A stretch of DNA of 64,000 nucleotides from Glaciihabitans sp. INWT7 (lineage in GTDB: Bacteria > Actinomycetota > Actinomycetes > Actinomycetales > Microbacteriaceae): positions 2,732,419 through 2,796,418 of the forward strand of contig NZ_CP043653.1 of the NCBI RefSeq assembly GCF_014217685.1, given 5' to 3'. Below, piece after piece: positions 1 to 64,000 of the stretch; positions within the stretch are counted from its first letter, which is position 1; every line of letters starts with the position of its first letter. The notes below the pieces were generated by a model, which was not told where the DNA came from, searched no databases, and saw only the letters and a list, made by a program, of their open reading frames with translations. The translations under genes and the position numbers were made by a program.

Positions 1-310
1 CACTCCGCGGCGAGATAGTCCAGCGCGTTCTTGAGCGCGGGCGAGAAACTGTGGTTGTACTCGGGAGTCACGAGCACGATCGCATCGACGGCATCGACCC
101 GGGCACTCCAGTCGAGAGTGTGCTGCTTCGTGTAGGCGCGGAGCCGGGGATGGTTCGGCTCATCCATGAAGGGAAGACCGAGTTCGACGAGGTCCACGAA
201 ATCCACCTCGAAGTCCCCCGGTCGAGTGCGCTGTGACGCACCCATTCGGCGATCGGCAGACCGATGCGACCCGGTCGCACACTGCCGACGATGATCATGA
301 GCTTCAGCAT
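1..310 (-). pseudogene. NADPH-dependent FMN reductase, frameshifted and cut by window edge
   Basis: The minus-strand frame opens with ATG at 310 and starts MLKLMIIVGSVRPGRIG, the FMN-binding N-terminus of the NADPH_dep_FMN_red flavodoxin-like family (GSxRxGR loop). An SD-like GGGAGAAC precedes the ATG. After HSALD the frame is lost at the homopolymer 215-219 (five C on the plus strand). Adding one base restores a convincing continuation GDFEVDFVDLVELGLPFMDE, then the family motif PEYNHSFSPALKNALDYL, open to the left edge. The family acts as a cytosolic NAD(P)H:FMN or quinone reductase. Either the gene is a recent pseudogene or the run is miscounted by one base. Confidence 0.75.
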
Positions 311-427
311 TGTTCTCCCACCGGTCGTCGCCTCGAGCTTCGGGGCTTCTCTCATTCTGCAACCGATCTCGCGGTAAACAGTGGTGAGGCCCAGCCCCGC
401 TCGGCGACAGTCTTCGATAATGGGACG

Positions 428-1255
428 ATGACTGCAACGACCTCGCCCCTTCTCACCATGAACGACGGCCGCGGCATCCCGCAACTCGGCCTCGGCGTGT
501 ACAAGGTGGCGGATGCGGAAGCGGCGCGCGTCGTGGAGCTCGCCATCGACGCGGGCTACCGTCACGTCGACACCGCGACCCTGTACAACAACGAGCGCGG
601 CGTCGGTGACGGGGTGCGTGCCTCCGGGGTGCCACGAGACGAGATCTTCGTCACCACGAAGGTGTGGGATGACGACCACGGATTCGACAACACCCGCCGC
701 GCCTTTGACACGAGCCTCGAGTTGCTCGGGTTCGACTACGTCGACCTGTACCTCATCCACTGGCCGGTGCCGTCGAAGGACCTTTTCGTGGAGACCTGGC
801 GCGCGCTCGAGGCCATCAAGGCCGACGGCCGGGCACTCTCGATCGGCGTCTCGAACTTCGCACCGCACCACCTCGACCGGCTGCTCGCGGAGACCGAGAC
901 GGTTCCGGCGATCAACCAGGTGGAGCTGCACCCCTGGCTGCCCCAGCGCGAGGTGCGCGACTTCGACACGAGCCACGGCATCCTCACCGAGGCGTGGTCG
1001 CCCCTTGCCCGCGGGCGACTGATCGGCGACCGGGTGCTCGACGCGATTGCGGCGAAGCACGAGCGCAGCGCCGCTCAGGTGGTGATCCGCTGGCATCTCC
1101 AGCTGGGCAACGTGGTGATCCCGAAGTCGGTGACCGCCAGTCGCATCACGGAGAACTTCGAGGTGTTCGACTTCGAACTGGATGCGGCGGATCTCGCGGC
1201 GATCGCGGGGCTGGAGTCCGGCGTGCGCACCGGGATGGAACCGGACGCACACTGA
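428..1255 (+). CDS. Aldo/keto reductase (275 aa)
   Basis: Cytosolic NADPH-dependent carbonyl reductase of the AKR superfamily, of the compact 2,5-diketo-gluconate-reductase-like type. The catalytic tetrad is visible: Asp and Tyr in the segment DTATLYNNERGVG, Lys in VTTKVW and His in LIHWPVP. The C-terminal half carries the cofactor-binding IPKSVTASRI segment (Lys-Ser, then Arg). The ATG at 428 is chosen because MTATTSPLLTMNDGRGIPQLG aligns with the usual AKR N-terminus; the frame stays open upstream, but those residues look like non-coding translation. It diverges from the FMN reductase and converges on the next AKR. The substrate cannot be read from sequence. Confidence 0.93.
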   Translation: MTATTSPLLTMNDGRGIPQLGLGVYKVADAEAARVVELAIDAGYRHVDTATLYNNERGVGDGVRASGVPRDEIFVTTKVWDDDHGFDNTRRAFDTSLELLGFDYVDLYLIHWPVPSKDLFVETWRALEAIKADGRALSIGVSNFAPHHLDRLLAETETVPAINQVELHPWLPQREVRDFDTSHGILTEAWSPLARGRLIGDRVLDAIAAKHERSAAQVVIRWHLQLGNVVIPKSVTASRITENFEVFDFELDAADLAAIAGLESGVRTGMEPDAH

Positions 1256-1280
1256 GGTCCCGGTGCGGAAGCCCGCTGCC

Positions 1281-2279
1281 TCACCAGCGATCGTGGATGG
1301 CCGCGCGGAACTCACGGTCGTACAGCGCCGTCACGGCGGCAGTGAAGGCCGGGCTCAACTCCGGCACCGAACCGGCCTCGGCGTTGCTCACGGCCTGGGA
1401 CACATTGCGCGCTCCGGGAATGACCGCACTCACGCCCTCGAGCTGCGCGACCCAGGCGAGGGCGATCTGCGCGGTGCTGAAGCCCGACGCCGCGGCCTCA
1501 CCGGGCAGAAGTGCGGCGAATTCCTTCGCGGCGGCAACTCCCCGTTCGAAGTCGACTCCCGAGAAGGTCTCTCCCACGTCGAACGCGGAACCGTCACGGT
1601 TGTAGTTGCGGTGGTCGTTCGCCGCGAAGGTCGTGTCGGCGGTGTACTTGCCGCTCAGCAGCCCGGAGGCGAGCGGAACCCGGGCGATGACGCCGACGCC
1701 GGCCGCGATGGCGGCGGGCAGCACGGCATCCAGCGGCTTCAGCCGGAAGGCATTGAGGATGATCTGCACCGTGGCGACGTTAGGCCGGGCGATGGCCGTA
1801 AGTGCCTCATCAGCCGTCTCGACGCTCACGCCGTAGGCGGAGATCGCCCCCTCGGCCACGAGGGTGTCGAGGTCGTCAAAGACCCGATCCGTCGAGAAGA
1901 CGGCGGTGGGCGGGCAGTGGAGCTGCACGAGATCGAGTGTGTCGGTGCGCAGGTTCGTGCGGGAGCGGTCGGTCCACTCGCGGAACTTCGCGAGGGTGAA
2001 GTTGGCCGGGTCCTGGGCCTCTCGTCGACCTATCTTGGTCGCGACAGTGATCGAGTGCCCCTGTCGCTCGGCGAGGTATCCGCCGATCAGCTGTTCACTG
2101 CGTCCATCGCCGTAGACGTCCGCCGTATCGAAGAGGGTGACTCCGGCCTCGACGGATGCATCGAGCACGGCGCGGGCATCAGCCTCGGTCACCTCGCCCC
2201 AGTCGGCGCCGAGCTGCCAGGTGCCGAGGGCGATGGCGGAGACGGAGCGGTGGGTGCGGCCGAGGGTGCGAGTGTCCAT
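1281..2279 (-). CDS. Aldo/keto reductase (332 aa)
   Basis: AKR-superfamily oxidoreductase of the longer class. Tetrad residues are present: Asp and Tyr in LFDTADVYG, Lys in VATKIGRR, His in LVQLHCPP. The C-terminal IPGARNVSQ segment is the usual NADPH phosphate contact. ATG at 2279 gives the normal family start MDTRTLGRTHRSVSAIALG; an in-frame GTG at 2282 directly precedes it. It is not closely similar to its neighbour AKR at 428-1255, so the pair is not a recent duplication. A 26-bp tandem repeat lies just upstream. The substrate is unknown. Confidence 0.92.
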   Translation of the reverse strand: MDTRTLGRTHRSVSAIALGTWQLGADWGEVTEADARAVLDASVEAGVTLFDTADVYGDGRSEQLIGGYLAERQGHSITVATKIGRREAQDPANFTLAKFREWTDRSRTNLRTDTLDLVQLHCPPTAVFSTDRVFDDLDTLVAEGAISAYGVSVETADEALTAIARPNVATVQIILNAFRLKPLDAVLPAAIAAGVGVIARVPLASGLLSGKYTADTTFAANDHRNYNRDGSAFDVGETFSGVDFERGVAAAKEFAALLPGEAAASGFSTAQIALAWVAQLEGVSAVIPGARNVSQAVSNAEAGSVPELSPAFTAAVTALYDREFRAAIHDRW

Positions 2280-2311
2280 CACTCCAGCCTAGGTCGCCCC
2301 CGCCGCGCTCC

Positions 2312-2437
2312 GCGCAGCGTGATCGCGAATCTCAGTCGCGCAGCGTGATCGCGAATCTCAGTCGCGCAGCGTGATCGCGAATCTCAGCCGTGCAGCGTGA
2401 TCGCGAATCTCAGCCGCGCAGTTGGGACGCGCAAGTC
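2312..2437. repeat. 26-bp tandem repeat, four good copies plus degenerate ends
   Basis: Unit GCGCAGCGTGATCGCGAATC followed by TCAGTC, starting at 2312, 2338, 2364 and 2390 with at most two changes each, then degraded copies from 2416. It fills the gap between the stop of the small hydrophilic gene and the start of the AKR gene, both on the minus strand. No ORF or terminator explains it. Confidence 0.9.
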
Positions 2438-2651
2438 AGTCGCGCAGTTCTTCCTTGTACTCGTTCTTCGCCTTGGTGGCGTCGCGATCGGCTTCGGCCT
2501 TGGAGACCTCACCCTCGGCGCGCTTGACTTCACCCTCGGCTTTCACCTCGTCGACGCGATCGCTCACGCGCTCCTTGGTGTCGTCGGCCCACTCGCCGAC
2601 CTTCTTACCGGTCGCTTCGGCGGCATCCTTGGCATTGTCCAACAGGCCCAT
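2436..2651 (-). CDS. Small hydrophilic charged protein (71 aa), function unknown
   Basis: The ATG at 2651 is preceded by a strong SD (AAGGAG, 6-base spacing). The product MGLLDNAKDAAEATGKKVGE... is all-hydrophilic, rich in K/E/D/A with heptad-like spacing, and has no cysteine, signal peptide or membrane segment. Its composition resembles the CsbD / MT0933-like / LEA-type small stress proteins of actinobacteria; the MGLLD-AK start is shared with the MT0933-like putative antitoxin family, but I cannot assign it firmly. The frame could be opened further upstream, but that extension has no SD. A small stress-associated protein is the likeliest role. Confidence 0.75.
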   Translation of the reverse strand: MGLLDNAKDAAEATGKKVGEWADDTKERVSDRVDEVKAEGEVKRAEGEVSKAEADRDATKAKNEYKEELRD

Positions 2652-2808
2652 GATTTCTCCTTCGTCTGGGGTTGATTTCACGGTAATCCCCGCCGCGGCA
2701 CCCTCATGCGACTCCCACACGATTCCCAGAATCGCGTCCCGTGCTGACGAACGAATCGGCAAAAACGTTGGGTGGCGGCTCGCCGGAACCGCGTTCTAGC
2801 GTGAGGAC

Positions 2809-3660
2809 ATGAGGCGAATCCTGGTCACGACAGTCCTGCTCGTCGCTGCACTCGGTCTCGCGGGATGCACCGCTTCCGCCGGATCCGTGCAGTCCGACAG
2901 TCCGGGTGATTCGATCGCGCGCGCTCCGGTGACGGCGCCGGAGAAGGCCACCGGTACCGTCGAAACGGCATCCACGGCGACATCCCCCCGCTCGGCGGTC
3001 ACGACCGGCACGCTCTCGATCACCGTCGATGAGCCATCGGTCTCGGCAGAGAAGGCCGTGACGATCACGGACGGGGCCGGGGGCCATGTCGACGGGCGGA
3101 CCGAGCACCCCACGACGGACGGCGTGCCGGGATCCGCCCAGCTGGTGTTGCGCATCCCGTCCGCCGGGCTGGATGCGGCGCTCACGGAATTGAAGAAGCT
3201 GGGGCGAGTGGAGAACGTGTCGCTGTCGACCCAGGATGTCACGGGCCAGTCCCAAGACCTGGCGGCGCGCATCACCGCTCTGAGCGCCTCGGTCGACCGA
3301 CTCGTCGAGCTCATGTCCCGCGCCACCACCACCGCCGACCTCGTCTCCATCGAGACTGCGCTCTCCGACCGGCAGGCCAACCTCGAGAGCCTGCAGGCCC
3401 AGAAACGTGGTCTCGACGATCAGGTGGACCTGGCCACGCTCACCGTGGATCTCGGCACGGCCAGCACCGCTCCCGTGCGCCCTCCCGCTACGTTCGTCTC
3501 GGGCCTCATCGCCGGCTGGGGCTCGTTGGCAGCCTTCCTCTCCGGACTGCTCGTGGTGCTGGGAGTCGCGCTCCCCTGGATCGCTTGCGCGGCGATCCTC
3601 TGCGCATTGGTCGTGTACGTCGTGCGCCGTCGACGCACTCGCGTCGTCTCGCACTCGTGA
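2809..3660 (+). CDS. DUF4349 domain lipoprotein (283 aa)
   Basis: Membrane-anchored extracytoplasmic protein. The N-terminus has a lipoprotein signal with lipobox LAGC (about residues 18-21). A DUF4349 region follows (about 65-225): two beta-rich parts flanking a coiled coil (residues about 145-205). A C-terminal transmembrane pair (about 228-275) ends in a basic RRRRTR tail. A -10 box TAGCGT at 2797-2802 lies six bases before the ATG, so the mRNA may be leaderless; GAGGAC also overlaps SD spacing. DUF4349 proteins are poorly characterised envelope proteins. The gene ends at a 14-bp minisatellite. Confidence 0.88.
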   Translation: MRRILVTTVLLVAALGLAGCTASAGSVQSDSPGDSIARAPVTAPEKATGTVETASTATSPRSAVTTGTLSITVDEPSVSAEKAVTITDGAGGHVDGRTEHPTTDGVPGSAQLVLRIPSAGLDAALTELKKLGRVENVSLSTQDVTGQSQDLAARITALSASVDRLVELMSRATTTADLVSIETALSDRQANLESLQAQKRGLDDQVDLATLTVDLGTASTAPVRPPATFVSGLIAGWGSLAAFLSGLLVVLGVALPWIACAAILCALVVYVVRRRRTRVVSHS

Positions 3661-3675
3661 GCGAGCGCCGGGATG

Positions 3676-3759
3676 CCTCAGTGCATCTACCTCAGTGCAT
3701 CTACCTCAGTGCATCTACCTCAGTGCATCTACCTCAGTGCATCTACCTCAGTGCATCTA
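3676..3759. repeat. Six perfect copies of a 14-bp tandem repeat
   Basis: Unit CCTCAGTGCATCTA repeated six times without a mismatch from 3676 to 3759. It occupies almost the whole gap between two convergent gene ends (DUF4349 at 3660, ABC permease at 3772). Its perfect identity points to recent expansion by slippage. Confidence 0.97.
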
Positions 3760-3771
3760 TCCGTGCTGCCG

Positions 3772-5340
3772 TCAGTGCTGACGGGCGAGGTGCTCCAGTA
3801 GTTCCGGTGCCGCCCGGTCCAGTTGGGCACCGCCGAGACGGATGCCGAGCACCATCAGTGCGGAACCGAGGGCTATGCCGACCACGAGCCCGATCCAGCC
3901 CAGGAGGGCGACCCCGGTCACCGCTCCGACCACGGCGAGAACGAGTTCGGGAAGCACCAGGAGCCCGAGCACACCCCACGTGGCGAAGGTGGTGAGCGCC
4001 GTCGTGAACCCGGCCCCGGGTGCCGCCTTGAACGGGTTGTCGCCCGGTCCCGGCACCGGGATGACGATGCGGGCAGAGGAATAGCTCGAGACGCCGAGTC
4101 CGCTGAGGAAGATACCGATGGAGAGCCCGAGCAGGCCGGGGAGCACCGACCAGGATCCGCTGATCCAGACCGAACCGATGCTGAAGACGATCACGATCGG
4201 CAAACCGAAGCTGGCGAGGGCGGCGGCCCTGCCGAGGCGGTCATCCCTGCCACGGATGCCGGACGAGATCTGCGTCGCGAAGGCGGTGCCCTCGTACGAC
4301 AGGTCGGAGAAGATGGACAGCGACAGCAGCAGGGCCACGATCGGACCGACAGAGTGCAGGAGGTCGAGCGCCCCGTTGCGGCTGTAGAAGAACATCAGGG
4401 CCGGGATGAGCGGCACGACGAGCAACTGGCGGGCGTATCGAGGGTCCCGGATCCAGTAGGTGAGCGATCGGGCCGCGACCGCCCCGGCCGGCGTCGCCGG
4501 AAAGCGGCCGAGCCAGCCGAGCTTGCCGCTGCCGCGGCTTCGCGAGGTGGTGTGGGCCGGCGTGATGAGGGCGAGAGCGAGGCTGCGGCGCCAGAGCAGG
4601 AGGAGCAGCGCAAGGATGGCGACACCGATGAGGAGGTGGAGGGCTGCGTCGCGGGGATTTCCCAGCGCGAGATCCGATGGCACGGCCCAGAGAGCACCGA
4701 GGGGCGTCCAGGCGAGGGCGTTCGCGAGGCCAGGGAGGGCATCAGTGGCCGTGCGGATGCCGGAGGAGAGCGACACGATGATTGGTCCGAGCAGGATGAG
4801 CGGGATGATCGCCAGGAATCCCGCTGCCTCTCGAAAGCGGCGACCAGAGGTGAAGGTGGAACTGAGCGTGGTGACCGCCCGCGAGCCGACGATGCAGGTC
4901 GCCGCAGCGATGACCGCGCAGAGGGCCGCGACCAACGCGATCAGCGGATGCTGCCACCACGTGCCAGCGGTCGCCAGCGACGCGAGCATGGTGACGATCC
5001 CGGGCACCCCCACGAGCCCGCTCAGGGCGAGTCCGAGCAGCAGGGTGTTCAACGGAATCGGGAAGGTCACGAGCCGGGCGGGTTCGAGGGTCTGGTCGAT
5101 GCCGGAGGCCAGGAGGGGGATGAGCACCCAGCCGAGCACGAGGGCAGAGCCAGCGAGCACGACGACGGTGCGAGCGATCTCCACCGGCACTCCGCTGAGC
5201 GCCACGAGCCCGATCGTGCTGCCGAACAGGATGCCGATGCCGTACAGCGCGCCGAAAATCACCGCGACGAGCTGCCAGGTGCTGCGCAGCAGGGAGTTCT
5301 TCAGAACGAGGAGGCGAAGCCTCAGGAGATTCGCAACCAC
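3772..5340 (-). CDS. ABC transporter permease, multi-spanning (522 aa)
   Basis: Integral membrane subunit of an ABC exporter; roughly twelve hydrophobic segments are visible, for example LVAVIFGALYGIGILFGSTI near the N-terminus and a C-terminal VGIALGSALMVLGIRLG. The start is GTG at 5340 inside the end of the ATPase gene (reading frames overlap by 19 bp), preceded by GGAAGG at good spacing, which implies translational coupling. The family resembles large exporter permeases of actinobacteria (ABC-2-like, two six-helix halves). The substrate is unknown. Its 3' end faces the 14-bp repeat. Confidence 0.85.
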   Translation of the reverse strand: MVANLLRLRLLVLKNSLLRSTWQLVAVIFGALYGIGILFGSTIGLVALSGVPVEIARTVVVLAGSALVLGWVLIPLLASGIDQTLEPARLVTFPIPLNTLLLGLALSGLVGVPGIVTMLASLATAGTWWQHPLIALVAALCAVIAAATCIVGSRAVTTLSSTFTSGRRFREAAGFLAIIPLILLGPIIVSLSSGIRTATDALPGLANALAWTPLGALWAVPSDLALGNPRDAALHLLIGVAILALLLLLWRRSLALALITPAHTTSRSRGSGKLGWLGRFPATPAGAVAARSLTYWIRDPRYARQLLVVPLIPALMFFYSRNGALDLLHSVGPIVALLLSLSIFSDLSYEGTAFATQISSGIRGRDDRLGRAAALASFGLPIVIVFSIGSVWISGSWSVLPGLLGLSIGIFLSGLGVSSYSSARIVIPVPGPGDNPFKAAPGAGFTTALTTFATWGVLGLLVLPELVLAVVGAVTGVALLGWIGLVVGIALGSALMVLGIRLGGAQLDRAAPELLEHLARQH

Positions 5341-6125
5341 TCGGGGCCTTCCGCGTGGTGTCGCCCGCCGACGAGTTCGACAAACCGGTCTTCCAGCGTC
5401 GATCCGCCTCGGACCTCGTCGACAGTTCCCGCCGCAAGCACCCTCCCCGCCGAGATCACCGCGACGTGGTCGCACATGCGCTGCACGAGATCCATGGCGT
5501 GACTCGACACGATGACGGTGCCGCCGGATGAGACGTAGCCCTGAAGGATGTCGCGGATGTTCGCCGCCGAGACGGGGTCGACCGACTCGAATGGCTCATC
5601 GAGCACCAGCAGTCGGGGCGCGTGCACGAGCGCGCAGGCCAGGGCGATCTTCTTGGTCATGCCCGCCGAGTAATCGACGACGAGGGTCCCGCTCGCCCCC
5701 TGCAGGTCGAGCAGCCGGAGCAGGTCGTCCACCCGTTCCGCGACGGTCGACCGGTCCATTCCCGTGAGGAGTCCGGAGTAGGTGACGAGTTGCTCCCCGG
5801 TGAGGCGATCGAACAGGCGCACTCCGTCGGAGAGCACCCCGACGAGACGCTTTGCCTCGATGAGGTTGCGCCAGACGTCCACCCCGTGCAGTGTGATGGT
5901 GCCGGCATCCGGTCTCAACAGCCCGGTGGCCATCGACAGGGTCGTGGTCTTTCCGGCACCGTTCGGGCCGACGAGGCCGTAGAAGGAGCCGGTGGGAACA
6001 TCCAGGCTGAGGTCGTCGACCGCGTTCTTCTCGCCGAAACGCTTGTAGAGGCCGCGGATGCTCAGGGCCGCCTGCGGGGAGCCGATAACGGTCTGGGGCG
6101 GGGTCTCGGGCGAGTTCTCTGGCAC
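5322..6125 (-). CDS. ABC transporter ATP-binding protein
   Basis: Cytosolic nucleotide-binding subunit for the overlapping permease. Walker A is GPNGAGKTTT, the signature is the variant YSAGMTKK (a non-canonical LSGGQ), Walker B is LLVLDEPFE, and the switch His is in VSSHAMD. This arrangement is typical of ABC-2 / drug or antibiotic exporter ATPases. A -10 box TAGGGT lies seven bases before GTG 6125, so a leaderless start there is preferred; an in-frame TTG at 6155 would add ten residues. The cognate substrate cannot be read from sequence. Confidence 0.9.
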   Translation of the reverse strand: MPENSPETPPQTVIGSPQAALSIRGLYKRFGEKNAVDDLSLDVPTGSFYGLVGPNGAGKTTTLSMATGLLRPDAGTITLHGVDVWRNLIEAKRLVGVLSDGVRLFDRLTGEQLVTYSGLLTGMDRSTVAERVDDLLRLLDLQGASGTLVVDYSAGMTKKIALACALVHAPRLLVLDEPFESVDPVSAANIRDILQGYVSSGGTVIVSSHAMDLVQRMCDHVAVISAGRVLAAGTVDEVRGGSTLEDRFVELVGGRHHAEGPEWLRIS

Positions 6126-6182
6126 GAGCGCCACCCTAGCCGACGGTGCCGCCAAGGGCCGGTGCGCGGCACCCGGCGCACG

Positions 6183-6230
6183 AAAAACTCCCCGCGAACA
6201 TCGGCGGAGATGCCGTGCTGCGGGGAGTTT
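6183..6230 (-). terminator. Intrinsic terminator of tRNA-Ala
   Basis: Arms AAACTCCCCGC (6185-6195) and GCGGGGAGTTT (6220-6230) are perfectly complementary over 11 bp. On the minus strand the stem runs into a T tract (6183-6187) just downstream of the tRNA gene. Confidence 0.85.
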
Positions 6231-6242
6231 CTGCGGTACCGG

Positions 6243-6315
6243 TGGACCCTAGGAGATTCGAACTCCTGACCTCCTCGATGCGAACGAGGCGCGCTACCAA
6301 CTGCGCCAAGGGCCC
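6243..6315 (-). tRNA. tRNA-Ala (anticodon CGC)
   Basis: A 73-nt cloverleaf. The acceptor stem GGGCCCT / AGGGTCC contains the G3:U70 wobble pair that marks alanine tRNAs. The anticodon loop TTCGCAT gives CGC, reading GCG. The T arm has GTTCGAATC. The 3' CCA is not fully encoded. Confidence 0.97.
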
Positions 6316-6485
6316 GTACTGCGTTGCTACGTTATCACTTTCGCGGCGTGCATCGGCGCAGTGCGCTCTCCTCTGCGTGCCAAGCGAGCGTCGCCGGACC
6401 CGCAGCGGAACTCGACCGGGCGATAACGGCGCCGAGATGCCGGAGTCAGCACCGATAATGCCGGTTCGGCAAGGGATCCAGGGAG

Positions 6486-7394
6486 CTAGGCGCGACGGCG
6501 GCGCAACACGGCGTCGAGGTCGGTGTGCGTTTCCGGCTGCTCGTCGACGAAACCCATTCGGGCGAATCGGCTCGGAACCGTGCTGGCAGCGGGCCTGATC
6601 GGAGTGACCTCCGGAGCCTCGTGCGCCTCACGCAGGCGGCGCTCGGCATCCGCTGCGGCCTGGCGCAGTTCGGCGGCGGCTTCGAGCGACGCGACGAGCG
6701 ACCTCTCCGGAGCGGGACGGGACATGTACAGCGGCTTCGGCACGGGAACCGGTGTCCAGGTCGTCTGCACCGGAGCCGGGGCCACGACCACCGCACGCGG
6801 GGCTTCGACGACGACGACGGGCCGGGAGCGCAGGCTGCGAGCGAGCGCGGCCCGGGTTCGGCCGACGGATGCCATCTGCCCGAGCATCCCGATGCTGCCC
6901 GCCGTCACGGCGGCGCCGACGGCCAGGAGCATCCAGGAGCCGGAGGCGAGAAGCTGAACGACGCCGAAGCCGGAGGCGATGAGGGCGGCGAACAGCACCG
7001 CAGAGGTGATCGCCCGCGACCGTCGAAGGCGACGCGAAGCCGGAGAGCTGGCCGCGACATCCGCGGCGATAGCGGGCTGGGTCTCGGCAAGCCGGCGGGC
7101 GGCGGCTCGCGCGACCGCGGCATCCTGCGCCTCGGCGATGGCCGCGGTGCGCTGCAGTTGCTTCTTGAGCACTCGCTCCTGCTGGGCGGCACTGCGAGCG
7201 GTCGTCTCGGCACGAACCTCGAGCGGCACCTCCGAGGTCTCGGCCATGATGCGCAGGGTCTGCTGGAGGCGGAGAGCGTTGCGCTCGGTCGCCAGATACT
7301 CCCGACGCTGCAGCCAGGTGGGCACGAGGTAGGCGAGCCAGAGCACGGCGGCGAGGGCGATGATCACGCCCGACCCGACTCCCTCAGCACCCAT
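6486..7394 (-). CDS. sepX: Divisome membrane protein SepX/GlpR family (302 aa)
   Basis: One N-terminal transmembrane helix (about residues 7-25, ending VPTWLQRREYL) is followed by a cytosolic coiled region, two further hydrophobic segments (about 130-175), and a disordered Pro/Val/Ala-rich tail with a basic RRRRA end. The opening and the position next to a RimJ-type acetyltransferase and galU match the SepX/GlpR family, in M. tuberculosis Rv0996 beside Rv0993-Rv0995. Known members bind the gephyrin-like divisome protein Glp (corynebacteria) or stabilise septa (Streptomyces). A -10 box TACCGT at 7401-7406 lies six bases before the ATG, suggesting a leaderless mRNA. The usual glp/moeA neighbour is missing. 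Confidence 0.78.
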   Translation of the reverse strand: MGAEGVGSGVIIALAAVLWLAYLVPTWLQRREYLATERNALRLQQTLRIMAETSEVPLEVRAETTARSAAQQERVLKKQLQRTAAIAEAQDAAVARAAARRLAETQPAIAADVAASSPASRRLRRSRAITSAVLFAALIASGFGVVQLLASGSWMLLAVGAAVTAGSIGMLGQMASVGRTRAALARSLRSRPVVVVEAPRAVVVAPAPVQTTWTPVPVPKPLYMSRPAPERSLVASLEAAAELRQAAADAERRLREAHEAPEVTPIRPAASTVPSRFARMGFVDEQPETHTDLDAVLRRRRA

Positions 7395-7432
7395 AGCCCT
7401 ACGGTACGAGGGCTTGGCCGATTAACCCTCGA

Positions 7433-8089
7433 TTACCGAGGGTGTGTTCCGCGCTGGAGGGACGCATCCCAGTCGGCTCGGGGCACGATTCCTGCCCCCT
7501 CTGGCACGCGCCCGTCGAGCCAGCGCCTCAACACCCCGGAGGGGAGCTCCTCGGCGACGAGGGCGAAACAGAAATGATCACGCCAGTCGCCATTGATGTG
7601 GATGTAGCGCCGCCGAAGCCCCTCGTACCGGAAGCCCAGCTTCTCGACCACGCGCAGACTCGGGGCATTCTCCGGACGGATGCAGATCTCCATGCGATGC
7701 AGACCCACCTGGAAGAAGGCGTAGTCGCTGGCCAGCGCGACCGCCGTCGGTGTCACTCCTTTGCCGGCGAAGCGTTCCGATACCCAGTACCCGATGGTCG
7801 CAGAGGAGAGGGATCCGTAGGTGATCCCCGAAACGTTGAGCTGGCCGGCGAACTCGCCATCGTGTTCGATGGCGAAGGGCAGTCCGAAGCCGGCACGCGC
7901 GTTCGCCTGGAGGCTGCGGATGCTGGAGCGCACATCGAAGCTCATCGCCCCGTGCGGGTTGGTCGCTTCCCATTTGCGCAGCCAGCCGCGGTTCTCGAGC
8001 AGTTCGCGTTCGAGCACTCGTGCGTCGCGCAGACGGATGGGGCGGATTGTCGTCTTGCCCTCACGGAGGGTAGGGATCGGAGTCGCCAC
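7433..8089 (-). CDS. GNAT acetyltransferase, RimJ/RimL type (218 aa)
   Basis: Single GNAT domain with the RimJ/RimL arrangement: N-terminal TIRPIRLRDA, the central GYWVSERFAGKGV acetyl-CoA pyrophosphate loop, and C-terminal NAPSLRVVEKLGFRYEG. These enzymes acetylate protein N-termini or small amines in the cytosol; the substrate here is unknown. The start is GTG at 8089, six bases after a TAGACT -10 box (8096-8101), a leaderless arrangement. It lies between sepX and galU, both also on the minus strand, each apparently with its own promoter. The position corresponds to M. tuberculosis Rv0995. Confidence 0.92.
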   Translation of the reverse strand: MATPIPTLREGKTTIRPIRLRDARVLERELLENRGWLRKWEATNPHGAMSFDVRSSIRSLQANARAGFGLPFAIEHDGEFAGQLNVSGITYGSLSSATIGYWVSERFAGKGVTPTAVALASDYAFFQVGLHRMEICIRPENAPSLRVVEKLGFRYEGLRRRYIHINGDWRDHFCFALVAEELPSGVLRRWLDGRVPEGAGIVPRADWDASLQRGTHPR

Positions 8090-8117
8090 CGCATCAGTCT
8101 AGAGCCGGGCCGGGCCC

Positions 8118-8153
8118 GGTCTCGATACGGCCGTGGACGGCCGACCCGACCAC
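8118..8153. repeat. Dispersed intergenic repeat, copy 1
   Basis: Begins GGTCTCGATACGGCCG and contains the imperfect palindrome CGGCCGTGGACGGCCG. A second, closely similar copy in the same orientation is at 38052-38087. Both lie just past the 3' end of a minus-strand gene (here galU). From memory, variants of this motif are common between genes in Microbacteriaceae; copy number was not checked. Confidence 0.75.
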
Positions 8154-8164
8154 CCGGGCAGCAG

Positions 8165-9058
8165 CTACTCGAGGGTGCTTGCGAAGTCCTTGAGCCACGG
8201 GCGCAGATCCGGACCGAGGTCGTCACGGTCGACCGCGAGCTGCACGATGGCCTTGATGTAGTCGAGCCGATCCCCGGTGTCGTAGCGGCGACCACGGAAG
8301 ACGACGCCGTACACGCCGCCCGCGATGCTCGGGTTGGCCGCGAGCGTCTGGAGCGCATCCGTGAGCTGGATCTCGCCGCCCTTGCCTGCAGGAGTGTGCT
8401 CGAGGATGTCGAAGATCTCGGGCTGCAGAACGTAGCGACCGATGATCGCGTAGTTGGAAGGGGCCTTCTCGCGGGTGGGCTTCTCGACCAGTCCGGTGAT
8501 CCGCACGACATCCTCGTCGTCGGTGGCCTCGACGGTGGCGATTCCATACATGTGCACTTGCGCGGGGTCGACCTCGAGCAGTGCGACGATCGTGGCGTTG
8601 CGCTTGCCCTGCTCTTCGAGCATGCGAGAGAGCAAGACGTCCCGGTCGTCGATGATGTCGTCGCCGAGCAACACGGCGAAGGGCTCGTGGCCCACGTGCA
8701 TCCGGGCGCGAAGCACCGCGTGTCCGAGTCCCTTGGGGTCGCCCTGGCGCACGTAATGCACCTCGGCGAGATCGGTCGCGTAGTTCACTTTGCGGAGGCG
8801 CTCGATGTCGCCCTTCATGAGCAGAGTGGCCTCGAGCTCGCCCACGCGGTCGAAGTGGTTCTCGAGCGCATTCTTGTTTCGACCCGTGATCATCAGTACA
8901 TCGGTGAGGCCGGCCGCGACAGCCTCCTCCACCACATACTGGATCGCCGGCTTGTCGACGACGGGCAGCATCTCCTTGGGCATCGCTTTCGTCGCGGGCA
9001 GGAATCGTGTTCCCAGACCCGCGGCGGGGATGACAGCTTTAGTGATTGTGAAGGCCAT
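8165..9058 (-). CDS. galU: UTP-glucose-1-phosphate uridylyltransferase
   Basis: Makes UDP-glucose from glucose-1-phosphate and UTP for cell-wall glycans and galactose metabolism. The nucleotidyltransferase signature AAGLGTRFLPATKAMPKEML is at residues 11-30, followed by DKPAIQYVVEEAV, and the metal/sugar-phosphate motifs VEKP and GEIQLTDAL. The length of 297 aa matches the family. The start is ATG 9058, seven bases after the -10 box TACCCT (9066-9071); an upstream in-frame start at 9112 would add 18 residues that do not resemble GalU. It is divergent from the cyclo-ligase gene. Confidence 0.95.
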   Translation of the reverse strand: MAFTITKAVIPAAGLGTRFLPATKAMPKEMLPVVDKPAIQYVVEEAVAAGLTDVLMITGRNKNALENHFDRVGELEATLLMKGDIERLRKVNYATDLAEVHYVRQGDPKGLGHAVLRARMHVGHEPFAVLLGDDIIDDRDVLLSRMLEEQGKRNATIVALLEVDPAQVHMYGIATVEATDDEDVVRITGLVEKPTREKAPSNYAIIGRYVLQPEIFDILEHTPAGKGGEIQLTDALQTLAANPSIAGGVYGVVFRGRRYDTGDRLDYIKAIVQLAVDRDDLGPDLRPWLKDFASTLE

Positions 9059-9111
9059 GGCGCCAAGGGTATACGACCACCATTTCGAGGGCGTTAACTC
9101 GACTCGGACCA

Positions 9112-9145
9112 TAGACTTGGGCGCGTGAACGGGGTAGCGGAGTGA
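9112..9145 (+). promoter_or_regulatory. Leaderless promoter with six-codon upstream ORF
   Basis: The -10 box TAGACT (9112-9117) is followed after seven bases by GTG at 9125, which opens a six-codon frame (MNGVAE) ending in TGA at 9143-9145. That stop overlaps the GTG start (9142) of the cyclo-ligase gene as GTGA. The spacing equals that of many leaderless genes in this window, so the mini-ORF is probably translated and feeds ribosomes to the next start. Confidence 0.5.
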
Positions 9146-9720
9146 CAGGAGACGAGAGCCACCAGAAGCGCGCCCTTCGGGCCGAGCTTCGGGAGCGGCG
9201 GCGCATCATGACGACCCGCGAGCGTGAACAGACCACCAGTCAACTGTGCGACCACCTCATCGAGCTGGCCACGCGACTGGGGGTGAGCTCGGTGGCGGCC
9301 TACCTTCCGACGACGGAGGAGCCGAACATCCGGCCGTTCCTCAACTGGGCCGATGTGCAGAAGATCCGCATCCTCTACCCGATCTCCCGCGATGACGGTC
9401 TGCTCGACTGGACAGCCGGCGACGGCGACACGGAGATCGAAGGCCTGTTCGGCATGCCGGAGCCGGTGGGCGAGCTGCTCGGACCCATTGCCATCAATGA
9501 CGTCGACCTGATCCTCGTGCCGGCGGCATCCGTCGATCGCACCGGGATGCGCATGGGATGGGGTCGCGGCTACTTCGATCGCACCCTCGGATCCATGGAG
9601 AAGTGTCCGCCGGTCTATGCTGTGATCTTCGACAGGGAGTTGGTCGACAGTGTGCCGAGCGAGGTGCACGACAAGCGCGTGGACGGTGTGGTCACCCCCA
9701 GCGCCATCGTCAGCTTCTGA
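9142..9720 (+). CDS. 5-formyltetrahydrofolate cyclo-ligase (192 aa)
   Basis: Converts 5-formyl-THF to 5,10-methenyl-THF using ATP; a cytosolic enzyme of one-carbon metabolism. The family motifs are present: basic N-terminal KRALRAELRERRR, the ATP-binding RMGWGRGYFDRTL near residue 140-152, and VIFDRELV/VDGVVTP at the end. Length is normal. The GTG start at 9142 is supported by the overlap with the mini-ORF stop and by the absence of an ATG upstream. It is followed after 26 bp by an FmdB-type gene and then mscL, a common actinobacterial order. Confidence 0.93.
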   Translation: MTGDESHQKRALRAELRERRRIMTTREREQTTSQLCDHLIELATRLGVSSVAAYLPTTEEPNIRPFLNWADVQKIRILYPISRDDGLLDWTAGDGDTEIEGLFGMPEPVGELLGPIAINDVDLILVPAASVDRTGMRMGWGRGYFDRTLGSMEKCPPVYAVIFDRELVDSVPSEVHDKRVDGVVTPSAIVSF

Positions 9721-9746
9721 CTTCCCCCCAACGACTGAGGACCTCC

Positions 9747-10127
9747 GTGCCCACCTATTCCTATCGCTGTGCGAACTGCGACTACGCGTTCGACCAGTAC
9801 CAGTCGTTCACGGATGACTCGCTGACCGTCTGCCCGAACTGCGGCCAGTCCCAGCTGCGCAAGGTGTTCAACTCCATCGGCGTGAGCTTCACCGGCTCCG
9901 GTTTCTATCGCAACGACAGCCGGGCGGAGAACTCGAAATCCGCCTCGGGTTCGTCGAACTCGTCGTCATCCTCGCCATCGGAGTCGTCCTCTGCGACGAA
10001 ATCCGATGCTCCCGCCGCGAAGTCCGAAAAAAGTAGCTCGAAGAGTGAAACAAAAGCGCCGAAATCCCCCGCCCCGAAATCCGGCACGGTATCTTCGAAT
10101 TCCCCCACCGGTCCCGCCGGTTCGTAG
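9747..10127 (+). CDS. FmdB-family zinc ribbon protein (126 aa)
   Basis: The N-terminal 50 residues form a zinc ribbon with two CxxC pairs (CANC near residue 8 and CPNC near 33), matching the CxxC_CXXC_SSSS / FmdB regulatory domain. The rest is an unusually long low-complexity Ser/Lys/Pro/Ala tail, likely disordered. GTG at 9747 is chosen because it gives the canonical PTYSYRC start; GAGG lies nine bases upstream. The role of this family is unproven; it may bind nucleic acid or protein partners. It lies between the cyclo-ligase and mscL genes. Confidence 0.88.
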   Translation: MPTYSYRCANCDYAFDQYQSFTDDSLTVCPNCGQSQLRKVFNSIGVSFTGSGFYRNDSRAENSKSASGSSNSSSSSPSESSSATKSDAPAAKSEKSSSKSETKAPKSPAPKSGTVSSNSPTGPAGS

Positions 10128-10157
10128 CTCTCGATGAGAGACAACAGAGGAGTGCCC

Positions 10158-10640
10158 GTGCTCAAAGGCTTCAAAGAATTCATTCTCCGCGGTAACGTGA
10201 TCGACCTCGCGGTCGGTATCATCATCGGCGCGGCGTTCACCGCCATCGTCACCGCCCTGGTGTCGAGTATCTTCAACCCGATCATCGGGGTGCTGTTCAA
10301 CGCATCAGATCTGACGAAGGCGTTCCAGGTCACCATTCCCGCAATCGGCGGGGGCAAGCCGGGAGTGATCGCATTCGGCGCGGTGCTCGCCGCGATCATC
10401 CAGTTCCTGATCATCGCTTTCGTGGTCTACTTCGCGATCGTTCTGCCCATCAACCACCTGGGCAAGATCGCCTTCGCCAAGCAGAAGCAGGAGGAGGAGG
10501 CCACCCCGGCCGACCTGCCGCCGACCGAGACCGAGCTGCTCATCCAGATCCGCGACCTCCTCGCCGGACGCCCGTCACCCGAGGGCGACCACACACTGCC
10601 CGCGACCGCACCGACCGGTGGAGCGCACGCGGCCCCGTAA
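10158..10640 (+). CDS. mscL: Large-conductance mechanosensitive channel
   Basis: Homopentameric inner-membrane channel that opens under hypo-osmotic stress. The N-terminal amphipathic helix and TM1 signature GFKEFILRGNVIDLAVGIII is at residues 3-22. TM2 is near residues 75-100 (AIIQFLIIAFVVYFAIV), followed by the cytosolic helix NHLGKIAFAKQKQEEE. Start choice: GTG 10158 has AGAGGAG at five-base spacing; the upstream ATG at 10134 would add eight residues with no SD. The C-terminal 45 residues extend beyond the core family. Confidence 0.95.
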   Translation: MLKGFKEFILRGNVIDLAVGIIIGAAFTAIVTALVSSIFNPIIGVLFNASDLTKAFQVTIPAIGGGKPGVIAFGAVLAAIIQFLIIAFVVYFAIVLPINHLGKIAFAKQKQEEEATPADLPPTETELLIQIRDLLAGRPSPEGDHTLPATAPTGGAHAAP

Positions 10641-10665
10641 CGATTCGCCCGGGTTTCTCTCTCGC

Positions 10666-10733
10666 AGATCCGGGTCGTTGCGGTCACAAGGGGTCGGCAC
10701 ACCGACCCGGAGTGCACGCGATGGCCCGGATCT
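10666..10733. terminator. Nested hairpins between convergent genes
   Basis: Outer arms AGATCCGGG (10666-10674) and CCCGGATCT (10725-10733) pair perfectly. An inner hairpin GGGTCGG-CACA-CCGACCC lies at 10691-10708. There is no T tract on either strand. The region lies between mscL and the convergent small gene, so it may serve as a bidirectional terminator. Confidence 0.5.
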
Positions 10734-10770
10734 CGTGCGTTGGCGGAACAGGTGATGCCCCGGTCGAGGA

Positions 10771-10944
10771 TCAGTGCGTCTGACCCCAGTGGGGCGGCTT
10801 GTCTGCCTTCAGTCGTTCATCGTTCTCGTTCTCCGCATGGCGGGGAGGTTCCTTCTGCGGGTTCGGATCCGAACCGGCGATCGCCTCGGTCGTCACCCGA
10901 CGGCGCGGGCGCTCCCGCGGGGTAGGGGCGTCGTGCTTTCCCAC
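10771..10944 (-). CDS. Small conserved-looking hydrophilic protein (57 aa)
   Basis: GTG 10944 follows the helicase stop (TGA at 10946-10948) by one base, so it is probably translationally coupled. The product is hydrophilic, rich in Pro/Arg at the N-terminus, and ends ENDERLKADKPPHWGQTH. I recall the pattern ENDxxLxxDKPPHW from short actinobacterial hypothetical proteins, which is the main reason to call it. No motif for a function is visible. Confidence 0.6.
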   Translation of the reverse strand: MGKHDAPTPRERPRRRVTTEAIAGSDPNPQKEPPRHAENENDERLKADKPPHWGQTH

Positions 10945-10945
10945 G

Positions 10946-13900
10946 TCAGCCCTGCTGTGCCGCGCCACCGGCCGCGCCGACGATCGGGATGGGCTGGGTC
11001 TCCGGAGCGAGGGAGGACGCGCCGAGCATCGTCACGATGCGGTCGGCGACGACATCCGGCTCGCTGAACAGTTCGAAGGCGTGAACGCGCAGGTAGTGCC
11101 ATCCGAGGCGGCGCAGCATCTCGGGGCGCAGCCGCAGCGACTCTCGAAGGCTCGAGCCGTGCAGCACCGAGTCCGTCTCGATGGTGAGGCACATGCCCTG
11201 GTGGGATGCCACGAGCCCGAGCTTGCCGCGGTGACCGAGGGCCACGCGCAGGCCGCGGAGCTGTAGGCGCCTGGCGAGATCGACGAGCATCGGCTCGCTG
11301 TCGTCCGAGGATGTTCCGAGCGCGTTGCGAGCCGTCACGTCGGTGAGGATCTCCGCGAGGGCGATCGCGCCGAAGTGCATGCGATCCTCGTCGATGTCCT
11401 GCGCTTCGAAGCAGGTGACGATCACCATCGATCGGCGGGCGCGGGTCATCGCGACCGCGAGTAGCCGCTCTCCGCCCGGGCGACCGAGGGCGCCGAAGTC
11501 CGAGAGCACCCGACCGTGTGGCGTCCGTCCGTAACCGATGGAGAAGATCACGCGGTCGCGGCTCTGAGCGACGGCCTGTTCGATGGTCGTCACCGTGAAG
11601 GGCTCCGGGCGGTCGCCGAGCACGAAGTCGCTGAGCTCGGGACGACCGGAGGTGGCCGCGAGCACTGCCTGCTGCACGCGAACCGCATGGCGGGCGCTGG
11701 CGGTGATCACCATGAGGGATTCGTGCGGGCGCGTCGCCGCATGTTCGATGACGAGTTCGACCGCGCGATTGACCTCGGCATCGACGCTCTCGACGCCGCC
11801 GGACTCCGGATCGGGCATGCCCGATCCGTCGGCAAGGAAGTCGAGGCGGATGCTCCCGTGCCCGAGGAAGCTGCCCGCCCAGGGGAACGACTCGATCTTG
11901 CCTGCATAGAAGCGGCGGTTGACCAGTTCCGCGAGGTCCTCCCCGCCGGCGCGGTAGCTGCGGGTGAGAGCGAGGGTGGGCAGCATGGACGACAGGCGTG
12001 CGAGCGCAGAATCGGCGTGGAGGGCGTCGAGCGCTTCGGCGTCGAGCTGTGCGGCGTCGACGGCGCCGGCCAACCCGACCGTGAACGGCGACGGCGTCTG
12101 GGTGACCGGATCACCGAAGGCGACGGTCTGCTTGCCACGGCGGATGGCGCCCAGGTTCTCAGCGAGCGTCGTGGCGCCGGCGTCCACAAGCACGACGGTG
12201 TCGAACGCCAGAGTGTCGGTGATCCCGGCCACCTCGTAGGGGGACGCGAGCCAGACCGGCGCGATCGTTCGCGAGAGATGCGGGGCGGCCTCCTGCAGGT
12301 CTCGGGCATCCACCGCTCCCCCGCGCAGGGCGGTCTTGAGCGCGCTCGCCTCGTCGGGCCAGTCCACCAGACCGATGTTCCAGTTCTCCGCGAGCTGCCA
12401 GGCCAGCAACTGGGCACTACCGGCGGCGTGCGCCTCGTCGACGAGCCGGAAGTCCGCCTCGAGACGGTCGAGCACCGAGGTATTCGCGTTGAGCAGGGCG
12501 CGATCGGCCTCGAGAAGGGACTCGAGTGCCGACTGCCACCAGGCGAGTTCGAGTTCGGCGGCGACCTGCTCGTCGGGTACGTGGCGCGAGGCGAGGTCGT
12601 CGAGAAGCGGGTCGAGCTGGAGGTGACGCAGGGTCGCGAGCAACTCGGCGCGCTCCTGGAGGTTGTTCAGCACGTCCGACTCCGCCGCGAGTGCGGCGAC
12701 CCGCTCGGTGAGGATGTGGATCGGCAAGTGGATCAGCTGCGTCTCGCGCGTCACTGCACCGAGCGGCTCATCGAGGAATTCGAGGTCCTGCGCCACCTGC
12801 TGGTAGGCCACCTGGACGTCCGCGATGCCGACGGGTACCTCCGGCGTGACTCCCGCCGCGACGAAGCGCTGCCACAGGATGCGCTGCTGCTGGATGTGCT
12901 GAAGGCTCTCGTTGATGTCTCCGATGTGAACGCCGGGACGCACGTACTCCCGCGCGAGCTTCTTGAGGCGACGGCGATTGGCCGAGGACATCTCCGGGGA
13001 ATCCTTGCGGGAGGAGGTCGCCGCGATCAGCTCGCTGAGCGATCGGTCGAACACCACGGGCAGGAACCGGTCGAGGGTGTCACGGATGTCGATGAGCAGC
13101 CGAAGGTAGATGCCGAGTTCGTTGATCGTCTCGAACGGCCGCATGCGCGTGCCGGAGATGAGGTCGCTGGCCCGTTCGACCAGTCGAGGCAACTCGGTGT
13201 GATGGAGCTGCTTGGCGATGGCGTGGGCGCGCGACGCCGCTTCGCTCGTCGCGAAGCTGGCTCCGTACCAGGGCGAATCACCCGGGCCATAGCGGAACTC
13301 GCCGAGGCCGGCAGCCTCGACCATGGCACGGGCCGCGCCGGCGCGGTCATCCGCCATCAGCTCTACCGACTGGCGGGACAATCGGGCAGTGGTGGCGGGC
13401 GGGTCGGCAAGGAGGGCGAGGCGGGAGAGCTCGGTGAGGCAGTCGAGCACCGAGACACGCAGGGCCGGGTCGGTGCGCGCGACCGCGCCGCGATAGTCGA
13501 GCAGCACCTTGCGCAGGCGGACGAGGGCGTCATCCACTTCGCCGATCTGGGGCGCGCGGGACTTCTCGTTGCGACCGATCGAGCGGATGAGGTCGCGGCG
13601 AAGCGTGCCGGGAGCGACCGCGAGGCCGGCGAGGCCGACATCCCCGAAACGCTGCGCGATGCCCGCGAGCGAGGAGCGCCGCGCGCTGACCACCAGCACC
13701 CGTTTGTTCTGACCGACGAGGGCACCGATGGCGTTCACGATGGTCTGGGTGGCGCCCGTGCCCGGCAGGGTCTTGACGACTACCGAGTTGCCGGCGGCGA
13801 TCTGGGCGATCACGTGCTCCTGCTCCGCATCCGCATCGAGCAGGAGGGTGTCGGTCTCCGGGGTGCGCCGGTCGGGGCTCTGCGGCTCGACCGGGGCGTA

Positions 13901-14722
13901 GCTCTCCTCGATGGCCCACTTGGCCGAGGGGTTTCCCGCGAGGGCGTCGAGAAGCGGGTGCTCGAGGTCGCTGGCATCGGACTCCATCGCACGCGACACG
14001 TCCGCGAAGGAGGAGACGACCAGTCGCGGCTGCACATTGAACCACTCGAGATGCGAGGTGAGGCCGCGCAGCCGATCGATCACGGGATTCGGCTTAAACG
14101 AACCGTCCTCCTCGGCGAGCGCCACGAAGGCTTCCGCATCGAGGGAGATCTGAAACTGTGCCTCGAGCGCCCGGGAGAGCTCCGGGTTGAGGAACGGCGC
14201 CCCCTTGAGCTTGAGCTCGAAATTGCTCCCGTAGCGGCGGATGGCCAGTGGTCGCAACAGCACGGGCGCCCGGAACTGCACGCCCTCGAACTGCCACTCG
14301 GCGATCCCGATGCCCAGGTGGATCGAGTCGATGCCGCGAGCGGTGGCGAGCTCGAGGCTCTTGTCGGCGATCTCTGCGGCGGCGATCTTCGCTGCCCGCA
14401 GGGCGATGTCGTCCCGGATCAGGTTGGAGAGGAGTGTCGACTTGCCGGTGATGAACTGGGCGAGGCCACCCGGATGCGTCGCGCCGAGCTCGATGCGGGT
14501 GCGTGGTCCGTCCACGAAATGCAACAGCGGAGATACGCCGCCGATGCCACCGAGCTGAGACCGCCAACCCTGCCAGGTGGGCTCCGCCACGTTGGAGAGC
14601 GAGTAGTTGGGGTCGCCGAGGGTCAGCGCGTGCGGCGCGGTCACCTGGCGCTCCGCATGGGCATGGCTATCGCTCGGCTCCGCGAAGAAGTCGTCATCCT
14701 GAGATCTATTGGCACGCCACAC
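10946..14722 (-). CDS. DUF4011-type superfamily 1 helicase-like protein with degenerate ATPase motifs (1258 aa)
   Basis: Very large cytosolic protein with the architecture of DUF4011 helicases: an N-terminal alpha/beta region (about 40-290), split SF1 RecA-like domains (about 300-460 and 820-1110), a long helical insert, and a C-terminal restriction-endonuclease-like domain (about 1150-1245, with TIETDSVLHG and LERLGW-like RRLGWHYLRVH). Motif III-like GDPVTQTPSP and motif VI-like AVAMTRARRS are kept. Walker A reads LPGTGATQT, with Ala 324 where Lys is required, and Walker B reads VLVDAGA, lacking the catalytic Glu after D847. So ATP hydrolysis is doubtful. The start is GTG 14722, six bases after TAAGGT (14729-14734). 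The family is linked to DNA processing or defence; a scaffold or pseudo-helicase role is possible. Confidence 0.85.
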   Translation of the reverse strand: MWRANRSQDDDFFAEPSDSHAHAERQVTAPHALTLGDPNYSLSNVAEPTWQGWRSQLGGIGGVSPLLHFVDGPRTRIELGATHPGGLAQFITGKSTLLSNLIRDDIALRAAKIAAAEIADKSLELATARGIDSIHLGIGIAEWQFEGVQFRAPVLLRPLAIRRYGSNFELKLKGAPFLNPELSRALEAQFQISLDAEAFVALAEEDGSFKPNPVIDRLRGLTSHLEWFNVQPRLVVSSFADVSRAMESDASDLEHPLLDALAGNPSAKWAIEESYAPVEPQSPDRRTPETDTLLLDADAEQEHVIAQIAAGNSVVVKTLPGTGATQTIVNAIGALVGQNKRVLVVSARRSSLAGIAQRFGDVGLAGLAVAPGTLRRDLIRSIGRNEKSRAPQIGEVDDALVRLRKVLLDYRGAVARTDPALRVSVLDCLTELSRLALLADPPATTARLSRQSVELMADDRAGAARAMVEAAGLGEFRYGPGDSPWYGASFATSEAASRAHAIAKQLHHTELPRLVERASDLISGTRMRPFETINELGIYLRLLIDIRDTLDRFLPVVFDRSLSELIAATSSRKDSPEMSSANRRRLKKLAREYVRPGVHIGDINESLQHIQQQRILWQRFVAAGVTPEVPVGIADVQVAYQQVAQDLEFLDEPLGAVTRETQLIHLPIHILTERVAALAAESDVLNNLQERAELLATLRHLQLDPLLDDLASRHVPDEQVAAELELAWWQSALESLLEADRALLNANTSVLDRLEADFRLVDEAHAAGSAQLLAWQLAENWNIGLVDWPDEASALKTALRGGAVDARDLQEAAPHLSRTIAPVWLASPYEVAGITDTLAFDTVVLVDAGATTLAENLGAIRRGKQTVAFGDPVTQTPSPFTVGLAGAVDAAQLDAEALDALHADSALARLSSMLPTLALTRSYRAGGEDLAELVNRRFYAGKIESFPWAGSFLGHGSIRLDFLADGSGMPDPESGGVESVDAEVNRAVELVIEHAATRPHESLMVITASARHAVRVQQAVLAATSGRPELSDFVLGDRPEPFTVTTIEQAVAQSRDRVIFSIGYGRTPHGRVLSDFGALGRPGGERLLAVAMTRARRSMVIVTCFEAQDIDEDRMHFGAIALAEILTDVTARNALGTSSDDSEPMLVDLARRLQLRGLRVALGHRGKLGLVASHQGMCLTIETDSVLHGSSLRESLRLRPEMLRRLGWHYLRVHAFELFSEPDVVADRIVTMLGASSLAPETQPIPIVGAAGGAAQQG

Positions 14723-14833
14723 AGGGCCACCTTAACGGGGGCGCCGCGGAATTTCGGGAGATAGCGGGGAGTTTCGTCGCGCGCCGGGTTTGCGCCCTGC
14801 TCGCCACCGGGCGCGAAACGTAAGATACCGGCC

Positions 14834-16141
14834 ATGCTCTTCCTGGCAATCCGCGCCGCTTCGTCAGACCTCGTCCAGGCCGTGACGACAGCACTTGTAA
14901 CCATTGTCGTCCTCTTCGCCATCGTCGTGATCGTGGGATTCACGATCCTGCGGCGGCGCAGGCGACGCGCAGAGCTCGCGCCAGCCCGGGTGCCCGGCCC
15001 TCCCTCGGGCGAGACGGACCTCTCGACCCGCGCGAACATCCTGCTCGTGCGACTGGACGACGCGGTCGCGCAAGCTGACGACAACCTCGGATTCGCTGTC
15101 GCACAGTTCGGCGAGGAACGTTCGCGCGCCTTCGCCGAGGCCCTGTCGGCCGCTCGGCGCGATCTCACGGAATCATTCCGGTTGAAGCATCGACTCGATG
15201 ACTCCCAGCCCGACACGGCGACGCAGCAGCGGGAGTGGAACGCCCGCATCATCCATCTCTGCGAGACCGCGCAAAAGGCTCTCGCCGATGAGGCGGCGGC
15301 ATTCGACGCCCTCCGCCGACGGGAGACCGACGCCCCGACAGAGCTCGGAAAGGTCCGGATGCTCGTGGTCACCGCCTCGATGCGCGTGCCGGCTGCAGAG
15401 AGCGCCCTCTCTGCGCTCGCCGGTCGATACTCCCCCGACGCGATCGCGCCCGTCGCCGGCAACGTCGCCGAGGCCCGCGCGCTGCTCACGACCGCGGGCC
15501 AGGGTGCGGAGGCCGCGAACGCCCGCCTCGCCGACCCGTTGGCGACCGATGTCGCCGATCGCGTGCAGGAGGCGCGGGCCACCGCGACCACGGCCCTGAG
15601 GCTGCTGGAGGCCGTGGACGCTCTCGGCGCCACCCTCGCCGAGCAGTCCGATCGGCTCGACAACCTCGCGAGCCAGAGCAGGGTCGATCTGACCGAGGCC
15701 CGGGTCGCCCGCGATTCCGCTCCGGATCCGAGCTCCGCGGCGGCGATCGGCGGCGCGGTGACCGCAGTCGAGTCCGTGCTCGGATCCCTCGACACCGGTG
15801 ACCCCGCCGCATCCCTCTCTCGGCTCGAGGGTGCCGTGGCGAGCCTGGACAGCGCCCTCGCGAGCGCCCGAAACCAGACCCAGCGCCTCGAACATGCTGG
15901 TGCGGCCCTCGCCGGCGTGTTGGTGAGTGCGCGAAGTCAGATCGCGGCGACGCAGGACTTCATCGCGAGCCGCCGAGGAGGCGTCGGAGCGGATGCCCGC
16001 TCCCGCCTGGCCGAAGCGCAGCGGCTCCTCGAGGTGGCGGAAGCGCAGTCCGATCCCGTGGCAGCCCTCGACAGTGCTCGCAGTTCGGCGACGTACTCGC
16101 GCGACGCCGACGCCCTGGCGAGGTTCGACGCGCACCGCTGA
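14834..16141 (+). CDS. TPM-family-like membrane protein lacking the TPM domain (435 aa)
   Basis: One transmembrane helix (about residues 16-38) followed by a basic stop-transfer RRRRRR and then nearly 390 residues of Ala-rich helical coiled coil. The segment with DDAVAQADDNLGFAVAQFG and the later EAQRLLEVAEAQSDPVAALDSA match the C-terminal part of actinobacterial TPM-domain proteins. Those normally have a signal peptide and an extracellular TPM domain before the helix; here they are absent. ATG 14834 is seven bases after a TAAGAT -10 box (14821-14826), and the frame has no room for a TPM domain before the divergent helicase gene, so the short form looks genuine. Function unknown, envelope-associated. 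Confidence 0.75.
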   Translation: MLFLAIRAASSDLVQAVTTALVTIVVLFAIVVIVGFTILRRRRRRAELAPARVPGPPSGETDLSTRANILLVRLDDAVAQADDNLGFAVAQFGEERSRAFAEALSAARRDLTESFRLKHRLDDSQPDTATQQREWNARIIHLCETAQKALADEAAAFDALRRRETDAPTELGKVRMLVVTASMRVPAAESALSALAGRYSPDAIAPVAGNVAEARALLTTAGQGAEAANARLADPLATDVADRVQEARATATTALRLLEAVDALGATLAEQSDRLDNLASQSRVDLTEARVARDSAPDPSSAAAIGGAVTAVESVLGSLDTGDPAASLSRLEGAVASLDSALASARNQTQRLEHAGAALAGVLVSARSQIAATQDFIASRRGGVGADARSRLAEAQRLLEVAEAQSDPVAALDSARSSATYSRDADALARFDAHR

Positions 16142-16187
16142 AATCCGCGGCCCGATGGTCGAGTTGGGCGGACTACCGCCCGGCTCG

Positions 16188-17435
16188 CTACTCGAACGGC
16201 GGCAGCGACATCCGCTCGACGGCGAGCAGCACACAGGTGCAGAGCGCATCGATCGCGGCCTCGAGGTCGGACTGCGACGGGAAGGTCGGAGCGATGCGGA
16301 TGTTCGTGTCGTCGGGGTCGTCGCCGTAGGGGAAGCTCGAGCCCGCGGGCGTCACGGCGACGCCGATCTGGCCAGCGAGCGCCACCGCCGCCGAGGCCGC
16401 GCCGTGCGGAACATCGAGGCTCACGAAGTAGCCACCGGTCGGAGTGGTCCACGTGGCGACACCGGTGAGCCGACGCTCGAGGATCTCGAGCACTGCCGCA
16501 AAGCGCGGCTCCACGATGGCGCGGTGGGCGCGCATGAGGCGACGCACGCCGTCGGCGTCCCCGAGCATCCGCACGTGGCGAAGCTGGTTGATCTTGTCGG
16601 GACCGATCGTCTGCACGGCCGTGTGGTGCTTCTTCCACGCGATGTTGCTCGCTGATGCCCCGAAGAACGAGACGCCGGATCCCGGGAAGGTGATCTTCGA
16701 CGTCGACGCGAACACGAAGGGGCGATCGGCATTGCCCGCGGCTTCGGCAAGAGCGAGCACGTCGATGACGGCCGGCTCATCGTCGGTGAGGTGGTGCACC
16801 GCATACGCGTTGTCCCAGAACAGTCGGAAATCGGGGGCGGCCGTCGGCATGCTCACGAGCGCCTCGACCTCCTCGACGCTGAAGCTCGTGCCGGTGGGGT
16901 TCGCATACATCGGCACCGCCCACATGCCGCGGATGCCCGCATCCTCGGCGACCAGGCGACGGATCGTATCGAGATCGAGCGCGCCGTCGACGAACGGCAC
17001 CGGGATCATGCGGATGCCGAGAGCCTCGCAGATCGCGAAGTGGCGGTCGTACCCGGGAACCGGGCAGAGGAAGCTGAGTCCCTGCACATCGCGCCACGGC
17101 CCCGCCCCGCCGGACACCCCGTGCAGGAGGGCGGCGACGATCGTGTCATGCATGACCGCGAGACTCGCGTTGCCCGAGGCGAGCAACTGGGCGACGGGGA
17201 TGGCGAGAAGCTCGGAGAAGATCTCGCGCAGTTCGATGAGGCCGTCCGGTCCGCCGTAGTTTCGCAGGTCGACACCCGCGGCGTCGCGGTAATCGTCCGC
17301 GCCCGGGAGACCGAGGAGGGCGTTCGACAGGTCGAGCTGGGCCGGTGACGGCTTGCCACGGGTGAGGTCGAGCGAGAGGTTCTTCGCGCGGAGTTCCGCG
17401 TACTGGGATTCGAGGACTGTGGTGGTTTCGCTCAC
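16188..17435 (-). CDS. Class I aminotransferase, subgroup Ic (aspartate aminotransferase-like, 415 aa)
   Basis: PLP-dependent cytosolic transaminase of the AspT-like subgroup (Aminotran_MocR family), known from Corynebacterium as an aspartate aminotransferase. Visible features: DLTRGKPSPAQLDLS at the N-terminus, the substrate loop NYGGPDGLIELR, the PLP-ring Asp in FWDNAYAVHHL, the Schiff-base Lys in STSKITFPGSG, and a C-terminal Arg in NIRIAPTFP that binds the substrate carboxylate. GTG 17435 is six bases after TAGTTT (17442-17447), a leaderless start. It likely links aspartate/glutamate and oxaloacetate/2-oxoglutarate. Confidence 0.92.
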   Translation of the reverse strand: MSETTTVLESQYAELRAKNLSLDLTRGKPSPAQLDLSNALLGLPGADDYRDAAGVDLRNYGGPDGLIELREIFSELLAIPVAQLLASGNASLAVMHDTIVAALLHGVSGGAGPWRDVQGLSFLCPVPGYDRHFAICEALGIRMIPVPFVDGALDLDTIRRLVAEDAGIRGMWAVPMYANPTGTSFSVEEVEALVSMPTAAPDFRLFWDNAYAVHHLTDDEPAVIDVLALAEAAGNADRPFVFASTSKITFPGSGVSFFGASASNIAWKKHHTAVQTIGPDKINQLRHVRMLGDADGVRRLMRAHRAIVEPRFAAVLEILERRLTGVATWTTPTGGYFVSLDVPHGAASAAVALAGQIGVAVTPAGSSFPYGDDPDDTNIRIAPTFPSQSDLEAAIDALCTCVLLAVERMSLPPFE

Positions 17436-17495
17436 CCCTCAAAACTACTGGATGAGGCAACGTGGATCCGCGCCGACGTGCACCATCATGGGGGG

Positions 17496-18659
17496 ATGCT
17501 CGAACCCCGGCGGAAAGCGCGAATCGCCGTCTCCGCACTCTTCCTGCTGAATGGTGCGGCCTTCGCCAACATCGTGCCCCGGTTTCCCGACATCAAAGCC
17601 GCCCTCGACCTCTCCAACGGTGAATTCGGCATCGCGGTGGCCGCTTATCCACTCGGCGCGCTGGTCGCCGGAACGCTCGGTGGTGCGGTGATCCGGCGGT
17701 GGACCTCTGCACGGATCGGACCGCTCGCGGTGCTGCTGCTCTCGCTCAACCTCGTGCTGATCGGGGCCGCGCCGGTCTGGTGGTTGTTCGCGGTCGGTCT
17801 CTTCATCGCCGGCGCTCTCGATTCGATCGCGGACATCGCAAACAACGCCCACGGATTGCGGGTCGAGCGGCTGTACGGCACGTCCATCCTCAACTCGATG
17901 CACGCGCTGTGGAGCGTCGGAGCAGTGATCGGCGGCGTCATGGGAGCGGTCGCCGCCGGCGCACGCATCCCCCCGGTCTGGCACTTCGCCTCAGCCGCCG
18001 TGGTCTTCATCGTGCTCGCCCTCCTGGCCGGCCGGTGGATGCTCGCGGGCTCAGACCTCGCGGACGCAACGATCCCCGCGGTGCCGCACGAGCATCGCGG
18101 TCGCTTCGGCCTCGCCCGGCTTCTGGTCGCCCTCGGCCTCGTCGCGGCCGCCGCCAACATGCTGGAGGACGTCACCTCCACCTGGAGCGCGGTCTATCTG
18201 CGTGATTCGCTCGGCACCGGTGCCGTGGTCGCCGGCTTCGGCTTCATCGCGCTCCAGGGCGCGCAGACCGTCGGTCGATTCGCCGGCGACTCGCTGGTGA
18301 CGCGTTTCGGCGACCGGGCCGTGGCGCGAGTCGGGGCATCCCTCGGCCTGATCGGGATGTCTGTCGCGCTCCTCTTTCCGACGGCCGTCACCACCATCGT
18401 GGCCTTCGGCCTGGTGGGGGCGGGTATCGGAACGCTGATCCCCGGGGCGATCCGTACCGCGGAAGCCCTCCCTGGTCTGGCGCCCGGCACCGGGCTCACC
18501 TGGGTGACCACGACGATCAGGATCGGACTCTTCCTGTCGCCGCCCCTGGTCGGATTCGTCGCGGACATCGCCTCCCTGCGGGTGGCACTCATCCTCATGC
18601 CCGTGCTCGCGCTCGTGATTCTCGTGCTCAGTCGCGCCCTCGGTCGCCGCACCGCCTGA
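17496..18659 (+). CDS. MFS transporter (387 aa)
   Basis: Twelve hydrophobic helices in two six-helix halves, with the MFS motif-A-like GALVAGTLGGAVIRRW between TM2 and TM3. The first helix has FLLNGAAFANIVPRFPDIKA, typical of the fucose-permease/YbjJ-like group of actinobacterial MFS proteins. The substrate is not identifiable. The ATG at 17496 follows a run of six G, which could act as a close SD; an in-frame GTG at 17478 would add MHHHGG. The gene is divergent from the aminotransferase gene (61 bp between starts). Confidence 0.88.
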   Translation: MLEPRRKARIAVSALFLLNGAAFANIVPRFPDIKAALDLSNGEFGIAVAAYPLGALVAGTLGGAVIRRWTSARIGPLAVLLLSLNLVLIGAAPVWWLFAVGLFIAGALDSIADIANNAHGLRVERLYGTSILNSMHALWSVGAVIGGVMGAVAAGARIPPVWHFASAAVVFIVLALLAGRWMLAGSDLADATIPAVPHEHRGRFGLARLLVALGLVAAAANMLEDVTSTWSAVYLRDSLGTGAVVAGFGFIALQGAQTVGRFAGDSLVTRFGDRAVARVGASLGLIGMSVALLFPTAVTTIVAFGLVGAGIGTLIPGAIRTAEALPGLAPGTGLTWVTTTIRIGLFLSPPLVGFVADIASLRVALILMPVLALVILVLSRALGRRTA

Positions 18660-18704
18660 GCGTGTCGACCCCGACTCGGGGGTCATGGGATATCGTGGCT
18701 GTAG

Positions 18705-18721
18705 GTCACAACCAGATAACG
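18705..18721 (+). promoter_or_regulatory. Possible MtrA-type direct repeat
   Basis: GTCAC at 18705 and ATAAC at 18716 are 11 bp apart, one helical turn, about 30 bp before the NlpC/P60 start. Direct GTMAC repeats bind the response regulator MtrA, which controls peptidoglycan hydrolase genes in actinobacteria. This is a short, inexact match. Confidence 0.25.
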
Positions 18722-18746
18722 CTAGCGATTTGGATCTCCCCCGCTC

Positions 18747-19481
18747 TTGGCTTCACATCACGGCAGGCATTCCCTGCGCGCCTCATCCCGTCGATCGACC
18801 CTCTCTCTGAGGCGCGCTGCCGGCACCGCCGGCGCCATGGCCATGGCGATCGGGATGGCCGCGACCATGGCCATACCGGCGGTCTCGGCCTCGGCGACCG
18901 CCACCCCCACCGCAGCGTCGTCGAATGCTGTCGCCGACTTCATCCAGCACTCCCAGCAGTCGAAGGCGCAGCAGCTGCGCGTGAGCGCCGCGGTCGCCGA
19001 AACCCCGGTGACCCGCGACAAGACGACGGTGTTCTACGCCGCTGCGGTGCAGACCGCCGACGGTGTCTATGCCGGTGGCGCGATGCCGGCCACTCCCCTG
19101 TCGGTCGGGGCGAGCATGCACATCAATCCTCCGGACCTCGGCGGCGGCGGCGAAGCTGTCGTGCAGTACGCCCTGCAATTCGTGGGGATGGTGCCCTACA
19201 TCCTCGGCGGAAATTCGCCGAGCACCGGATTCAGTTGCGACACCTTCGTGCGTTACGTCTACGGCCAGTTCGGCGTCTCCCTTGCGGGCGACGCCGTCGC
19301 GGAGGCGAGCAAGGGCACGGTCATCCCCGAGTCAGAGGCCGTCATGGGCGACCTGGTCTACTACTCGCACCAGCACATCGGCTTCTACGACGGCCATGGC
19401 GGCATCGTGGATGCGCCGAAACCCGGCACGGACGTCTCGCACCGCGCGATCTGGGGCCACCCGGTCTTCATCCGGCTGTAG
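18747..19481 (+). CDS. Secreted NlpC/P60 peptidoglycan hydrolase (244 aa)
   Basis: Cleaves peptide stems of peptidoglycan outside the cell. The N-terminus has an Arg-rich n-region and a long hydrophobic core (about 25-50) ending in an Ala-x-Ala site, consistent with export. The catalytic NlpC/P60 domain covers about 125-244: nucleophile Cys in FSCDTFVRYVYGQFG, base His in QHIGFYDG, and a third polar residue in the GIVDAPKPG/SHRAIW region. The start is TTG 18747; a stop lies eight codons upstream in frame and there is no ATG or GTG between. The upstream gap holds a possible MtrA box. Confidence 0.9.
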   Translation: MASHHGRHSLRASSRRSTLSLRRAAGTAGAMAMAIGMAATMAIPAVSASATATPTAASSNAVADFIQHSQQSKAQQLRVSAAVAETPVTRDKTTVFYAAAVQTADGVYAGGAMPATPLSVGASMHINPPDLGGGGEAVVQYALQFVGMVPYILGGNSPSTGFSCDTFVRYVYGQFGVSLAGDAVAEASKGTVIPESEAVMGDLVYYSHQHIGFYDGHGGIVDAPKPGTDVSHRAIWGHPVFIRL

Positions 19482-19539
19482 TCGCGGCCGCGAGCCGATG
19501 CGCTACCCGGCACGTGATCGAGCCGAGTGCGCTGCGCCA

Positions 19540-19615
19540 GTCAGACCGCGACGGGCAAGTTAAACCGCGCTGTGCCACTCAGACCGCGCTGCGCCAGTCA
19601 AACCGCGACGGGCGC
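19540..19615. repeat. 19-bp tandem repeat, four copies, overlapping the thyA 3' end
   Basis: Units start at 19540, 19559, 19578 and 19597 with consensus GTCAGACCGCGCTGCGCCA. The last copy covers the final codons and stop of thyA (19598-19600). A lone related copy on the other strand lies near 37849-37866 (GGCGCAGCGCGGTC). Confidence 0.85.
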
Positions 19616-20404
19616 CTTGATCGCGGGATGGTGCTGGTAATCCACCACCTCGAAATCCTCGAACACGTAGTCGTCGATGCTGTCCCGCGCGGCGAGACGC
19701 AGGGTCGGCGCCGGGAACGGGTGCCGGGTGAGTTGCTCCGTCACCTGATCGACGTGATTGTCGTAGATATGGCAGTCCCCTCCGGTCCAGACGAACTCGC
19801 CGACGCCGAGCCCGGCCTGCGCCGCGATCATGTGGGTGAGGAGCGCATAGCTCGCGATGTTGAACGGCACTCCGAGAAACAGATCGGCACTGCGCTGGTA
19901 CAGCTGGCAGCTCAGCTTGCCGTCGGCAACGTAGAACTGGAACAGAAGGTGACAGGGGGCGAGTGCCATGTCGGGGATGTCCGCCACATTCCACGCGGAC
20001 ACGATGAGGCGTCGAGAGTCGGGGTTCGTCTTAATGGCCTCGATGACCTCGGCGATCTGGTCGATCGTGCCACCATCCCGAGTGGGCCAGGATCGCCACT
20101 GCACCCCGTAGACGGGACCGAGGTCGCCCTCGGCATCCGCCCATTCGTCCCAGATGGTCACCCGGTTGTCTTGCAGCCAGCGGGCATTGCCGTCTCCCCG
20201 CAGAAACCAGAGCAGTTCGTAGGCGATGGATCGGAAGTGAACCCGCTTGGTCGTGATGAGGGGGAAGCCCTCCGCCAGGTCGAAGCGCAGCTGCCGACCG
20301 AACACGCTACGCGTGCCGGTGCCGGTGCGATCGGACTTCTGTGCGCCGTTGGCGAGGGTGTCGCGTAACAGGTCTTCGTAGGGGGTGGGGATCGCCGTAG
20401 TCAT
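19598..20404 (-). CDS. thyA: Thymidylate synthase ThyA
   Basis: Folate-dependent methylation of dUMP to dTMP in the cytosol, consuming methylene-THF and releasing dihydrofolate. The family is unmistakable: [19 protein letters not shown] near residue 25-43, Arg-containing YGVQWRSWP, the nucleophile Cys 151 in [13 protein letters not shown], the [20 protein letters not shown] dUMP site, and C-terminal IKAPVAV. Length 268 aa, start ATG 20404 close to a TACGCT -10 box (20413-20418). No dihydrofolate reductase gene follows; instead a 19-bp repeat runs into its stop codon. Confidence 0.98.
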
Positions 20405-20509
20405 CACGTTCGAGCGTAGAGCCTGTCGAGCAGATTCGGGACTTTCGACCCGAGGTCCGGCGGCCGGCACTGGTGGACTGGATGCCTTCCCTGACCGTGA
20501 GGAGCCCCC

Positions 20510-20929
20510 ATGCCCGATTCCCCCGAATCCCCCGTCGACGTGCTCGGTGACGAAGCCAGCTGGCATCTGTTGGCCTCCGCCGATCTCGGCCGGCTCGCGG
20601 TCTCGACCGAGGGCGGTGTCGACATCTTTCCCATCAACTATGTGGTGGCGGATCGGGTGATCTTCTTCCGAACCGCTCCGGGCTCCAAACTCATGGACCT
20701 CACCACCCGTCCGATCGTCGCCCTCGAGACCGATGGCACCCACCACCGCCGTCGCTGGAGTGTGGTCGTCAAGGGCACCGCCGTGCGCCTCGGCTCCGAC
20801 GAGGAGATCGAGGCATCCGGGGTTCTCCGCCTTCATTCGCTCGTGCCGACGGAGAAGTGGAACTACGTGCGCATCACCGCATCGTCGATCACCGGGCGGC
20901 AGTTCACGAGCTCGCACCGCGCCGGGTAG
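20510..20929 (+). CDS. PNPOx-like FMN/split-barrel protein (139 aa)
   Basis: Pyridoxamine-5'-phosphate-oxidase-like split beta barrel of the short actinobacterial kind (helical cap with [15 protein letters not shown], then [21 protein letters not shown]). These proteins bind FMN, F420 or heme and reduce or sequester small molecules. ATG 20510 has a clear SD (GAGGAG, seven-base spacing). The 3' end overlaps the end of copA on the other strand by 26 bp. Cofactor and substrate are unknown. Confidence 0.88.
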
Positions 20930-23171
20930 TCATCGCCCTGTCCGCGGGCGCGAAACTGCGCAGCCGCAGACTGTTCGTCACGACGAACACCGAGGAGAAC
21001 GCCATCGCCGCCCCGGCGAGCAGCGGGTTCAGCAGTCCGAGCATCGCGATCGGCAGTGCCGCGACGTTGTAGGCGAAGGCCCAGAACAGGTTGCCCTTGA
21101 TCGTGCCGAGCGTGCGACGAGCGAGCCGCACCGCGTCGGCCACGACGAGCAGGTCACCACTGACGATCGTGATGTCGCTGGCGGCGATGGCCGCATCCGT
21201 GCCGCCGCCCATGGCTATTCCGAGGTCTGCCGCAGCGAGAGCCGCGGAGTCGTTGACCCCGTCGCCGACCATCGCCACCACCCGACCGTCTGCCTGAAGG
21301 GCGTGGATCAGGTCGAGCTTGCCCTGGGGGGTCACTCCGGCGTGCACCTCGTCGATGCCCACCTCGGCGGCTACGGTGCGGGCGGATCCGGCGTTGTCCC
21401 CGGTGAGGAGCACCGGGCGGAGACCCAGCGCGCGAAACCGCGCAATGGCTTCCGCGCTCGTCGGCTTCACGGAATCCCGCACGGTGATGATGCCGCGCAG
21501 CTCGCCATCCCAGGCCACCGCGATGACGGTGGCGGCGGCGTCCTCGCCCGATTGCACGGCGGCGGATGCGGCGGGCGACAGCGCGATGGACCAGGAGTCG
21601 GCGAGCCACGACGCACGTCCGGCGAGGGTGAGTCGGCCGTCCACAACGGCCTGAACACCCTGACCGGCCTCGGCGTTGAACGACGTCGATTGCGCGGGGA
21701 AGATACCCTCGACCTCCGCCAGCGCCACGATCGCCCGCGCCACCGGATGCTCGGACCCCCTCTCGACCGAGGCGGCCGCGGCAAGCAGGTCGGCCCGGGA
21801 CGTCGCGCCGAGGGGCTCCACGGAGACCACGGCCATGGTGCCGGTGGTGATCGTGCCGGTCTTATCGAGAACGATGGTGTCGACGGTGCGGGTCTGCTCG
21901 AGCACCTGCGGACCCCGGATGAGGATGCCGAGTTGAGATCCACGGCCGGTACCGACCAGCAACGCGGTCGGGGTCGCGAGTCCGAGCGCACACGGGCAGG
22001 CGATGATCAGCGTCGCGACCGCGGCGGTGAAGGCCGCTTCGAGCGACCCGCCGAAGAGCAGCCATCCCACGAAGGTGATGAGGGCGAGCCCGAACACCAC
22101 AGGGACGAAGATGGCGGAGACCCGGTCCGCCAGGCGCTGCGCCTTGGCCTTGCCGCTCTGCGCTTCTTCGACCAGCCGACCGATGCGGGCGAGCTCGGTA
22201 TCCGCGCCCACCCGGGTCACCTCCACCACGAGCCGCCCACCGACGTTGACCGTCGCTCCGACGACCCGGTCGCCCACCGAGACCTCGACGGGCACCGATT
22301 CTCCGGTGATCATGCTGCGATCGACGGCGGATGCGCCCTCGATCACGAGACCGTCGGCGGCGATCTTCTCCCCCGGGCGCACGACGAAGCTGTCGCCGGG
22401 CACGAGGGTCGAGACTGCGACGCGAGTCTCCACTCCCCCGCGGAGGAGCGTGGCATCCTTCGCGCCGAGGCGAAGCAGCGCCTTGAGTGCCGCTCCGGAT
22501 TCTCGCTTCGCTCTGGCTTCGATGTACCGGCCGCCGAGGATGAAGACGGTCACCGCGGAGGCGACCTCGAGGTAGATCTCGCTCGCGCCAGAGCGCGTAT
22601 TCACCAGCTGGAATGTCATATGCATGCCGGCTTCGCCGGCGGTGCCGAAGAACAGCGCATACAGCGACCAGGCGAAGGCGGCGATGACCCCGACACTCAC
22701 CAGGGAGTCCATCGAGGCCGAACCGTGCCGCGCATTGAGAACGGCCACCCGGTGGAACGGCCAGGCACCCCAGACCACGATCGGCGCCGAGAGGGTGAGC
22801 GCGAGCCACTGCCAGTTGGTGAACTGCAGGGCCGGGATCATCGACAGCAATACGACCGGAGCGGCGAGGCTCGCGGAGATGACGAGGCGTCGACGAAGCT
22901 CGGTGGCATCACGATCGACCGGCGGTGCGGCCTGCTCCTCGACCACGATCGGCGCGGGGAGAGCAGCGGTATAGCCGGCCGCTTCGACCGCGGCGACGAG
23001 AGTGGCGGCATCCGCCCCATCAGTCTCCACGTGGGCTTTCTCGGTGGCGTAGTTGACGGTGGCCGAGACGCCCTCGATTCGGTTGAGCTTCCGCTCGATT
23101 CGCGTGGCGCAGGAGGCGCAGGTCATGCCCCCGATGTCGAGGTTCAGGTCGTGCAGCTCGGTGCCGGCCAT
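20904..23171 (-). CDS. copA: Copper-translocating P1B-type ATPase
   Basis: Pumps Cu(I) out of the cytosol. One N-terminal heavy-metal domain with GGMTCASC (C18, C21), eight membrane helices, the transport motif [15 protein letters not shown] near residue 390, the phosphorylated Asp in [10 protein letters not shown] near 435, the nucleotide-site His-Pro in SEHPVARA, and [10 protein letters not shown] before the last two helices. Length 755 aa is normal. It is the last gene of the csoR-copZ-copA operon; the ATG follows the copZ stop by two bases. The final codons overlap the convergent PNPOx gene. Confidence 0.97.
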
Positions 23172-23173
23172 GG

Positions 23174-23407
23174 CTACGCCGAGACCAGCAGGTATCCCGC
23201 TTCGGCGATGGCGGCACGGACACCCTCGAGCGGCACCGGGGCCGAGCTCACGACAGTGACATCCGACGCTCCCCCTACCCTGAGGTCGACGGTGACGCTC
23301 TCGACGCCTTCGAGCTCGGAGACCTCCTCCGTGACGCTCGCGACGCAGTGGGTGCAGGTCATGCCCTCGACGAGGTAGTGCTGTTCGATGTTCGCGTGTT
23401 CTGGCAT
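23174..23407 (-). CDS. copZ: Copper chaperone CopZ (77 aa)
   Basis: Single heavy-metal-associated domain with the Cu(I) motif GMTCTHC at about residues 15-21 and the ferredoxin-like pattern [18 protein letters not shown]. It delivers Cu(I) to CopA in the cytosol. ATG 23407 has SD GAAGGA at nine bases. A few His residues precede the domain ([13 protein letters not shown]). It lies between csoR and copA on the same strand. A half operator-like GGGGTAT lies just upstream, near 23452, on the plus strand. Confidence 0.93.
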
Positions 23408-23465
23408 GGTGAAATCCTTCAGTTTCCGCTCGATGGTCTCTGCTCGCACAGGGGTATTTGGTCTC

Positions 23466-23747
23466 TCACGAGCGCACGAGTCGCGCAATAGCGGCCGAGG
23501 CTTCCTTGATCTTCTCGTCGGCGACGGGCCCGCCTTCTCGAGCGGCTTCGGCGACGCAGTGAGCGAGATGGTCGTCGAGCAGGGCGAGCGCAACGGTCTC
23601 GAGGGCCTTGGTCGCTGCCGAGACCTGGGTGAGGATGTCGATGCAGTAGCTGTCGTCCTCGACCATGCGCTGGATGCCGCGCACCTGCCCCTCGGCTCGT
23701 CGCAGCCGTTTGACGAGATCGTCCTTGTTCTGGCTGTACCCGACCAT
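23466..23747 (-). CDS. csoR: CsoR-type copper-sensing repressor (93 aa)
   Basis: All-helical CsoR/RcnR repressor. The Cu(I) ligands are exactly placed: C35, H60 and C64 (in SYCIDIL and DDHLAHC). The N-terminal KRLRRAEGQVRGIQRMVE is the family DNA-binding helix. Apo-CsoR represses and Cu(I) releases it. The ATG at 23747 is preceded by GAGAGGG; the operator with arms ATACCCC/GGGGTAT is 17 bp upstream, so csoR controls itself and the copZ-copA genes. Confidence 0.95.
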   Translation of the reverse strand: MVGYSQNKDDLVKRLRRAEGQVRGIQRMVEDDSYCIDILTQVSAATKALETVALALLDDHLAHCVAEAAREGGPVADEKIKEASAAIARLVRS

Positions 23748-23763
23748 GATGCGCCCTCTCTCG

Positions 23764-23780
23764 ATACCCCTATGGGGTAT
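23764..23780 (-). promoter_or_regulatory. CsoR operator
   Basis: ATACCCC-TAT-GGGGTAT, two perfect 7-bp arms with a three-base centre, 17 bp upstream of csoR. GC-tract-centred inverted repeats with flanking AT bases are the known CsoR recognition pattern. Confidence 0.85.
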
Positions 23781-23898
23781 AAATCTACGTCTGCGTCGGC
23801 CCGAAGTCAAACTCTCGGAAGTCAGGCATCCGTGAGCGAAGATCTCATCGCGCATGACGCCGGGCATTCTCGCGAACGGCCCGCAGTAGGCTCCGAGC

Positions 23899-24363
23899 AT
23901 GCCAAGCACACGGTCGATGAAACTGATGGAATCCGCTCACCGCGTCCTGCAGCGCATCACGGCAGGAAAAGCCGGCTGGAATATCGCCGGGATGCCGGTT
24001 ATCGAGCTCACGACGACCGGCCGAAAGAGCGGCGAGCGCCGCACGACCATGCTCACCTCTCCGACACGGGATGGCGAGGCCTACGTGGTGGTGGCCTCCC
24101 GCGGCGGAGACGACCGCAACCCCGCCTGGTTTCTCAACCTGCGGGACGATCCCCGCGTGGAGGTCGTGATCGAGGGTCATCCGCGGGTTCAGATGCACGC
24201 GAGCATCGCCGATCCCGAGCAACGAGCCCGACTCTGGCCACTCATCACGGGAAGGTACGCCAACTACGCCGGCTACCAGAAGAAGACCGACCGGGAGATC
24301 CCCCTCGTGCTGTTGAAGCCCCTCTTGAATGCGGCTGACGGTCAGCTTCCGGATGCCGATTAA
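23899..24363 (+). CDS. Deazaflavin (F420)-dependent reductase, DDN family (154 aa)
   Basis: Split beta-barrel protein of the nitroreductase/deazaflavin-dependent family typified by M. tuberculosis Ddn. Motifs: IELTTTGRKSGERRTTML near residues 35-52 and NPAWFLNLRDDPRVEV near 78-93, followed by the RYANYAGYQKKTDREIPLVLL end. Such enzymes reduce quinones or nitro compounds with F420H2, often near the membrane. ATG 23899 lies six bases after TAGGCT (23887-23892), a leaderless start. It is divergent from csoR. Confidence 0.92.
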   Translation: MPSTRSMKLMESAHRVLQRITAGKAGWNIAGMPVIELTTTGRKSGERRTTMLTSPTRDGEAYVVVASRGGDDRNPAWFLNLRDDPRVEVVIEGHPRVQMHASIADPEQRARLWPLITGRYANYAGYQKKTDREIPLVLLKPLLNAADGQLPDAD

Positions 24364-24466
24364 CAGCTCTCGACAATGTGTCGTGACGTATCGTTGAGAC
24401 GTGAGCGACTGGCATATCACTGCCGTCATTTCGGCATTGGCCACATCCGTCCAGAGAGGACACAAC

Positions 24467-25021
24467 ATGCGCACCCCATCTTCCGCCGGCTTCGACCTGT
24501 GGGAGGCCGTCGACGGCCTTCGCGAGAACTTCCCCCGCATGGCGGGATACATGAACTCCGGGCAGCCGGGGCAGACCGGCCGGATGGGCCGCGGTGACGT
24601 GCGCACCGCCATCCTCATCGCCCTAGCCAAGGAGCCGATGCACGGCTACCAGATCATCCAGTCCATCGAGGCGAGCACCAACGGTGCGTGGAAGCCGAGC
24701 GCCGGCTCCATCTACCCCACGCTCCAGCTGCTCTCCGACGAGGGACTCGTCAGCTCGGAACAGGTCGGTGAGCGCAAGGTCTACTCGCTGACCGAAGCGG
24801 GCAAGGAAGCCGCCGCCGAGTTCTCCAGCGGCCCGACGCCCTGGGAGCCGCGCCGATCGTGGAACTCAGACCGCAACACCGCCCTGCCGAAGGCCGGGGC
24901 GAAGCTCGCCCAGGCTGCCGCGCAGGTCGCGCAGAGCGGCACCGCAGAGCAGAGGGAGCGCGCCGTCGCCGCCATCGACGAGGCACGCCGCACGCTCTAC
25001 TCCATCCTCGCCGAGGACTGA
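24467..25021 (+). CDS. PadR-family transcriptional regulator (184 aa)
   Basis: Winged-helix repressor: the PadR domain (about residues 45-120) has RTAILIALAKEPMHGYQIIQ, then SAGSIYPTLQLLSDEGLVSS as recognition helix, and a wing RKVYSLTEAGKEAA. A C-terminal helical region (about 145-184) would dimerise. ATG 24467 has SD GAGAGGA. However, TATCGT at 24389-24394 is six bases before an in-frame GTG (24401), so a 206-aa leaderless form is also possible. It lies four bases before the UbiB-like gene and probably forms an operon with it. Confidence 0.9.
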   Translation: MRTPSSAGFDLWEAVDGLRENFPRMAGYMNSGQPGQTGRMGRGDVRTAILIALAKEPMHGYQIIQSIEASTNGAWKPSAGSIYPTLQLLSDEGLVSSEQVGERKVYSLTEAGKEAAAEFSSGPTPWEPRRSWNSDRNTALPKAGAKLAQAAAQVAQSGTAEQRERAVAAIDEARRTLYSILAED

Positions 25022-25025
25022 GGGC

Positions 25026-26729
25026 ATGCCGCCCGATCGCGGCACCAGCACTGCATCGCAGATAGACCCCGCTTACCGCGCGCGGTATCGCCGCATCATG
25101 CGGTTCTCCGCGTCCGCACTGGCGCAGACCTGGTGGTTCGAGCTCGTTCTGCCACGATTCGGTCTGCGCCGACTCGCGGCCCGCAGCCGCACCAAGCGGG
25201 TGCAGCGCATCGCCCGTCGCTTCTACGTGCTCGCCGCCGATCTCGGCGGACTGATGATCAAGGTGGGCCAGTTCCTGTCGTCGCGCCTCGACATCCTTCC
25301 GCCCGAGATCACTAAAGAGCTCGAGGGGTTGCAGGATGAGGTTGAGCCCGAGCTGTTCGAGAGCATCCGCCGCCAGGCCGAAGGGGAACTGGGGATGCCG
25401 CTTGAGCAGGCCTACGCCTCGTTCGAGCAGATTCCCATCGCCGCGGCATCCCTCGGCCAGGCCCATCGCGCTCGTCTGACCGCGGGGATCGCCGCGGACG
25501 TCGGTTTCGAGAACGTCGTCGTGAAGGTGCAGCGACCGGGCATCGAGAAGATCGTCGAGGTCGATCTCGCGGCGCTCCGTCGGGTGGCCCGCTGGCTCTC
25601 CCACGTGAAACTGGTGTCGAACCGCGCCGACGCTCCAGCGCTGGTCGAGGAGTTCGCCGCGACGAGTCTGGAGGAGATCGACTACCTGCACGAGGCCGCG
25701 AGCGCCGAGCGCTTCGCGGAGGATTTCGCGAGCGACGCGCGCATCGGCGCACCTGTCATCGTCTGGGACCGCAGCGCCCTTCGCGTGCTCACGCTGTCGG
25801 ATGTGACCGCGATCAAGATCTCGGATGTCGCGGGCCTCAGCGCTGCGGGAATCGACCCGGCGGAGGTCGCACAGGAGCTCGCGCGATCCACGTTCCAGCA
25901 GATCTTCGTCGCCGGGTTCTTCCACGCGGATCCGCATCCGGGCAACATCTTCATCACGCCGGGAAGGCCCGGAACCGACGAGGACTGGCGCCTCACCTAC
26001 GTGGACTTCGGGATGATGGGCGAGATCTCCGACTCGCTTCGGAGCGGCCTTCGAGACTTCATCCTCGCCGCGGTCGGCCGGGACGGTCGCGCCCTTGTCG
26101 CCTCCCTCGAACGCCTCGGGGTGCTGCTCAAGACGGCGGACACCAACGAACTCGAGCGGGCCATGACCGCCCTGTTCGACCGCTTCGGCGGCATGGGTGT
26201 CGCCGAGTTGCAGACCGTCGACCCGCGTGAGCTGGAGAAGTTCGCGAGGGGATTCGGCGAGACGATCCGTGCCCTGCCATTCCAGCTGCCGGAGAACTTC
26301 CTGCTGCTGGTGCGGAGCATCTCCCTCATCTCGGGGGTGACGAGCGCCCTCAATAAAGACTTCAACATGTGGGATGCGGTCGACCCCTTCGCCCGCACCG
26401 TGCTGAGTTCGACCAGTGGCAACGCGCTCCGCGGCATCGGCCAGCAGGCGGTGACCTACGCGAACACCCTCGCTCGGCTTCCGCGGCGCCTCGATGAACT
26501 CGCCACCCGCCTCGACCGGGGACAGGTCGCCGTGCGTGCCCCGGAGGTCGACCGCCGCCTGCGGTCGATCGAGCGCTCCGTGAGTCGCCTCGCCTCCGCG
26601 CTCGTCTTCGCGACGCTGCTCATCGCCGGGGTGCTGCAGCGCCCGACGGATGAGACGCTCGGCTGGGTGCTGATGGCCGCGTCCACGCTTCCGTTGCTGC
26701 ACGTGTTGGTGACCGCCCGGCGACGCTGA
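25026..26729 (+). CDS. ABC1/UbiB (AarF) atypical protein kinase-like membrane protein (567 aa)
   Basis: ADCK/UbiB family. The family hallmark KVGQFLSSR is at about residues 78-86, the A-rich loop PIAAASLGQAHRA replaces the glycine-rich loop, and the catalytic motifs FFHADPHPGNIF and VDFGMMG are intact. Two C-terminal transmembrane helices (about 515-560) anchor it. UbiB-type proteins have ATPase activity and support quinone or lipid metabolism; the actinobacterial role is not settled. It is coupled to the upstream PadR gene (four bases between stop and ATG; SD GAGG upstream). Confidence 0.92.
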   Translation: MPPDRGTSTASQIDPAYRARYRRIMRFSASALAQTWWFELVLPRFGLRRLAARSRTKRVQRIARRFYVLAADLGGLMIKVGQFLSSRLDILPPEITKELEGLQDEVEPELFESIRRQAEGELGMPLEQAYASFEQIPIAAASLGQAHRARLTAGIAADVGFENVVVKVQRPGIEKIVEVDLAALRRVARWLSHVKLVSNRADAPALVEEFAATSLEEIDYLHEAASAERFAEDFASDARIGAPVIVWDRSALRVLTLSDVTAIKISDVAGLSAAGIDPAEVAQELARSTFQQIFVAGFFHADPHPGNIFITPGRPGTDEDWRLTYVDFGMMGEISDSLRSGLRDFILAAVGRDGRALVASLERLGVLLKTADTNELERAMTALFDRFGGMGVAELQTVDPRELEKFARGFGETIRALPFQLPENFLLLVRSISLISGVTSALNKDFNMWDAVDPFARTVLSSTSGNALRGIGQQAVTYANTLARLPRRLDELATRLDRGQVAVRAPEVDRRLRSIERSVSRLASALVFATLLIAGVLQRPTDETLGWVLMAASTLPLLHVLVTARRR

Positions 26730-26783
26730 CGATCCGCCCATCGCGCTCGTGGGTGATGGCGACTGGCGCGACCCTGACGGGAG

Positions 26784-27875
26784 TCAGCGCCGTGCGAGCC
26801 GCAGCATCCAGCCGAGCGTTCGGATGATCCCGACGCCGACCGTCGCCACGAGTAACAGTTGGAGCAGGGGCTTGAATCCGAGATAGATGGACGGAATCAG
26901 GCAGCCGAGCGGCGTCGTGCACGGTTGATTCGCGAGGTCACGGATCACGAAGATCACCACGACCACGACGGCGATGGACATCCACAGCCTGATCAGGTCG
27001 ACGGCGGTTCGGCCAGTGGGCCGAGGGCGAGCGGCCGTGCGTCGGCGCGGTGCAGACCGTACGCGTGTGGTCGGGCGCGAAGCCGGGCGGGCTGCCGCGG
27101 CTCGGGTGCGCGCCTGCTCGCTCACCGGAGGAGCGGGCGTGCCCACCTGGTCGACGAGTCGCTCGAAGCGCTGCATCACCCGCAGCGTGTCGGCGGCACG
27201 GGGGTCACGGTGCCAGGTGGCGGGTTCCTCGGCGGCCAGCTTGATCAGCTCGAGCTGGTTTGCGCTGAGCCGCTGGGGCTGGTCGACGAGCCAGGAGGCC
27301 AGCCGCTTCGCGTCGATGACCGCGACGGGGCGGTCGGTCGACTCGCGCTTGTCGGTGATGCTCCGCGCATGGAGAATCGCGACAACGGATCTCACGGGCA
27401 CAGGGAATTCGACCCTCCCGGTCAGTCGCCGCTTCACATCCTGGCCGTCGGCGAGCGCCTGACGCAGATGATTCGTGTTCGCGTAGTTGATGCGCAGCAC
27501 GACGTCACCCACCCATACGGAGGCACCGGCGTGATGTTTGGTGTTGATGGCGAAGACTCCGCCAGGGCCGACGACCAGATGGTCGACGTCTTTCGTGCCC
27601 GCTCCGATGGGAACCGCGTGTCGCACGAACCAGTCCGGTCCGAGACTCGCGAGCAGTGCGCCGACCTCGATCTCCGCGAGTGCGCCCGTGTACCAGGACC
27701 AGGCCTCGTCGGCGAGGGTGAGGCGATCCGTCGTTCGCAGCGAGGGATCGAGCGCCTCGGCATCAGCCTGCACCTGAAGGCACTTCTCGGCGACCGCGTA
27801 TCCGGCCGCTCGAGATGACAGTGCCTGGATGCCCGCGAAGTCCGTTCGCGCACCCTCCTCCTGAGACAAACTCAT
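26784..27875 (-). CDS. NERD-domain protein with two C-terminal membrane helices (363 aa)
   Basis: The nuclease-related NERD domain lies at about residues 60-190: the helix LAEIEVGALLASLG carries the conserved Glu, then GTKDVDHLVVGPGGVFAINTKHHAG supplies the Asp and the Lys-containing strand of the PD-(D/E)XK-like core. A Pro/Arg/Ala-rich linker (about 245-285) leads to two hydrophobic helices (about 290-312 and 330-357) and a basic end. The core residues suggest a membrane-anchored nuclease or DNA-binding protein, unproven. The start ATG 27875 has GGGGGTA upstream, and TAGCGT lies further upstream as -10. Confidence 0.85.
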   Translation of the reverse strand: MSLSQEEGARTDFAGIQALSSRAAGYAVAEKCLQVQADAEALDPSLRTTDRLTLADEAWSWYTGALAEIEVGALLASLGPDWFVRHAVPIGAGTKDVDHLVVGPGGVFAINTKHHAGASVWVGDVVLRINYANTNHLRQALADGQDVKRRLTGRVEFPVPVRSVVAILHARSITDKRESTDRPVAVIDAKRLASWLVDQPQRLSANQLELIKLAAEEPATWHRDPRAADTLRVMQRFERLVDQVGTPAPPVSEQARTRAAAARPASRPTTRVRSAPRRRTAARPRPTGRTAVDLIRLWMSIAVVVVVIFVIRDLANQPCTTPLGCLIPSIYLGFKPLLQLLLVATVGVGIIRTLGWMLRLARR

Positions 27876-28179
27876 CCGTACCCCCGAAGACTCACGCTAG
27901 CGGCACCGGGAACGCTTCGTTCACCCCCATTTCGGGATCGGGGGCGCCGCTCTCTTCGGCCGTATTGGCAGCCGTGTCTTCCGATCGGAGCTGTGCCGCT
28001 CGAGAGCCAGTATCACCGTCACGATCTCGGAGTCCGGTGATCTCGCCACATCCCGCGCGCCGGTGATCGCCCGGAGGCGTGCCCCGACGGGTTCGCCGCG
28101 GCCTCACCGGTCGGGGAGGCGGCTCCCCGGTGTCATTCCGAGGCGATGCGGGCACCAGAGCCGGAGGTGCCGCCCTCGC
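27876..28179. other. Non-coding gap of about 300 bp with one hairpin
   Basis: Lies between the NERD gene start and the 3' end of the ion transporter gene, both on the minus strand. It holds the NERD promoter near its left end and, at 28105-28132, a hairpin CACC / GGGGAG - CTCCCC / GGTG that could terminate the transporter transcript. Short open frames here have no family signature. I see nothing else. Confidence 0.6.
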
Positions 28180-29466
28180 TCAGGCGAAGTACCTCAACCA
28201 GAGGTATGGCAGGCAGAGCGTGACCGTGACGGCGGTCACGATGAGCCCGTACTTGGTGAATGTCCAGAAAGAGATGGGATGACCGTTGCGCATCGCGATG
28301 CCGAGCACGACCACGTTGGCACTGGCTCCCACCGCGGTGGCGTTGCCGCCGAGGTCTGCGCCGAGCGTCAGCGCCCACCAGAGCGGTTGGGCGGGCTGGC
28401 CACCGGCCTGCACCAGGTCGTTGACGAGCGGCGCGAGAGTGGCGACATAGGGGATGTTGTCCACGATGCCCGAGAACACGGCGGAGCCGAACAGGAGCCC
28501 GGCCGTCGCACCGAGGTAGTTGGTGCCCACGGCCTCGATCGCCGCCTGGCCGACGGCTTCGATCACTCCGAGGCTCACCAGCCCGCCCACCATGATGAAG
28601 AGACCGGCGAAGAAGAGCAGTGTCTGCCACTCGACATCCGCGAAGATCTTGCGGGTCTCGAGCCGGGTGATGAGCACGAGAAGCCCGGCCCCCAGCAGTG
28701 CGACGATCGCCGGCTCGAGGTTGACGAGCGAGTGAAGGATGAAGCCGGCGATCACCAGCGCCAACACGCTCAGCGACTTGACGAGCAGCGGCACATCACG
28801 GATCGCCTCCCGCTCATTGAGCGCCATCACCCGCGTGACCCGAGCCGGATCGAAGCTGAGCTGCTTGCGGAACATGAGCCAGCAGAGGCCGATGAAGACC
28901 ACGAGCAGGATGACGATGATCGGCGCGACGTTCACGATGAAGTCGTTGAAGCTGAGGCCGCCCCGACTGGCGATGATGATGTTGGGCGGATCGCCGATCA
29001 GCGTCGCCGCCCCTCCGATGTTGCTGGACATGACCTCGGCGATGAGGAAGGGAATCGGCGAGATGTTGAGTCGGTCGCAGATCAGGAGGGTGACGGGGGC
29101 GATGAGCAGAACCGTCGTCACATTGTCGAGGAACGCGGAGAGCACGGCGGTGATCAGCACCAGCATGACCATGATGACGAAGGGTCGGCCCTTCGCCCGT
29201 TTCGCCGCCCAGATCGCGAGGAACTCGAACAGACCCGATTGCTGCAGGATGCCGACGATGATCATCATGCCCAGCAGCAGGAAGATGACGTTCCAGTCGA
29301 TTCCGCTCTCCTGGGAGAAGAAGATCCCCTTCTTATCGGTCGCGCCGATGATCACCATGAGACCGGCGCCGACGAGGGCGACGGTGACGCGTGGCACCTT
29401 CTCGGTCGCGATGAGGATGTAGGCGCCGACGAAGACCGCAAGCGCCAGGATGACCTGGATACTCAT
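28180..29466 (-). CDS. ArsB/NhaD-type ion transporter (428 aa)
   Basis: Integral membrane protein of the ion-transporter (IT) superfamily, with about ten to eleven helices. The repeated family motifs are clear: LSAFLDNVTTVLLIAPVTLL in the first half and VFSGIVDNIPYVATLAPLV in the second, plus MSSNIGGAATLIGDPPNIII and LGADLGGNATAVGASANVV. These Asn/Asp/Gly loops bind the substrate ion. Members move arsenite, Na+/H+ or dicarboxylates. It is translationally coupled to a CBS-domain gene by an ATGA overlap, suggesting nucleotide-sensing control and an alkali-cation role more than arsenite efflux, which is inference. Confidence 0.9.
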   Translation of the reverse strand: MSIQVILALAVFVGAYILIATEKVPRVTVALVGAGLMVIIGATDKKGIFFSQESGIDWNVIFLLLGMMIIVGILQQSGLFEFLAIWAAKRAKGRPFVIMVMLVLITAVLSAFLDNVTTVLLIAPVTLLICDRLNISPIPFLIAEVMSSNIGGAATLIGDPPNIIIASRGGLSFNDFIVNVAPIIVILLVVFIGLCWLMFRKQLSFDPARVTRVMALNEREAIRDVPLLVKSLSVLALVIAGFILHSLVNLEPAIVALLGAGLLVLITRLETRKIFADVEWQTLLFFAGLFIMVGGLVSLGVIEAVGQAAIEAVGTNYLGATAGLLFGSAVFSGIVDNIPYVATLAPLVNDLVQAGGQPAQPLWWALTLGADLGGNATAVGASANVVVLGIAMRNGHPISFWTFTKYGLIVTAVTVTLCLPYLWLRYFA

Positions 29467-29951
29467 GCGTCGTCGTGCGAAGTGTCGGACGGTGCACAGA
29501 ACGTGAGGATGGAATCCATCAGCGCCGTGAGCGTGACGAACTGGGCGTCGGACCCGCTCGATCCCTTGATGAGGGCGATCTGGGCCCGGGCGTTCGCCAT
29601 GCGCGCCGCCACCTCGAGGATCGTGTCATCCGCATCCACTCGCAGCAGTTCGTAGATGTGAACCCGGTCATCGTCGATCAGCTGCCCGATGGTGTTCTGG
29701 CCCGCCTTCGCCCAGACCTCCTCGGCCGCCTGTTCGTCGAGCACTCCGGCGAGCGCCATGTCGTCGACCACATAGCTGGGCACCAGGAGGCCCAACACGT
29801 CGACCGCGGAGACCACGGCCGAGGGCACACCGGCCGAATCGGCGATCACCAGACCGACGAGGTCGTCGGCGGCGATGGCACGCGCGGCCTCCAACGCGGT
29901 GGTTTCCCGCGCGACCATCGGAAGGCTGACTTGAAGATCGGATGCGCGCAT
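29463..29951 (-). CDS. CBS-domain protein, probable regulatory partner of the transporter (162 aa)
   Basis: Two CBS-like repeats: LPMVARETTALEAARAIAADDLVGLVIADSAGVPSAVVSAVDVLGL-type first unit (about 8-55) and a second unit around RVDADDTILEVAARMANARAQIALI (about 102-126). CBS pairs bind adenine nucleotides and gate transporters or enzymes. No other domain is present. The stop overlaps the transporter start by four bases (ATGA). The 5' leader of about 60 nt is rich in possible base pairing and is listed separately. Confidence 0.85.
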   Translation of the reverse strand: MRASDLQVSLPMVARETTALEAARAIAADDLVGLVIADSAGVPSAVVSAVDVLGLLVPSYVVDDMALAGVLDEQAAEEVWAKAGQNTIGQLIDDDRVHIYELLRVDADDTILEVAARMANARAQIALIKGSSGSDAQFVTLTALMDSILTFCAPSDTSHDDA

Positions 29952-30023
29952 GGGGTCCCCTCAGAAGTTGGCAGCAGTCCTGCTGCGCCGACCAGACTTC
30001 CCGGCTCACCTCAGTCGAGCGTA
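29952..30023 (-). promoter_or_regulatory. Promoter and structured leader of the CBS-transporter operon (candidate riboswitch)
   Basis: The -10 box TACGCT (30018-30023, minus strand) would start a leader of about 60 nt. The leader contains GAGCCGGGAAGTCTGGTCGG, a hairpin GCAGCA-GGAC-TGCTGC, and a distal GAAGT/ACTTC pairing that encloses it, ending in GAGGGG just before the ATG (an SD that can be paired away). From memory it resembles short leaders in front of alkali-cation antiporter genes in actinobacteria; I cannot confirm a class. Confidence 0.4.
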
Positions 30024-30164
30024 GCGGGGGTTCGCACTTTTCGTGAGGTGGGTCGCTGGGGGTGACCGGGCGCCGGCGGCCGCGCGCCCCGCGTTGGTTG
30101 GACCGGGCGCCAGAGAAGACCGCCGACTTCTGGCCGGATATCCATTCATTGCTAAAGTCACTGA

Positions 30165-31094
30165 ATGGAATTGCGTCAACTCGAACACTTCGTCACCGTC
30201 GCCGATGAGAGGCACTTCACCCGGGCGGCCGAGCTGCTTCAGATCTCGCAGTCGGGTCTCTCCGCGTCCATCAGGGCCCTCGAAACCGAGCTCGGCATCT
30301 CGCTGTTCGTCCGCAGCACGCGCCGCGTCGAACTCACCGCCGCCGGGCAGGCGCTGCTCGCCGACTCCATCCGCACTCTCGCGAGCGCCGCCGCCGCGCA
30401 GAACGCGGTCGCAGCGGTGCGCGGCCTCGTGCGCGGGCGCCTCACCGTCGGCGCGGAGCCGTGCATCGGTGCGATCGACCTCCCCGCGGAACTCGGGCGA
30501 TTCCGGCTCGCGAACCCCGGCGTCGAGGTGCGGCTGCGCTACGAGGGATCCGTCGATCAGCTCGAGAGCGTCGCGAGCGGGCTCCGGGACGTGGCCCTGG
30601 TCGTGGTGACCGGTCTCGCCCCGCAGGGGGTGCGACTGCGTCCGGTGAGCTCACAGAAGCTCGTGGTGCTGTGCCACCCGGAGCATCAGTTCGCCTCACG
30701 GAGCGTGGTCGACATCGAGTCGCTGCACGACCAGCCGATGATCGGCTTCCAGCCCGGGTGGGGCGCCCACGTGCTGGCGCGCCGGGCGTTCGCGGCGGCG
30801 GGATACGACTACCGCACCGCGATGGAGGTCAATGACGTGCATCCGCTGCTCGACCTCGTGGGCTATAACCTCGGGGTCGCGATCGTGCCGGCGAGCTTCG
30901 CCGCGAAGCGTCCGGGCACCCTCTGCGCCGTGCCGCTGCCCGAGAACGTGCCGCACTGGACGGTCGCCGTCGCGATGGCGGACGAACCGAGTCCGGCCGC
31001 CACCGCATTCCTCGACCAGTTGTTCGAGGAGAGCCCTCAGGCTCCGTCGAGCATCGAGAGCTCGTCGGCGGTCAGGGTGACCTCGGCCGCCTGA
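30165..31094 (+). CDS. LysR-family transcriptional regulator (309 aa)
   Basis: The N-terminal winged helix MELRQLEHFVTVADERHFTR with SQSGLSASIRALETELG recognition helix is typical, followed by a type-2 periplasmic-binding-like effector domain (about 90-300). It senses a small molecule and normally controls adjacent genes. ATG 30165 lies six bases after TAAAGT (30153-30158), a leaderless start. Its last 58 bp overlap the end of the convergent aldo/keto reductase gene, so neighbouring targets are not obvious; the divergent CBS operon (213 bp away) is one candidate. Confidence 0.93.
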   Translation: MELRQLEHFVTVADERHFTRAAELLQISQSGLSASIRALETELGISLFVRSTRRVELTAAGQALLADSIRTLASAAAAQNAVAAVRGLVRGRLTVGAEPCIGAIDLPAELGRFRLANPGVEVRLRYEGSVDQLESVASGLRDVALVVVTGLAPQGVRLRPVSSQKLVVLCHPEHQFASRSVVDIESLHDQPMIGFQPGWGAHVLARRAFAAAGYDYRTAMEVNDVHPLLDLVGYNLGVAIVPASFAAKRPGTLCAVPLPENVPHWTVAVAMADEPSPAATAFLDQLFEESPQAPSSIESSSAVRVTSAA

Positions 31095-31897
31095 ACCGAG
31101 TTGGTGATGCTCTCCGGTCGAGACGCGCCGGGGATCGGGATCACCCGAGGCGACTTCGCCAACTCCCAGGCGAGACACACGACCTGCGGGGTGACGCCGC
31201 GGTCGGCCGCCACCTTTCCGAACGCCGCGAACCTGTCGCCGAGCGATGCGGCGGAGGTGATGCCTCCGAGCGGGCTCCACGGCAGAAATGCGATGCCGAG
31301 CTCAGCGCACAGTTCGAGTTCCGGCTCGCTGCTGCGGAAGGCCGGCGAGAACTGGTTCTGCACCGACACGAGTCGGCCGCCGAGCACCTCGTTGGCCAGT
31401 CGGATCTGCTCCGGGTTGGCGTTGGAGATCCCCGCCTGTCGAATGGTGCCGGCATCGAGCAGATCGCGGATCGCTCCGACGGAGTCTTCGTAGGGAACCT
31501 CGGAGTCGGGCCGATGAAACTGGTAGAGGCCGATCGCGTCGCCGCCCAAGCGCTTCAGCGATGCCTCAGCCGCCTGCTTCAGGTATTCGGGTCGGCCGTT
31601 CTGGGTCCAGGAGCCGTCACCCGGGCGCAGGTGTCCGCCCTTGGTGGCGACGAGCACGGCCGACGTGTCCCCACCCCAGGAGGCGATCGCCTTTGCGATG
31701 AGGGACTCGTTGTGGCCGACATCCGTCGCGGTCAGATGGTAGGCGTCCGCCGTGTCGAAGAGGGTCACGCCCAGGTCGAGTGCCGCGTGGATGGTTGCGA
31801 TGGAGCGGGCCTCGTCGGGCCGCCCTTCGATGGACATGGGCATGCCGCCGAGGCCGATCTCGCTGACCTGCACATCGCCGATGGTTCGTGTCTTCAT
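31037..31897 (-). CDS. Aldo/keto reductase (286 aa)
   Basis: AKR with tetrad Asp/Tyr in LFDTADAYH, Lys in LVATKGGHLR and His in YQFHRPD, plus IPIPGASRPESI for NADPH binding. The insert TATDVGHNE is shared by a subgroup of actinobacterial aldo/keto reductases. ATG 31897 gives the usual MKTRTIGDVQVSEIGLGGMP start and has GAGAGAGACC upstream; the frame stays open further upstream without support. It follows the next AKR (31929-32900) by 31 bp in the same direction, so the two probably form an operon. Substrate unknown. Confidence 0.92.
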   Translation of the reverse strand: MKTRTIGDVQVSEIGLGGMPMSIEGRPDEARSIATIHAALDLGVTLFDTADAYHLTATDVGHNESLIAKAIASWGGDTSAVLVATKGGHLRPGDGSWTQNGRPEYLKQAAEASLKRLGGDAIGLYQFHRPDSEVPYEDSVGAIRDLLDAGTIRQAGISNANPEQIRLANEVLGGRLVSVQNQFSPAFRSSEPELELCAELGIAFLPWSPLGGITSAASLGDRFAAFGKVAADRGVTPQVVCLAWELAKSPRVIPIPGASRPESITNSVQAAEVTLTADELSMLDGA

Positions 31898-31928
31898 GTT
31901 CTCGGGTCTCTCTCTTCTGCTGAACGGG

Positions 31929-32900
31929 TTACCAGGCGTAGTCTTCGGGCGCAGTCTTGCGACCGGGGAAGATCTCGTCGAGACGTGCGAGGGCGGCAGC
32001 GTCGAGCGTGACGTCGAGCGCGCGCACCGCGGCATCCAGCTGGTCCATGGTTCGCGGTCCGACGATGGGCGCGGTCACCGCGGGCTGGTGGAGCAACCAG
32101 GCCAGGCCGACATCGCCCGGCTCATGGCCGAGCTCCTCGGCGAAGTCCTCATAACGCTCGATGGCGTCGCGATGAGTCTCGAGCATCTCGGCGGCGCGCC
32201 CCTCCAGGCGACGTTTGCCGCCGCGCTCCTTGCGCACCACTCCGCCGAGGAGTCCCCCGTGCAGCGGCGACCACGGGATGATCCCGAGGCCGTTGCCCTG
32301 GGCGGAGGGGATCACCTCGAGCTCGATGTCGCGCGTGAGCAGGTTGTAGATGGACTGTTCGCTCACCAGCCCGGTGAAGTTGCGTCGACGGGCCTCGGCC
32401 TGGGCCGTGGCGATGTGCCATCCCGCGAAGTTGCTGCTGCCGGCGTACAGGATCTTGCCTTGCGCGACGGCCGTCTCCATCGCCTGCCAGATCTCGTCCC
32501 AGGGGGTGTCCCGATCGACATGGTGGAACTGGTAGAGATCGATGTAGTCGGTCTTCAGTCGCGACAGGCTCGCGTCGAGAGCACGACGGATGTTCAGCGC
32601 CGAGAGCTTGCCCTCGTTCGGCCGCTGCGTCATGTCGCCGTAGAGCTTTGTGGCGAGCACGGTGTGCTCGCGCCGACCGTTGCCCTGCTCGAACCAGTTG
32701 CCGAGGATCGTCTCGGTCGTACCGCGGCCGAGTTCGCCGCCGTACACGTTCGCCGTGTCGAAGAAGTTGATGCCGTAGTCCTGCGCCGAGTCCATGATGG
32801 CGAAGGAGTCGGACTCCGTCGTCTGCGGCCCGAAGTTCATGGTTCCGAGGCAGAGGCGGGAGACGGTGAGGCCCGAGCGGCCGAGATGCGTGTATTCCAT
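31929..32900 (-). CDS. Aldo/keto reductase (323 aa)
   Basis: AKR of the larger YajO/voltage-channel-beta-like type: MEYTHLGRSGLTVSRLCLG start, Asp/Tyr in FFDTANVYGG, Lys in VLATKLYGD, His in LYQFHHVDRDTPW, and SSNFAGWHIATAQ. The C-terminal APIVGPRTMDQLD binds NADPH. ATG 32900 matches the family N-terminus; an upstream in-frame start at 32936 is poorer. It is the first gene of a two-AKR operon. Substrates are typically aldehydes or ketones but cannot be assigned. Confidence 0.92.
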   Translation of the reverse strand: MEYTHLGRSGLTVSRLCLGTMNFGPQTTESDSFAIMDSAQDYGINFFDTANVYGGELGRGTTETILGNWFEQGNGRREHTVLATKLYGDMTQRPNEGKLSALNIRRALDASLSRLKTDYIDLYQFHHVDRDTPWDEIWQAMETAVAQGKILYAGSSNFAGWHIATAQAEARRRNFTGLVSEQSIYNLLTRDIELEVIPSAQGNGLGIIPWSPLHGGLLGGVVRKERGGKRRLEGRAAEMLETHRDAIERYEDFAEELGHEPGDVGLAWLLHQPAVTAPIVGPRTMDQLDAAVRALDVTLDAAALARLDEIFPGRKTAPEDYAW

Positions 32901-33018
32901 AGATCTACCGTGCTCTCCACCCGCCCATCTGTCCAATAGGAAACGCGGATGCTACTGAGCAGTCGGGGTTCTCAATGAAGGGATCTCGGCGGTGAGCCCG
33001 CGGCCCTAACATGAGCAC

Positions 33019-35472
33019 ATGCCGATGCCGGTCCTGGCGACAAAGCTCTTCGTGCCCCTGGCGCGGGCGCAGGCCGTCGCCCGCCCGCGACTCGTCGACC
33101 GGCTGGATGCGGGCATCCGGTCTGGCGCAAAACTCACCCTGATCTCCGCCCCGGCCGGATTCGGCAAGACGACCGTTCTCGGTGATTGGGTGTCGCGGAT
33201 CGGCCAGTCGGAGGCCGGAACGCGGGTCGCCTGGCTATCGATCGAGTCCGGCGACAACGACCCGGTGCGGTTCTTCGGCTACCTCGTTGCCGCGCTGCAG
33301 TATGCCGATGCCGCCATCGGCGCGGCGATCCCAGCGGGCGAACAGCCGAACGAAGCGACCTTGACCGCCCTCGTCAACGACCTCGCCGCCAGCACCCACG
33401 AGATCCTTCTGGTGCTGGACGACTTCCACCTCATCGAAGACCGCGCGGTGCGCGACGCCATGGTCTTCTTGCTCGACCATCTGCCGCCGACCTCGCACCT
33501 GGTGATCGCGAGCCGCTCCGATCCCCTGCTGCCCATTGCGCGCCTGCGGGCGCGGGGCGAGCTCACGGAAGTGCGCGCCGCCGACCTGCGCTTCACGGCC
33601 GACGAGGCCGCCGCATTCCTCAATCGGTCCATGGGCCTGGCGCTCTCCCCCGGCGATGTCGCCGCTCTCGAAGCCCGCACGGAAGGATGGATCGCCGGGC
33701 TCCAGCTGGCCGCCCTGAGCATGCGGGACCGCACCGACACATCCGCCTTCATCGCTGCATTCGCCGGCAGCAACCGTTTCGTCATCGACTATCTCATCGA
33801 GGAGGTACTGGAGCAGGCGCCCCTCGACGTGCGCCGGTTTCTCTGCGACACCGCCATTCTCGAGAGGTTCACCGCGCCACTCTGCGAGGCGGTGAGCGGC
33901 CAGAGCGGGGGCGAGGAGATGCTCGAATCGCTCGAACGGGCGAACCTCTTCGTCGTCGAACTCGATGATCGCCGCGAATGGTTCCGCTACCACCACCTCT
34001 TCGCGGACGTGCTGCGGGCGCGTCTTCTCTCCGGTGGCCCCGCGCATGTTGCCGCTCTGCACAGCCGCGCCAGCGGATGGTTCGAGGCCAACAACCTGCC
34101 GGAGGAGGGCGTTTCCCACGCGCTGGCGGCCTCCGATTTCTCCCGCGCCGCGCGTCTGATCGAGGCCACGATTCCGAGTGTGCGGAAGTCCCGGCAAGAC
34201 GCGACGCTGCTCGGATGGCTCGCCCTCCTCCCCGACGATACGATCGGTCGTCGGCCCGTGCTCGGGGTGTTCTCCGCTTGGTTCTCGCTGGTCTCCGGCG
34301 ACGTCGCCGCTGTCGAGGCGAAACTGGCCCGCGCGGAGAACTCCCTCGAAGCCGGGCACGACTCGGAGCCCGGCCAGGAACTCGACACGCTCCCCGTCAC
34401 GATCGGCCTGTATCGGGCATCCGTCGCGCTCGCCACCGGTGACTTGGCCGGCATCACCCGGCACGCCGCCCGGGCCCTCGCCCTCACCAGCACCTCCGAT
34501 CACCTCGGGCGGGGTGCGGCCGCCGGGCTCCTCGGCCTGGGTGAGTGGGCCAGCGGCGATCTCGAGGCCGGCGTGAAGGCATTCGGCGACGCATCACGCA
34601 GCCTGCGTCTCGCCGGCAACCTGACCGATGCCCTGAGCACGACGATGGTGCTCGCCGACATGCTCATCCCCCTCGGCCGCCTCGCGGAGTCGCGGCGCGC
34701 GTACGAGGCGGCGTTGCGAGAGTCGACGACCACGCTGGCCGGTGGCCCACCCACCGCAGATCTCCACGGAGGCTTCGCCGAAGTGCTGGTCGAGCTCGGT
34801 GCCCTCGAGGCTGCCGAAGAGCACCTGGCCGCAGGTGCCGCCCTGGGCGACGCGGCGTTTTCGAATGAACACCATCACCGATGGTTCGTATCGAAAGCAC
34901 TCCTCGCACAGTCCCGGGGTGAGCTCGACGCCGCTCTCGAACTGCTCGAGTCGGCTGAGCGGCACTATCGTCGGGGTTTCTTCGCCGAGGCCCGATCGAT
35001 CGCGGCCATGAGGGCGCGCATCCTGATTATGCAGGGGCACCTGCCCGAGGCGCAGGCGTGGGCGGATTCTCTCGGCCTGGCCCCGCAGGATGCGCTCAGC
35101 TACCTGACCGAGTATTCCCACATCACCTTGGCGCGGCTGCTGATCGCGCAGGGCGACCCCCGCGCGGCCGCGCTGCTCGAACGGCTGCTCGTCGCCGCCG
35201 AGGGCGCTGGTCGGGCCGGGGTCGTGAGCGAACTGCGCGCGCTGTCCGGACGCACGGCTGGCGAGGCGAGCGGTGCCAGGCAGGGGCTGAGCAACCGCGA
35301 GCTGCAGGTGCTGCGACTGCTCGCCACCGAACTCACCGGCCCCGAGATCGCGCGCGAACTCTACGTCTCGGTGAACACTCTCCGCACCCACACCCGGCAC
35401 ATCTTCGAGAAGCTCGACGTGAACGGTCGCACCGCCGCCGTGCGGCGGGGGCGCGAACTCGGCGTTCTCTGA
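33019..35472 (+). CDS. MalT-like large ATP-binding LuxR regulator (817 aa)
   Basis: STAND-class transcription activator. N-terminal NTPase with Walker A SAPAGFGKTTVLGDW (Lys 50) and Walker B-like ILLVLDDFHLI; an arm with WIAGLQLAALSM as in MalT; a long TPR-like helical region (about 380-740) that probably binds an inducer; and a C-terminal LuxR HTH with LSNRELQVLRLLATELTGPE and VNTLRTHTRHIFEKLDV (about 750-815). ATG 33019 lies six bases after TAACAT (33007-33012). It probably activates the membrane-protein operon that begins 54 bp downstream. Confidence 0.94.
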   Translation: MPMPVLATKLFVPLARAQAVARPRLVDRLDAGIRSGAKLTLISAPAGFGKTTVLGDWVSRIGQSEAGTRVAWLSIESGDNDPVRFFGYLVAALQYADAAIGAAIPAGEQPNEATLTALVNDLAASTHEILLVLDDFHLIEDRAVRDAMVFLLDHLPPTSHLVIASRSDPLLPIARLRARGELTEVRAADLRFTADEAAAFLNRSMGLALSPGDVAALEARTEGWIAGLQLAALSMRDRTDTSAFIAAFAGSNRFVIDYLIEEVLEQAPLDVRRFLCDTAILERFTAPLCEAVSGQSGGEEMLESLERANLFVVELDDRREWFRYHHLFADVLRARLLSGGPAHVAALHSRASGWFEANNLPEEGVSHALAASDFSRAARLIEATIPSVRKSRQDATLLGWLALLPDDTIGRRPVLGVFSAWFSLVSGDVAAVEAKLARAENSLEAGHDSEPGQELDTLPVTIGLYRASVALATGDLAGITRHAARALALTSTSDHLGRGAAAGLLGLGEWASGDLEAGVKAFGDASRSLRLAGNLTDALSTTMVLADMLIPLGRLAESRRAYEAALRESTTTLAGGPPTADLHGGFAEVLVELGALEAAEEHLAAGAALGDAAFSNEHHHRWFVSKALLAQSRGELDAALELLESAERHYRRGFFAEARSIAAMRARILIMQGHLPEAQAWADSLGLAPQDALSYLTEYSHITLARLLIAQGDPRAAALLERLLVAAEGAGRAGVVSELRALSGRTAGEASGARQGLSNRELQVLRLLATELTGPEIARELYVSVNTLRTHTRHIFEKLDVNGRTAAVRRGRELGVL

Positions 35473-35474
35473 CT

Positions 35475-35492
35475 ATCACCAGATGTGGTGAT
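35475..35492 (+). promoter_or_regulatory. Palindrome upstream of the membrane-protein operon, candidate LuxR site
   Basis: ATCACC-AGATGT-GGTGAT: perfect 6-bp arms with a 6-bp spacer. It sits directly upstream of the expected -35 of a promoter whose -10 is TAGGTT (35515-35520), six bases before ATG 35527. That is the position of an activator site. It could also act as a weak terminator for the LuxR gene. Confidence 0.5.
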
Positions 35493-35526
35493 GCCGGGTC
35501 ACCAGGTGCGTTCGTAGGTTGCCCCT

Positions 35527-36165
35527 ATGAACATCACCTCAGCCACCTTGACTCGCGCCGCCGCCGTGGCCGCCGCTCTTGCCGGAACCGCCTACATCGT
35601 CATCCAGTTCATCCACCCCCTGGATGTCATCGAATCTCTCTCCACCCAGCGCTGGGTGACCGTGCACATCCTCAGCTTCGCGGAGGCGGTTCTCGCACTG
35701 ATCGGCTTCGCCGGAATCTACCTGCGCCAACTTCGCCAACTGGGACTGCTCGGGCTCATTTCCTACGCGATGCTCGCACTGTTCTTCGTGCTACAGGCGG
35801 CCTTCAACTTCGCCGAGGCCCTCATCGCCCCGCTCATCGCCATCGATGCCCCTCGGCTGGCTGTCGACATCGTCGGGCTGTTCGGCCGCTATCCGGCGGT
35901 CAATGACCTCGGGATCCTCGCCGGTGTGCCGCTGGTCGGCAGCATCCTCTACGTCGGCGGTGCGCTGCTGTTCGGTATCGCGATCATCCGCGCGCGGGTG
36001 CTGTCTCGCGGTGCGGGAATCCTGCTGATCGCTGCGGCCGCCATCACGCCCGTCGCGGGCGCGCTGCTGCCGCACACCCTGGAACGCATGGCCGCGCTGC
36101 CCATGGGCGCAGCGATCGTCTGGCTGGGGTGGTCTCTCTGGTCGAACCGGATGCCAGCGGCCTGA
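35527..36165 (+). CDS. Integral membrane protein, six helices (212 aa)
   Basis: Six predicted membrane helices (for example AAAVAAALAGTAYIVIQFI at the N-terminus, ILYVGGALLFGIAII, and a C-terminal MGAAIVWLGWSLW). It resembles DUF4386-like proteins of unknown function, but I am not certain. ATG 35527 has a leaderless -10 (TAGGTT). It is the first of four genes read in one direction, with gaps of 3 bp, a 4-bp overlap and 65 bp, that look like targets of the MalT-like regulator. Confidence 0.8.
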   Translation: MNITSATLTRAAAVAAALAGTAYIVIQFIHPLDVIESLSTQRWVTVHILSFAEAVLALIGFAGIYLRQLRQLGLLGLISYAMLALFFVLQAAFNFAEALIAPLIAIDAPRLAVDIVGLFGRYPAVNDLGILAGVPLVGSILYVGGALLFGIAIIRARVLSRGAGILLIAAAAITPVAGALLPHTLERMAALPMGAAIVWLGWSLWSNRMPAA

Positions 36166-36168
36166 GCC

Positions 36169-36378
36169 ATGTACGAGATACGCCTGCAGGGGCAGCTCGA
36201 CCAACGGTGGCGTGACTGGTTCGAGGGGTTCACGCTCGCCATCGAGAGCGACGGAACAACAACCCTCACCGGCCCGGTCACCGACCAGGCCGCCCTGCAC
36301 GGACTGCTCAGACGAATCGGTGATCTCGGCGTGACGCTGATTTCCCTCAACGAGCTGCACAAGGAGCACAAGAAATGA
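36169..36378 (+). CDS. Small soluble protein in the membrane-protein operon (69 aa)
   Basis: Begins MYEIRLQGQLDQRWRDWFEG and continues as an alternating beta/helix pattern (FTLAIESDGTTTLTGPVTDQ, then LHGLLRRIGDLGVTLISLNE). I recall similar short proteins encoded beside LuxR or membrane genes in actinobacteria, with WF.GF and TxLxGxVxDQAALHG motifs. It starts three bases after the previous stop and overlaps the next gene as ATGA. Function unknown. Confidence 0.8.
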   Translation: MYEIRLQGQLDQRWRDWFEGFTLAIESDGTTTLTGPVTDQAALHGLLRRIGDLGVTLISLNELHKEHKK

Positions 36379-37049
36379 CCACCTCCATCGCCAGACCGAC
36401 CGCCGGAGGAATCACGGGCACGCGCCGCCAGTGGCTGGTGCCCGCCGGGCTGATCCTGCTCACCCTCATCCCGATCCTCGCCGGCGAAGTGCGACTGCAC
36501 GAGATCGCCAGCGGCGCCGTCGAAACCGCGAAGAACGCGCGGTTTCTCGAATCGCCGATCCCGGTCGTGACCCACATCGTGAGCGTCACGATCTTCAGCA
36601 TCCTCGGTGCGTTCCAGTTCGTCTCCGCGCTGCGGCGCCGTCGGAGCTGGCACCGCATCGCCGGTCGCATCCTGATCCCGGCCGGCCTGCTCACCGCGCT
36701 GTCGGGCATGTGGATGGCTGCCTTCTACCCGCACCCCGCCGGCGAGGGCCTCTCCCTCTCCATCATTCGCCTGGCTTTCGGGGCAGCGATGGTGGCGAGC
36801 ATCGCTTTCGGCATACGCGCGATCGTGAAGCGTGACTTCCCCTCCCACGGGGAGTGGATGACCCGCGCCTACGCCATCGCTGTTGCCGCCGGCACCCAGG
36901 CGATCGTCCTCATCCCCGAGACGATCGTCTTCGGGCCCGGCAACGAGTTGCCTCGGACGACGTTCATGGCGGCCGCCTGGGTAATCAACCTCACGATCGC
37001 CGAGCTGGTCGTCCGTCGGCGTCGCGGTATCCCCGCGGCGACCCGCTGA
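36375..37049 (+). CDS. DUF2306 family membrane protein (224 aa)
   Basis: Six or seven helices with the DUF2306 pattern: HIVSVTIFSILGAFQFVSAL followed by a basic loop RRRRSWHRIAGR and then SHGEWMTRAYAIAVAAGTQ. Conserved His residues in the helices (VVTHIV, SWHRIAGR, SHGEWM) suggest a cytochrome- or metal-like core, unproven. It starts inside the stop codon of the previous gene (ATGA), so translation is coupled. It is third in the operon. Confidence 0.85.
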   Translation: MTTSIARPTAGGITGTRRQWLVPAGLILLTLIPILAGEVRLHEIASGAVETAKNARFLESPIPVVTHIVSVTIFSILGAFQFVSALRRRRSWHRIAGRILIPAGLLTALSGMWMAAFYPHPAGEGLSLSIIRLAFGAAMVASIAFGIRAIVKRDFPSHGEWMTRAYAIAVAAGTQAIVLIPETIVFGPGNELPRTTFMAAAWVINLTIAELVVRRRRGIPAATR

Positions 37050-37114
37050 GGACCGCGGCCTGCCTGGACATCGACCACAGCATAGTTCTCAGCCGCAACC
37101 GAAGGAGCAGAACC

Positions 37115-37831
37115 ATGTCTTATCCGCTACGACTCGAAGCAACTCTCGACCCGCACCTGTCCCGCTGGCTGTGGATCGTCAAGATGTTCCTGGCCATCCC
37201 GCACTACGTGATCCTCGTCGTGCTCAATACGGCATTCGTGATCACCAGCCTGGTCGCGGGGATCGCGATTCTCGCGACCGGGCGCTATCCGCGTGCCCTG
37301 TTCGACTTCAACGTGGGAGTGCTGCGTTGGAACTGGCGCGTCGGCTTCTCCGTCTACGCGGCGCTCGGCACCGACGCCTATCCGCCATTCACCCTCGCCG
37401 CCACCGACTACCCCGCCACCCTCGAAGTCGACTACCCCGAGCGGCTGTCCCGGCCCCGCGTGCTCATCGCATGGCTGCTCGCCATTCCGCACCTCATTGT
37501 GGTGGGCTCGTTCGTCGGCATCATCATGCTCTACCCGTGGGATGCCTCCGCGAGCTGGCAGGGCGGGCATCCGGTCGGCGGGTACTCGGTGCTCAATCTG
37601 CTCGTCGTGATCGCGGGCGTCATTCTTCTCATCACGGGACGCTACCCGACCTCGCTCTTCGAGTTCCTGGTGGGATTCAGCCGCTGGACGTACCGCGTCG
37701 TCGCTTTCGTCGGGCTGATGACGGAGGTGTATCCGCCCTTCCGGCTGGATGCGGGCGGCCAGGAACCCGACCGAGAGTCGCGCTCCCCCGCCAGCCCACT
37801 GCACGAGAGCTCTGCGGTTACGGTGCGCTGA
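37115..37831 (+). CDS. DUF4389 membrane protein with two repeats (238 aa)
   Basis: Two copies of the DUF4389 unit: WLWIVKMFLAIPHYVILVVL ... GRYPRALFDFNVGVLRWNWR ... DAYPPF in the first half, and VLIAWLLAIPHLIVVGSFVG ... GRYPTSLFEFLVGFSRWTYR ... EVYPPF in the second. Four hydrophobic helices. ATG 37115 has a strong SD (GAAGGAG). It is the last gene of the operon downstream of the MalT-like regulator. Function unknown. Confidence 0.88.
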   Translation: MSYPLRLEATLDPHLSRWLWIVKMFLAIPHYVILVVLNTAFVITSLVAGIAILATGRYPRALFDFNVGVLRWNWRVGFSVYAALGTDAYPPFTLAATDYPATLEVDYPERLSRPRVLIAWLLAIPHLIVVGSFVGIIMLYPWDASASWQGGHPVGGYSVLNLLVVIAGVILLITGRYPTSLFEFLVGFSRWTYRVVAFVGLMTEVYPPFRLDAGGQEPDRESRSPASPLHESSAVTVR

Positions 37832-37954
37832 GCTGCCGTCACACACCATTGGCGCAGCGCGGTCGCTTCGACGGAAGGCAGCGCGTTGCCGCTCAGGGGT
37901 GGGCGCAACCATCTTCGACAGCTCGCAGGGGCTGTGATCGAGGCGTTTGCGAGG

Positions 37955-38026
37955 TGCCCCTGGAGGGACTCGAACCCCCAACCGTTTCCTTAGGACGGAA
38001 CTGCTCTTCCATTGAGCTACAGAGGC
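37955..38026 (-). tRNA. tRNA-Arg (anticodon CCT)
   Basis: A 72-nt cloverleaf: acceptor GCCTCTG / CAGGGGC, D arm GCTCAATGGAAGAGC, anticodon loop GTCCTAA with anticodon CCT (reads AGG), and T loop TTCGAGT. Discriminator A. CCA is not encoded. Confidence 0.95.
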
Positions 38027-38051
38027 TGGCGTGACGAGTTTAGCCGGAGCG

Positions 38052-38087
38052 GGTCTCGATACGGCCGCGGACGGCCTACTCGGCCAG
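38052..38087. repeat. Dispersed intergenic repeat, copy 2
   Basis: GGTCTCGATACGGCCG then CGGACGGCC with the palindrome GGCCGCGGACGGCC; nearly identical to 8118-8153 over its first 26 bases. It lies between tRNA-Arg and the 3' end of the HNH gene. Confidence 0.75.
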
Positions 38088-38092
38088 CCAAG

Positions 38093-38587
38093 CTATGCCG
38101 CGGGCAGGAACTCTTCCCACTCGGCCTCTGCGCGCTCGACCCCGCGCACCAGCCAGGCCGTGCCGTGGGGCGGCTTCGGGCGCACGCGCAGGGTCCAGTT
38201 CATCTCGGCCGGCGTGCGGTCGCCCTTCACGTTGTTGCACTTGAGGCAGCACGCCACGAGGTTCTCCCAGCTGTCGGCACCCCCACGCGAGCGCGGCAGA
38301 ACGTGGTCGATCGTGTTGGCAGCTCCCCCGCAGTATCCGCAGCGCTGCCCGTCGCGGCGCAGCACACCGCGGCGCGACACCGGAATCAGCCGACTGTTCG
38401 GGATGCGCACGTAGCGTGTCAACAAGATGACAGACGGGCGATCGTAAGAACCGGATGCCGCCCAGACCGGATGCCCGGCATCCGCCGCGACGATCGTGGC
38501 CTTCTGGTTCATCACGAGCACGAGCGCTCGTTTGAACGACACCACGGCGAGGGGCTCGAAGCCCGCATTGAGGACCAGCGTGCGCAT
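38093..38587 (-). CDS. HNH endonuclease family protein (164 aa)
   Basis: Small basic HNH nuclease. The C-terminal half has CGYCGGAANTIDHVLPRSRGG and then NLVACCLKCNNVKGD, i.e. two CxxC zinc pairs around the HNH core (DH...N...N). The N-terminal part MRTLVLNAGFEPLAVVSFKR is a conserved feature of a single-copy actinobacterial HNH family of unknown role. ATG 38587 has SD GAAAGGA. A hairpin TGCCTGG-N7-CCAGGCA (38605-38625) is close to the SD, and further upstream is a leader ORF with a terminator. Confidence 0.9.
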   Translation of the reverse strand: MRTLVLNAGFEPLAVVSFKRALVLVMNQKATIVAADAGHPVWAASGSYDRPSVILLTRYVRIPNSRLIPVSRRGVLRRDGQRCGYCGGAANTIDHVLPRSRGGADSWENLVACCLKCNNVKGDRTPAEMNWTLRVRPKPPHGTAWLVRGVERAEAEWEEFLPAA

Positions 38588-38686
38588 TGTCATCCTTTCG
38601 AAAATGCCTGGACGGCTTCCAGGCAGATCGATGCACCTTGTGTTCTGAGCGTCGTGGTCGAACGCGGTCAGCAGGCGGTTTCGGGC

Positions 38687-38719
38687 AAACAAAAAGGCAC
38701 TGTCAGTGAGACAGTGCCT
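38687..38719 (-). terminator. Strong intrinsic terminator inside the HNH leader (possible attenuator)
   Basis: Perfect 10-bp stem AGGCACTGTC / GACAGTGCCT (38695-38704 and 38710-38719) with a five-base loop, followed on the minus strand by TTTTGTTT. It lies 100 bp upstream of HNH and overlaps the end of the leader ORF. Confidence 0.88.
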
Positions 38720-38819
38720 GATGATTACCCGCGTGGAAGCCCACCCGTTGCTGACAGTAGTGCCGTATGAAAAAGTACGCGCGCGCATCCACGGATTGGA
38801 TGGCTCGTGACTGTGACAT
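38703..38819 (-). CDS. Putative leader peptide upstream of HNH (38 aa)
   Basis: ATG 38819 opens 38 codons ending in TGA at 38703-38705, which sits between the two arms of the terminator hairpin (it takes the loop and the last stem bases). The middle is ARAYFFIRHYCQQRVGFHAG, with aromatic, Arg, His and Gln codons close together. The -10-like TACGCT at 38862-38867 is about 40 bp upstream; AAAGAG is a weak SD. The region is less GC-rich than its neighbours, so an open frame is less trivial here. I infer a regulatory leader peptide; it may also be chance. Confidence 0.45.
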   Translation of the reverse strand: MSQSRAIQSVDARAYFFIRHYCQQRVGFHAGNHQALSH

Positions 38820-38928
38820 CGGGCTCTTTTCGAAAACGACTCTCAGAATTGCAAGAAACCCAGCGTAACCCAGAAAATACGCGCAATCGAAGGCACGGCG
38901 CGCACCGAAACGAAGCGTTAACGCGTTG

Positions 38929-40829
<1,901 letters not shown>

Positions 40830-40831
40830 GC

Positions 40832-41065
40832 ATGCGGCTCTTCCTGAAGGACTCCGAACGGCGCCCCGACCCGGTGCCGGTGAAGACCGACGACCGCCGC
40901 CCGCTGCTGGTTGGGCTCGCGGTCTGGGTGATCGCCGCGATCATCGTGCTGCTCTTCCTGCGACCGCTGAGCGACTCCGGCAACGGCCCCATCCTCTGGA
41001 CGTGCGCCGTCGGAATCCTGCTCGGACTCGCCGGATTGATCTACGCGGCGAAGCGCCCGAAGTAG
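40832..41065 (+). CDS. DUF2530 membrane protein (77 aa)
   Basis: Small protein with a charged N-terminus (RRPDPVPVKTDDRRP) and two membrane helices (about 26-45 and 56-72), ending AAKRPK. It matches DUF2530, an actinobacterial family with the motif PVKTDDR. It is in an apparent operon with serC; the serC and DUF2530 genes are neighbours in other actinobacteria too. Function unknown. Confidence 0.9.
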   Translation: MRLFLKDSERRPDPVPVKTDDRRPLLVGLAVWVIAAIIVLLFLRPLSDSGNGPILWTCAVGILLGLAGLIYAAKRPK

Positions 41066-41117
41066 CTCCGGGCTGCGGCCCACGAGGTGCGGCCCGGCGG
41101 GACCAGGCCCGAGTCAC

Positions 41118-41804
41118 TCAGACCGAGCGCTCGTGCTCGTCCTCAGGCTCATCGTCGTCGGGCTCATCTTCGTCGGCGTCATCGTCGTCGGTGTCATCGT
41201 CGTCGGTGTCGTCTTCGTCCGGCTCATCGAGGTCGTCGATATCGACGCCGTCGAGGTCTCCGCCGTGCAGCACGTCACTCCCGAGGTCGTCGTCATCATC
41301 ATCATCGTCGTCGTCGGACTCATCGTCCGAATCCTCGTCGTCGGATTCGTCATCGTCGGTCTCGTCCGACTCGTCCGACTCGTCGTCATCATCGTCGTCG
41401 TCCGAGTCGTCATCGAGCTCGTCGTTGGACTCGTCATCCTCCACCGCGGTGTCCTGGGCAGCGGTGTAGTCGGCGAGGCGATCCACCCACGGCACCCACG
41501 CCGGCGACAGCAGGGCATCGTCACCCGGTGTGAGTTCGGTCTCGAGAACGCTCGCCGGAGTGTCCTCGAGATGGGCGATACTCACGGTCCAGCGCCAGCC
41601 CGGGTAACCGGAGAGCAGCGTTTCGAAGTAGACCGTGGTCACTCCGTCACCGCTGTCGATCGATCCCGCGGGGTCGCCGATGGACTCGGCCGGGGTGATC
41701 TCGAGCAACGCGGTGCGGCCCAGGTCGAAGTCGGAGTCGAGCGCCACAGAAGCAGTCACCGCGGAAACCTCCGGGGTGGAAGAGGATGCCGCCGAATCAG
41801 GCAT
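41118..41804 (-). CDS. DUF3027 protein with a long polyacidic tail (228 aa)
   Basis: The N-terminal 140 residues are DUF3027: ALLEITPAESIGDP, VTTVYFETLLSGYPGWRWTV and LSPAWVPWVDRLADY. The last 85 or so residues are almost only Asp, Glu and Ser, far longer than needed for the domain, and likely disordered. ATG 41804 overlaps the end of the cold shock gene by 8 bp, so the two are coupled. In other actinobacteria the gene is also near serC and DUF2530. Function unknown; the pairing with an RNA-binding Csp suggests an RNA- or ribosome-linked role. Confidence 0.88.
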   Translation of the reverse strand: MPDSAASSSTPEVSAVTASVALDSDFDLGRTALLEITPAESIGDPAGSIDSGDGVTTVYFETLLSGYPGWRWTVSIAHLEDTPASVLETELTPGDDALLSPAWVPWVDRLADYTAAQDTAVEDDESNDELDDDSDDDDDDDESDESDETDDDESDDEDSDDESDDDDDDDDDDLGSDVLHGGDLDGVDIDDLDEPDEDDTDDDDTDDDDADEDEPDDDEPEDEHERSV

Positions 41805-42177
41805 CGAGTTCATCCGCGACCTTGCGCAGCATCGCGGCGATCGTTTTGCCGTGCTTGCTGTCGGGGTAGCGGCCGCGCTTGAGGTTGGTGCCGATCCCGT
41901 CGAGGAGCTTGACCAGGTCCTCGATGATGATCGACATGTCATCCGCGGGCTTGCGGCTCAGCTTGGCGAGGCTCGGGGGCGCTTCGAGCACCCGCACCGA
42001 GAGCGCCTGAGCGCCGCGCTTGCCATCGGCGATACCGAATTCGAGTTTGGCGCCGGCCTTGACCGTCGTGCCGGCGGGAAGCGCGGAGGCGTGAAGGAAG
42101 ACCTCCTGGCCGTCATCAGAACTGATGAAGCCGAAGCCCTTTTCTTCGTCGTAGAACTTGACCTTGCCGGTGGGCAT
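41797..42177 (-). CDS. Long cold shock domain protein (126 aa)
   Basis: The N-terminal CSD (residues 1-66) carries RNP1 KGFGFI and RNP2-like VFLHASAL with typical GKVKFYDEEKGFGFISS. The extra 60 residues form a helical extension (MSIIIEDLVKLLDGIGTNLKRG) found in the CspB-like proteins of actinobacteria. It binds single-stranded RNA/DNA in the cytosol. It is the first gene of a two-gene unit with DUF3027. Confidence 0.93.
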   Translation of the reverse strand: MPTGKVKFYDEEKGFGFISSDDGQEVFLHASALPAGTTVKAGAKLEFGIADGKRGAQALSVRVLEAPPSLAKLSRKPADDMSIIIEDLVKLLDGIGTNLKRGRYPDSKHGKTIAAMLRKVADELDA

Positions 42178-42245
42178 GGCGGTACCTCTTTCACTTGGCT
42201 GTGCCCGTAAGCCTACGGGGAGTCGGGGGCCGTATCCTTAGGACT

Positions 42246-42557
42246 GTGGCAAAAGAAACCCCGGTGACCATTCATCGTAACGAACGCGTGCTGGCCTTCA
42301 TGATCGCAGGGATCGTGGGCCTGTCGATAGTGGCCTTCCTCACGGTGATCATCGCCACAGCGTCGGGCCTGCCGGGCAACCAGTTCCAGGGGGGATTCTG
42401 GCAGGCGGTAGCACTGCTTCCGGGTGTCGGCCTGCCCATCGGATTCCTCCTCATCATCGTGCTGATCGTCATCAGTGGCATCCGGCGCAGTCGCGAGGCG
42501 AAATCCGTACCGGCCGCACCAGCGCGCACGACCCGCAACACCAGCACGAAGAAATAG
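42246..42557 (+). CDS. Two-helix membrane protein (103 aa)
   Basis: Two hydrophobic helices (about 13-37 and 54-77) separated by a loop SGLPGNQFQGGFWQ, and a basic Lys/Arg/Ala/Thr-rich end. GTG 42246 is seven bases after TATCCT (42233-42238), the reason for the start choice. It is divergent from the csp gene and precedes the helicase-associated gene by 77 bp. Function unknown, probably a conserved actinobacterial protein of this neighbourhood. Confidence 0.82.
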   Translation: MAKETPVTIHRNERVLAFMIAGIVGLSIVAFLTVIIATASGLPGNQFQGGFWQAVALLPGVGLPIGFLLIIVLIVISGIRRSREAKSVPAAPARTTRNTSTKK

Positions 42558-42634
42558 CACGCAGCGATTCAGCGGTGCCGCTGATCTGATGCCACCGAAC
42601 GGGGGCCGCTGGACCGAGGAACGGGTGGGTAGAC

Positions 42635-44506
42635 ATGAGTGACACCCTGTCCTTGGCGACGCGCCTCCGCGCAATGGACGACACGGCCCTCGTCGCCGCT
42701 CTGCGGGCACGGGAGATCTCGCCCTCCGGGATCAAGGACTTCTTCGACCTCGCCGAGGCATTCCTGGACCGCGCGTCCATCCAGCAGACCCTCATGCGCC
42801 TCGACCGGGAGACGCTCGCGGTTCTCGCCGCGATCGGACAGCTCGCCGAGGAGACCGGGCCGCCCGCCGCCACGGATATCGCCACCCGACTCTCCGCGCT
42901 CTCCGGGCGCGAGGTATCGCCCGAATCCGTCTCCGACCGTGTATCCGGGGCGACCACCCTTCTCCTGGTGGAGTCCGAGACACAGCGATTCGCCGCCTAC
43001 GGCAGCGTCCGCGACCAGTTGCGTTCCTGGCCGGCTTTCGGGCTCCCCTCACTGGCCGACCTCGCCCTGGCGAACGCCCCCGCCGCTCTCGAACCGGTGC
43101 CGGATGTCGACCGCCGATTCATCGACCGCCTCGGCGCCGAACGCGCCTTCGCCGCCATCACCGCGATCACGGAGCTGCTCGTCGAAGTGGAGCGAGACCC
43201 CGCCCGCGAACTGGCGAAGGGCGGTGTCGCCCTGCCCGACAGCAAGCGCCTCGCCCACGCGATGAGCGTCGATCTCGAATCCGTCGCCGTCTTCCTCGCC
43301 GTCGCCGACCGTGCCGGGCTGGTGGCTCGCGAGACCGGATCGTGGATGATCACCGACAGCGGCGCCACCTGGCTGCAGCGCTCGACGGGGGCACGCTGGG
43401 CCACGCTCGGCGGCGCCTGGTTCGAGCGCCTGCCCGCGGACATCCGCCAGCTCCTCGGCGAGCGCACCCACGCTCTCTGGGGTGCCGGCCTGCGCGGGTA
43501 CATCGACTGGCTCTATCCCGCGGGCGGCGACTGGATGGACGAACGGATCGGCGCCTACACCCGCGACGCCGAGCTGCTGGGCATCACCGCCAACCAGGCG
43601 CCCACCGGACCCGGGTCCCTGCTGCTCGCCGACGGCATTCGCCCCGCGGAACAGGCGATGACCGCGCTGCTGCCCGCAGAGGTCGAGCAGGTCTACCTGC
43701 AGCACGATCTCTCCGTGGTCGCTCCCGGGCCGCTGACGCCCCGGGTGGATGCCCGGCTGCGGTCGCTCGCCGACGTGGAGAGTCGCGCGCTCGCCTCGAG
43801 CTATCGCGTGTCCACCTCGAGCGTCAATCGAGCAATGGCCGCGGGTGAGACGGCGGAGTCGATCCTGGAGTTTCTCGGCGGCATCTCGCTCACCGGCATC
43901 CCGCAGCCGCTCAACTACCTCATCGGCGAGGCATCCAGCCGCTACGGGCAGGTGAGGGTGGGAAGCCTCGCCGATCCGAGACCGGATGCCCGCAGCTACA
44001 TCCGCTCCGATGACGAGTTGCTCATCGGCACGATCCTCGTGGATCAGAGCCTCTCCTCCCTCGGCTTCGAGCGCACCTCTGCCACCCGGGTACAGAGCCG
44101 CTTTCCCCTCGACGTGGTGTTCTGGTCGCTGAGCGACGCGCGCTATCCCGTTGCGGCGGAGGACGCGGCCGGCGAGATCGTGGCATTGCGCCGGCAACGT
44201 CACGCCAAGGCTGTCGCTGCTGCGGGCATCAATCCGGTGGACGCGCTCATCGAACGGCTGCGCCTCGGCGGTGAACCGGAGGACGAAGAGACGGGCCACG
44301 CCTGGCTGATCCGCCAGCTGGATGCCGCGATCAAGGCCAAGACGCCTCTCACGGTGACAGTGACCATGCCGAACGGCACGCTCGTGGACTACCAACTCGA
44401 GCCGACGAGCGTCGCCGGTGGACGCCTGCGCGGCCGCGACAACCGCGCCGCGATCGAGCGCACCCTGCCGCTGTCGCGCATCGCGGGCATCTCCCCGGCG
44501 AAGTAG
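42635..44506 (+). CDS. Helicase-associated domain protein (helicase_C_3, 623 aa)
   Basis: Large cytosolic protein with the Helicase_C_3 / helicase-associated domain near residues 350-480 (VYLQHDLSVVAPGPLTPRVD, LASSYRVSTSSVNRAMAAGE) and winged-helix-like N-terminal repeats. No ATPase motifs. In actinobacteria the gene is usually immediately next to the XPB helicase gene (Rv0862c and Rv0861c in M. tuberculosis) and is thought to assist it. Here a 1.8-kb insert separates them. ATG 42635 follows a GGGTGGG stretch; the start MSDTLSLATRLRAMDD fits the family. Confidence 0.9.
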   Translation: MSDTLSLATRLRAMDDTALVAALRAREISPSGIKDFFDLAEAFLDRASIQQTLMRLDRETLAVLAAIGQLAEETGPPAATDIATRLSALSGREVSPESVSDRVSGATTLLLVESETQRFAAYGSVRDQLRSWPAFGLPSLADLALANAPAALEPVPDVDRRFIDRLGAERAFAAITAITELLVEVERDPARELAKGGVALPDSKRLAHAMSVDLESVAVFLAVADRAGLVARETGSWMITDSGATWLQRSTGARWATLGGAWFERLPADIRQLLGERTHALWGAGLRGYIDWLYPAGGDWMDERIGAYTRDAELLGITANQAPTGPGSLLLADGIRPAEQAMTALLPAEVEQVYLQHDLSVVAPGPLTPRVDARLRSLADVESRALASSYRVSTSSVNRAMAAGETAESILEFLGGISLTGIPQPLNYLIGEASSRYGQVRVGSLADPRPDARSYIRSDDELLIGTILVDQSLSSLGFERTSATRVQSRFPLDVVFWSLSDARYPVAAEDAAGEIVALRRQRHAKAVAAAGINPVDALIERLRLGGEPEDEETGHAWLIRQLDAAIKAKTPLTVTVTMPNGTLVDYQLEPTSVAGGRLRGRDNRAAIERTLPLSRIAGISPAK

Positions 44507-44514
44507 CCCCGCTC

Positions 44515-44612
44515 CCCCCGGCATAACTCCTGCAGTCTGGGATGCCTCAGGAGCGCACCCCCGTGGTTGTTGCGCATTTTCTGCTGGCGGCACCACATTG
44601 CAGGAGTTATGC
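44515..44612 (+). repeat. 98-bp palindromic element, copy 1
   Basis: Terminal inverted repeats GCATAACTCCTGCA and TGCAGGAGTTATGC pair perfectly. About 90 per cent identical (10 differences in 98) to 46144-46241, same orientation. It starts 8 bp after the stop of the helicase-associated gene. It encodes no protein; it looks like a MITE or REP-type element. Confidence 0.9.
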
Positions 44613-44648
44613 AATTCGATCGCTCCGGCGTGCCGGAATGTCGTGGTA

Positions 44649-44673
44649 CACAGTAGCGCGCAATGCACAGTAG
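44649..44673 (+). promoter_or_regulatory. Direct repeat upstream of PadR, candidate operator
   Basis: CACAGTAG occurs at 44649-44656 and 44666-44673, 17 bp apart, 44 bp upstream of the PadR start. Autoregulation is usual in PadR-HAAS pairs. Inference only. Confidence 0.35.
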
Positions 44674-44716
44674 TGTGGGATCCGTCGGACTCATGGGCAC
44701 TGGGACAGGGAGATCA

Positions 44717-45076
44717 ATGGACACCACGCAGTTACTGAAGGGGGTACTGGACGTCGCGGTGCTCGCTGCCATCAAAGATGATGACGGATACGGCTACGAC
44801 ATCGTGCGGAGGCTGAGGGGCGCCGGACTCGACGAGGTGGGGGATGCGTCGGTGTACGGAACTCTGCGGCGGCTCTACACCGCGGGGGTCGTTTCGAGCT
44901 ACGTTGCGCCGTCCGATGGCGGTCCCCACCGCAAGTACTACAGCATCAACGCCCAGGGGCGGCAGATGCTCGCCGACCAGCGCACCAGCTGGGCCAAGTT
45001 CGTCGACACCATGTCGGTGCTCCTCGACCAGACCACTCACCACCCACAGCTTCGAACGATCGGGGAGAAATCATGA
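44717..45076 (+). CDS. PadR-family regulator (119 aa)
   Basis: Compact PadR winged helix: LLKGVLDVAVLAAIKDDDGY, DIVRRLRGAGL, then DASVYGTLRRLYTAGVVSS and wing DGGPHRKYYSINAQG. Its short C-terminal helix dimerises. ATG 44717 has SD GGGAG. The stop overlaps the next gene (ATGA), a typical PadR-HAAS pair in which PadR controls a membrane-linked partner. The pair lies inside a cassette between two 98-bp repeats and splits the usual helicase_C_3/XPB pair. Confidence 0.92.
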   Translation: MDTTQLLKGVLDVAVLAAIKDDDGYGYDIVRRLRGAGLDEVGDASVYGTLRRLYTAGVVSSYVAPSDGGPHRKYYSINAQGRQMLADQRTSWAKFVDTMSVLLDQTTHHPQLRTIGEKS

Positions 45077-46131
45077 CAACCGCCACTTCCATCGACCAGA
45101 CGATCGCCGACTTCGCGGCCCGCGTTCGCCGGAGGCTCGATGACCTCCCCGACGAGGAGATCGAAGATCTCACCGAGGGGCTCGAGGCTGACCTCACGGA
45201 GAAGGCGCTCGACGAAGAACTCGGCGATCCAGATGCCTACGCCACCGAACTGCGCTCCGCGGCGGGACTTCCGCCCCGTGCGGCCAAGAGCGTGATGCCG
45301 TGGTCGATTGACAGCATCAGACTCCTGCAGGCACTCGCGGCGAGCCGCATCCGACGAAATCGCATCGCGGGTGCCGTTCTCGATTTCGCGATCATTCTCC
45401 GACCCGCCTGGTGGATGCTCCGCGCCTGGGCGGCCTTCGAACTAGCCATACTCATCGCAGGAGGGCGGGGCATCGTCTCGGCCCTGCCCGACACCCCATT
45501 TCGATGGTTCATCTTCGCGGCGCTCGCCATTGTGAGCGTGCAGTGGGGGCGCAATCTCTGGCTCCCACGCTGGATGAATGTGGTCAGAGATCTCGTGAAC
45601 GTCATGGCGATACTCGCCCTGCCGTTTCTGTTGACCGCGCTTGCCAGCTCGTCGGGCTGGGCCTACGCGCAATCGGTGAACGTGCAACCAGAGCCGGCTC
45701 CGGCCGGGCTCACTCGCAATGGCGGGTCGGTCACGAACATCTTCGCCTATGACGCGGACGGCGCCCCGATCACCGGTGTGCAACTGTTCGACCAGAACGG
45801 AAAGCCGCTCTCGGCGAAGCCCCCGGGTGAAGACTTCACGACGATGAGCGATGGCAGAATGCTCGTGCCAAGCACAGAGGTCACAAATGGAAACGGGTGG
45901 AATGTCTACCCTCTCGAATCGATTCCCCTGAATTCCATCGACAATATGACCGGAAGACCACGAGCGGATGCGACGGCCACCCCGGTGCAGGCACCATTCG
46001 CCCGCGTGCAACCGCTACTCACTCCACCGCCCCTGCGCGACGGCAGTGGCGTGACGCCCGCGCCCGCGGCAAGCAACGAACCTCCGGCATCTGCGGAACC
46101 GCCGGCATCTTCCGGGCCGCCTACCCCCTGA
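45073..46131 (+). CDS. HAAS-domain membrane protein with extracytoplasmic Pro-rich tail (352 aa)
   Basis: N-terminal HAAS signalling domain (about residues 8-65: FAARVRRRLDDLPDEEIEDL, LGDPDAYATELRSAAG), then three or four membrane helices (about 105-205), a 100-residue exposed domain (AYDADGAPITGVQLFDQNGK) and a Pro/Ala/Ser tail. HAAS proteins work with PadR regulators as membrane sensors or anchors. The start overlaps the PadR stop. Its codon use looks a little more relaxed than that of its neighbours, in line with acquisition, but I did not compute it. Confidence 0.85.
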   Translation: MTTATSIDQTIADFAARVRRRLDDLPDEEIEDLTEGLEADLTEKALDEELGDPDAYATELRSAAGLPPRAAKSVMPWSIDSIRLLQALAASRIRRNRIAGAVLDFAIILRPAWWMLRAWAAFELAILIAGGRGIVSALPDTPFRWFIFAALAIVSVQWGRNLWLPRWMNVVRDLVNVMAILALPFLLTALASSSGWAYAQSVNVQPEPAPAGLTRNGGSVTNIFAYDADGAPITGVQLFDQNGKPLSAKPPGEDFTTMSDGRMLVPSTEVTNGNGWNVYPLESIPLNSIDNMTGRPRADATATPVQAPFARVQPLLTPPPLRDGSGVTPAPAASNEPPASAEPPASSGPPTP

Positions 46132-46143
46132 GCGCCGACCTCT

Positions 46144-46241
46144 CCCCCGGCATATCTCCTGCAGTTTGGGATGCATCAGGGGCGCACCCCCGTGGTTGTC
46201 GCGCATGCACTGGTGCCGGCACCACATTGCAGGAGTTATGC
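46144..46241 (+). repeat. 98-bp palindromic element, copy 2
   Basis: Direct copy of 44515-44612. Here the inverted ends extend to GGCATATCTCCTGCA / TGCAGGAGTTATGCC with flanking C/G runs. It begins 12 bp after the stop of the HAAS gene and ends 65 bp before the XPB start. Together the two copies bracket the PadR-HAAS pair. Confidence 0.9.
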
Positions 46242-46306
46242 CGGGGCGAGCGTCGAGAGATGGCCCGCGCCGCAGACCACCCACCCGCGTGACCTAGGCT
46301 TGCGAG

Positions 46307-47974
46307 GTGGATGCGCTGTCTGGACCCCTGATCGTGCAGAGCGACCGCACCGTGTTGCTGGAGGTCGCGCACCCCGCCGCTGAGGATGCCCGCCACGACC
46401 TCGCCGTCTTCGCCGAACTCGAGCGCGCACCCGAGCACATCCACACGTATCGCATCACCCGCCTCGGCCTCTGGAACGCGCGCGCGGCCGGTCACACCGC
46501 CGAGAACATGCTCGACACGCTCGAGAAGTACTCCAAGTTCCCCATCCCCCAGAGCGTCTCCATCGACATCGCCGAGACCGTGGGCCGCTACGGCCGGCTC
46601 GTCATCGAGCGCGACGAAAACGGCACTCTCATGCTGCGCTCGACGGATGCTGCAGTGCTGAGCGAGATCGTGCGGGCCAAGCGCATCGCCCCCCTGCTCT
46701 TCCTCCCGGAGGACCAGCGCGGCAAGGGTCCGGCGATCGACCGTTACCGGATCCAGGCCTGGGCGCGCGGACAGGTGAAGCAGGAGCTGGTCAAGCTCGG
46801 CTGGCCGGCGGAGGACCTCGCCGGGTACACCCCGGGCACGCCGCATCCGATCGCGCTGGATACCAGCGAATGGAACCTGCGCGAGTACCAGAACCACGCC
46901 GTGTCGAGCTTCGTGGACGGCGGATCGGGAGTCGTCGTACTGCCCTGTGGCGCGGGCAAGACCCTCGTCGGCGCCGGCGCGATGGCGAGGGTCGAGACCA
47001 CGACGTTGATCCTCGTGACCAACACCGTCTCGGCGCGGCAGTGGCGGGCCGAGCTGCTGAAGCGCACGACCCTCACCGAGGACGAGATCGGCGAGTACTC
47101 GGGTCAGGTCAAAGAGGTGAAGCCCGTCACCATCGCGACGTACCAGATCCTCACGGCCAAGCGGAAAGGCGAGTACGCCCACCTCGCCCTGCTCGACGCC
47201 CTGGACTGGGGACTGGTGATCTACGACGAGGTGCACCTTTTACCGGCCCCCGTCTTCAAGCTCACCGCAGAGTTGCAGGCGCGACGCCGCCTCGGCCTCA
47301 CCGCCACCCTCGTGCGCGAGGACGGTCGCGAGGGGGATGTCTTCAGCCTCATCGGCCCCAAGCGGTTCGACGCTCCGTGGAAGGAGATCGAGGCCCAGGG
47401 CTTCATCTCTCCGGCCTCGTGCTTCGAGGTGCGCATCGACCTGCCCCCGCAGGAGCGGCTCGAGTACGCGGCCTCCGCCGACGACGAGCGCTACCGGCTC
47501 GCGGCGACCGCGCCGGCCAAGCTCCAGGTCGTGCGCGACCTGGTGAAGAAGCATGCGGGAGAGCGGATTCTGGTGATCGGGCAGTACCTCGACCAGATCG
47601 ACACTCTCGCCGAGGTTCTCGACGCGCCGAAACTCACCGGATCGACGCCGATCGAGGAACGCGAACGGCTCTATCAGGCATTCCGCGAGGGCGAGATCAC
47701 CGTGCTCGTGGTCTCGAAGGTCGCCAACTTCTCTGTAGACCTGCCCGAGGCGACCGTGGCCATCCAGGTCTCCGGCAGCTTCGGATCGCGCCAGGAGGAG
47801 GCCCAGCGCCTCGGGCGACTTCTCCGCCCCAAGGAGAGCGGGCTCCCCGCCAACTTCTACACGCTGGTCGCGCGCGACACCGTCGACCAGGACTTCGCGC
47901 AGAACCGTCAGCGCTTCCTCGCGGAGCAGGGCTACAGCTACACGATCCTGGACGGCGACCAGATCGCGGCTTGA
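46307..47974 (+). CDS. DNA repair helicase XPB (555 aa)
   Basis: Superfamily 2 helicase of the bacterial XPB (ERCC3) family. A damage-recognition-like N-terminal domain (about 1-190), then Walker A LPCGAGKTLVG (Lys 218), DEVH box IYDEVHLLPAP near 307, motif III LTATLVR, RED-like motif REDGREGDV, and motif VI QRLGRLLRPKE. It unwinds DNA with 3'-5' polarity and is linked to nucleotide excision repair. GTG 46307 lies six bases after TAGGCT (46295-46300). The helicase-associated partner is 1.8 kb upstream. Confidence 0.96.
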   Translation: MDALSGPLIVQSDRTVLLEVAHPAAEDARHDLAVFAELERAPEHIHTYRITRLGLWNARAAGHTAENMLDTLEKYSKFPIPQSVSIDIAETVGRYGRLVIERDENGTLMLRSTDAAVLSEIVRAKRIAPLLFLPEDQRGKGPAIDRYRIQAWARGQVKQELVKLGWPAEDLAGYTPGTPHPIALDTSEWNLREYQNHAVSSFVDGGSGVVVLPCGAGKTLVGAGAMARVETTTLILVTNTVSARQWRAELLKRTTLTEDEIGEYSGQVKEVKPVTIATYQILTAKRKGEYAHLALLDALDWGLVIYDEVHLLPAPVFKLTAELQARRRLGLTATLVREDGREGDVFSLIGPKRFDAPWKEIEAQGFISPASCFEVRIDLPPQERLEYAASADDERYRLAATAPAKLQVVRDLVKKHAGERILVIGQYLDQIDTLAEVLDAPKLTGSTPIEERERLYQAFREGEITVLVVSKVANFSVDLPEATVAIQVSGSFGSRQEEAQRLGRLLRPKESGLPANFYTLVARDTVDQDFAQNRQRFLAEQGYSYTILDGDQIAA

Positions 47975-48015
47975 GGCCCAGGGCAGTGCCCGACTTCCCG
48001 CAGTGCCACTGTCAT

Positions 48016-48108
48016 CATTCAGGAAGCTGTGGTGCTGGAGTTACCGGTGGGCTCAGTGAGTTCCCGGAAGTTGACTCTTTACCCATGGGCCACAGAACCT
48101 CCTGAATG
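48016..48108. repeat. Palindromic element of about 93 bp at a convergent junction
   Basis: Left arm CATTCAGGAAGCTGTGG (48016-48032) and right arm CCACAGAACCTCCTGAATG (48090-48108) pair apart from a two-base bulge. It lies between the XPB stop and the end of the convergent reductase gene. It has the same layout as the 98-bp elements, with a different sequence. A terminator role is possible. Confidence 0.6.
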
Positions 48109-48135
48109 TTGAGGGGAGAGAGGGGTGCGCTCGGT

Positions 48136-48882
48136 TCAGCGCAGTTCGTAACGCAGCAGCAGGGTGTCGCCCGACGCGAGCACGTGCCCGAGGGCCAGGT
48201 CGCGGGGGCTCGAGAGATCACCGGTGATGATGCGACCGGCCTCCCCCGCCACGAGCTGTGGGCTTACGGTGAGGCAGAGCTCGTCCACGGCGCCGGCCGC
48301 GAGCAAAGCGCCGAAGAGCGATGGGCCACCCTCGCAGTGCTGCTGAGTGAGTCCGCGCTCGGCCAGTCCAGCGACGAGACGCGCGGGGTCGAGTTGCGAG
48401 TCCCCTGCGATCAGGATGTCGGCAACGGCGGACAGCGCATCCCGGCGATCCCGGGGCGCGGCATCCGTCATCACCACGATGGGCCGCACTGGGGCCTCGG
48501 TGAAGATGCGCGAGGACGGGTCGAGATCGAGGCGGTTCGACACGATCGCGAACACCGGATGCGGAGCCAGCCCGCGCGACACGCGGCGCTCGACCGATGC
48601 GGGCGGCAGCACCATCGGTCCGTAACCTTCCCCGCGCACCGTGCCTGCCCCGACGATCACGACGTCGGTGAGCTCTCTCAACAAGTCAAAGACCCGGTGA
48701 TCGGCCTCACCGCCGAGTGCGCCGGAGAGCCCGTCCACCGTCGAGGCGCCGTCGACACTGGAGACGAAATTGACCCGCAGCCAGGCCGCCGAACGATCCT
48801 CCCGCCCGAAGAGCTCCGAGAGGGCGTCGTCGGAGAGGTCGGATCCCGGCGAGGGGAACAGGCAATCGATCTGCACGCCCAT
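48136..48882 (-). CDS. RibD C-terminal-domain reductase, Rv2671-like (248 aa)
   Basis: Single reductase domain of the RibD_C/DHFR-like fold: WLRVNFVSSVDGASTVDGLS near residues 35-54, LLRELTDVVIVGAGTVRGEGY near 68-88, and CEGGPSLFGALL then DELCLTVSPQLVAG. It lacks the RibD deaminase domain. The sequence is close to M. tuberculosis Rv2671, which has been reported to act as a dihydrofolate reductase analogue. It starts inside the stop codon of the folP-like gene (TGATG), so the pair is coupled. NADPH-dependent; pterin or pyrimidine substrate. Confidence 0.88.
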   Translation of the reverse strand: MGVQIDCLFPSPGSDLSDDALSELFGREDRSAAWLRVNFVSSVDGASTVDGLSGALGGEADHRVFDLLRELTDVVIVGAGTVRGEGYGPMVLPPASVERRVSRGLAPHPVFAIVSNRLDLDPSSRIFTEAPVRPIVVMTDAAPRDRRDALSAVADILIAGDSQLDPARLVAGLAERGLTQQHCEGGPSLFGALLAAGAVDELCLTVSPQLVAGEAGRIITGDLSSPRDLALGHVLASGDTLLLRYELR

Positions 48883-49745
48883 CAGACGTTGTGACGCGCG
48901 TAGGCGGGCTGGCGGAATCCCAGTACGGCTTCGGTGAGCCGCACCGCATCGACGGCAGCGGGCACGTCGTGCATCCGCACGATCCGGGCGCCGTTCATGA
49001 TGCAGATGACGGCGGCGGCGATCGAACCGGACTGCCGCTGCCCCTGCTCCCGGTCGATGGCCTCACCGATGAAGTCCTTGTTCGACACGGCAGCGAGCGT
49101 CGGCAACCCGATGGCCGCCACCTCCTGCAGTCGCCGGGTGATCTCCAGGGTGTGCACGGTGTTCTTGTTGAGATCGTGCCCCGGGTCGATGACCAGGCGA
49201 TCCCGGGGGATGCCTGCGGCCTCCGCCTGCTCCACCCGGGTGCGCAGGTACTCGACCACCTCGGCGATCACGTCGTCGTATTGCGGGCTCTGCGGCTCGC
49301 TGCGCGGCACCCCGTTGCTGTGGGTGATCACGAGGGTCGCGCTGCTCTCCGCCACGACTCGTGCCATGTCGGCGTCGGAGAAGCCGCTGGTGTCGTTGAT
49401 GACGGATGCCCCGGCCTCGATGCTGCGTCGGGCGACCTCCGCGTTGGTGGTATCGACCGAGATCACCACGTCGCTGCGCGCATGGATCGCCGCGATCACC
49501 GGCACGACGCGGTCGATCTCCTCCGCGAGGCTCACCGGTTCTCCCCGGCCGAATGGCACGCCTCCGATGTCCACCCAGTCGGCTCCCGCGGCGGCGGCGG
49601 CCAGCGCGGCATCCACCGCGCGGTCGAGAGCGAAAGTGGCTCCCTTGTCGAAGAAGGAGTCCGGCGTTCGGTTGATGATCGCCATGACCGCGACCTGCCG
49701 GTCGAAGTCGAAAGTGCGGCTTCCGATGATGCGGTTCACGATCAC
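48882..49745 (-). CDS. Dihydropteroate synthase, FolP2-like (287 aa)
   Basis: TIM-barrel protein of the DHPS family. Motifs: AIINRTPDSFFDKGATF near residue 24, DWVDIGGVPFGRGEPVS, VVISVDTTNAEVA, ASVINDTSGF, RLVIDPGHDLNKNT and AVSNKDFIGEAI. These agree better with mycobacterial FolP2 (which has NRTPDSFYDKGATF and IDPAHDFGKNTFH) than with FolP1, whose loop reads DSFSDGG. FolP2 is reported to be inactive as DHPS in mycobacteria, so its reaction is uncertain. The downstream gene is a DHFR-like reductase. Confidence 0.87.
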   Translation of the reverse strand: MIVNRIIGSRTFDFDRQVAVMAIINRTPDSFFDKGATFALDRAVDAALAAAAAGADWVDIGGVPFGRGEPVSLAEEIDRVVPVIAAIHARSDVVISVDTTNAEVARRSIEAGASVINDTSGFSDADMARVVAESSATLVITHSNGVPRSEPQSPQYDDVIAEVVEYLRTRVEQAEAAGIPRDRLVIDPGHDLNKNTVHTLEITRRLQEVAAIGLPTLAAVSNKDFIGEAIDREQGQRQSGSIAAAVICIMNGARIVRMHDVPAAVDAVRLTEAVLGFRQPAYARHNV

Positions 49746-49847
49746 AGACTAGCCACGGGATCCCGGATTCCCGCCGAGAATCGGCACCCCGAGAGATCCG
49801 TGCCCCATACTCAGGAAGCGCACAGCTGACGCGCAGATACTGGTGCC

Positions 49848-50540
49848 ATGAGCGATGGCCCGAAGATCCTGATTGTCGATGACGAACCGAATATCCGCGA
49901 CCTGCTGACGACGAGCCTCCGGTTCGCCGGTTTCGCAGTCCGCGCCGTGGGAAATGGAGCGCAGGCCATCTCGGCCGTGCTCGAAGAGGAGCCCGACCTC
50001 ATCATCCTCGACGTGATGCTGCCCGACATGAACGGGTTCGGCGTGACCAAGCGCCTCCGCTCGAGCGGCTACACCTCTCCGATTCTCTTCCTCACGGCCA
50101 AGGACGACACCGAAGACAAGATCACCGGCCTCACGGTCGGCGGCGACGACTACGTCACCAAGCCATTCAGCCTGGATGAGATCGTTGCCCGCATCAAGGC
50201 CATCCTCCGTCGCACCATGCAGGACGAAGAAGACGCGATCATCCGCGCCGGCGAACTGACAATGGACCAGGACACCCACGAGGTGACCATCGGATCGGAG
50301 CAGATCGAGCTGAGCCCGACGGAATTCAAACTGCTCCGCTACCTCATGCTCAACCCCAACCGGGTTCTCTCCAAGGCGCAGATCCTCGATCACGTCTGGG
50401 AGTACGACTTCAATGGCGACGCCGGCATCGTGGAGAGCTACATCTCCTACCTGCGTCGCAAGCTCGACCAGTACTCGGAAGAGCCGGTGATTCAGACCAA
50501 GCGCGGCTTCGGCTACATGCTCAAGGCCGCGCGGGCCTGA
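49848..50540 (+). CDS. OmpR-family response regulator (230 aa)
   Basis: Receiver domain (about 5-120) with acidic pocket D11/D12, phosphoacceptor D55 in LIILDVMLPDMNG, switch Thr in LFLTAKDD and Lys in YVTKPFS. The C-terminal winged helix (about 135-228) has LSPTEFKLLRYLMLNPNRVL and the wing RGFGYML. It resembles the TrcR/MprA group in actinobacteria. It is followed by its sensor kinase 67 bp later. A GATACT box lies six bases before the ATG. Confidence 0.95.
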   Translation: MSDGPKILIVDDEPNIRDLLTTSLRFAGFAVRAVGNGAQAISAVLEEEPDLIILDVMLPDMNGFGVTKRLRSSGYTSPILFLTAKDDTEDKITGLTVGGDDYVTKPFSLDEIVARIKAILRRTMQDEEDAIIRAGELTMDQDTHEVTIGSEQIELSPTEFKLLRYLMLNPNRVLSKAQILDHVWEYDFNGDAGIVESYISYLRRKLDQYSEEPVIQTKRGFGYMLKAARA

Positions 50541-50607
50541 GCATCTCCGGCAGAGCCTTCGATACGGGGGTCGCTTTCAGGGTGCGCGCCGTAATCTGGA
50601 TCTTCTG

Positions 50608-52260
50608 ATGCACGAGAAACTCACGCGATGGTGGAGCGGCGTCTCCCTCCGCACCAAGATCACTGGCGTGACCGTGCTTCTGGTGACCCTCGGACTGCTC
50701 GTCGCCGGCGTCGGCACGATGACGGTGCTGCGCACCTACCTGCTCGCGGATGCCGACGCGAAGATGACGAAATACGCCCAGGCCGTGCCCGGGTACACCA
50801 AGACCGGCGCGAAGACCTGCGACGCGTTGCCCGGGATCAACGACTACTACCTCGCCGTGCTCGACACCAACGGCGACGAGCTGTGCAATAACGGTGCGCT
50901 CACACATTCGGCACCGAACGTGCCATCGATGCCATTCAACACCGTGATCAAGACGGGTGGTGTGCCCTTCACCGTCTGGGACAAAGAGCACGACGACCAG
51001 TGGCGCATCGTGGCGGTTCCGCGCAACATCGTCGACTCCGCGGACTACGTCACCGTCGTTGTCGCTGTCGACCTCGTGAGTTCCGACAAACTGATCAACC
51101 AGTTCCTCGTGATCTTCCTCGGCTTCGGGCTCGCGGTGATCGTGCTCGGAGCCGCTCTCACCCGCCTGCTCGTGACATCCACCTTCACGCCGCTGCGCGA
51201 GGTCGAGGCCACCGCCGCGGCGATCGCCGACGGGGACTTCAGTCAGCGGCTGCAGGGCGCCACGCCGAACACCGAGGTGGGGCGGCTCAATCGTTCGCTC
51301 AACACCATGCTCAACCGCATCGACCGGGCCTTCTCCGACCGTGCGCGCACCATCGACCAGATGCGCCGATTCGTCGGGGATGCCAGCCACGAGCTGCGCA
51401 CTCCGCTCGTCTCGGTGCGCGGCTATGCCGAGCTCTATCGCATGGGCGCACTGCAGAAGCCCGAAGACGTGGCCCAGGCGATGGAACGCATCGAGAAGGA
51501 GGCGATCCGCATGGGCGAGCTCGTCTCCGACCTGCTGGAACTCGCCCGCATCGACGAGGCGAAGCCGCTGCAACTCGGCGCCGTCGACCTCGTGCCCATC
51601 GCCCATGATGCCGCCCTCGACGCGATGGCCTCCGCGCCGAAGCGCACTGTCAGTGTGATCGTCGCCGAGGCCCTACCCTCGACGACGGATGCCCCCTCCG
51701 TGCCGGTCTCTCCGGCACCTCCCACCGGCGCTCCGGCCGCGACCGGCCCGATCCGCTTCGCCGGGGCGCAGCTCGCCCGCCTCCGCCGGCGCCAGGCGCG
51801 CGGTGAGCTCACGACGATGCCGATCGAGATCGTCGCGCCCGTCGTGGACGCCGTGGAGCAACCCGCCGTCGTGCTCGCCGAAGAGAACAAGATCCGTCAG
51901 GTGGTCACGAACCTGATGGGCAACGCGATGCGCTTCACTCCGGATGACTCGCCGCTCGAGATCGTCGTGTCTGTCGACTCCGCCCGCGGGGTCGGCGTGC
52001 TCGAGGTGGTGGATCACGGGGAGGGCATCCCGCCGCAGATCCGCGAGAAGATCTTCCAGCGGTTCTGGCGGGCCGACTCGTCGCGCACCCGCGAGACCGG
52101 TGGAAGCGGACTGGGACTCGCGATCGTCTCCGGCATCATCGCCTCCCACAAGGGAGAGGTGACCGTACGGGAGACTCCCGGCGGGGGCGCCACGTTCCGG
52201 GTGAGCCTCCCGCTCCTCCCCGAGGGCTACACTCCCGCCGTCGCCCCCAAGCGCGACTGA
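50608..52260 (+). CDS. Two-component sensor histidine kinase (550 aa)
   Basis: Membrane kinase for the upstream regulator. TM1 (about 20-42), an extracytoplasmic loop with two Cys (about 43-165, KTCDALPG and DELCNNGA, possibly disulfide-linked), TM2 (about 168-190), HAMP (about 190-245), HisKA with phosphoacceptor H261 in DASHELRTPLVSVRGYAE, and HATPase with NLMGNAMRF, DHGEGIPP and GGSGLGLAIV. A Pro/Ala-rich insert (about 358-400) separates the HisKA and HATPase parts, which is unusual. The signal is unknown. Confidence 0.94.
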   Translation: MHEKLTRWWSGVSLRTKITGVTVLLVTLGLLVAGVGTMTVLRTYLLADADAKMTKYAQAVPGYTKTGAKTCDALPGINDYYLAVLDTNGDELCNNGALTHSAPNVPSMPFNTVIKTGGVPFTVWDKEHDDQWRIVAVPRNIVDSADYVTVVVAVDLVSSDKLINQFLVIFLGFGLAVIVLGAALTRLLVTSTFTPLREVEATAAAIADGDFSQRLQGATPNTEVGRLNRSLNTMLNRIDRAFSDRARTIDQMRRFVGDASHELRTPLVSVRGYAELYRMGALQKPEDVAQAMERIEKEAIRMGELVSDLLELARIDEAKPLQLGAVDLVPIAHDAALDAMASAPKRTVSVIVAEALPSTTDAPSVPVSPAPPTGAPAATGPIRFAGAQLARLRRRQARGELTTMPIEIVAPVVDAVEQPAVVLAEENKIRQVVTNLMGNAMRFTPDDSPLEIVVSVDSARGVGVLEVVDHGEGIPPQIREKIFQRFWRADSSRTRETGGSGLGLAIVSGIIASHKGEVTVRETPGGGATFRVSLPLLPEGYTPAVAPKRD

Positions 52261-52347
52261 GTCAGGGTCGCACCGCGCGACCGGAGCTTATTGTCGGGGA
52301 ACGATCCGACCCATCCGGTGCGCGGACGTGAACCAACGGAGGCAGAC

Positions 52348-52638
52348 ATGACGCGCTATCAGGTCGACAGCGAAGCGGTACTCGCGGCGACGACGGCGGC
52401 CAAAGGCACCATCGGTCGAATTCAGGGCGAGGTCGGCGCCCTTCACGGCCAGCTCACGAGCCTGCAGGCATCCTGGTCGGGACCCGCGGCCACTGCGTTT
52501 CAGGGTGCGGTGACCGAGTGGAAGGGCCTCGAACAGCGTGTCGAGGAGGTGCTCGCGGCCATGGGTACGGCTCTCGGCCATGCGGGCCAGCAGTATGCCG
52601 AAATCGAGGCCGCGAACACCCGGTTGTTCGCCCACTGA
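52348..52638 (+). CDS. Orphan WXG100 (ESAT-6-like) protein (96 aa)
   Basis: Helical hairpin protein with WSG (W-x-G) at about residue 48-50 in LQASWSGPAATAFQGAVTEW, and heptad-like flanks. Family members are small substrates of type VII secretion. No EccC/EsxAB secretion gene or toxin partner is nearby, so it is an orphan. ATG 52348 has SD CGGAGG. Downstream is a 1.3-kb block of tandem repeats without genes. It may be secreted by a machine encoded elsewhere. Confidence 0.9.
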   Translation: MTRYQVDSEAVLAATTAAKGTIGRIQGEVGALHGQLTSLQASWSGPAATAFQGAVTEWKGLEQRVEEVLAAMGTALGHAGQQYAEIEAANTRLFAH

Positions 52639-52726
52639 GTGGTTGCCGGGGCCGGCTCGGGGGGAGCGGCGCCGCTGGGCTGGGTTGCCATTCTGATCGT
52701 GCTGGCGCGGGTGCGGCGGCGAACTG

Positions 52727-52797
52727 CCCGTGCTGGCCGCACTGCCCGTGCTGGCGGGGGTGCCGTGCTGGCGGGGGTGCCCGTGCTGGCGGGGGTG
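52727..52797. repeat. 18-bp tandem repeat, four copies
   Basis: Unit CCCGTGCTGGCGGGGGTG at 52745 and 52780 exact, with a 17-bp variant at 52763 and a diverged copy at 52727. It lies between the WXG100 gene and the long array. Confidence 0.85.
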
Positions 52798-52810
52798 CGT
52801 CGGCGCCGGT

Positions 52811-53703
52811 CGGCCAAGCGTTACGAACCGCTGGCCACCGTGCCCGGACGGGCCGTTGCTGACGGTCCAGCCGGCGGATGACGACCCTTGGCGAACACCA
52901 CCCCCGCGCCCGGCCGCGAACCCTCGCAAACCGCTGGCCACCACCCCGAAGGAGCTGTTGCTGACGGTACGTCCGCCGGATGCCACCCCTGGCGAACACC
53001 CCGCCCCTCGCATGGCCGCCAACCGTCACAAACGGCTGGCTACCCGCCCCCGAACGAGCTGTTGCTGACGGTACGTCCGCCGGATGCCACCCCTGGCGAG
53101 CACCCCGCCCCTCGGTCATTGCCGCCAACCGTCACAAACCGGCGGCCACCGCCCCCGAAAGAGCCGTTACTGACAGACTGACACCGGCAACCTGCCCGAC
53201 CCCAGGGTCAGCGAGAAGGTCACCGCGCCATCCGCCACAAACCGCTGTCCACTGCCGCCCAGAGAGCTTTTACTGACGGACCGGCCGACGGGTGCCCTCT
53301 CCTTGCGAGCACCCTGCCCCTCGCATGGCCGCCAACCGTCACTAACGGCTGGCCACCGCCCCCGAAAGAGTTGTTACTGACGGATCGGCCGACGGGTGCA
53401 CTCCCCTGCCGGGCACCAGCCCCGGGCATGGCCGCCAACCGTCACAAACGGCTGGCCACCCGCCCCCGAAAGAGCCGGTACTGACGGACTTACGCCGGCA
53501 ACCTGCCCGACCCCAAGGTCAGCGAGAAGGTCACCGCGCCATCCGTCCCAAACGCCCGGCATGAGCGCCCGTCGGAACGATCCCTGACAGTTCAGTAGGC
53601 ACAAGGGGACCCCTTCACTGCGCAGCCCCATCCCCGCGGGTGAGCCGCGAATCGTCGCAAACTGTCCCGGAGATCGGCCGGGCGAGCAGTTTCTGACGGA
53701 TCG
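52811..53703. repeat. Array of about nine diverged ~104-bp units, each with an inverted repeat
   Basis: Each unit has a left core near CCGTCACAAACGG and a right core near CTGTTGCTGACGG, about 20 bp apart and mutually complementary, so each can fold into a hairpin. Left cores start near 52818, 52920, 53022, 53128, 53230, 53336, 53439, 53542 and 53648. Both cores are also mini-palindromes CCGT-N5-ACGG in the best copies. Units 4 and 7 share an extra block (GGTCAGCGAGAAGGTCACCG). No coding signal on either strand. Confidence 0.85.
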
Positions 53704-53761
53704 CCTGGGTGACCTGGACGACCTGGCGCCGTGGCGACCTGGGCGACGTGGAGCCCTACGG

Positions 53762-53915
53762 CACACGGCACACGGCACACGGCACACGACGCACGACACA
53801 CGACACACGACACACGACACACGACACACGACACACGACACACGACACACGACACACGGCACACGGCACACGACGCACGACGCAGGGCACACGACGCACG
53901 ACGCAGGGCACACGA
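53762..53915. repeat. 22 heptamer repeats (CACACGA and variants)
   Basis: Twenty-two 7-bp units in perfect register, mostly CACACGA or CACACGG with CGCACGA and CGCAGGG variants at both ends, from 53762 to 53915. The array abuts the groEL terminator hairpin with no gap. Confidence 0.97.
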
Positions 53916-53949
53916 CAGCAGGGCGCCTCCCGAAGGAGACGCCCTGCTG
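53916..53949 (-). terminator. groEL terminator
   Basis: CAGCAGGGCG / CGCCCTGCTG stem extended by CTCC-TTCG-GGAG on the minus strand, a very stable UUCG-capped hairpin 26 bp past the groEL stop. No clear T tract follows; the heptamer repeat starts immediately. Confidence 0.85.
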
Positions 53950-53975
53950 TGTGGTTCTTGCCGTGCTGGCGAGAC

Positions 53976-55674
<1,699 letters not shown>

Positions 55675-55677
55675 ATG

Positions 55678-55707
55678 ATTCTGGCACTCTCCCCCTGAGA
55701 GTGCAAG
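55678..55707 (-). promoter_or_regulatory. groEL promoter overlapping a second CIRCE operator
   Basis: CTGGCACTC-N9-GAGTGCAAG (55681-55707) is a second, weaker CIRCE. Read on the minus strand it contains -35 TTGCAC (55701-55706) and, 17 bp later, -10 CAGAAT (55678-55683). HrcA bound here would cover the promoter directly. Confidence 0.8.
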
Positions 55708-55729
55708 TGAGCTTCGAGGTCGTGCGGCT

Positions 55730-56770
55730 CTAGCCGGGAGCGACGACGGACACGGATCCCGCCGTGGGAACCAGCTCGATCCAGGTGTTGCCGACGGCGA
55801 GGAGCACCGGCGCCCCGGCGTCATCGGCGAGATGGATCGGATCCGTCGCCGATGCCTTTGTCCAGCTGGCGTGAACTGTGCGGCCACCGGAGGAGATCCA
55901 GGCCTCGCCGGAGCCCATCAGGTTCGTCTTCGGCACGTTCTGGTCGACGGTCACCGTGACCCGCATGACGACGACATTCGTGGTGGAGAGTTGCGCCCCC
56001 GCGCTGTCGAGGTCGGGGCCGGTGCCCTGGGACCGGAGGAAGACGGCCTTGGCGGCATCCCACGTCCAGCTTCCGCTGGTCACACCGGAGAACGCGTAGC
56101 TGATCGCCGCGGTCGGCGTCCCGGCGGTAGCCGCGGTCGACGTGGGGGCGGAGGCGTACTGGAACTGCTGAGCCGGGGCGGGGATGTCAGCGTGCTGGGC
56201 GAGCAATTCCGGGGCCTTGACGAGCACGTTGTGGGGTGCCGCCTTCGTCGGGGTGCGGAAGAAGGTGCTCGCCGTGTCCGCCTGGCCATGGATGGCGTTG
56301 TATACGGGAGTCTTGCGCATCAGGTCGACGAAGCGTTGCTGCCCGCCGGAGTAGCAGATGATGCCGCCGAGCGGCGAGACGATGTCCGGATCCATCGGAC
56401 GGATGGAGCGCACCGGACCGATGAGGGCGGGAATGCTGGACTGCCAGACGGCGACATAGCGGGTGAGGCCGCCCTCGACCAGTTCCTGATAGACGAGGTC
56501 GGTGCTCTCGAGGCCGATCTGCGGTCGCGCCGAGGGCAGGTTGTCGATCTTCGCCGCGATCGATGCATGGTCGAGGGATCCCGCGGGCACTGTCGTTCCA
56601 CGCAGTGGCGCGACCGAGGTGGGCGGCGCGGTGACCGTCGGTGTGAGGCTCGGGGTCGGGCTCGCCGAGGGCGTCGTCTTCTGCGGAACGCAGCCCGACA
56701 TGCACAGGCCGAGCCCGATCGCGAGAGTCAGCGAGAGCAGTGCGCGCCCCCGTGCCGACGTATCCCCCAT
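55730..56770 (-). CDS. DUF3048 lipoprotein (346 aa)
   Basis: Exported lipoprotein with lipobox MSGC (about residue 25-28 from the chosen start), a Thr/Ser/Pro linker and the DUF3048 (YerB-like) domain: ASIAAKIDNLPSARPQIGLE, DLVYQELVEGGLTRYVAVWQ and RSIRPMDPDIVSPLGGIICY. TATGGT at 56777-56782 is six bases before ATG 56770, favouring that start over GTG 56776. The family is envelope-located with unknown function. Confidence 0.9.
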   Translation of the reverse strand: MGDTSARGRALLSLTLAIGLGLCMSGCVPQKTTPSASPTPSLTPTVTAPPTSVAPLRGTTVPAGSLDHASIAAKIDNLPSARPQIGLESTDLVYQELVEGGLTRYVAVWQSSIPALIGPVRSIRPMDPDIVSPLGGIICYSGGQQRFVDLMRKTPVYNAIHGQADTASTFFRTPTKAAPHNVLVKAPELLAQHADIPAPAQQFQYASAPTSTAATAGTPTAAISYAFSGVTSGSWTWDAAKAVFLRSQGTGPDLDSAGAQLSTTNVVVMRVTVTVDQNVPKTNLMGSGEAWISSGGRTVHASWTKASATDPIHLADDAGAPVLLAVGNTWIELVPTAGSVSVVAPG

Positions 56771-56817
56771 GCGCACACCATAGCCGCGCTCGGCGGCGAG
56801 GTGCGGGCCATTGGACC

Positions 56818-57024
56818 CTATTGGGCCAGGCGCACCGATTCGGCCTGCGGGCCCTTGTTTCCGGTGCCGACTTCGAAGGTCACTTTCTGCCCCTCTTCGA
56901 GCACCTTGTAGCCACCCATGTCGATCGCGGAGTAGTGGACGAAGACATCCTGCCCGCCACCGTCCTCCGTGATGAAGCCGTAGCCCTTTTCAGCGTTGAA
57001 CCACTTGACGGTTCCGTTCGCCAT
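56818..57024 (-). CDS. Cold shock protein, CspA type (68 aa)
   Basis: Single cold-shock domain with [15 protein letters not shown] (RNP1 KGYGFI) and VFVHYSAI (RNP2). It binds single-stranded RNA as an RNA chaperone. SD GGGAGTA precedes ATG 57024. About 115 bp of upstream sequence with few obvious features may form the leader common to csp mRNAs. The second Csp in the window (41797-42177) is a longer type. Confidence 0.96.
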
Positions 57025-57140
57025 CGAATACTCCCTGTGTTTCGCCTCCGGCTGCCGCTGTCAGCAACCAATCCCAGATAGTAATGGCGATTCGGGCAAA
57101 TCGGAACGAATTAAACCTCAGCGAAACACGGCATGGCGGA

Positions 57141-57710
57141 TCAGCCCGCGGGAAGCACGTAGTCGCTGCCGAGCACCACGGTGATCGGCGATCCGGGGTA
57201 GGCCGCGGAGAGGCGGATCTCCCCGATCTTGAGCGACAACACCATCGCGCGTGCCGCCGCTTCGTTCGCGGCGTCGCTGTAGTACACGACGGTCTTGGTG
57301 ATGTCGGTGGAGCCGGCGTTCGTGCGCGATCCGATCTGCTCGGATGCTCCCGCCCAGCCCTGCTTGACGAGGTCGTTCCCGGCAGCGGTCGCGAGCCCCT
57401 TGGTGGTGGTGCCGTTCAGCACGGTGATCGCCAGTGAAGGATCGATCTTCGGCGTGATGGTCGGCGTCGGGGTGGGGGACGGCGTCGAGCTCGGCGCTGC
57501 GGTCGCGTTCGCGGTCGCAAAGGGGAGGTCGATGGTGCCCCGGATGACCGCAAGGCCGAACAGTCCCGCGGCCACGAGCACGCCGGTGGCGAGCGCTGCC
57601 CAGGCGAACGCGATCCATCCGCGGCCGCGCTTCGGAGCGGAACGGTGCGCGCCGGTGCGCAACAGGTCGTCAGGCACGCTGTCGAAGCGGTCAGTCGATG
57701 TGTTCGCCAT
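57141..57710 (-). CDS. LytR C-terminal-domain membrane protein (189 aa)
   Basis: A cytosolic N-terminus (about 1-30), one transmembrane helix (IAFAWAALATGVLVAAGLFG), a Thr/Pro linker, and an extracytoplasmic LytR_C domain (about 93-189) with ITVLNGTTTKGLATAAGNDL and YVLPAG. LytR_C is often found attached to wall-polymer ligases; here it stands alone. It follows DUF3263 by 21 bp, a common actinobacterial pair. Confidence 0.88.
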   Translation of the reverse strand: MANTSTDRFDSVPDDLLRTGAHRSAPKRGRGWIAFAWAALATGVLVAAGLFGLAVIRGTIDLPFATANATAAPSSTPSPTPTPTITPKIDPSLAITVLNGTTTKGLATAAGNDLVKQGWAGASEQIGSRTNAGSTDITKTVVYYSDAANEAAARAMVLSLKIGEIRLSAAYPGSPITVVLGSDYVLPAG

Positions 57711-57731
57711 CAGTTCTTTTCGTCGATTCGG

Positions 57732-58046
57732 TTACAGGGGCGTGGAGTCGGCGGTGCCGAGTACACGGGCGGATCGCGCGTCGGTGCGGGCATCCCGCAG
57801 TCGCTGCAGCCGTCGCACCAGGAGAGGATCGAAGAGGATGGCTTCCGGCAGGTCGAGCGCCGCGTTCAGCAATTGATAGTACCGGGCCGCCGGAAGGTTG
57901 AACTCCGCTCGGATTGCGGCCTCCTTCGCCCCGGCGTGCGACCACCACTGGCGTTCGAACACCAGAATGCTCTGTTCGCGAGCGGGAAGAGCCGCGATCT
58001 CCGGGGTCGCCGAGGGCAGGTCAGACCGCTCAGATGAGGCTGGCAC
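57732..58046 (-). CDS. DUF3263 protein (104 aa)
   Basis: Small helical protein: LPAREQSILVFERQWWSHAG then AIRAEFNLPAARYYQLLNAA, the DUF3263 signature, with a helix-turn-helix-like arrangement that may bind DNA. GTG 58046 has a good SD (AGGGAG), and TAGTAT upstream fits a -10 box. It heads a two-gene unit with LytR_C. Function unknown. Confidence 0.9.
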   Translation of the reverse strand: MPASSERSDLPSATPEIAALPAREQSILVFERQWWSHAGAKEAAIRAEFNLPAARYYQLLNAALDLPEAILFDPLLVRRLQRLRDARTDARSARVLGTADSTPL

Positions 58047-58138
58047 AGGTTCTCCCTCCGCTCTGCGGCAATACTAGGGCGGCCTTGCTGTGTGCAACCG
58101 GAGGCACCGCCCGCGCCGCGAAGATCGGTCGAAACGGC

Positions 58139-59101
58139 CTACGGAGTGGCGATCCAGTCGAGTGACTGGCCCTGCGCTCCGGTGAAGGCGAGCGGTGTCT
58201 CGTCGAGGGCGAGCACGAAGCGACCCTCGGATCCGCCGTCGTCAGGCAGCGCCGCGCGCACGATGGGCAGGCCGCGCAGCCCTTCGAGCGAGATCCAACG
58301 GGCATCTAGGGCTCGCACCACATCCACTAATCGCATGCGCTCGGCGAAGGGCAGGTAGACGAGCACGGCACTCGTGATCACGACGAGGGTCGCGTCGTGC
58401 GGGGCCTGGGCTGCGAGAGTCGCCAGCTCTGAGGCGTCCCCCCGCACCACTCGCGGCGGGTCCGCTGCGGCGATGCGGATGGCGGCGCGCAACCGTGCGC
58501 GGCGCTCGTGCTGCTCCGGCCAGACCAGCGTCTCGAGCCAGCGCATGTCGTCGGCATTCCCCACAGCGAGCGGACGGAGGTCGATGCCCGCGCGCCAGAC
58601 GACATCCGGCACTTCAGTGGGGCGGGGCACGCCGCCCGTCGTCGCGCATTCGAGCTGCACGGAGCTCGGCCCGGCGGGTGGATCGATCGGCGTGCCGCCG
58701 TCGTAGGAGTAGCTGTACCGGTCGGGGAAGAGGCAGAGCCCCGCGCTCGCCCCGACTTCGAGCAGGGCGAGGGGTCCGGGGATGAGAGCAAGGGCAGGCA
58801 GGAGCGACGCGCACCGCCGCGCCTCATTGGTCTGGGTGCTGCGGGCCAGGGCCTCGGCCACGACCTCCGACCAGTGCTGCAGAAGCCACCCGCGCAGGCT
58901 CTGGTAGTCGGCCTCCGGTGCCCCGAGCAGGCGCGCGCAGGCGAAGATGAGATTGGGTTGCCGCTTCTGCAGGGGCAACTCGTCGATGAGAGCGATCAGC
59001 GTCGGGTCATCCGCCACACCGAGCGCCCACTCCTCGTAGATGGCCGACTGGCCCCGCGCCTCGAGTTCGCCGAAACCCCGGTACCAGGTGGCGGTGTCCA
59101 T
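58139..59101 (-). CDS. DUF2332 protein (320 aa)
   Basis: Cytosolic protein matching DUF2332: YRGFGELEARGQSAIYEEWA at the N-terminus, PNLIFACARLLG, and the Rossmann-like LLEVGASAGLCLFPDRYSYS segment that resembles a methyltransferase motif I. The C-terminal half has TLVVITSAVLVYLPFAERM. A methyltransferase-like activity is possible but unproven. The ATG at 59101 directly follows the stop of the GNAT gene (TGA then ATG), so the two are coupled. Confidence 0.88.
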   Translation of the reverse strand: MDTATWYRGFGELEARGQSAIYEEWALGVADDPTLIALIDELPLQKRQPNLIFACARLLGAPEADYQSLRGWLLQHWSEVVAEALARSTQTNEARRCASLLPALALIPGPLALLEVGASAGLCLFPDRYSYSYDGGTPIDPPAGPSSVQLECATTGGVPRPTEVPDVVWRAGIDLRPLAVGNADDMRWLETLVWPEQHERRARLRAAIRIAAADPPRVVRGDASELATLAAQAPHDATLVVITSAVLVYLPFAERMRLVDVVRALDARWISLEGLRGLPIVRAALPDDGGSEGRFVLALDETPLAFTGAQGQSLDWIATP

Positions 59102-59560
59102 TCAGCGCCCTGCGCGGTACATCGAGATATGAGGGATGCCGGCCTCGATGTACTGCTCGCCGAAGCTCTCGAAACCGAACTTGGCATAGAGCGGGGCGAT
59201 GTACTCCTGAGCGTGCAGAAGCATGGACTCGTGACCGTGCTGCTCCATCACCCGGGCCACGAGCAGCTGCGCCAGGCCCTCGCCGCGACGATCCGCGCGC
59301 ACGACGACTCGCCCGACGATGTGGCGGGCGTCGAGATAGGTCGCTTCGGCGTCGACGAGCACGCGCAGGTAGGCGGCCGCGCCCGAAGCATCCGCAATCC
59401 AGAGGTGCTCGGTGGTCGCCTCCTGGTCGCGATTATCGAGTTCTTCCTCATCGATGCGCTGCTCGACGAAGAAGACGTCGGTGCGAAGCTTGAGTACGGA
59501 GTACAGCTCCTCCAGTGTGAGTTGACTCCACGATTTCTGGACGATGGAACATTCGGGCAT
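59102..59560 (-). CDS. GNAT acetyltransferase, ElaA type (152 aa)
   Basis: ElaA-like GNAT: LTLEELYSVLKLRTDVFFVE, then VGRVVVRADRRGEGLAQLLV (acetyl-CoA loop RGEGLA) and the C-terminal YAKFGFESFGEQYIEAGIPH. ElaA proteins are soluble acetyltransferases of unclear substrate. ATG 59560 is seven bases after TAAACT (59568-59573), a leaderless start. It forms a two-gene unit with DUF2332 and is divergent from msrB. Confidence 0.92.
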   Translation of the reverse strand: MPECSIVQKSWSQLTLEELYSVLKLRTDVFFVEQRIDEEELDNRDQEATTEHLWIADASGAAAYLRVLVDAEATYLDARHIVGRVVVRADRRGEGLAQLLVARVMEQHGHESMLLHAQEYIAPLYAKFGFESFGEQYIEAGIPHISMYRAGR

Positions 59561-59630
59561 GCTGCCGAGTTTAATGAGACGTGCACTGAGTTTTATCGGA
59601 TGCGCACTGAGGCACCGGAAGGAACCGACC

Positions 59631-60053
59631 ATGAGCAAGAACACCGACAACACGCAGTACCCCGTCGCCAAGAGCGATTCGGAATGGCGCGCAGAACTCG
59701 ACCCCACCCGATTCTCGATCCTGCGTGAGGCGGCTACGGAGCGCCCCTGGTCGGGAGCGCTGCTCGACGAGAAGCGCGCCGGGGTCTACACCTGTGGCGC
59801 CTGTCACGCCGAGCTCTTCGCCAGCAACACCAAGTTCGACTCCGGATCGGGATGGCCCAGCTTCTACGAGTCGGTCAACCCCGACGCCGTGATCCTCAAG
59901 ACCGACAAGAGCCTGTTCATGACCCGCACCGAGGTGCTGTGCGCCAACTGCGGTTCGCACCTCGGGCATCTCTTCGATGACGCCTACCAGACGCCCACCG
60001 GCGACCGGTACTGCATGAACTCGCTGTCCCTCGAGTTCACGGAAGAGGGCTAG
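59631..60053 (+). CDS. msrB: Peptide-methionine (R)-S-oxide reductase
   Basis: Repairs oxidised methionine (R form) in proteins. MsrB fold with zinc-binding pairs C55/C58 (TCGAC) and C104/C107 (CANC), substrate motif DSGSGWPSFYE, HLGHLFDD and the catalytic Cys 128 in RYCMNSLSLEF. 140 aa is typical. ATG 59631 has SD GAAGGAACC. The next gene, a nitroreductase, starts seven bases after its stop. Confidence 0.97.
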   Translation: MSKNTDNTQYPVAKSDSEWRAELDPTRFSILREAATERPWSGALLDEKRAGVYTCGACHAELFASNTKFDSGSGWPSFYESVNPDAVILKTDKSLFMTRTEVLCANCGSHLGHLFDDAYQTPTGDRYCMNSLSLEFTEEG

Positions 60054-60060
60054 AGCCCCG

Positions 60061-60606
60061 ATGTCGCTACTGGATGCCGTCAGCCGCCGCCGCTCACAAC
60101 CGAAGGTCACCGCTGACGCACCCAGTCACGCCGAACTGCTGCCCCTCGTGGCGGCGGCGTCCTCCGTCGCCGACCACGCGGCGCTGCGGCCCTGGCGCCT
60201 CATCGAACTCCGCGACGCTGCGCGCGAGCGGCTCGGCGAGGCGTTCGTCGAGGCGAGTGGGCTCGAGGGAGCGGACGCCGCGAAGCTCGCAGCCAAGCCA
60301 CTGCGGGCATCACTGCTGATCGCCGTAGTGGAGGCAGTGCAGCCCAGCCACAAGGTGGCGGACTGGGAGCAGGAGGCGGTGGCAGCCGGCGTCGCCCACA
60401 CGCTCAGCCTGTTGCTGGATGACGCGGGCTGGGGCGTGATGTGGCGCACCGGGCACCTCACCCGCTCGCTTCCCGTGCGCGTGATGCACCACCTGGCCGA
60501 CAACGAACAGCTGCTCGGCTGGCTCTATGTGGGAGGGCGCGAGCACGGCGAGAAAGCCGGCGAACGCAAGCCGTTCCCCGCCGAGGAGTACCTCAGCGCA
60601 CTCTGA
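60061..60606 (+). CDS. Nitroreductase-family protein (181 aa)
   Basis: Flavin-dependent oxidoreductase of the short nitroreductase type (YdjA/TdsD-like): LLDAVSRRRSQPKVT at the N-terminus binds FMN phosphate, and LLLDDAGWGVMWRTG is the central conserved segment. The C-terminus has LLGWLYVGGRE. The substrate is unknown. It is coupled to msrB, which suggests a role in redox defence. The last 14 bp overlap the end of the convergent YdcZ gene. Confidence 0.9.
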   Translation: MSLLDAVSRRRSQPKVTADAPSHAELLPLVAAASSVADHAALRPWRLIELRDAARERLGEAFVEASGLEGADAAKLAAKPLRASLLIAVVEAVQPSHKVADWEQEAVAAGVAHTLSLLLDDAGWGVMWRTGHLTRSLPVRVMHHLADNEQLLGWLYVGGREHGEKAGERKPFPAEEYLSAL

Positions 60607-61567
60607 GCGGTGCCGTTCCCAGTGATCGGGACGGGATAGCGGCGATCGCGACGGCCACCAGGGTGAGCAGCGTGCCGACGACGGTGGAGGTCACTACCGC
60701 CCGGCCCGCGACCGGCACGACCAGATCGAGCACGAGCGACATCACGAGCTGTCCGGCGACCGAACCGAGACCGAGAAGCAGCACTCCGGTGACCCGCACC
60801 ACGACCACGGCTCCGCCGATGAAGATCGTGCCGATGAGACCCCCGAGGTAGAGCACGGGAGTGGTCGGCATCCGCTCGGGGAGGCCCACGATCGCTTCGT
60901 GGATCAGGCAGGCCACGAGCAGCACGGTGGCACCGACCAGGAAGTTCATGAAGGTGGCGGTGAGGGCGGATCCGGCGACGCGTCGCACCTGGCCGTTGAC
61001 CGCCTGCTGAAGGCCCACCGCCAGTCCCGCGGCGAAGGGCAGCAGCAGCATCCAGGCCGGGATGTCGCCGCCGAAGCCGGCCGAGACCGCAACGCCGACC
61101 GCGATCAGAGCGAGCGCGGAGCCGAGAAGCCGGGTGACGGTGATCGCCGCCGGGGGCGTGTGCCCGATGCCGTTGCGGTCGATCGCGAGTCCGCTGATGG
61201 TCTGGCCGCAGACGACGGCCACGGTGAACAGTGCGACACCGAGCACCGCGCCGGTGATGCCTTGCGAGAGCACGAACAGGGCGCCGCCCGCTCCCCCGCA
61301 CAGGTACCACCACGGTGTTGTGCCCTCGCGTACGGAGGCGAACGCCTTCGAGAGCCCTTGCCGCCCAGGAGCCCACGCCGCCAGTGCGACGAGGAGGATG
61401 ACGAGCCCGGAGCCGAAAGAGATGACAGCGGCGAGGTAGCCGTCGGAGAGCGCCCGTCCCAACTCCCCGTTGACCCGTGACTGGGTCGCGGTGAGCACGC
61501 CGACCAGCACTGCGCCCGCGACTCCGATGGCGACCGCCGATCGGGAGTGCGCGGGTTCGGTCGTCAT
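60593..61567 (-). CDS. DMT-superfamily YdcZ/DUF606 transporter (324 aa)
   Basis: Ten helices formed by two DMT_YdcZ units, for example AIGVAGAVLVGVLTATQSRV with NGELGR, and AAGLAVGLQQAVNGQVRR in the second half. Internal duplication of the family motif (QSRVNGELG / QQAVNGQV) is clear. The substrate is unknown. ATG 61567 lies seven bases after TAACCT (61575-61580), the basis for this start. Confidence 0.93.
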   Translation of the reverse strand: MTTEPAHSRSAVAIGVAGAVLVGVLTATQSRVNGELGRALSDGYLAAVISFGSGLVILLVALAAWAPGRQGLSKAFASVREGTTPWWYLCGGAGGALFVLSQGITGAVLGVALFTVAVVCGQTISGLAIDRNGIGHTPPAAITVTRLLGSALALIAVGVAVSAGFGGDIPAWMLLLPFAAGLAVGLQQAVNGQVRRVAGSALTATFMNFLVGATVLLVACLIHEAIVGLPERMPTTPVLYLGGLIGTIFIGGAVVVVRVTGVLLLGLGSVAGQLVMSLVLDLVVPVAGRAVVTSTVVGTLLTLVAVAIAAIPSRSLGTAPLRVR

Positions 61568-61631
61568 TGGTCCAAGGTTATCGGCAGCGGCGCCCCACCC
61601 TGCGCACGCCAAGTAATATGAATACCCGTTC

Positions 61632-61708
61632 GCCCCCTTAGCTCAGTTGGCCAGAGCACCGCTCTTGTAAAGCGGGGGTCGTCGGTTCGAATCCGACAGG
61701 GGGCTCCA
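61632..61708 (+). tRNA. tRNA-Thr (anticodon TGT)
   Basis: Acceptor GCCCCCT / AGGGGGC, D arm AGCTCAGTTGGCCAGAGC, anticodon loop CTTGTAA with TGT, T loop TTCGAAT. CCA is encoded at 61706-61708. Confidence 0.97.
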
Positions 61709-61777
61709 CCACCCGTCGTCCACCGCCGTCTGCGGCTCGAGTCGAGACCGGCTTACCGGGCCCTGTGCGTGCCAGAG

Positions 61778-62116
61778 CTAGCTGGCCGGGTCGTACATGA
61801 ACTCTCGGAGTTCCTGAGCACACCGGCAGGCGACCGCGATCTTCCTCGACCACTCCACGGCATCGTCGCGCGTCGGCAATTCCAAGACGGTGAACCCGCC
61901 CTTGAGTCGACTGCCCGGATAGATCTCGGGAGCGACCGACCCATCGGCAGACACCAACACCGGATCGACCTGTTCGTCGATCCCTCCCCCGAACACGTAG
62001 ACACCAGCCGCTTTGGCCTCCTCGATCACGGCATGGGAGTCGGCGACGACGAACGGAAACTCCTCCTCGGTGAGCACCATGGCTTCGCTCGGGAAGGAGA
62101 TCAGGTACTTGGTCAT
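61778..62116 (-). CDS. YCII-related protein (112 aa)
   Basis: YciI-like ferredoxin-fold protein: MTKYLISFPSEAMVLTEEEF, then VIEEAKAAGVYVFGGGIDEQ with the conserved Gly-Gly, and KGGFTVLELPTRDDAVEWSR. Family members are small cytosolic proteins of uncertain activity, often near sigma factors. The start ATG 62116 matches the family; a longer upstream frame lacks support. Confidence 0.9.
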   Translation of the reverse strand: MTKYLISFPSEAMVLTEEEFPFVVADSHAVIEEAKAAGVYVFGGGIDEQVDPVLVSADGSVAPEIYPGSRLKGGFTVLELPTRDDAVEWSRKIAVACRCAQELREFMYDPAS

Positions 62117-62211
62117 CCCGACATTGTGCTCCGCTCGAGTGCCGGGCATCAAGGGAGGCGAGTGCATCAGCGGTCTGGCGCTCTGTGGATCCCTCGGATA
62201 CGGTTCGAGGT

Positions 62212-62928
62212 ATGAGCAATGTTCGGCTGAGCGTCGTGGCGGCGAGCGTCATGGTGACCCTCGCTCTCTCGGGTTGCGCCTCGGTCGGCGCCGGGGCTCA
62301 CCTGCCGAAAGCGGCGTCCTCCTCCACACCGGCGACTGATCGTTTCACCGCGCCCGATCTCGGTGCGAAACCGGCCCCGGCCGCTCCACTGACGGATGCC
62401 GAAGCGGAGACCGCCCATCTCGCGGAAGCGGACCGGGAGTGGGCGGACCTGGTCGCGGTGCATCCCTCGGCCGTGCGCCCCGCGGTCGCCCTGATCGCCT
62501 ACGACACCGGCACTCCCCTGTTCGCCGCTTCGGTACAGTGCATGACGCAGGCTGGGTACCACGCGGCACTCGCCCCCGAGGGCAACGGATGGGAGTCCAG
62601 CGGTCCCACCGTCGAAAGTGGGGACGTTCCCGAGGATGACGCGACGGCCTACGCGGTCGCCTCCTATGTGTGTGCCGTCCAACACTCCAGCCGGCCGGAG
62701 CCGCCCTACACGCCGGACGAACTCCGCTACGTCTACCGCTATCTCGATCAGTACCTGGTGCCGTGCTGGACCCACTACGGGTTCACGGTCCGCACCGGCG
62801 CACCCGGGCTCGATGCCTACCTCGCGTCGCACGGCGCCTGGTACCCGCAGCGATCCGGCTCCGGTTCGATCAGCGAGACCGAGATCAACACAGCCTGCCC
62901 CGTTCGCACGCCCCTCCGCGAGCGCTGA
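62212..62928 (+). CDS. Lipoprotein of unknown function (238 aa)
   Basis: A lipoprotein signal with lipobox LSGC (residues about 18-21), then an Ala/Pro linker and a globular extracytoplasmic domain of about 170 residues with four Cys (VQCMTQAGY, YVCAVQ, VPCWTHYGF, NTACPV), which may form two disulfides. I do not recognise a family. ATG 62212 is seven bases after TACGGT (62199-62204), a leaderless start. It is divergent from YciI. Confidence 0.82.
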   Translation: MSNVRLSVVAASVMVTLALSGCASVGAGAHLPKAASSSTPATDRFTAPDLGAKPAPAAPLTDAEAETAHLAEADREWADLVAVHPSAVRPAVALIAYDTGTPLFAASVQCMTQAGYHAALAPEGNGWESSGPTVESGDVPEDDATAYAVASYVCAVQHSSRPEPPYTPDELRYVYRYLDQYLVPCWTHYGFTVRTGAPGLDAYLASHGAWYPQRSGSGSISETEINTACPVRTPLRER

Positions 62929-63003
62929 AAGCACCCGCTCTCCGACACGGCTCACCGCAGCGGGGGACAACCGATCCCCCACTTGACACCAAAAACATTT
63001 GAC

Positions 63004-63024
63004 ATGACACCACGATAGTGTCAT
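63004..63024 (+). promoter_or_regulatory. Palindromic operator of the HicB-like/DUF4097 unit
   Basis: ATGACAC-CACGATA-GTGTCAT: perfect 7-bp arms around a 7-bp centre, 9 bp before ATG 63034. The right part contains TAGTGT (63016-63021), which fits a -10. The neighbourhood has further TGACA/TGTCA half-sites, so cooperative binding by an RHH protein is likely. Confidence 0.7.
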
Positions 63025-63033
63025 CCTGATGTC

Positions 63034-63516
63034 ATGGACTTGGGACAATACGTCAGCGACCTGCAACGACAGCTGGTGGATGCCGCTGCGAACGGCGCGG
63101 GAGACACCCGCCTCGCCGCAGAGCGGCTCGCCGCCGGGCTTGATGCCGCGACCCGGCTCGTGCTGCTCGACGCCCTCTCGGCTGCGGTCGGCGAAATCAC
63201 CCGGGACCTCGCACCGGGCTCGGTCGACCTGCGACTCCGCGGGCGCGAGGTCGAATTCGTGGTCACTACAGCCAGCACCGAGACCGACATCGACGAGGTG
63301 GCCGCCCTCGACATCGAGGACGCGAGCACCTCGCGCACCACCCTGCGACTGCCCGACGCCCTGAAGGCGCGGGTGGACGACGCGGCGGCCGCCGACGGCC
63401 TGTCGGTCAACACCTGGCTGGTGCGGGCTGTCGCCTCCGCCCTGCAGCCCCGACAACGACGGACCGCCCAGCGAACGCTGCGCACCGGCGACAACTTCGC
63501 CGGCTGGGCGCGATAG
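63034..63516 (+). CDS. HicB-like ribbon-helix-helix protein (160 aa)
   Basis: The N-terminal 95 residues form a helical/beta domain (LVDAAANGAGDTRLAAERLA, VDLRLRGREVEFVV), and the last 50 carry a ribbon-helix-helix DNA-binding fold: RTTLRLPDALKARVDDAAAA followed by GLSVNTWLVRAVASAL. The RHH part is HicB/Arc-like. It is next to a DUF4097 gene, an arrangement recurring in actinobacteria, and has a palindromic operator in its promoter. No HicA toxin is seen, so it is probably a regulator and not an antitoxin. An ATG at 63029 in another frame is out of phase. Confidence 0.85.
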   Translation: MDLGQYVSDLQRQLVDAAANGAGDTRLAAERLAAGLDAATRLVLLDALSAAVGEITRDLAPGSVDLRLRGREVEFVVTTASTETDIDEVAALDIEDASTSRTTLRLPDALKARVDDAAAADGLSVNTWLVRAVASALQPRQRRTAQRTLRTGDNFAGWAR

Positions 63517-63604
63517 GCACCCGTACCCACCCCTCGCCCGAACCACCCACCTGCCCCCACCCGCGGGGCCTCTCGAGTACGCCTCCCGGAAGGACAGCGC
63601 CAGC

Positions 63605-64000
63605 ATGCCCACTTACACGACCACCCTGCCGATCGACCTCGCCATCGACCTGCCCGTCGGCGCAGTCGACGTCATCGCAACCGACCGGGAAGACACGGTC
63701 GTGACGGTGACCGCAACGAATCCCGACCGCGCGGTGGACCGCCGGGGCGCGGAGGAGACGAGGGTCGACTTCGACGGCCAGCGACTCACCATCACGGCAC
63801 CGAAACCCCGACTGAGCTGGATCGGCCCCACCGAGTCCGTCGACGTGCGGGTCGAGCTGCCCACGGGGTCTCGGCTCACCGCGGAGGTCGCGGCCGGCGG
63901 CATCCACACCGCCGGGCGCCTCGGCGCCACCCGCATCAAGAGCGGGATGGGGCCCGTCGAGCTCGCCTCCACCGGGGACCTGTGGCTGCGGGCGGGGCAC
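63605..64000 (+). CDS. DUF4097 beta-helix protein, truncated by window end (132+ aa)
   Basis: ATG 63605 opens a frame that runs off the right edge. The product MPTYTTTLPIDLAIDLPVGA... is a run of short beta strands with the DUF4097 (putative adhesin-like, parallel beta-helix) pattern, for example VELPTGSRLTAEVAAGGIHT. It contains no signal peptide in the visible part. SD GGAAGGA lies about ten bases upstream. It is 89 bp downstream of the HicB-like gene, presumably in the same operon. Confidence 0.85.
   Translation, partial: MPTYTTTLPIDLAIDLPVGAVDVIATDREDTVVTVTATNPDRAVDRRGAEETRVDFDGQRLTITAPKPRLSWIGPTESVDVRVELPTGSRLTAEVAAGGIHTAGRLGATRIKSGMGPVELASTGDLWLRAGH

Follow-up and report, generated by a model that had tools for sequence, protein, structure and literature searches.

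Diverged palindromic elements in Glaciihabitans sp. INWT7 and a nuclease gene family flanked by matching palindromes

The array and its dispersed copies

The window, the whole 64,000-bp stretch of DNA analyzed here (G000:C1:2732419-2796418), belongs to the 3.33-Mb chromosome of Glaciihabitans sp. INWT7, whose genome also includes a second contig of 149 kb. An array of nine inverted-repeat elements was confirmed in the window between a WXG100-type gene and groEL (Table 1); these gene names, like purL, SDR, dapD, and gltA, were read from translations and are not database search results. Each element consists of two inverted 13-nt arms approximately 35 nt apart, within a unit of approximately 104 bp. 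The original prediction had placed nine units of about this length at positions 52811 to 53703, and this was borne out by the nine elements located and by TRF, which returned a 104-bp period with 6.5 copies and 75% matches. Unit starts are 102 to 109 bp apart, and the two arms start 35 nt apart in six units, 36 nt in two, and 34 nt in one; when the arm spacing was allowed to vary freely from 30 to 41, the best arm pairs were those at 34 to 36. Between 8 and 12 of the 13 arm positions are paired in eight of the units, while unit 8 is badly decayed, with 5 of 13 paired (G-T counted). The spacers, of 55 to 61 nt, are mutually similar because blocks of units were duplicated, as is evident from 94-nt copies that lie 311 bp apart and are 93% alike. 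CRISPR arrays have unique spacers and near-identical repeats; here the spacers resemble one another and the repeats diverge, in agreement with the earlier view that the array is not a CRISPR.

Table 1. Features of the array locus (window coordinates) and PWM elements around the nuclease gene (positions in locus L104)
Feature	Position	Strand	Arm spacing	Arm positions paired	PWM score (bits)	Remark
WXG100-type gene	52348-52638	+				3' end faces array
Array of nine inverted-repeat elements	52818-53699					Between 3' ends of WXG100-type gene and groEL
Element 1	52818-52865	-	35	9/13	32.0	In PWM training
Element 2	52921-52967	-	34	9/13		Invisible to fixed-spacing PWM
Element 3	53023-53071	-	36	11/13		Invisible to fixed-spacing PWM
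Element 4	53129-53176	-	35	9/13	39.8	In PWM training
Element 5	53232-53279	-	35	8/13	42.5	In PWM training
Element 6	53336-53383	-	35	12/13	49.2	In PWM training
Element 7	53439-53487	-	36	10/13		Invisible to fixed-spacing PWM
Element 8, decayed	53543-53590	-	35	5/13	24.4	Outside PWM training
Element 9	53652-53699	-	35	12/13	49.7	In PWM training
groEL	53976-55604	-				3' end faces array
Six PWM elements in L104	1187, 1332, 2425, 2519, 2612, 2705					None in PWM training

The array is absent from the gap between the WXG100-type gene and groEL in all nine relatives that have both neighbors (two of the nine gaps are identical; in another three genomes of the genus the WXG100 gene had no match). This gap spans 92 to 311 bp in the nine relatives versus 1,337 bp in the window genome; thus, the array is special to the window species at this locus. 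Other tandem repeats were also identified in the window. Repeats of 17, 18, and 35 bp (CCGTGCTGGCGGGGGTG) lie at 52725 to 52798, just upstream of the array and within the same extra stretch, and 22.9 copies of the 7-bp repeat ACGACAC occupy 53758 to 53917, between the array and the groEL terminator; the latter tract was not seen by eye in the short gaps of the relatives. Further away are a 26-bp repeat (5.3 copies) at 2311 to 2447 and a perfect 14-bp repeat (six copies) at 3676 to 3759.

The element is present at more than a dozen places of the window chromosome. Using a paired-arm pattern with at most two mismatches, 43 matches were found in the window genome, compared to none for the reversed pattern. 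From 18 chromosome stretches around motif matches 64 candidate elements were obtained. Those kept were the 51 in which the spacing is exactly 35 and no more than five positions mismatch; they come from 13 places, three of which have a single element. The remaining 13, with another spacing or more than five mismatches, were dropped before the conservation test and construction of the PWM. Across the 51 elements, both arms conserve the outer CCGTCA, AA at positions 8 and 9, and G at position 12, while positions 6, 7, and 10 are variable in both; arm conservation is inflated, as the elements were picked by arm matches, but columns outside the search pattern (-4, -2, 13, 15, 34, and 49 to 51) are conserved too. 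The outer CCGTC/GACGG is better conserved than the inner stem. On the second contig (L027, G000:C2, 3718-4387), four copies of a stretch containing CGGTCACAAACCG occur 219 bp apart; these are identical over the 80 nt compared and look unrelated to the array element.

The same architecture was identified in Lacisediminihabitans profunda (20 places), Herbiconiux solani (29 places), Herbiconiux gentiana (14 places at two mismatches), Frigoribacterium faeni (6 places), and Agreia sp. Leaf283 (3 places). The original prediction had proposed a search of relatives for the same cores, taking their absence as a sign of simple decay, and their presence in these four genera removes that objection. A match with one mismatch was found in 15 of 398 genomes of the family, including the window genome; among eight other genomes of the genus, one has 20 such matches, one has a single match, and six have none. 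Many single matches with two mismatches in other genera appeared by eye to be coincidences within coding sequences and were left out of use. When 40 stretches of other genomes were scanned at lengths of 44 to 53, 57 of 87 matches were 48 nt and no other length exceeded 7, a result that is partly by construction since most of these stretches were chosen with a fixed-length pattern. In the same 40 stretches, the CCGTC/GACGG ends gave 89 raw matches versus a mean of 14.2 for 19 sets of permuted ends. Flanking bases lengthen the palindrome to approximately 60, and the Herbiconiux copies are near-perfect palindromes with G+C-rich inner stems. Of 60 element clusters, a few of which may be chance matches, 31 were convergent, 21 tandem, and 1 divergent with respect to genes called by a home-made gene finder, with 5 inside predicted genes and 2 undetermined; all neighboring gene pairs in the same stretches comprised 61 convergent, 186 tandem, and 47 divergent.

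Pairing was then compared with base identity as the property conserved in the arms. Within the array, an arm pairs with its own partner at 9.44 of 13 positions on average and with partners swapped between units at 9.39, so the covariation that the original prediction had proposed to look for is lacking there. Neither was it found across the 51 elements, where Watson-Crick pairing at symmetric positions differed little from that obtained with shuffled partners (z between -1.7 and 2.1), the limit of five mismatches restricting the variation among the elements tested. Four other genomes (18, 12, 11, and 6 elements) gave no clear within-genome excess of pairing, with weak positive trends in H. gentiana and F. 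faeni. In a pool of 57 elements from ten genomes other than that of the window, a strong excess was found, because the two arms of an element share one arm sequence that is peculiar to the lineage; this would suit a protein whose form varies from lineage to lineage and which recognizes each arm as duplex DNA. Within the window genome, the arms are conserved by base identity and not by pairing. Since they do not covary there, an arm looks more like a half-site to which a protein binds than like one side of an RNA hairpin. No Rfam match was obtained for positions 52200 to 54000 at E values up to 5, and the suggestion that the hairpin itself is selected thus finds no support in the window genome as far as an RNA hairpin is concerned.

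A nuclease gene flanked by matching palindromes

At three loci, two elements approximately 1.1 kb apart bracket one gene or its remains, in each case of the same protein family; at L085, the two elements of a fourth pair lie 1.9 kb apart and have two unrelated genes between them. In the window genome the gene is located at G000:C1:3164973-3165881, outside the window and 380 kb from the array. The PWM built from the 51 elements of 13 other places identified six elements around this gene (locus L104) with scores of 26.1 to 44.4 bits, two of them upstream and four downstream at 93- to 94-bp steps. The background maximum was 12.4 bits over 197,724 positions, and one stray window position (6417) reached 15.7. 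The window element is therefore the palindrome of this nuclease gene. A plain palindrome score misses these flanks (L208 and L261), as the palindromes are decayed, and only the PWM finds them. A second nuclease gene of the window genome (C1:1160837-1161724) has its own type of palindrome, the arm of which occurs 17 times, as seven inverted pairs and three lone matches with three mismatches (reversed pattern, none); two pairs flank the gene and five lie elsewhere, all 38 nt apart.

Homologs of the nuclease were found in 12 of 12 genomes searched, 12 of the 13 of the genus, and in 74 of 148 genomes of the class (E value of 1e-30); among the matches listed, 567 relatives occur among 595 stretches. 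The nuclease genes of the window genome and L. profunda share a neighbor, which suggests vertical inheritance, and a relative (G012) encodes a nuclease that is 60% identical and has a related palindrome on both sides. In L. profunda the counterpart of the window-genome nuclease gene (L078/L123, G007:C23:36230-37179) is split over two frames and apparently broken, yet 20 elements remain in this genome.

To determine how regularly palindromes accompany the family, flanks were scored across loci. With a score of at least 11 within 500 bp, 12 of 19 loci of the genus had palindromes on both sides, 4 on one side, and 3 on neither, the last including the CCGTC-type gene of the window genome. From a set of 80 loci, 3 near contig ends were dropped and 3 more of the remaining 77 lacked enough flank, leaving 74 for counts on both sides. 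A score of at least 12 within 400 bp was reached by the left flank in 73% of 77 loci and by the right flank in 70% of 74, compared to 7% of 1,023 control windows. Palindromes were present on both sides of 42 of the 74 nuclease genes but only 6 of 206 other genes, and a left-right similarity of at least 0.6 was additionally found for 36 of 74 versus 1 of 206; 32 of the 74 have no clear palindrome on one or both sides. As 23% of 129 other intergenic gaps of at least 120 bp also reach the score, a single palindrome proves little, and it is the matching pairs that are rare. Similarity between a left and a right palindrome is 0.76 when both flank one gene versus 0.42 when they belong to different genes, and for 38 of 48 genes the best match is its own left-right partner. 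The more identical two proteins are, the more similar are their palindromes (rho = 0.32, n = 47, with none of 2,000 permutations as high), a correlation that can partly reflect shared ancestry. In a class-wide sample, at least one side scored in 26 of 30 loci and both in 14 of 30, compared to 5% of 58 control windows. This recurrence of the gene with matching palindromes in many actinobacteria, both within Microbacteriaceae and among other Actinomycetia, points to an unrecognized selfish or mobile DNA.

Joint turnover of both palindromes was apparent at one fixed position, the gap between dapD and gltA in Herbiconiux, where 11 of 14 scored genomes carry the nuclease gene (two of the 16 loci, L240 and L252, could not be scored). 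In all nine genomes in which both palindromes can be read, the two ends agree on visual comparison, and between species they range from CCGTC-type variants to quite different sequences. H. gentiana and a close relative, G418, whose dapD genes are 97% alike, differ by a whole gene-palindrome unit. Three genomes lack the gene; G418 has the only clean empty site, and the other two have other DNA. With one clean empty site and the gene present in 11 of 14 genomes, insertion and loss are equally good explanations. Two palindromes approximately 1.1 kb apart that change in step at a single locus offer a natural experiment on the evolution of DNA-binding specificity. At the site of another H. gentiana element (L090), compared in L291 and L292, G443 keeps the element with changes on both arms, and G418 has a different long palindrome (GCTGAGTCGCGCCGAA...).

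The AlphaFold2 model of the nuclease protein has a pLDDT of 94.4. Using Foldseek, the full model matched the homing endonuclease I-Bth0305I (3r3p) with a probability of 1.00, a TM score over the target of 0.71 to 0.76, and a weak E value of 0.029, pointing to an EDxHD/Vsr-type nuclease fold; the matches ranked above it were mitoribosomal proteins of Toxoplasma gondii with low TM scores. The N-terminal 192 residues modeled alone (pLDDT of 93.2) matched the two-domain fold of AbiEi from Streptococcus agalactiae (6y8q; E value of 2.8e-5, probability of 1.00, TM score of 0.51) and that of Rv2827c (1zel; E value of 4.5e-3). Against this, no AbiEi family was among the Pfam matches of 60 members at E values up to 0.1, which included MTES_1575 in 55 and DUF559 in 45. 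Residues E200, D233, H250, and D253 are invariant in the family and probably form the EDxHD motif. The family alignment (A2) comprises 60 of the 75 loci that passed the filter, and 20 of the 80 loci are outside it. The protein is thus predicted to be an AbiEi-antitoxin-like fold fused to a DUF559/Vsr-type, homing-endonuclease-like EDxHD nuclease. AbiEi proteins are described as binding pairs of 23-bp inverted repeats that are separated by 3 or 13 bp and span 49 or 59 bp altogether (PMC7319586), and I-Bth0305I as forming a dimer on a target almost 60 bp long (PMC3943268). A palindrome of 48 to 60 bp is what a fusion of the two should read, judging from fold and size, with the agreement in half-site length being purely numerical.

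Proposed origin and spread of the elements

The array is probably a locally amplified cluster of a dispersed palindromic element that serves as the cognate site of a nuclease whose gene lies elsewhere, in an organization resembling that of REPIN/RAYT systems but with an unrelated enzyme. Association and covariation of gene and palindrome are observations; we infer binding, cutting, and mobility, which could proceed as follows. Two nuclease protomers would bind the two inverted half-sites (approximately 20 to 23 bp each) of the 48- to 60-bp palindrome and cut in or near its poorly conserved center. If both flanking palindromes were cut, the gene could be released with half a palindrome at each end, and these ends might be joined into another palindrome that had been cut. 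Solitary palindromes would then represent empty or nonautonomous sites, and repair of cuts could expand them into tandem arrays such as that in the window. The enzyme may move palindromes, may move itself, or may act solely to police its target. With arms kept by base identity and not by pairing, the element would function at the DNA level, through double-stranded half-sites, and not as an RNA hairpin.

Much of the same evidence could be accommodated if the palindrome were only an AbiEi-like autoregulatory operator and 3' terminator, its other copies being binding sites or the outcome of fortuitous spread, with nothing mobile. The AbiEi fold predicted for the N terminus fits such a role, AbiEi proteins being described as autorepressors that act on their promoters via pairs of 23-bp inverted repeats (PMC7319586), as does the location of most element clusters at gene ends. 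Yet operators belong upstream, and palindromes are about as frequent on the 3' flank (52 of 74 nuclease genes) as on the 5' flank (53 of 74); hardly any dispersed copies lie between divergent genes, and the fused nuclease, the nine-copy arrays, and the empty locus in relatives are left unexplained, making this account unlikely. We regard it as very unlikely that the array is transcribed with each unit forming an RNA stem, whether a terminator, an mRNA stabilizer, or a processed RNA. The 3'-end location, the near-perfect Herbiconiux palindromes with their G+C-rich inner stems, and the joint change of both arms between genomes are what such stems would lead one to expect, but covariation is lacking within the window genome, the outer ends are conserved better than the inner stem, and Rfam gave no match.

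MatP and Noc are chromosome-organizing proteins, and clusters of a conserved bipartite site dispersed around the chromosome recall the sites of such proteins. The patchy distribution among genomes of the family, a cognate gene that is a fused nuclease, and palindromes that turn over between species make a role of this kind, which the original prediction had included among its possibilities, highly improbable. Of the other roles it named, protein-binding or recombination-type sites fit best, as the element flanks the gene of a DNA-binding nuclease, and RNA repeats are disfavored by the absence of covariation within the window genome. Simple decaying tandem repeats without function or cognate enzyme would explain why the units are diverged, why segmental duplication is visible, and why the arms do not covary; such an origin is hardly credible given that copies of the element also flank a nuclease gene at a distance of 380 kb and that conservation is position specific in 51 elements from 13 places, also outside the search pattern.

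Cognate sites of the nuclease thus being the preferred explanation of the array, a broader proposal can be made, on which we are evenly divided: that the array is one spread of an undescribed selfish system, widespread in Actinomycetia, in which an AbiEi-fold/EDxHD nuclease gene specific for its own 48- to 60-bp palindrome is bracketed by two copies of it and moves or spreads by cutting palindromes, solo and tandem copies being nonautonomous and palindrome and protein turning over together even at one fixed locus. Among the papers listed by searches of open-access text, none ties these nucleases to flanking palindromes in its title or the beginning of its abstract, and an earlier description may exist. 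A common and unexplained type of protein thereby gains a candidate for its DNA target, often legible in the flanks of its gene, so that many protein-target pairs become testable.

Comparison with known systems

Homing genes normally interrupt their own target, whereas the nuclease gene lies between two complete palindromes, one on each side wherever both are readable, with further copies elsewhere. Shared with the EDxHD homing endonuclease I-Bth0305I are the predicted fold of the nuclease domain and a very long target, which I-Bth0305I is reported to bind as a dimer (PMC3943268). With AbiEi antitoxins and Rv2827c the protein shares the predicted fold of its N-terminal 192 residues, and the paired inverted repeats that AbiEi recognizes (PMC7319586) are comparable to those found here; unlike in these proteins, a nuclease domain follows, and palindromes occur on both sides of the gene as well as dispersed.

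CGTC-tagged REPs, listed in Proteobacteria, Chlorobi, Bacteroidetes, Spirochaetes, and Thermotogae, have stems of 8 to 9 bp, loops of 4 to 5 nt, and an unpaired CGTC at one end, and their authors report finding no dedicated transposase (Di Nocera et al. 2013, PMC3733652). The window element shares with them the CGTC motif at its ends and the location at gene ends. However, its CCGTC faces GACGG across 48 bp, and other genes of the nuclease family use palindromes without CGTC. The element lacks the short stem-loop structure described for this class, and membership was rejected.

The closest parallel in organization is with REPIN/RAYT systems, in which REP doublets accompany a REP-associated tyrosine transposase (PMC3116915). 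As described there, both have a short palindrome with two conserved inverted ends at a fixed distance, dispersed extragenic copies, tandem clusters, and a gene with adjoining copies, here the nuclease gene flanked by the same palindrome; coevolution of gene and palindrome is proposed for both. The element measures 48 to 60 bp, while the ends of GI REPINs start 71 bp apart (PMC3116915). The Y1 transposase family PF01797 was absent from five of six genomes (Glaciihabitans sp. INWT7, L. profunda, H. solani, F. faeni, and Agreia sp. Leaf283), and its only member among the six is in H. gentiana (L301, G023:C11:24558-24878). With no Y1 transposase in the window genome and a nuclease as the flanked gene, membership in the REPIN/RAYT class was rejected. 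The enzyme is a Y1 transposase in that class and a predicted AbiEi-fold protein with an EDxHD/Vsr-type nuclease here and, if the proposed system is real, an unrelated class of enzyme joins the REP/REPIN world.
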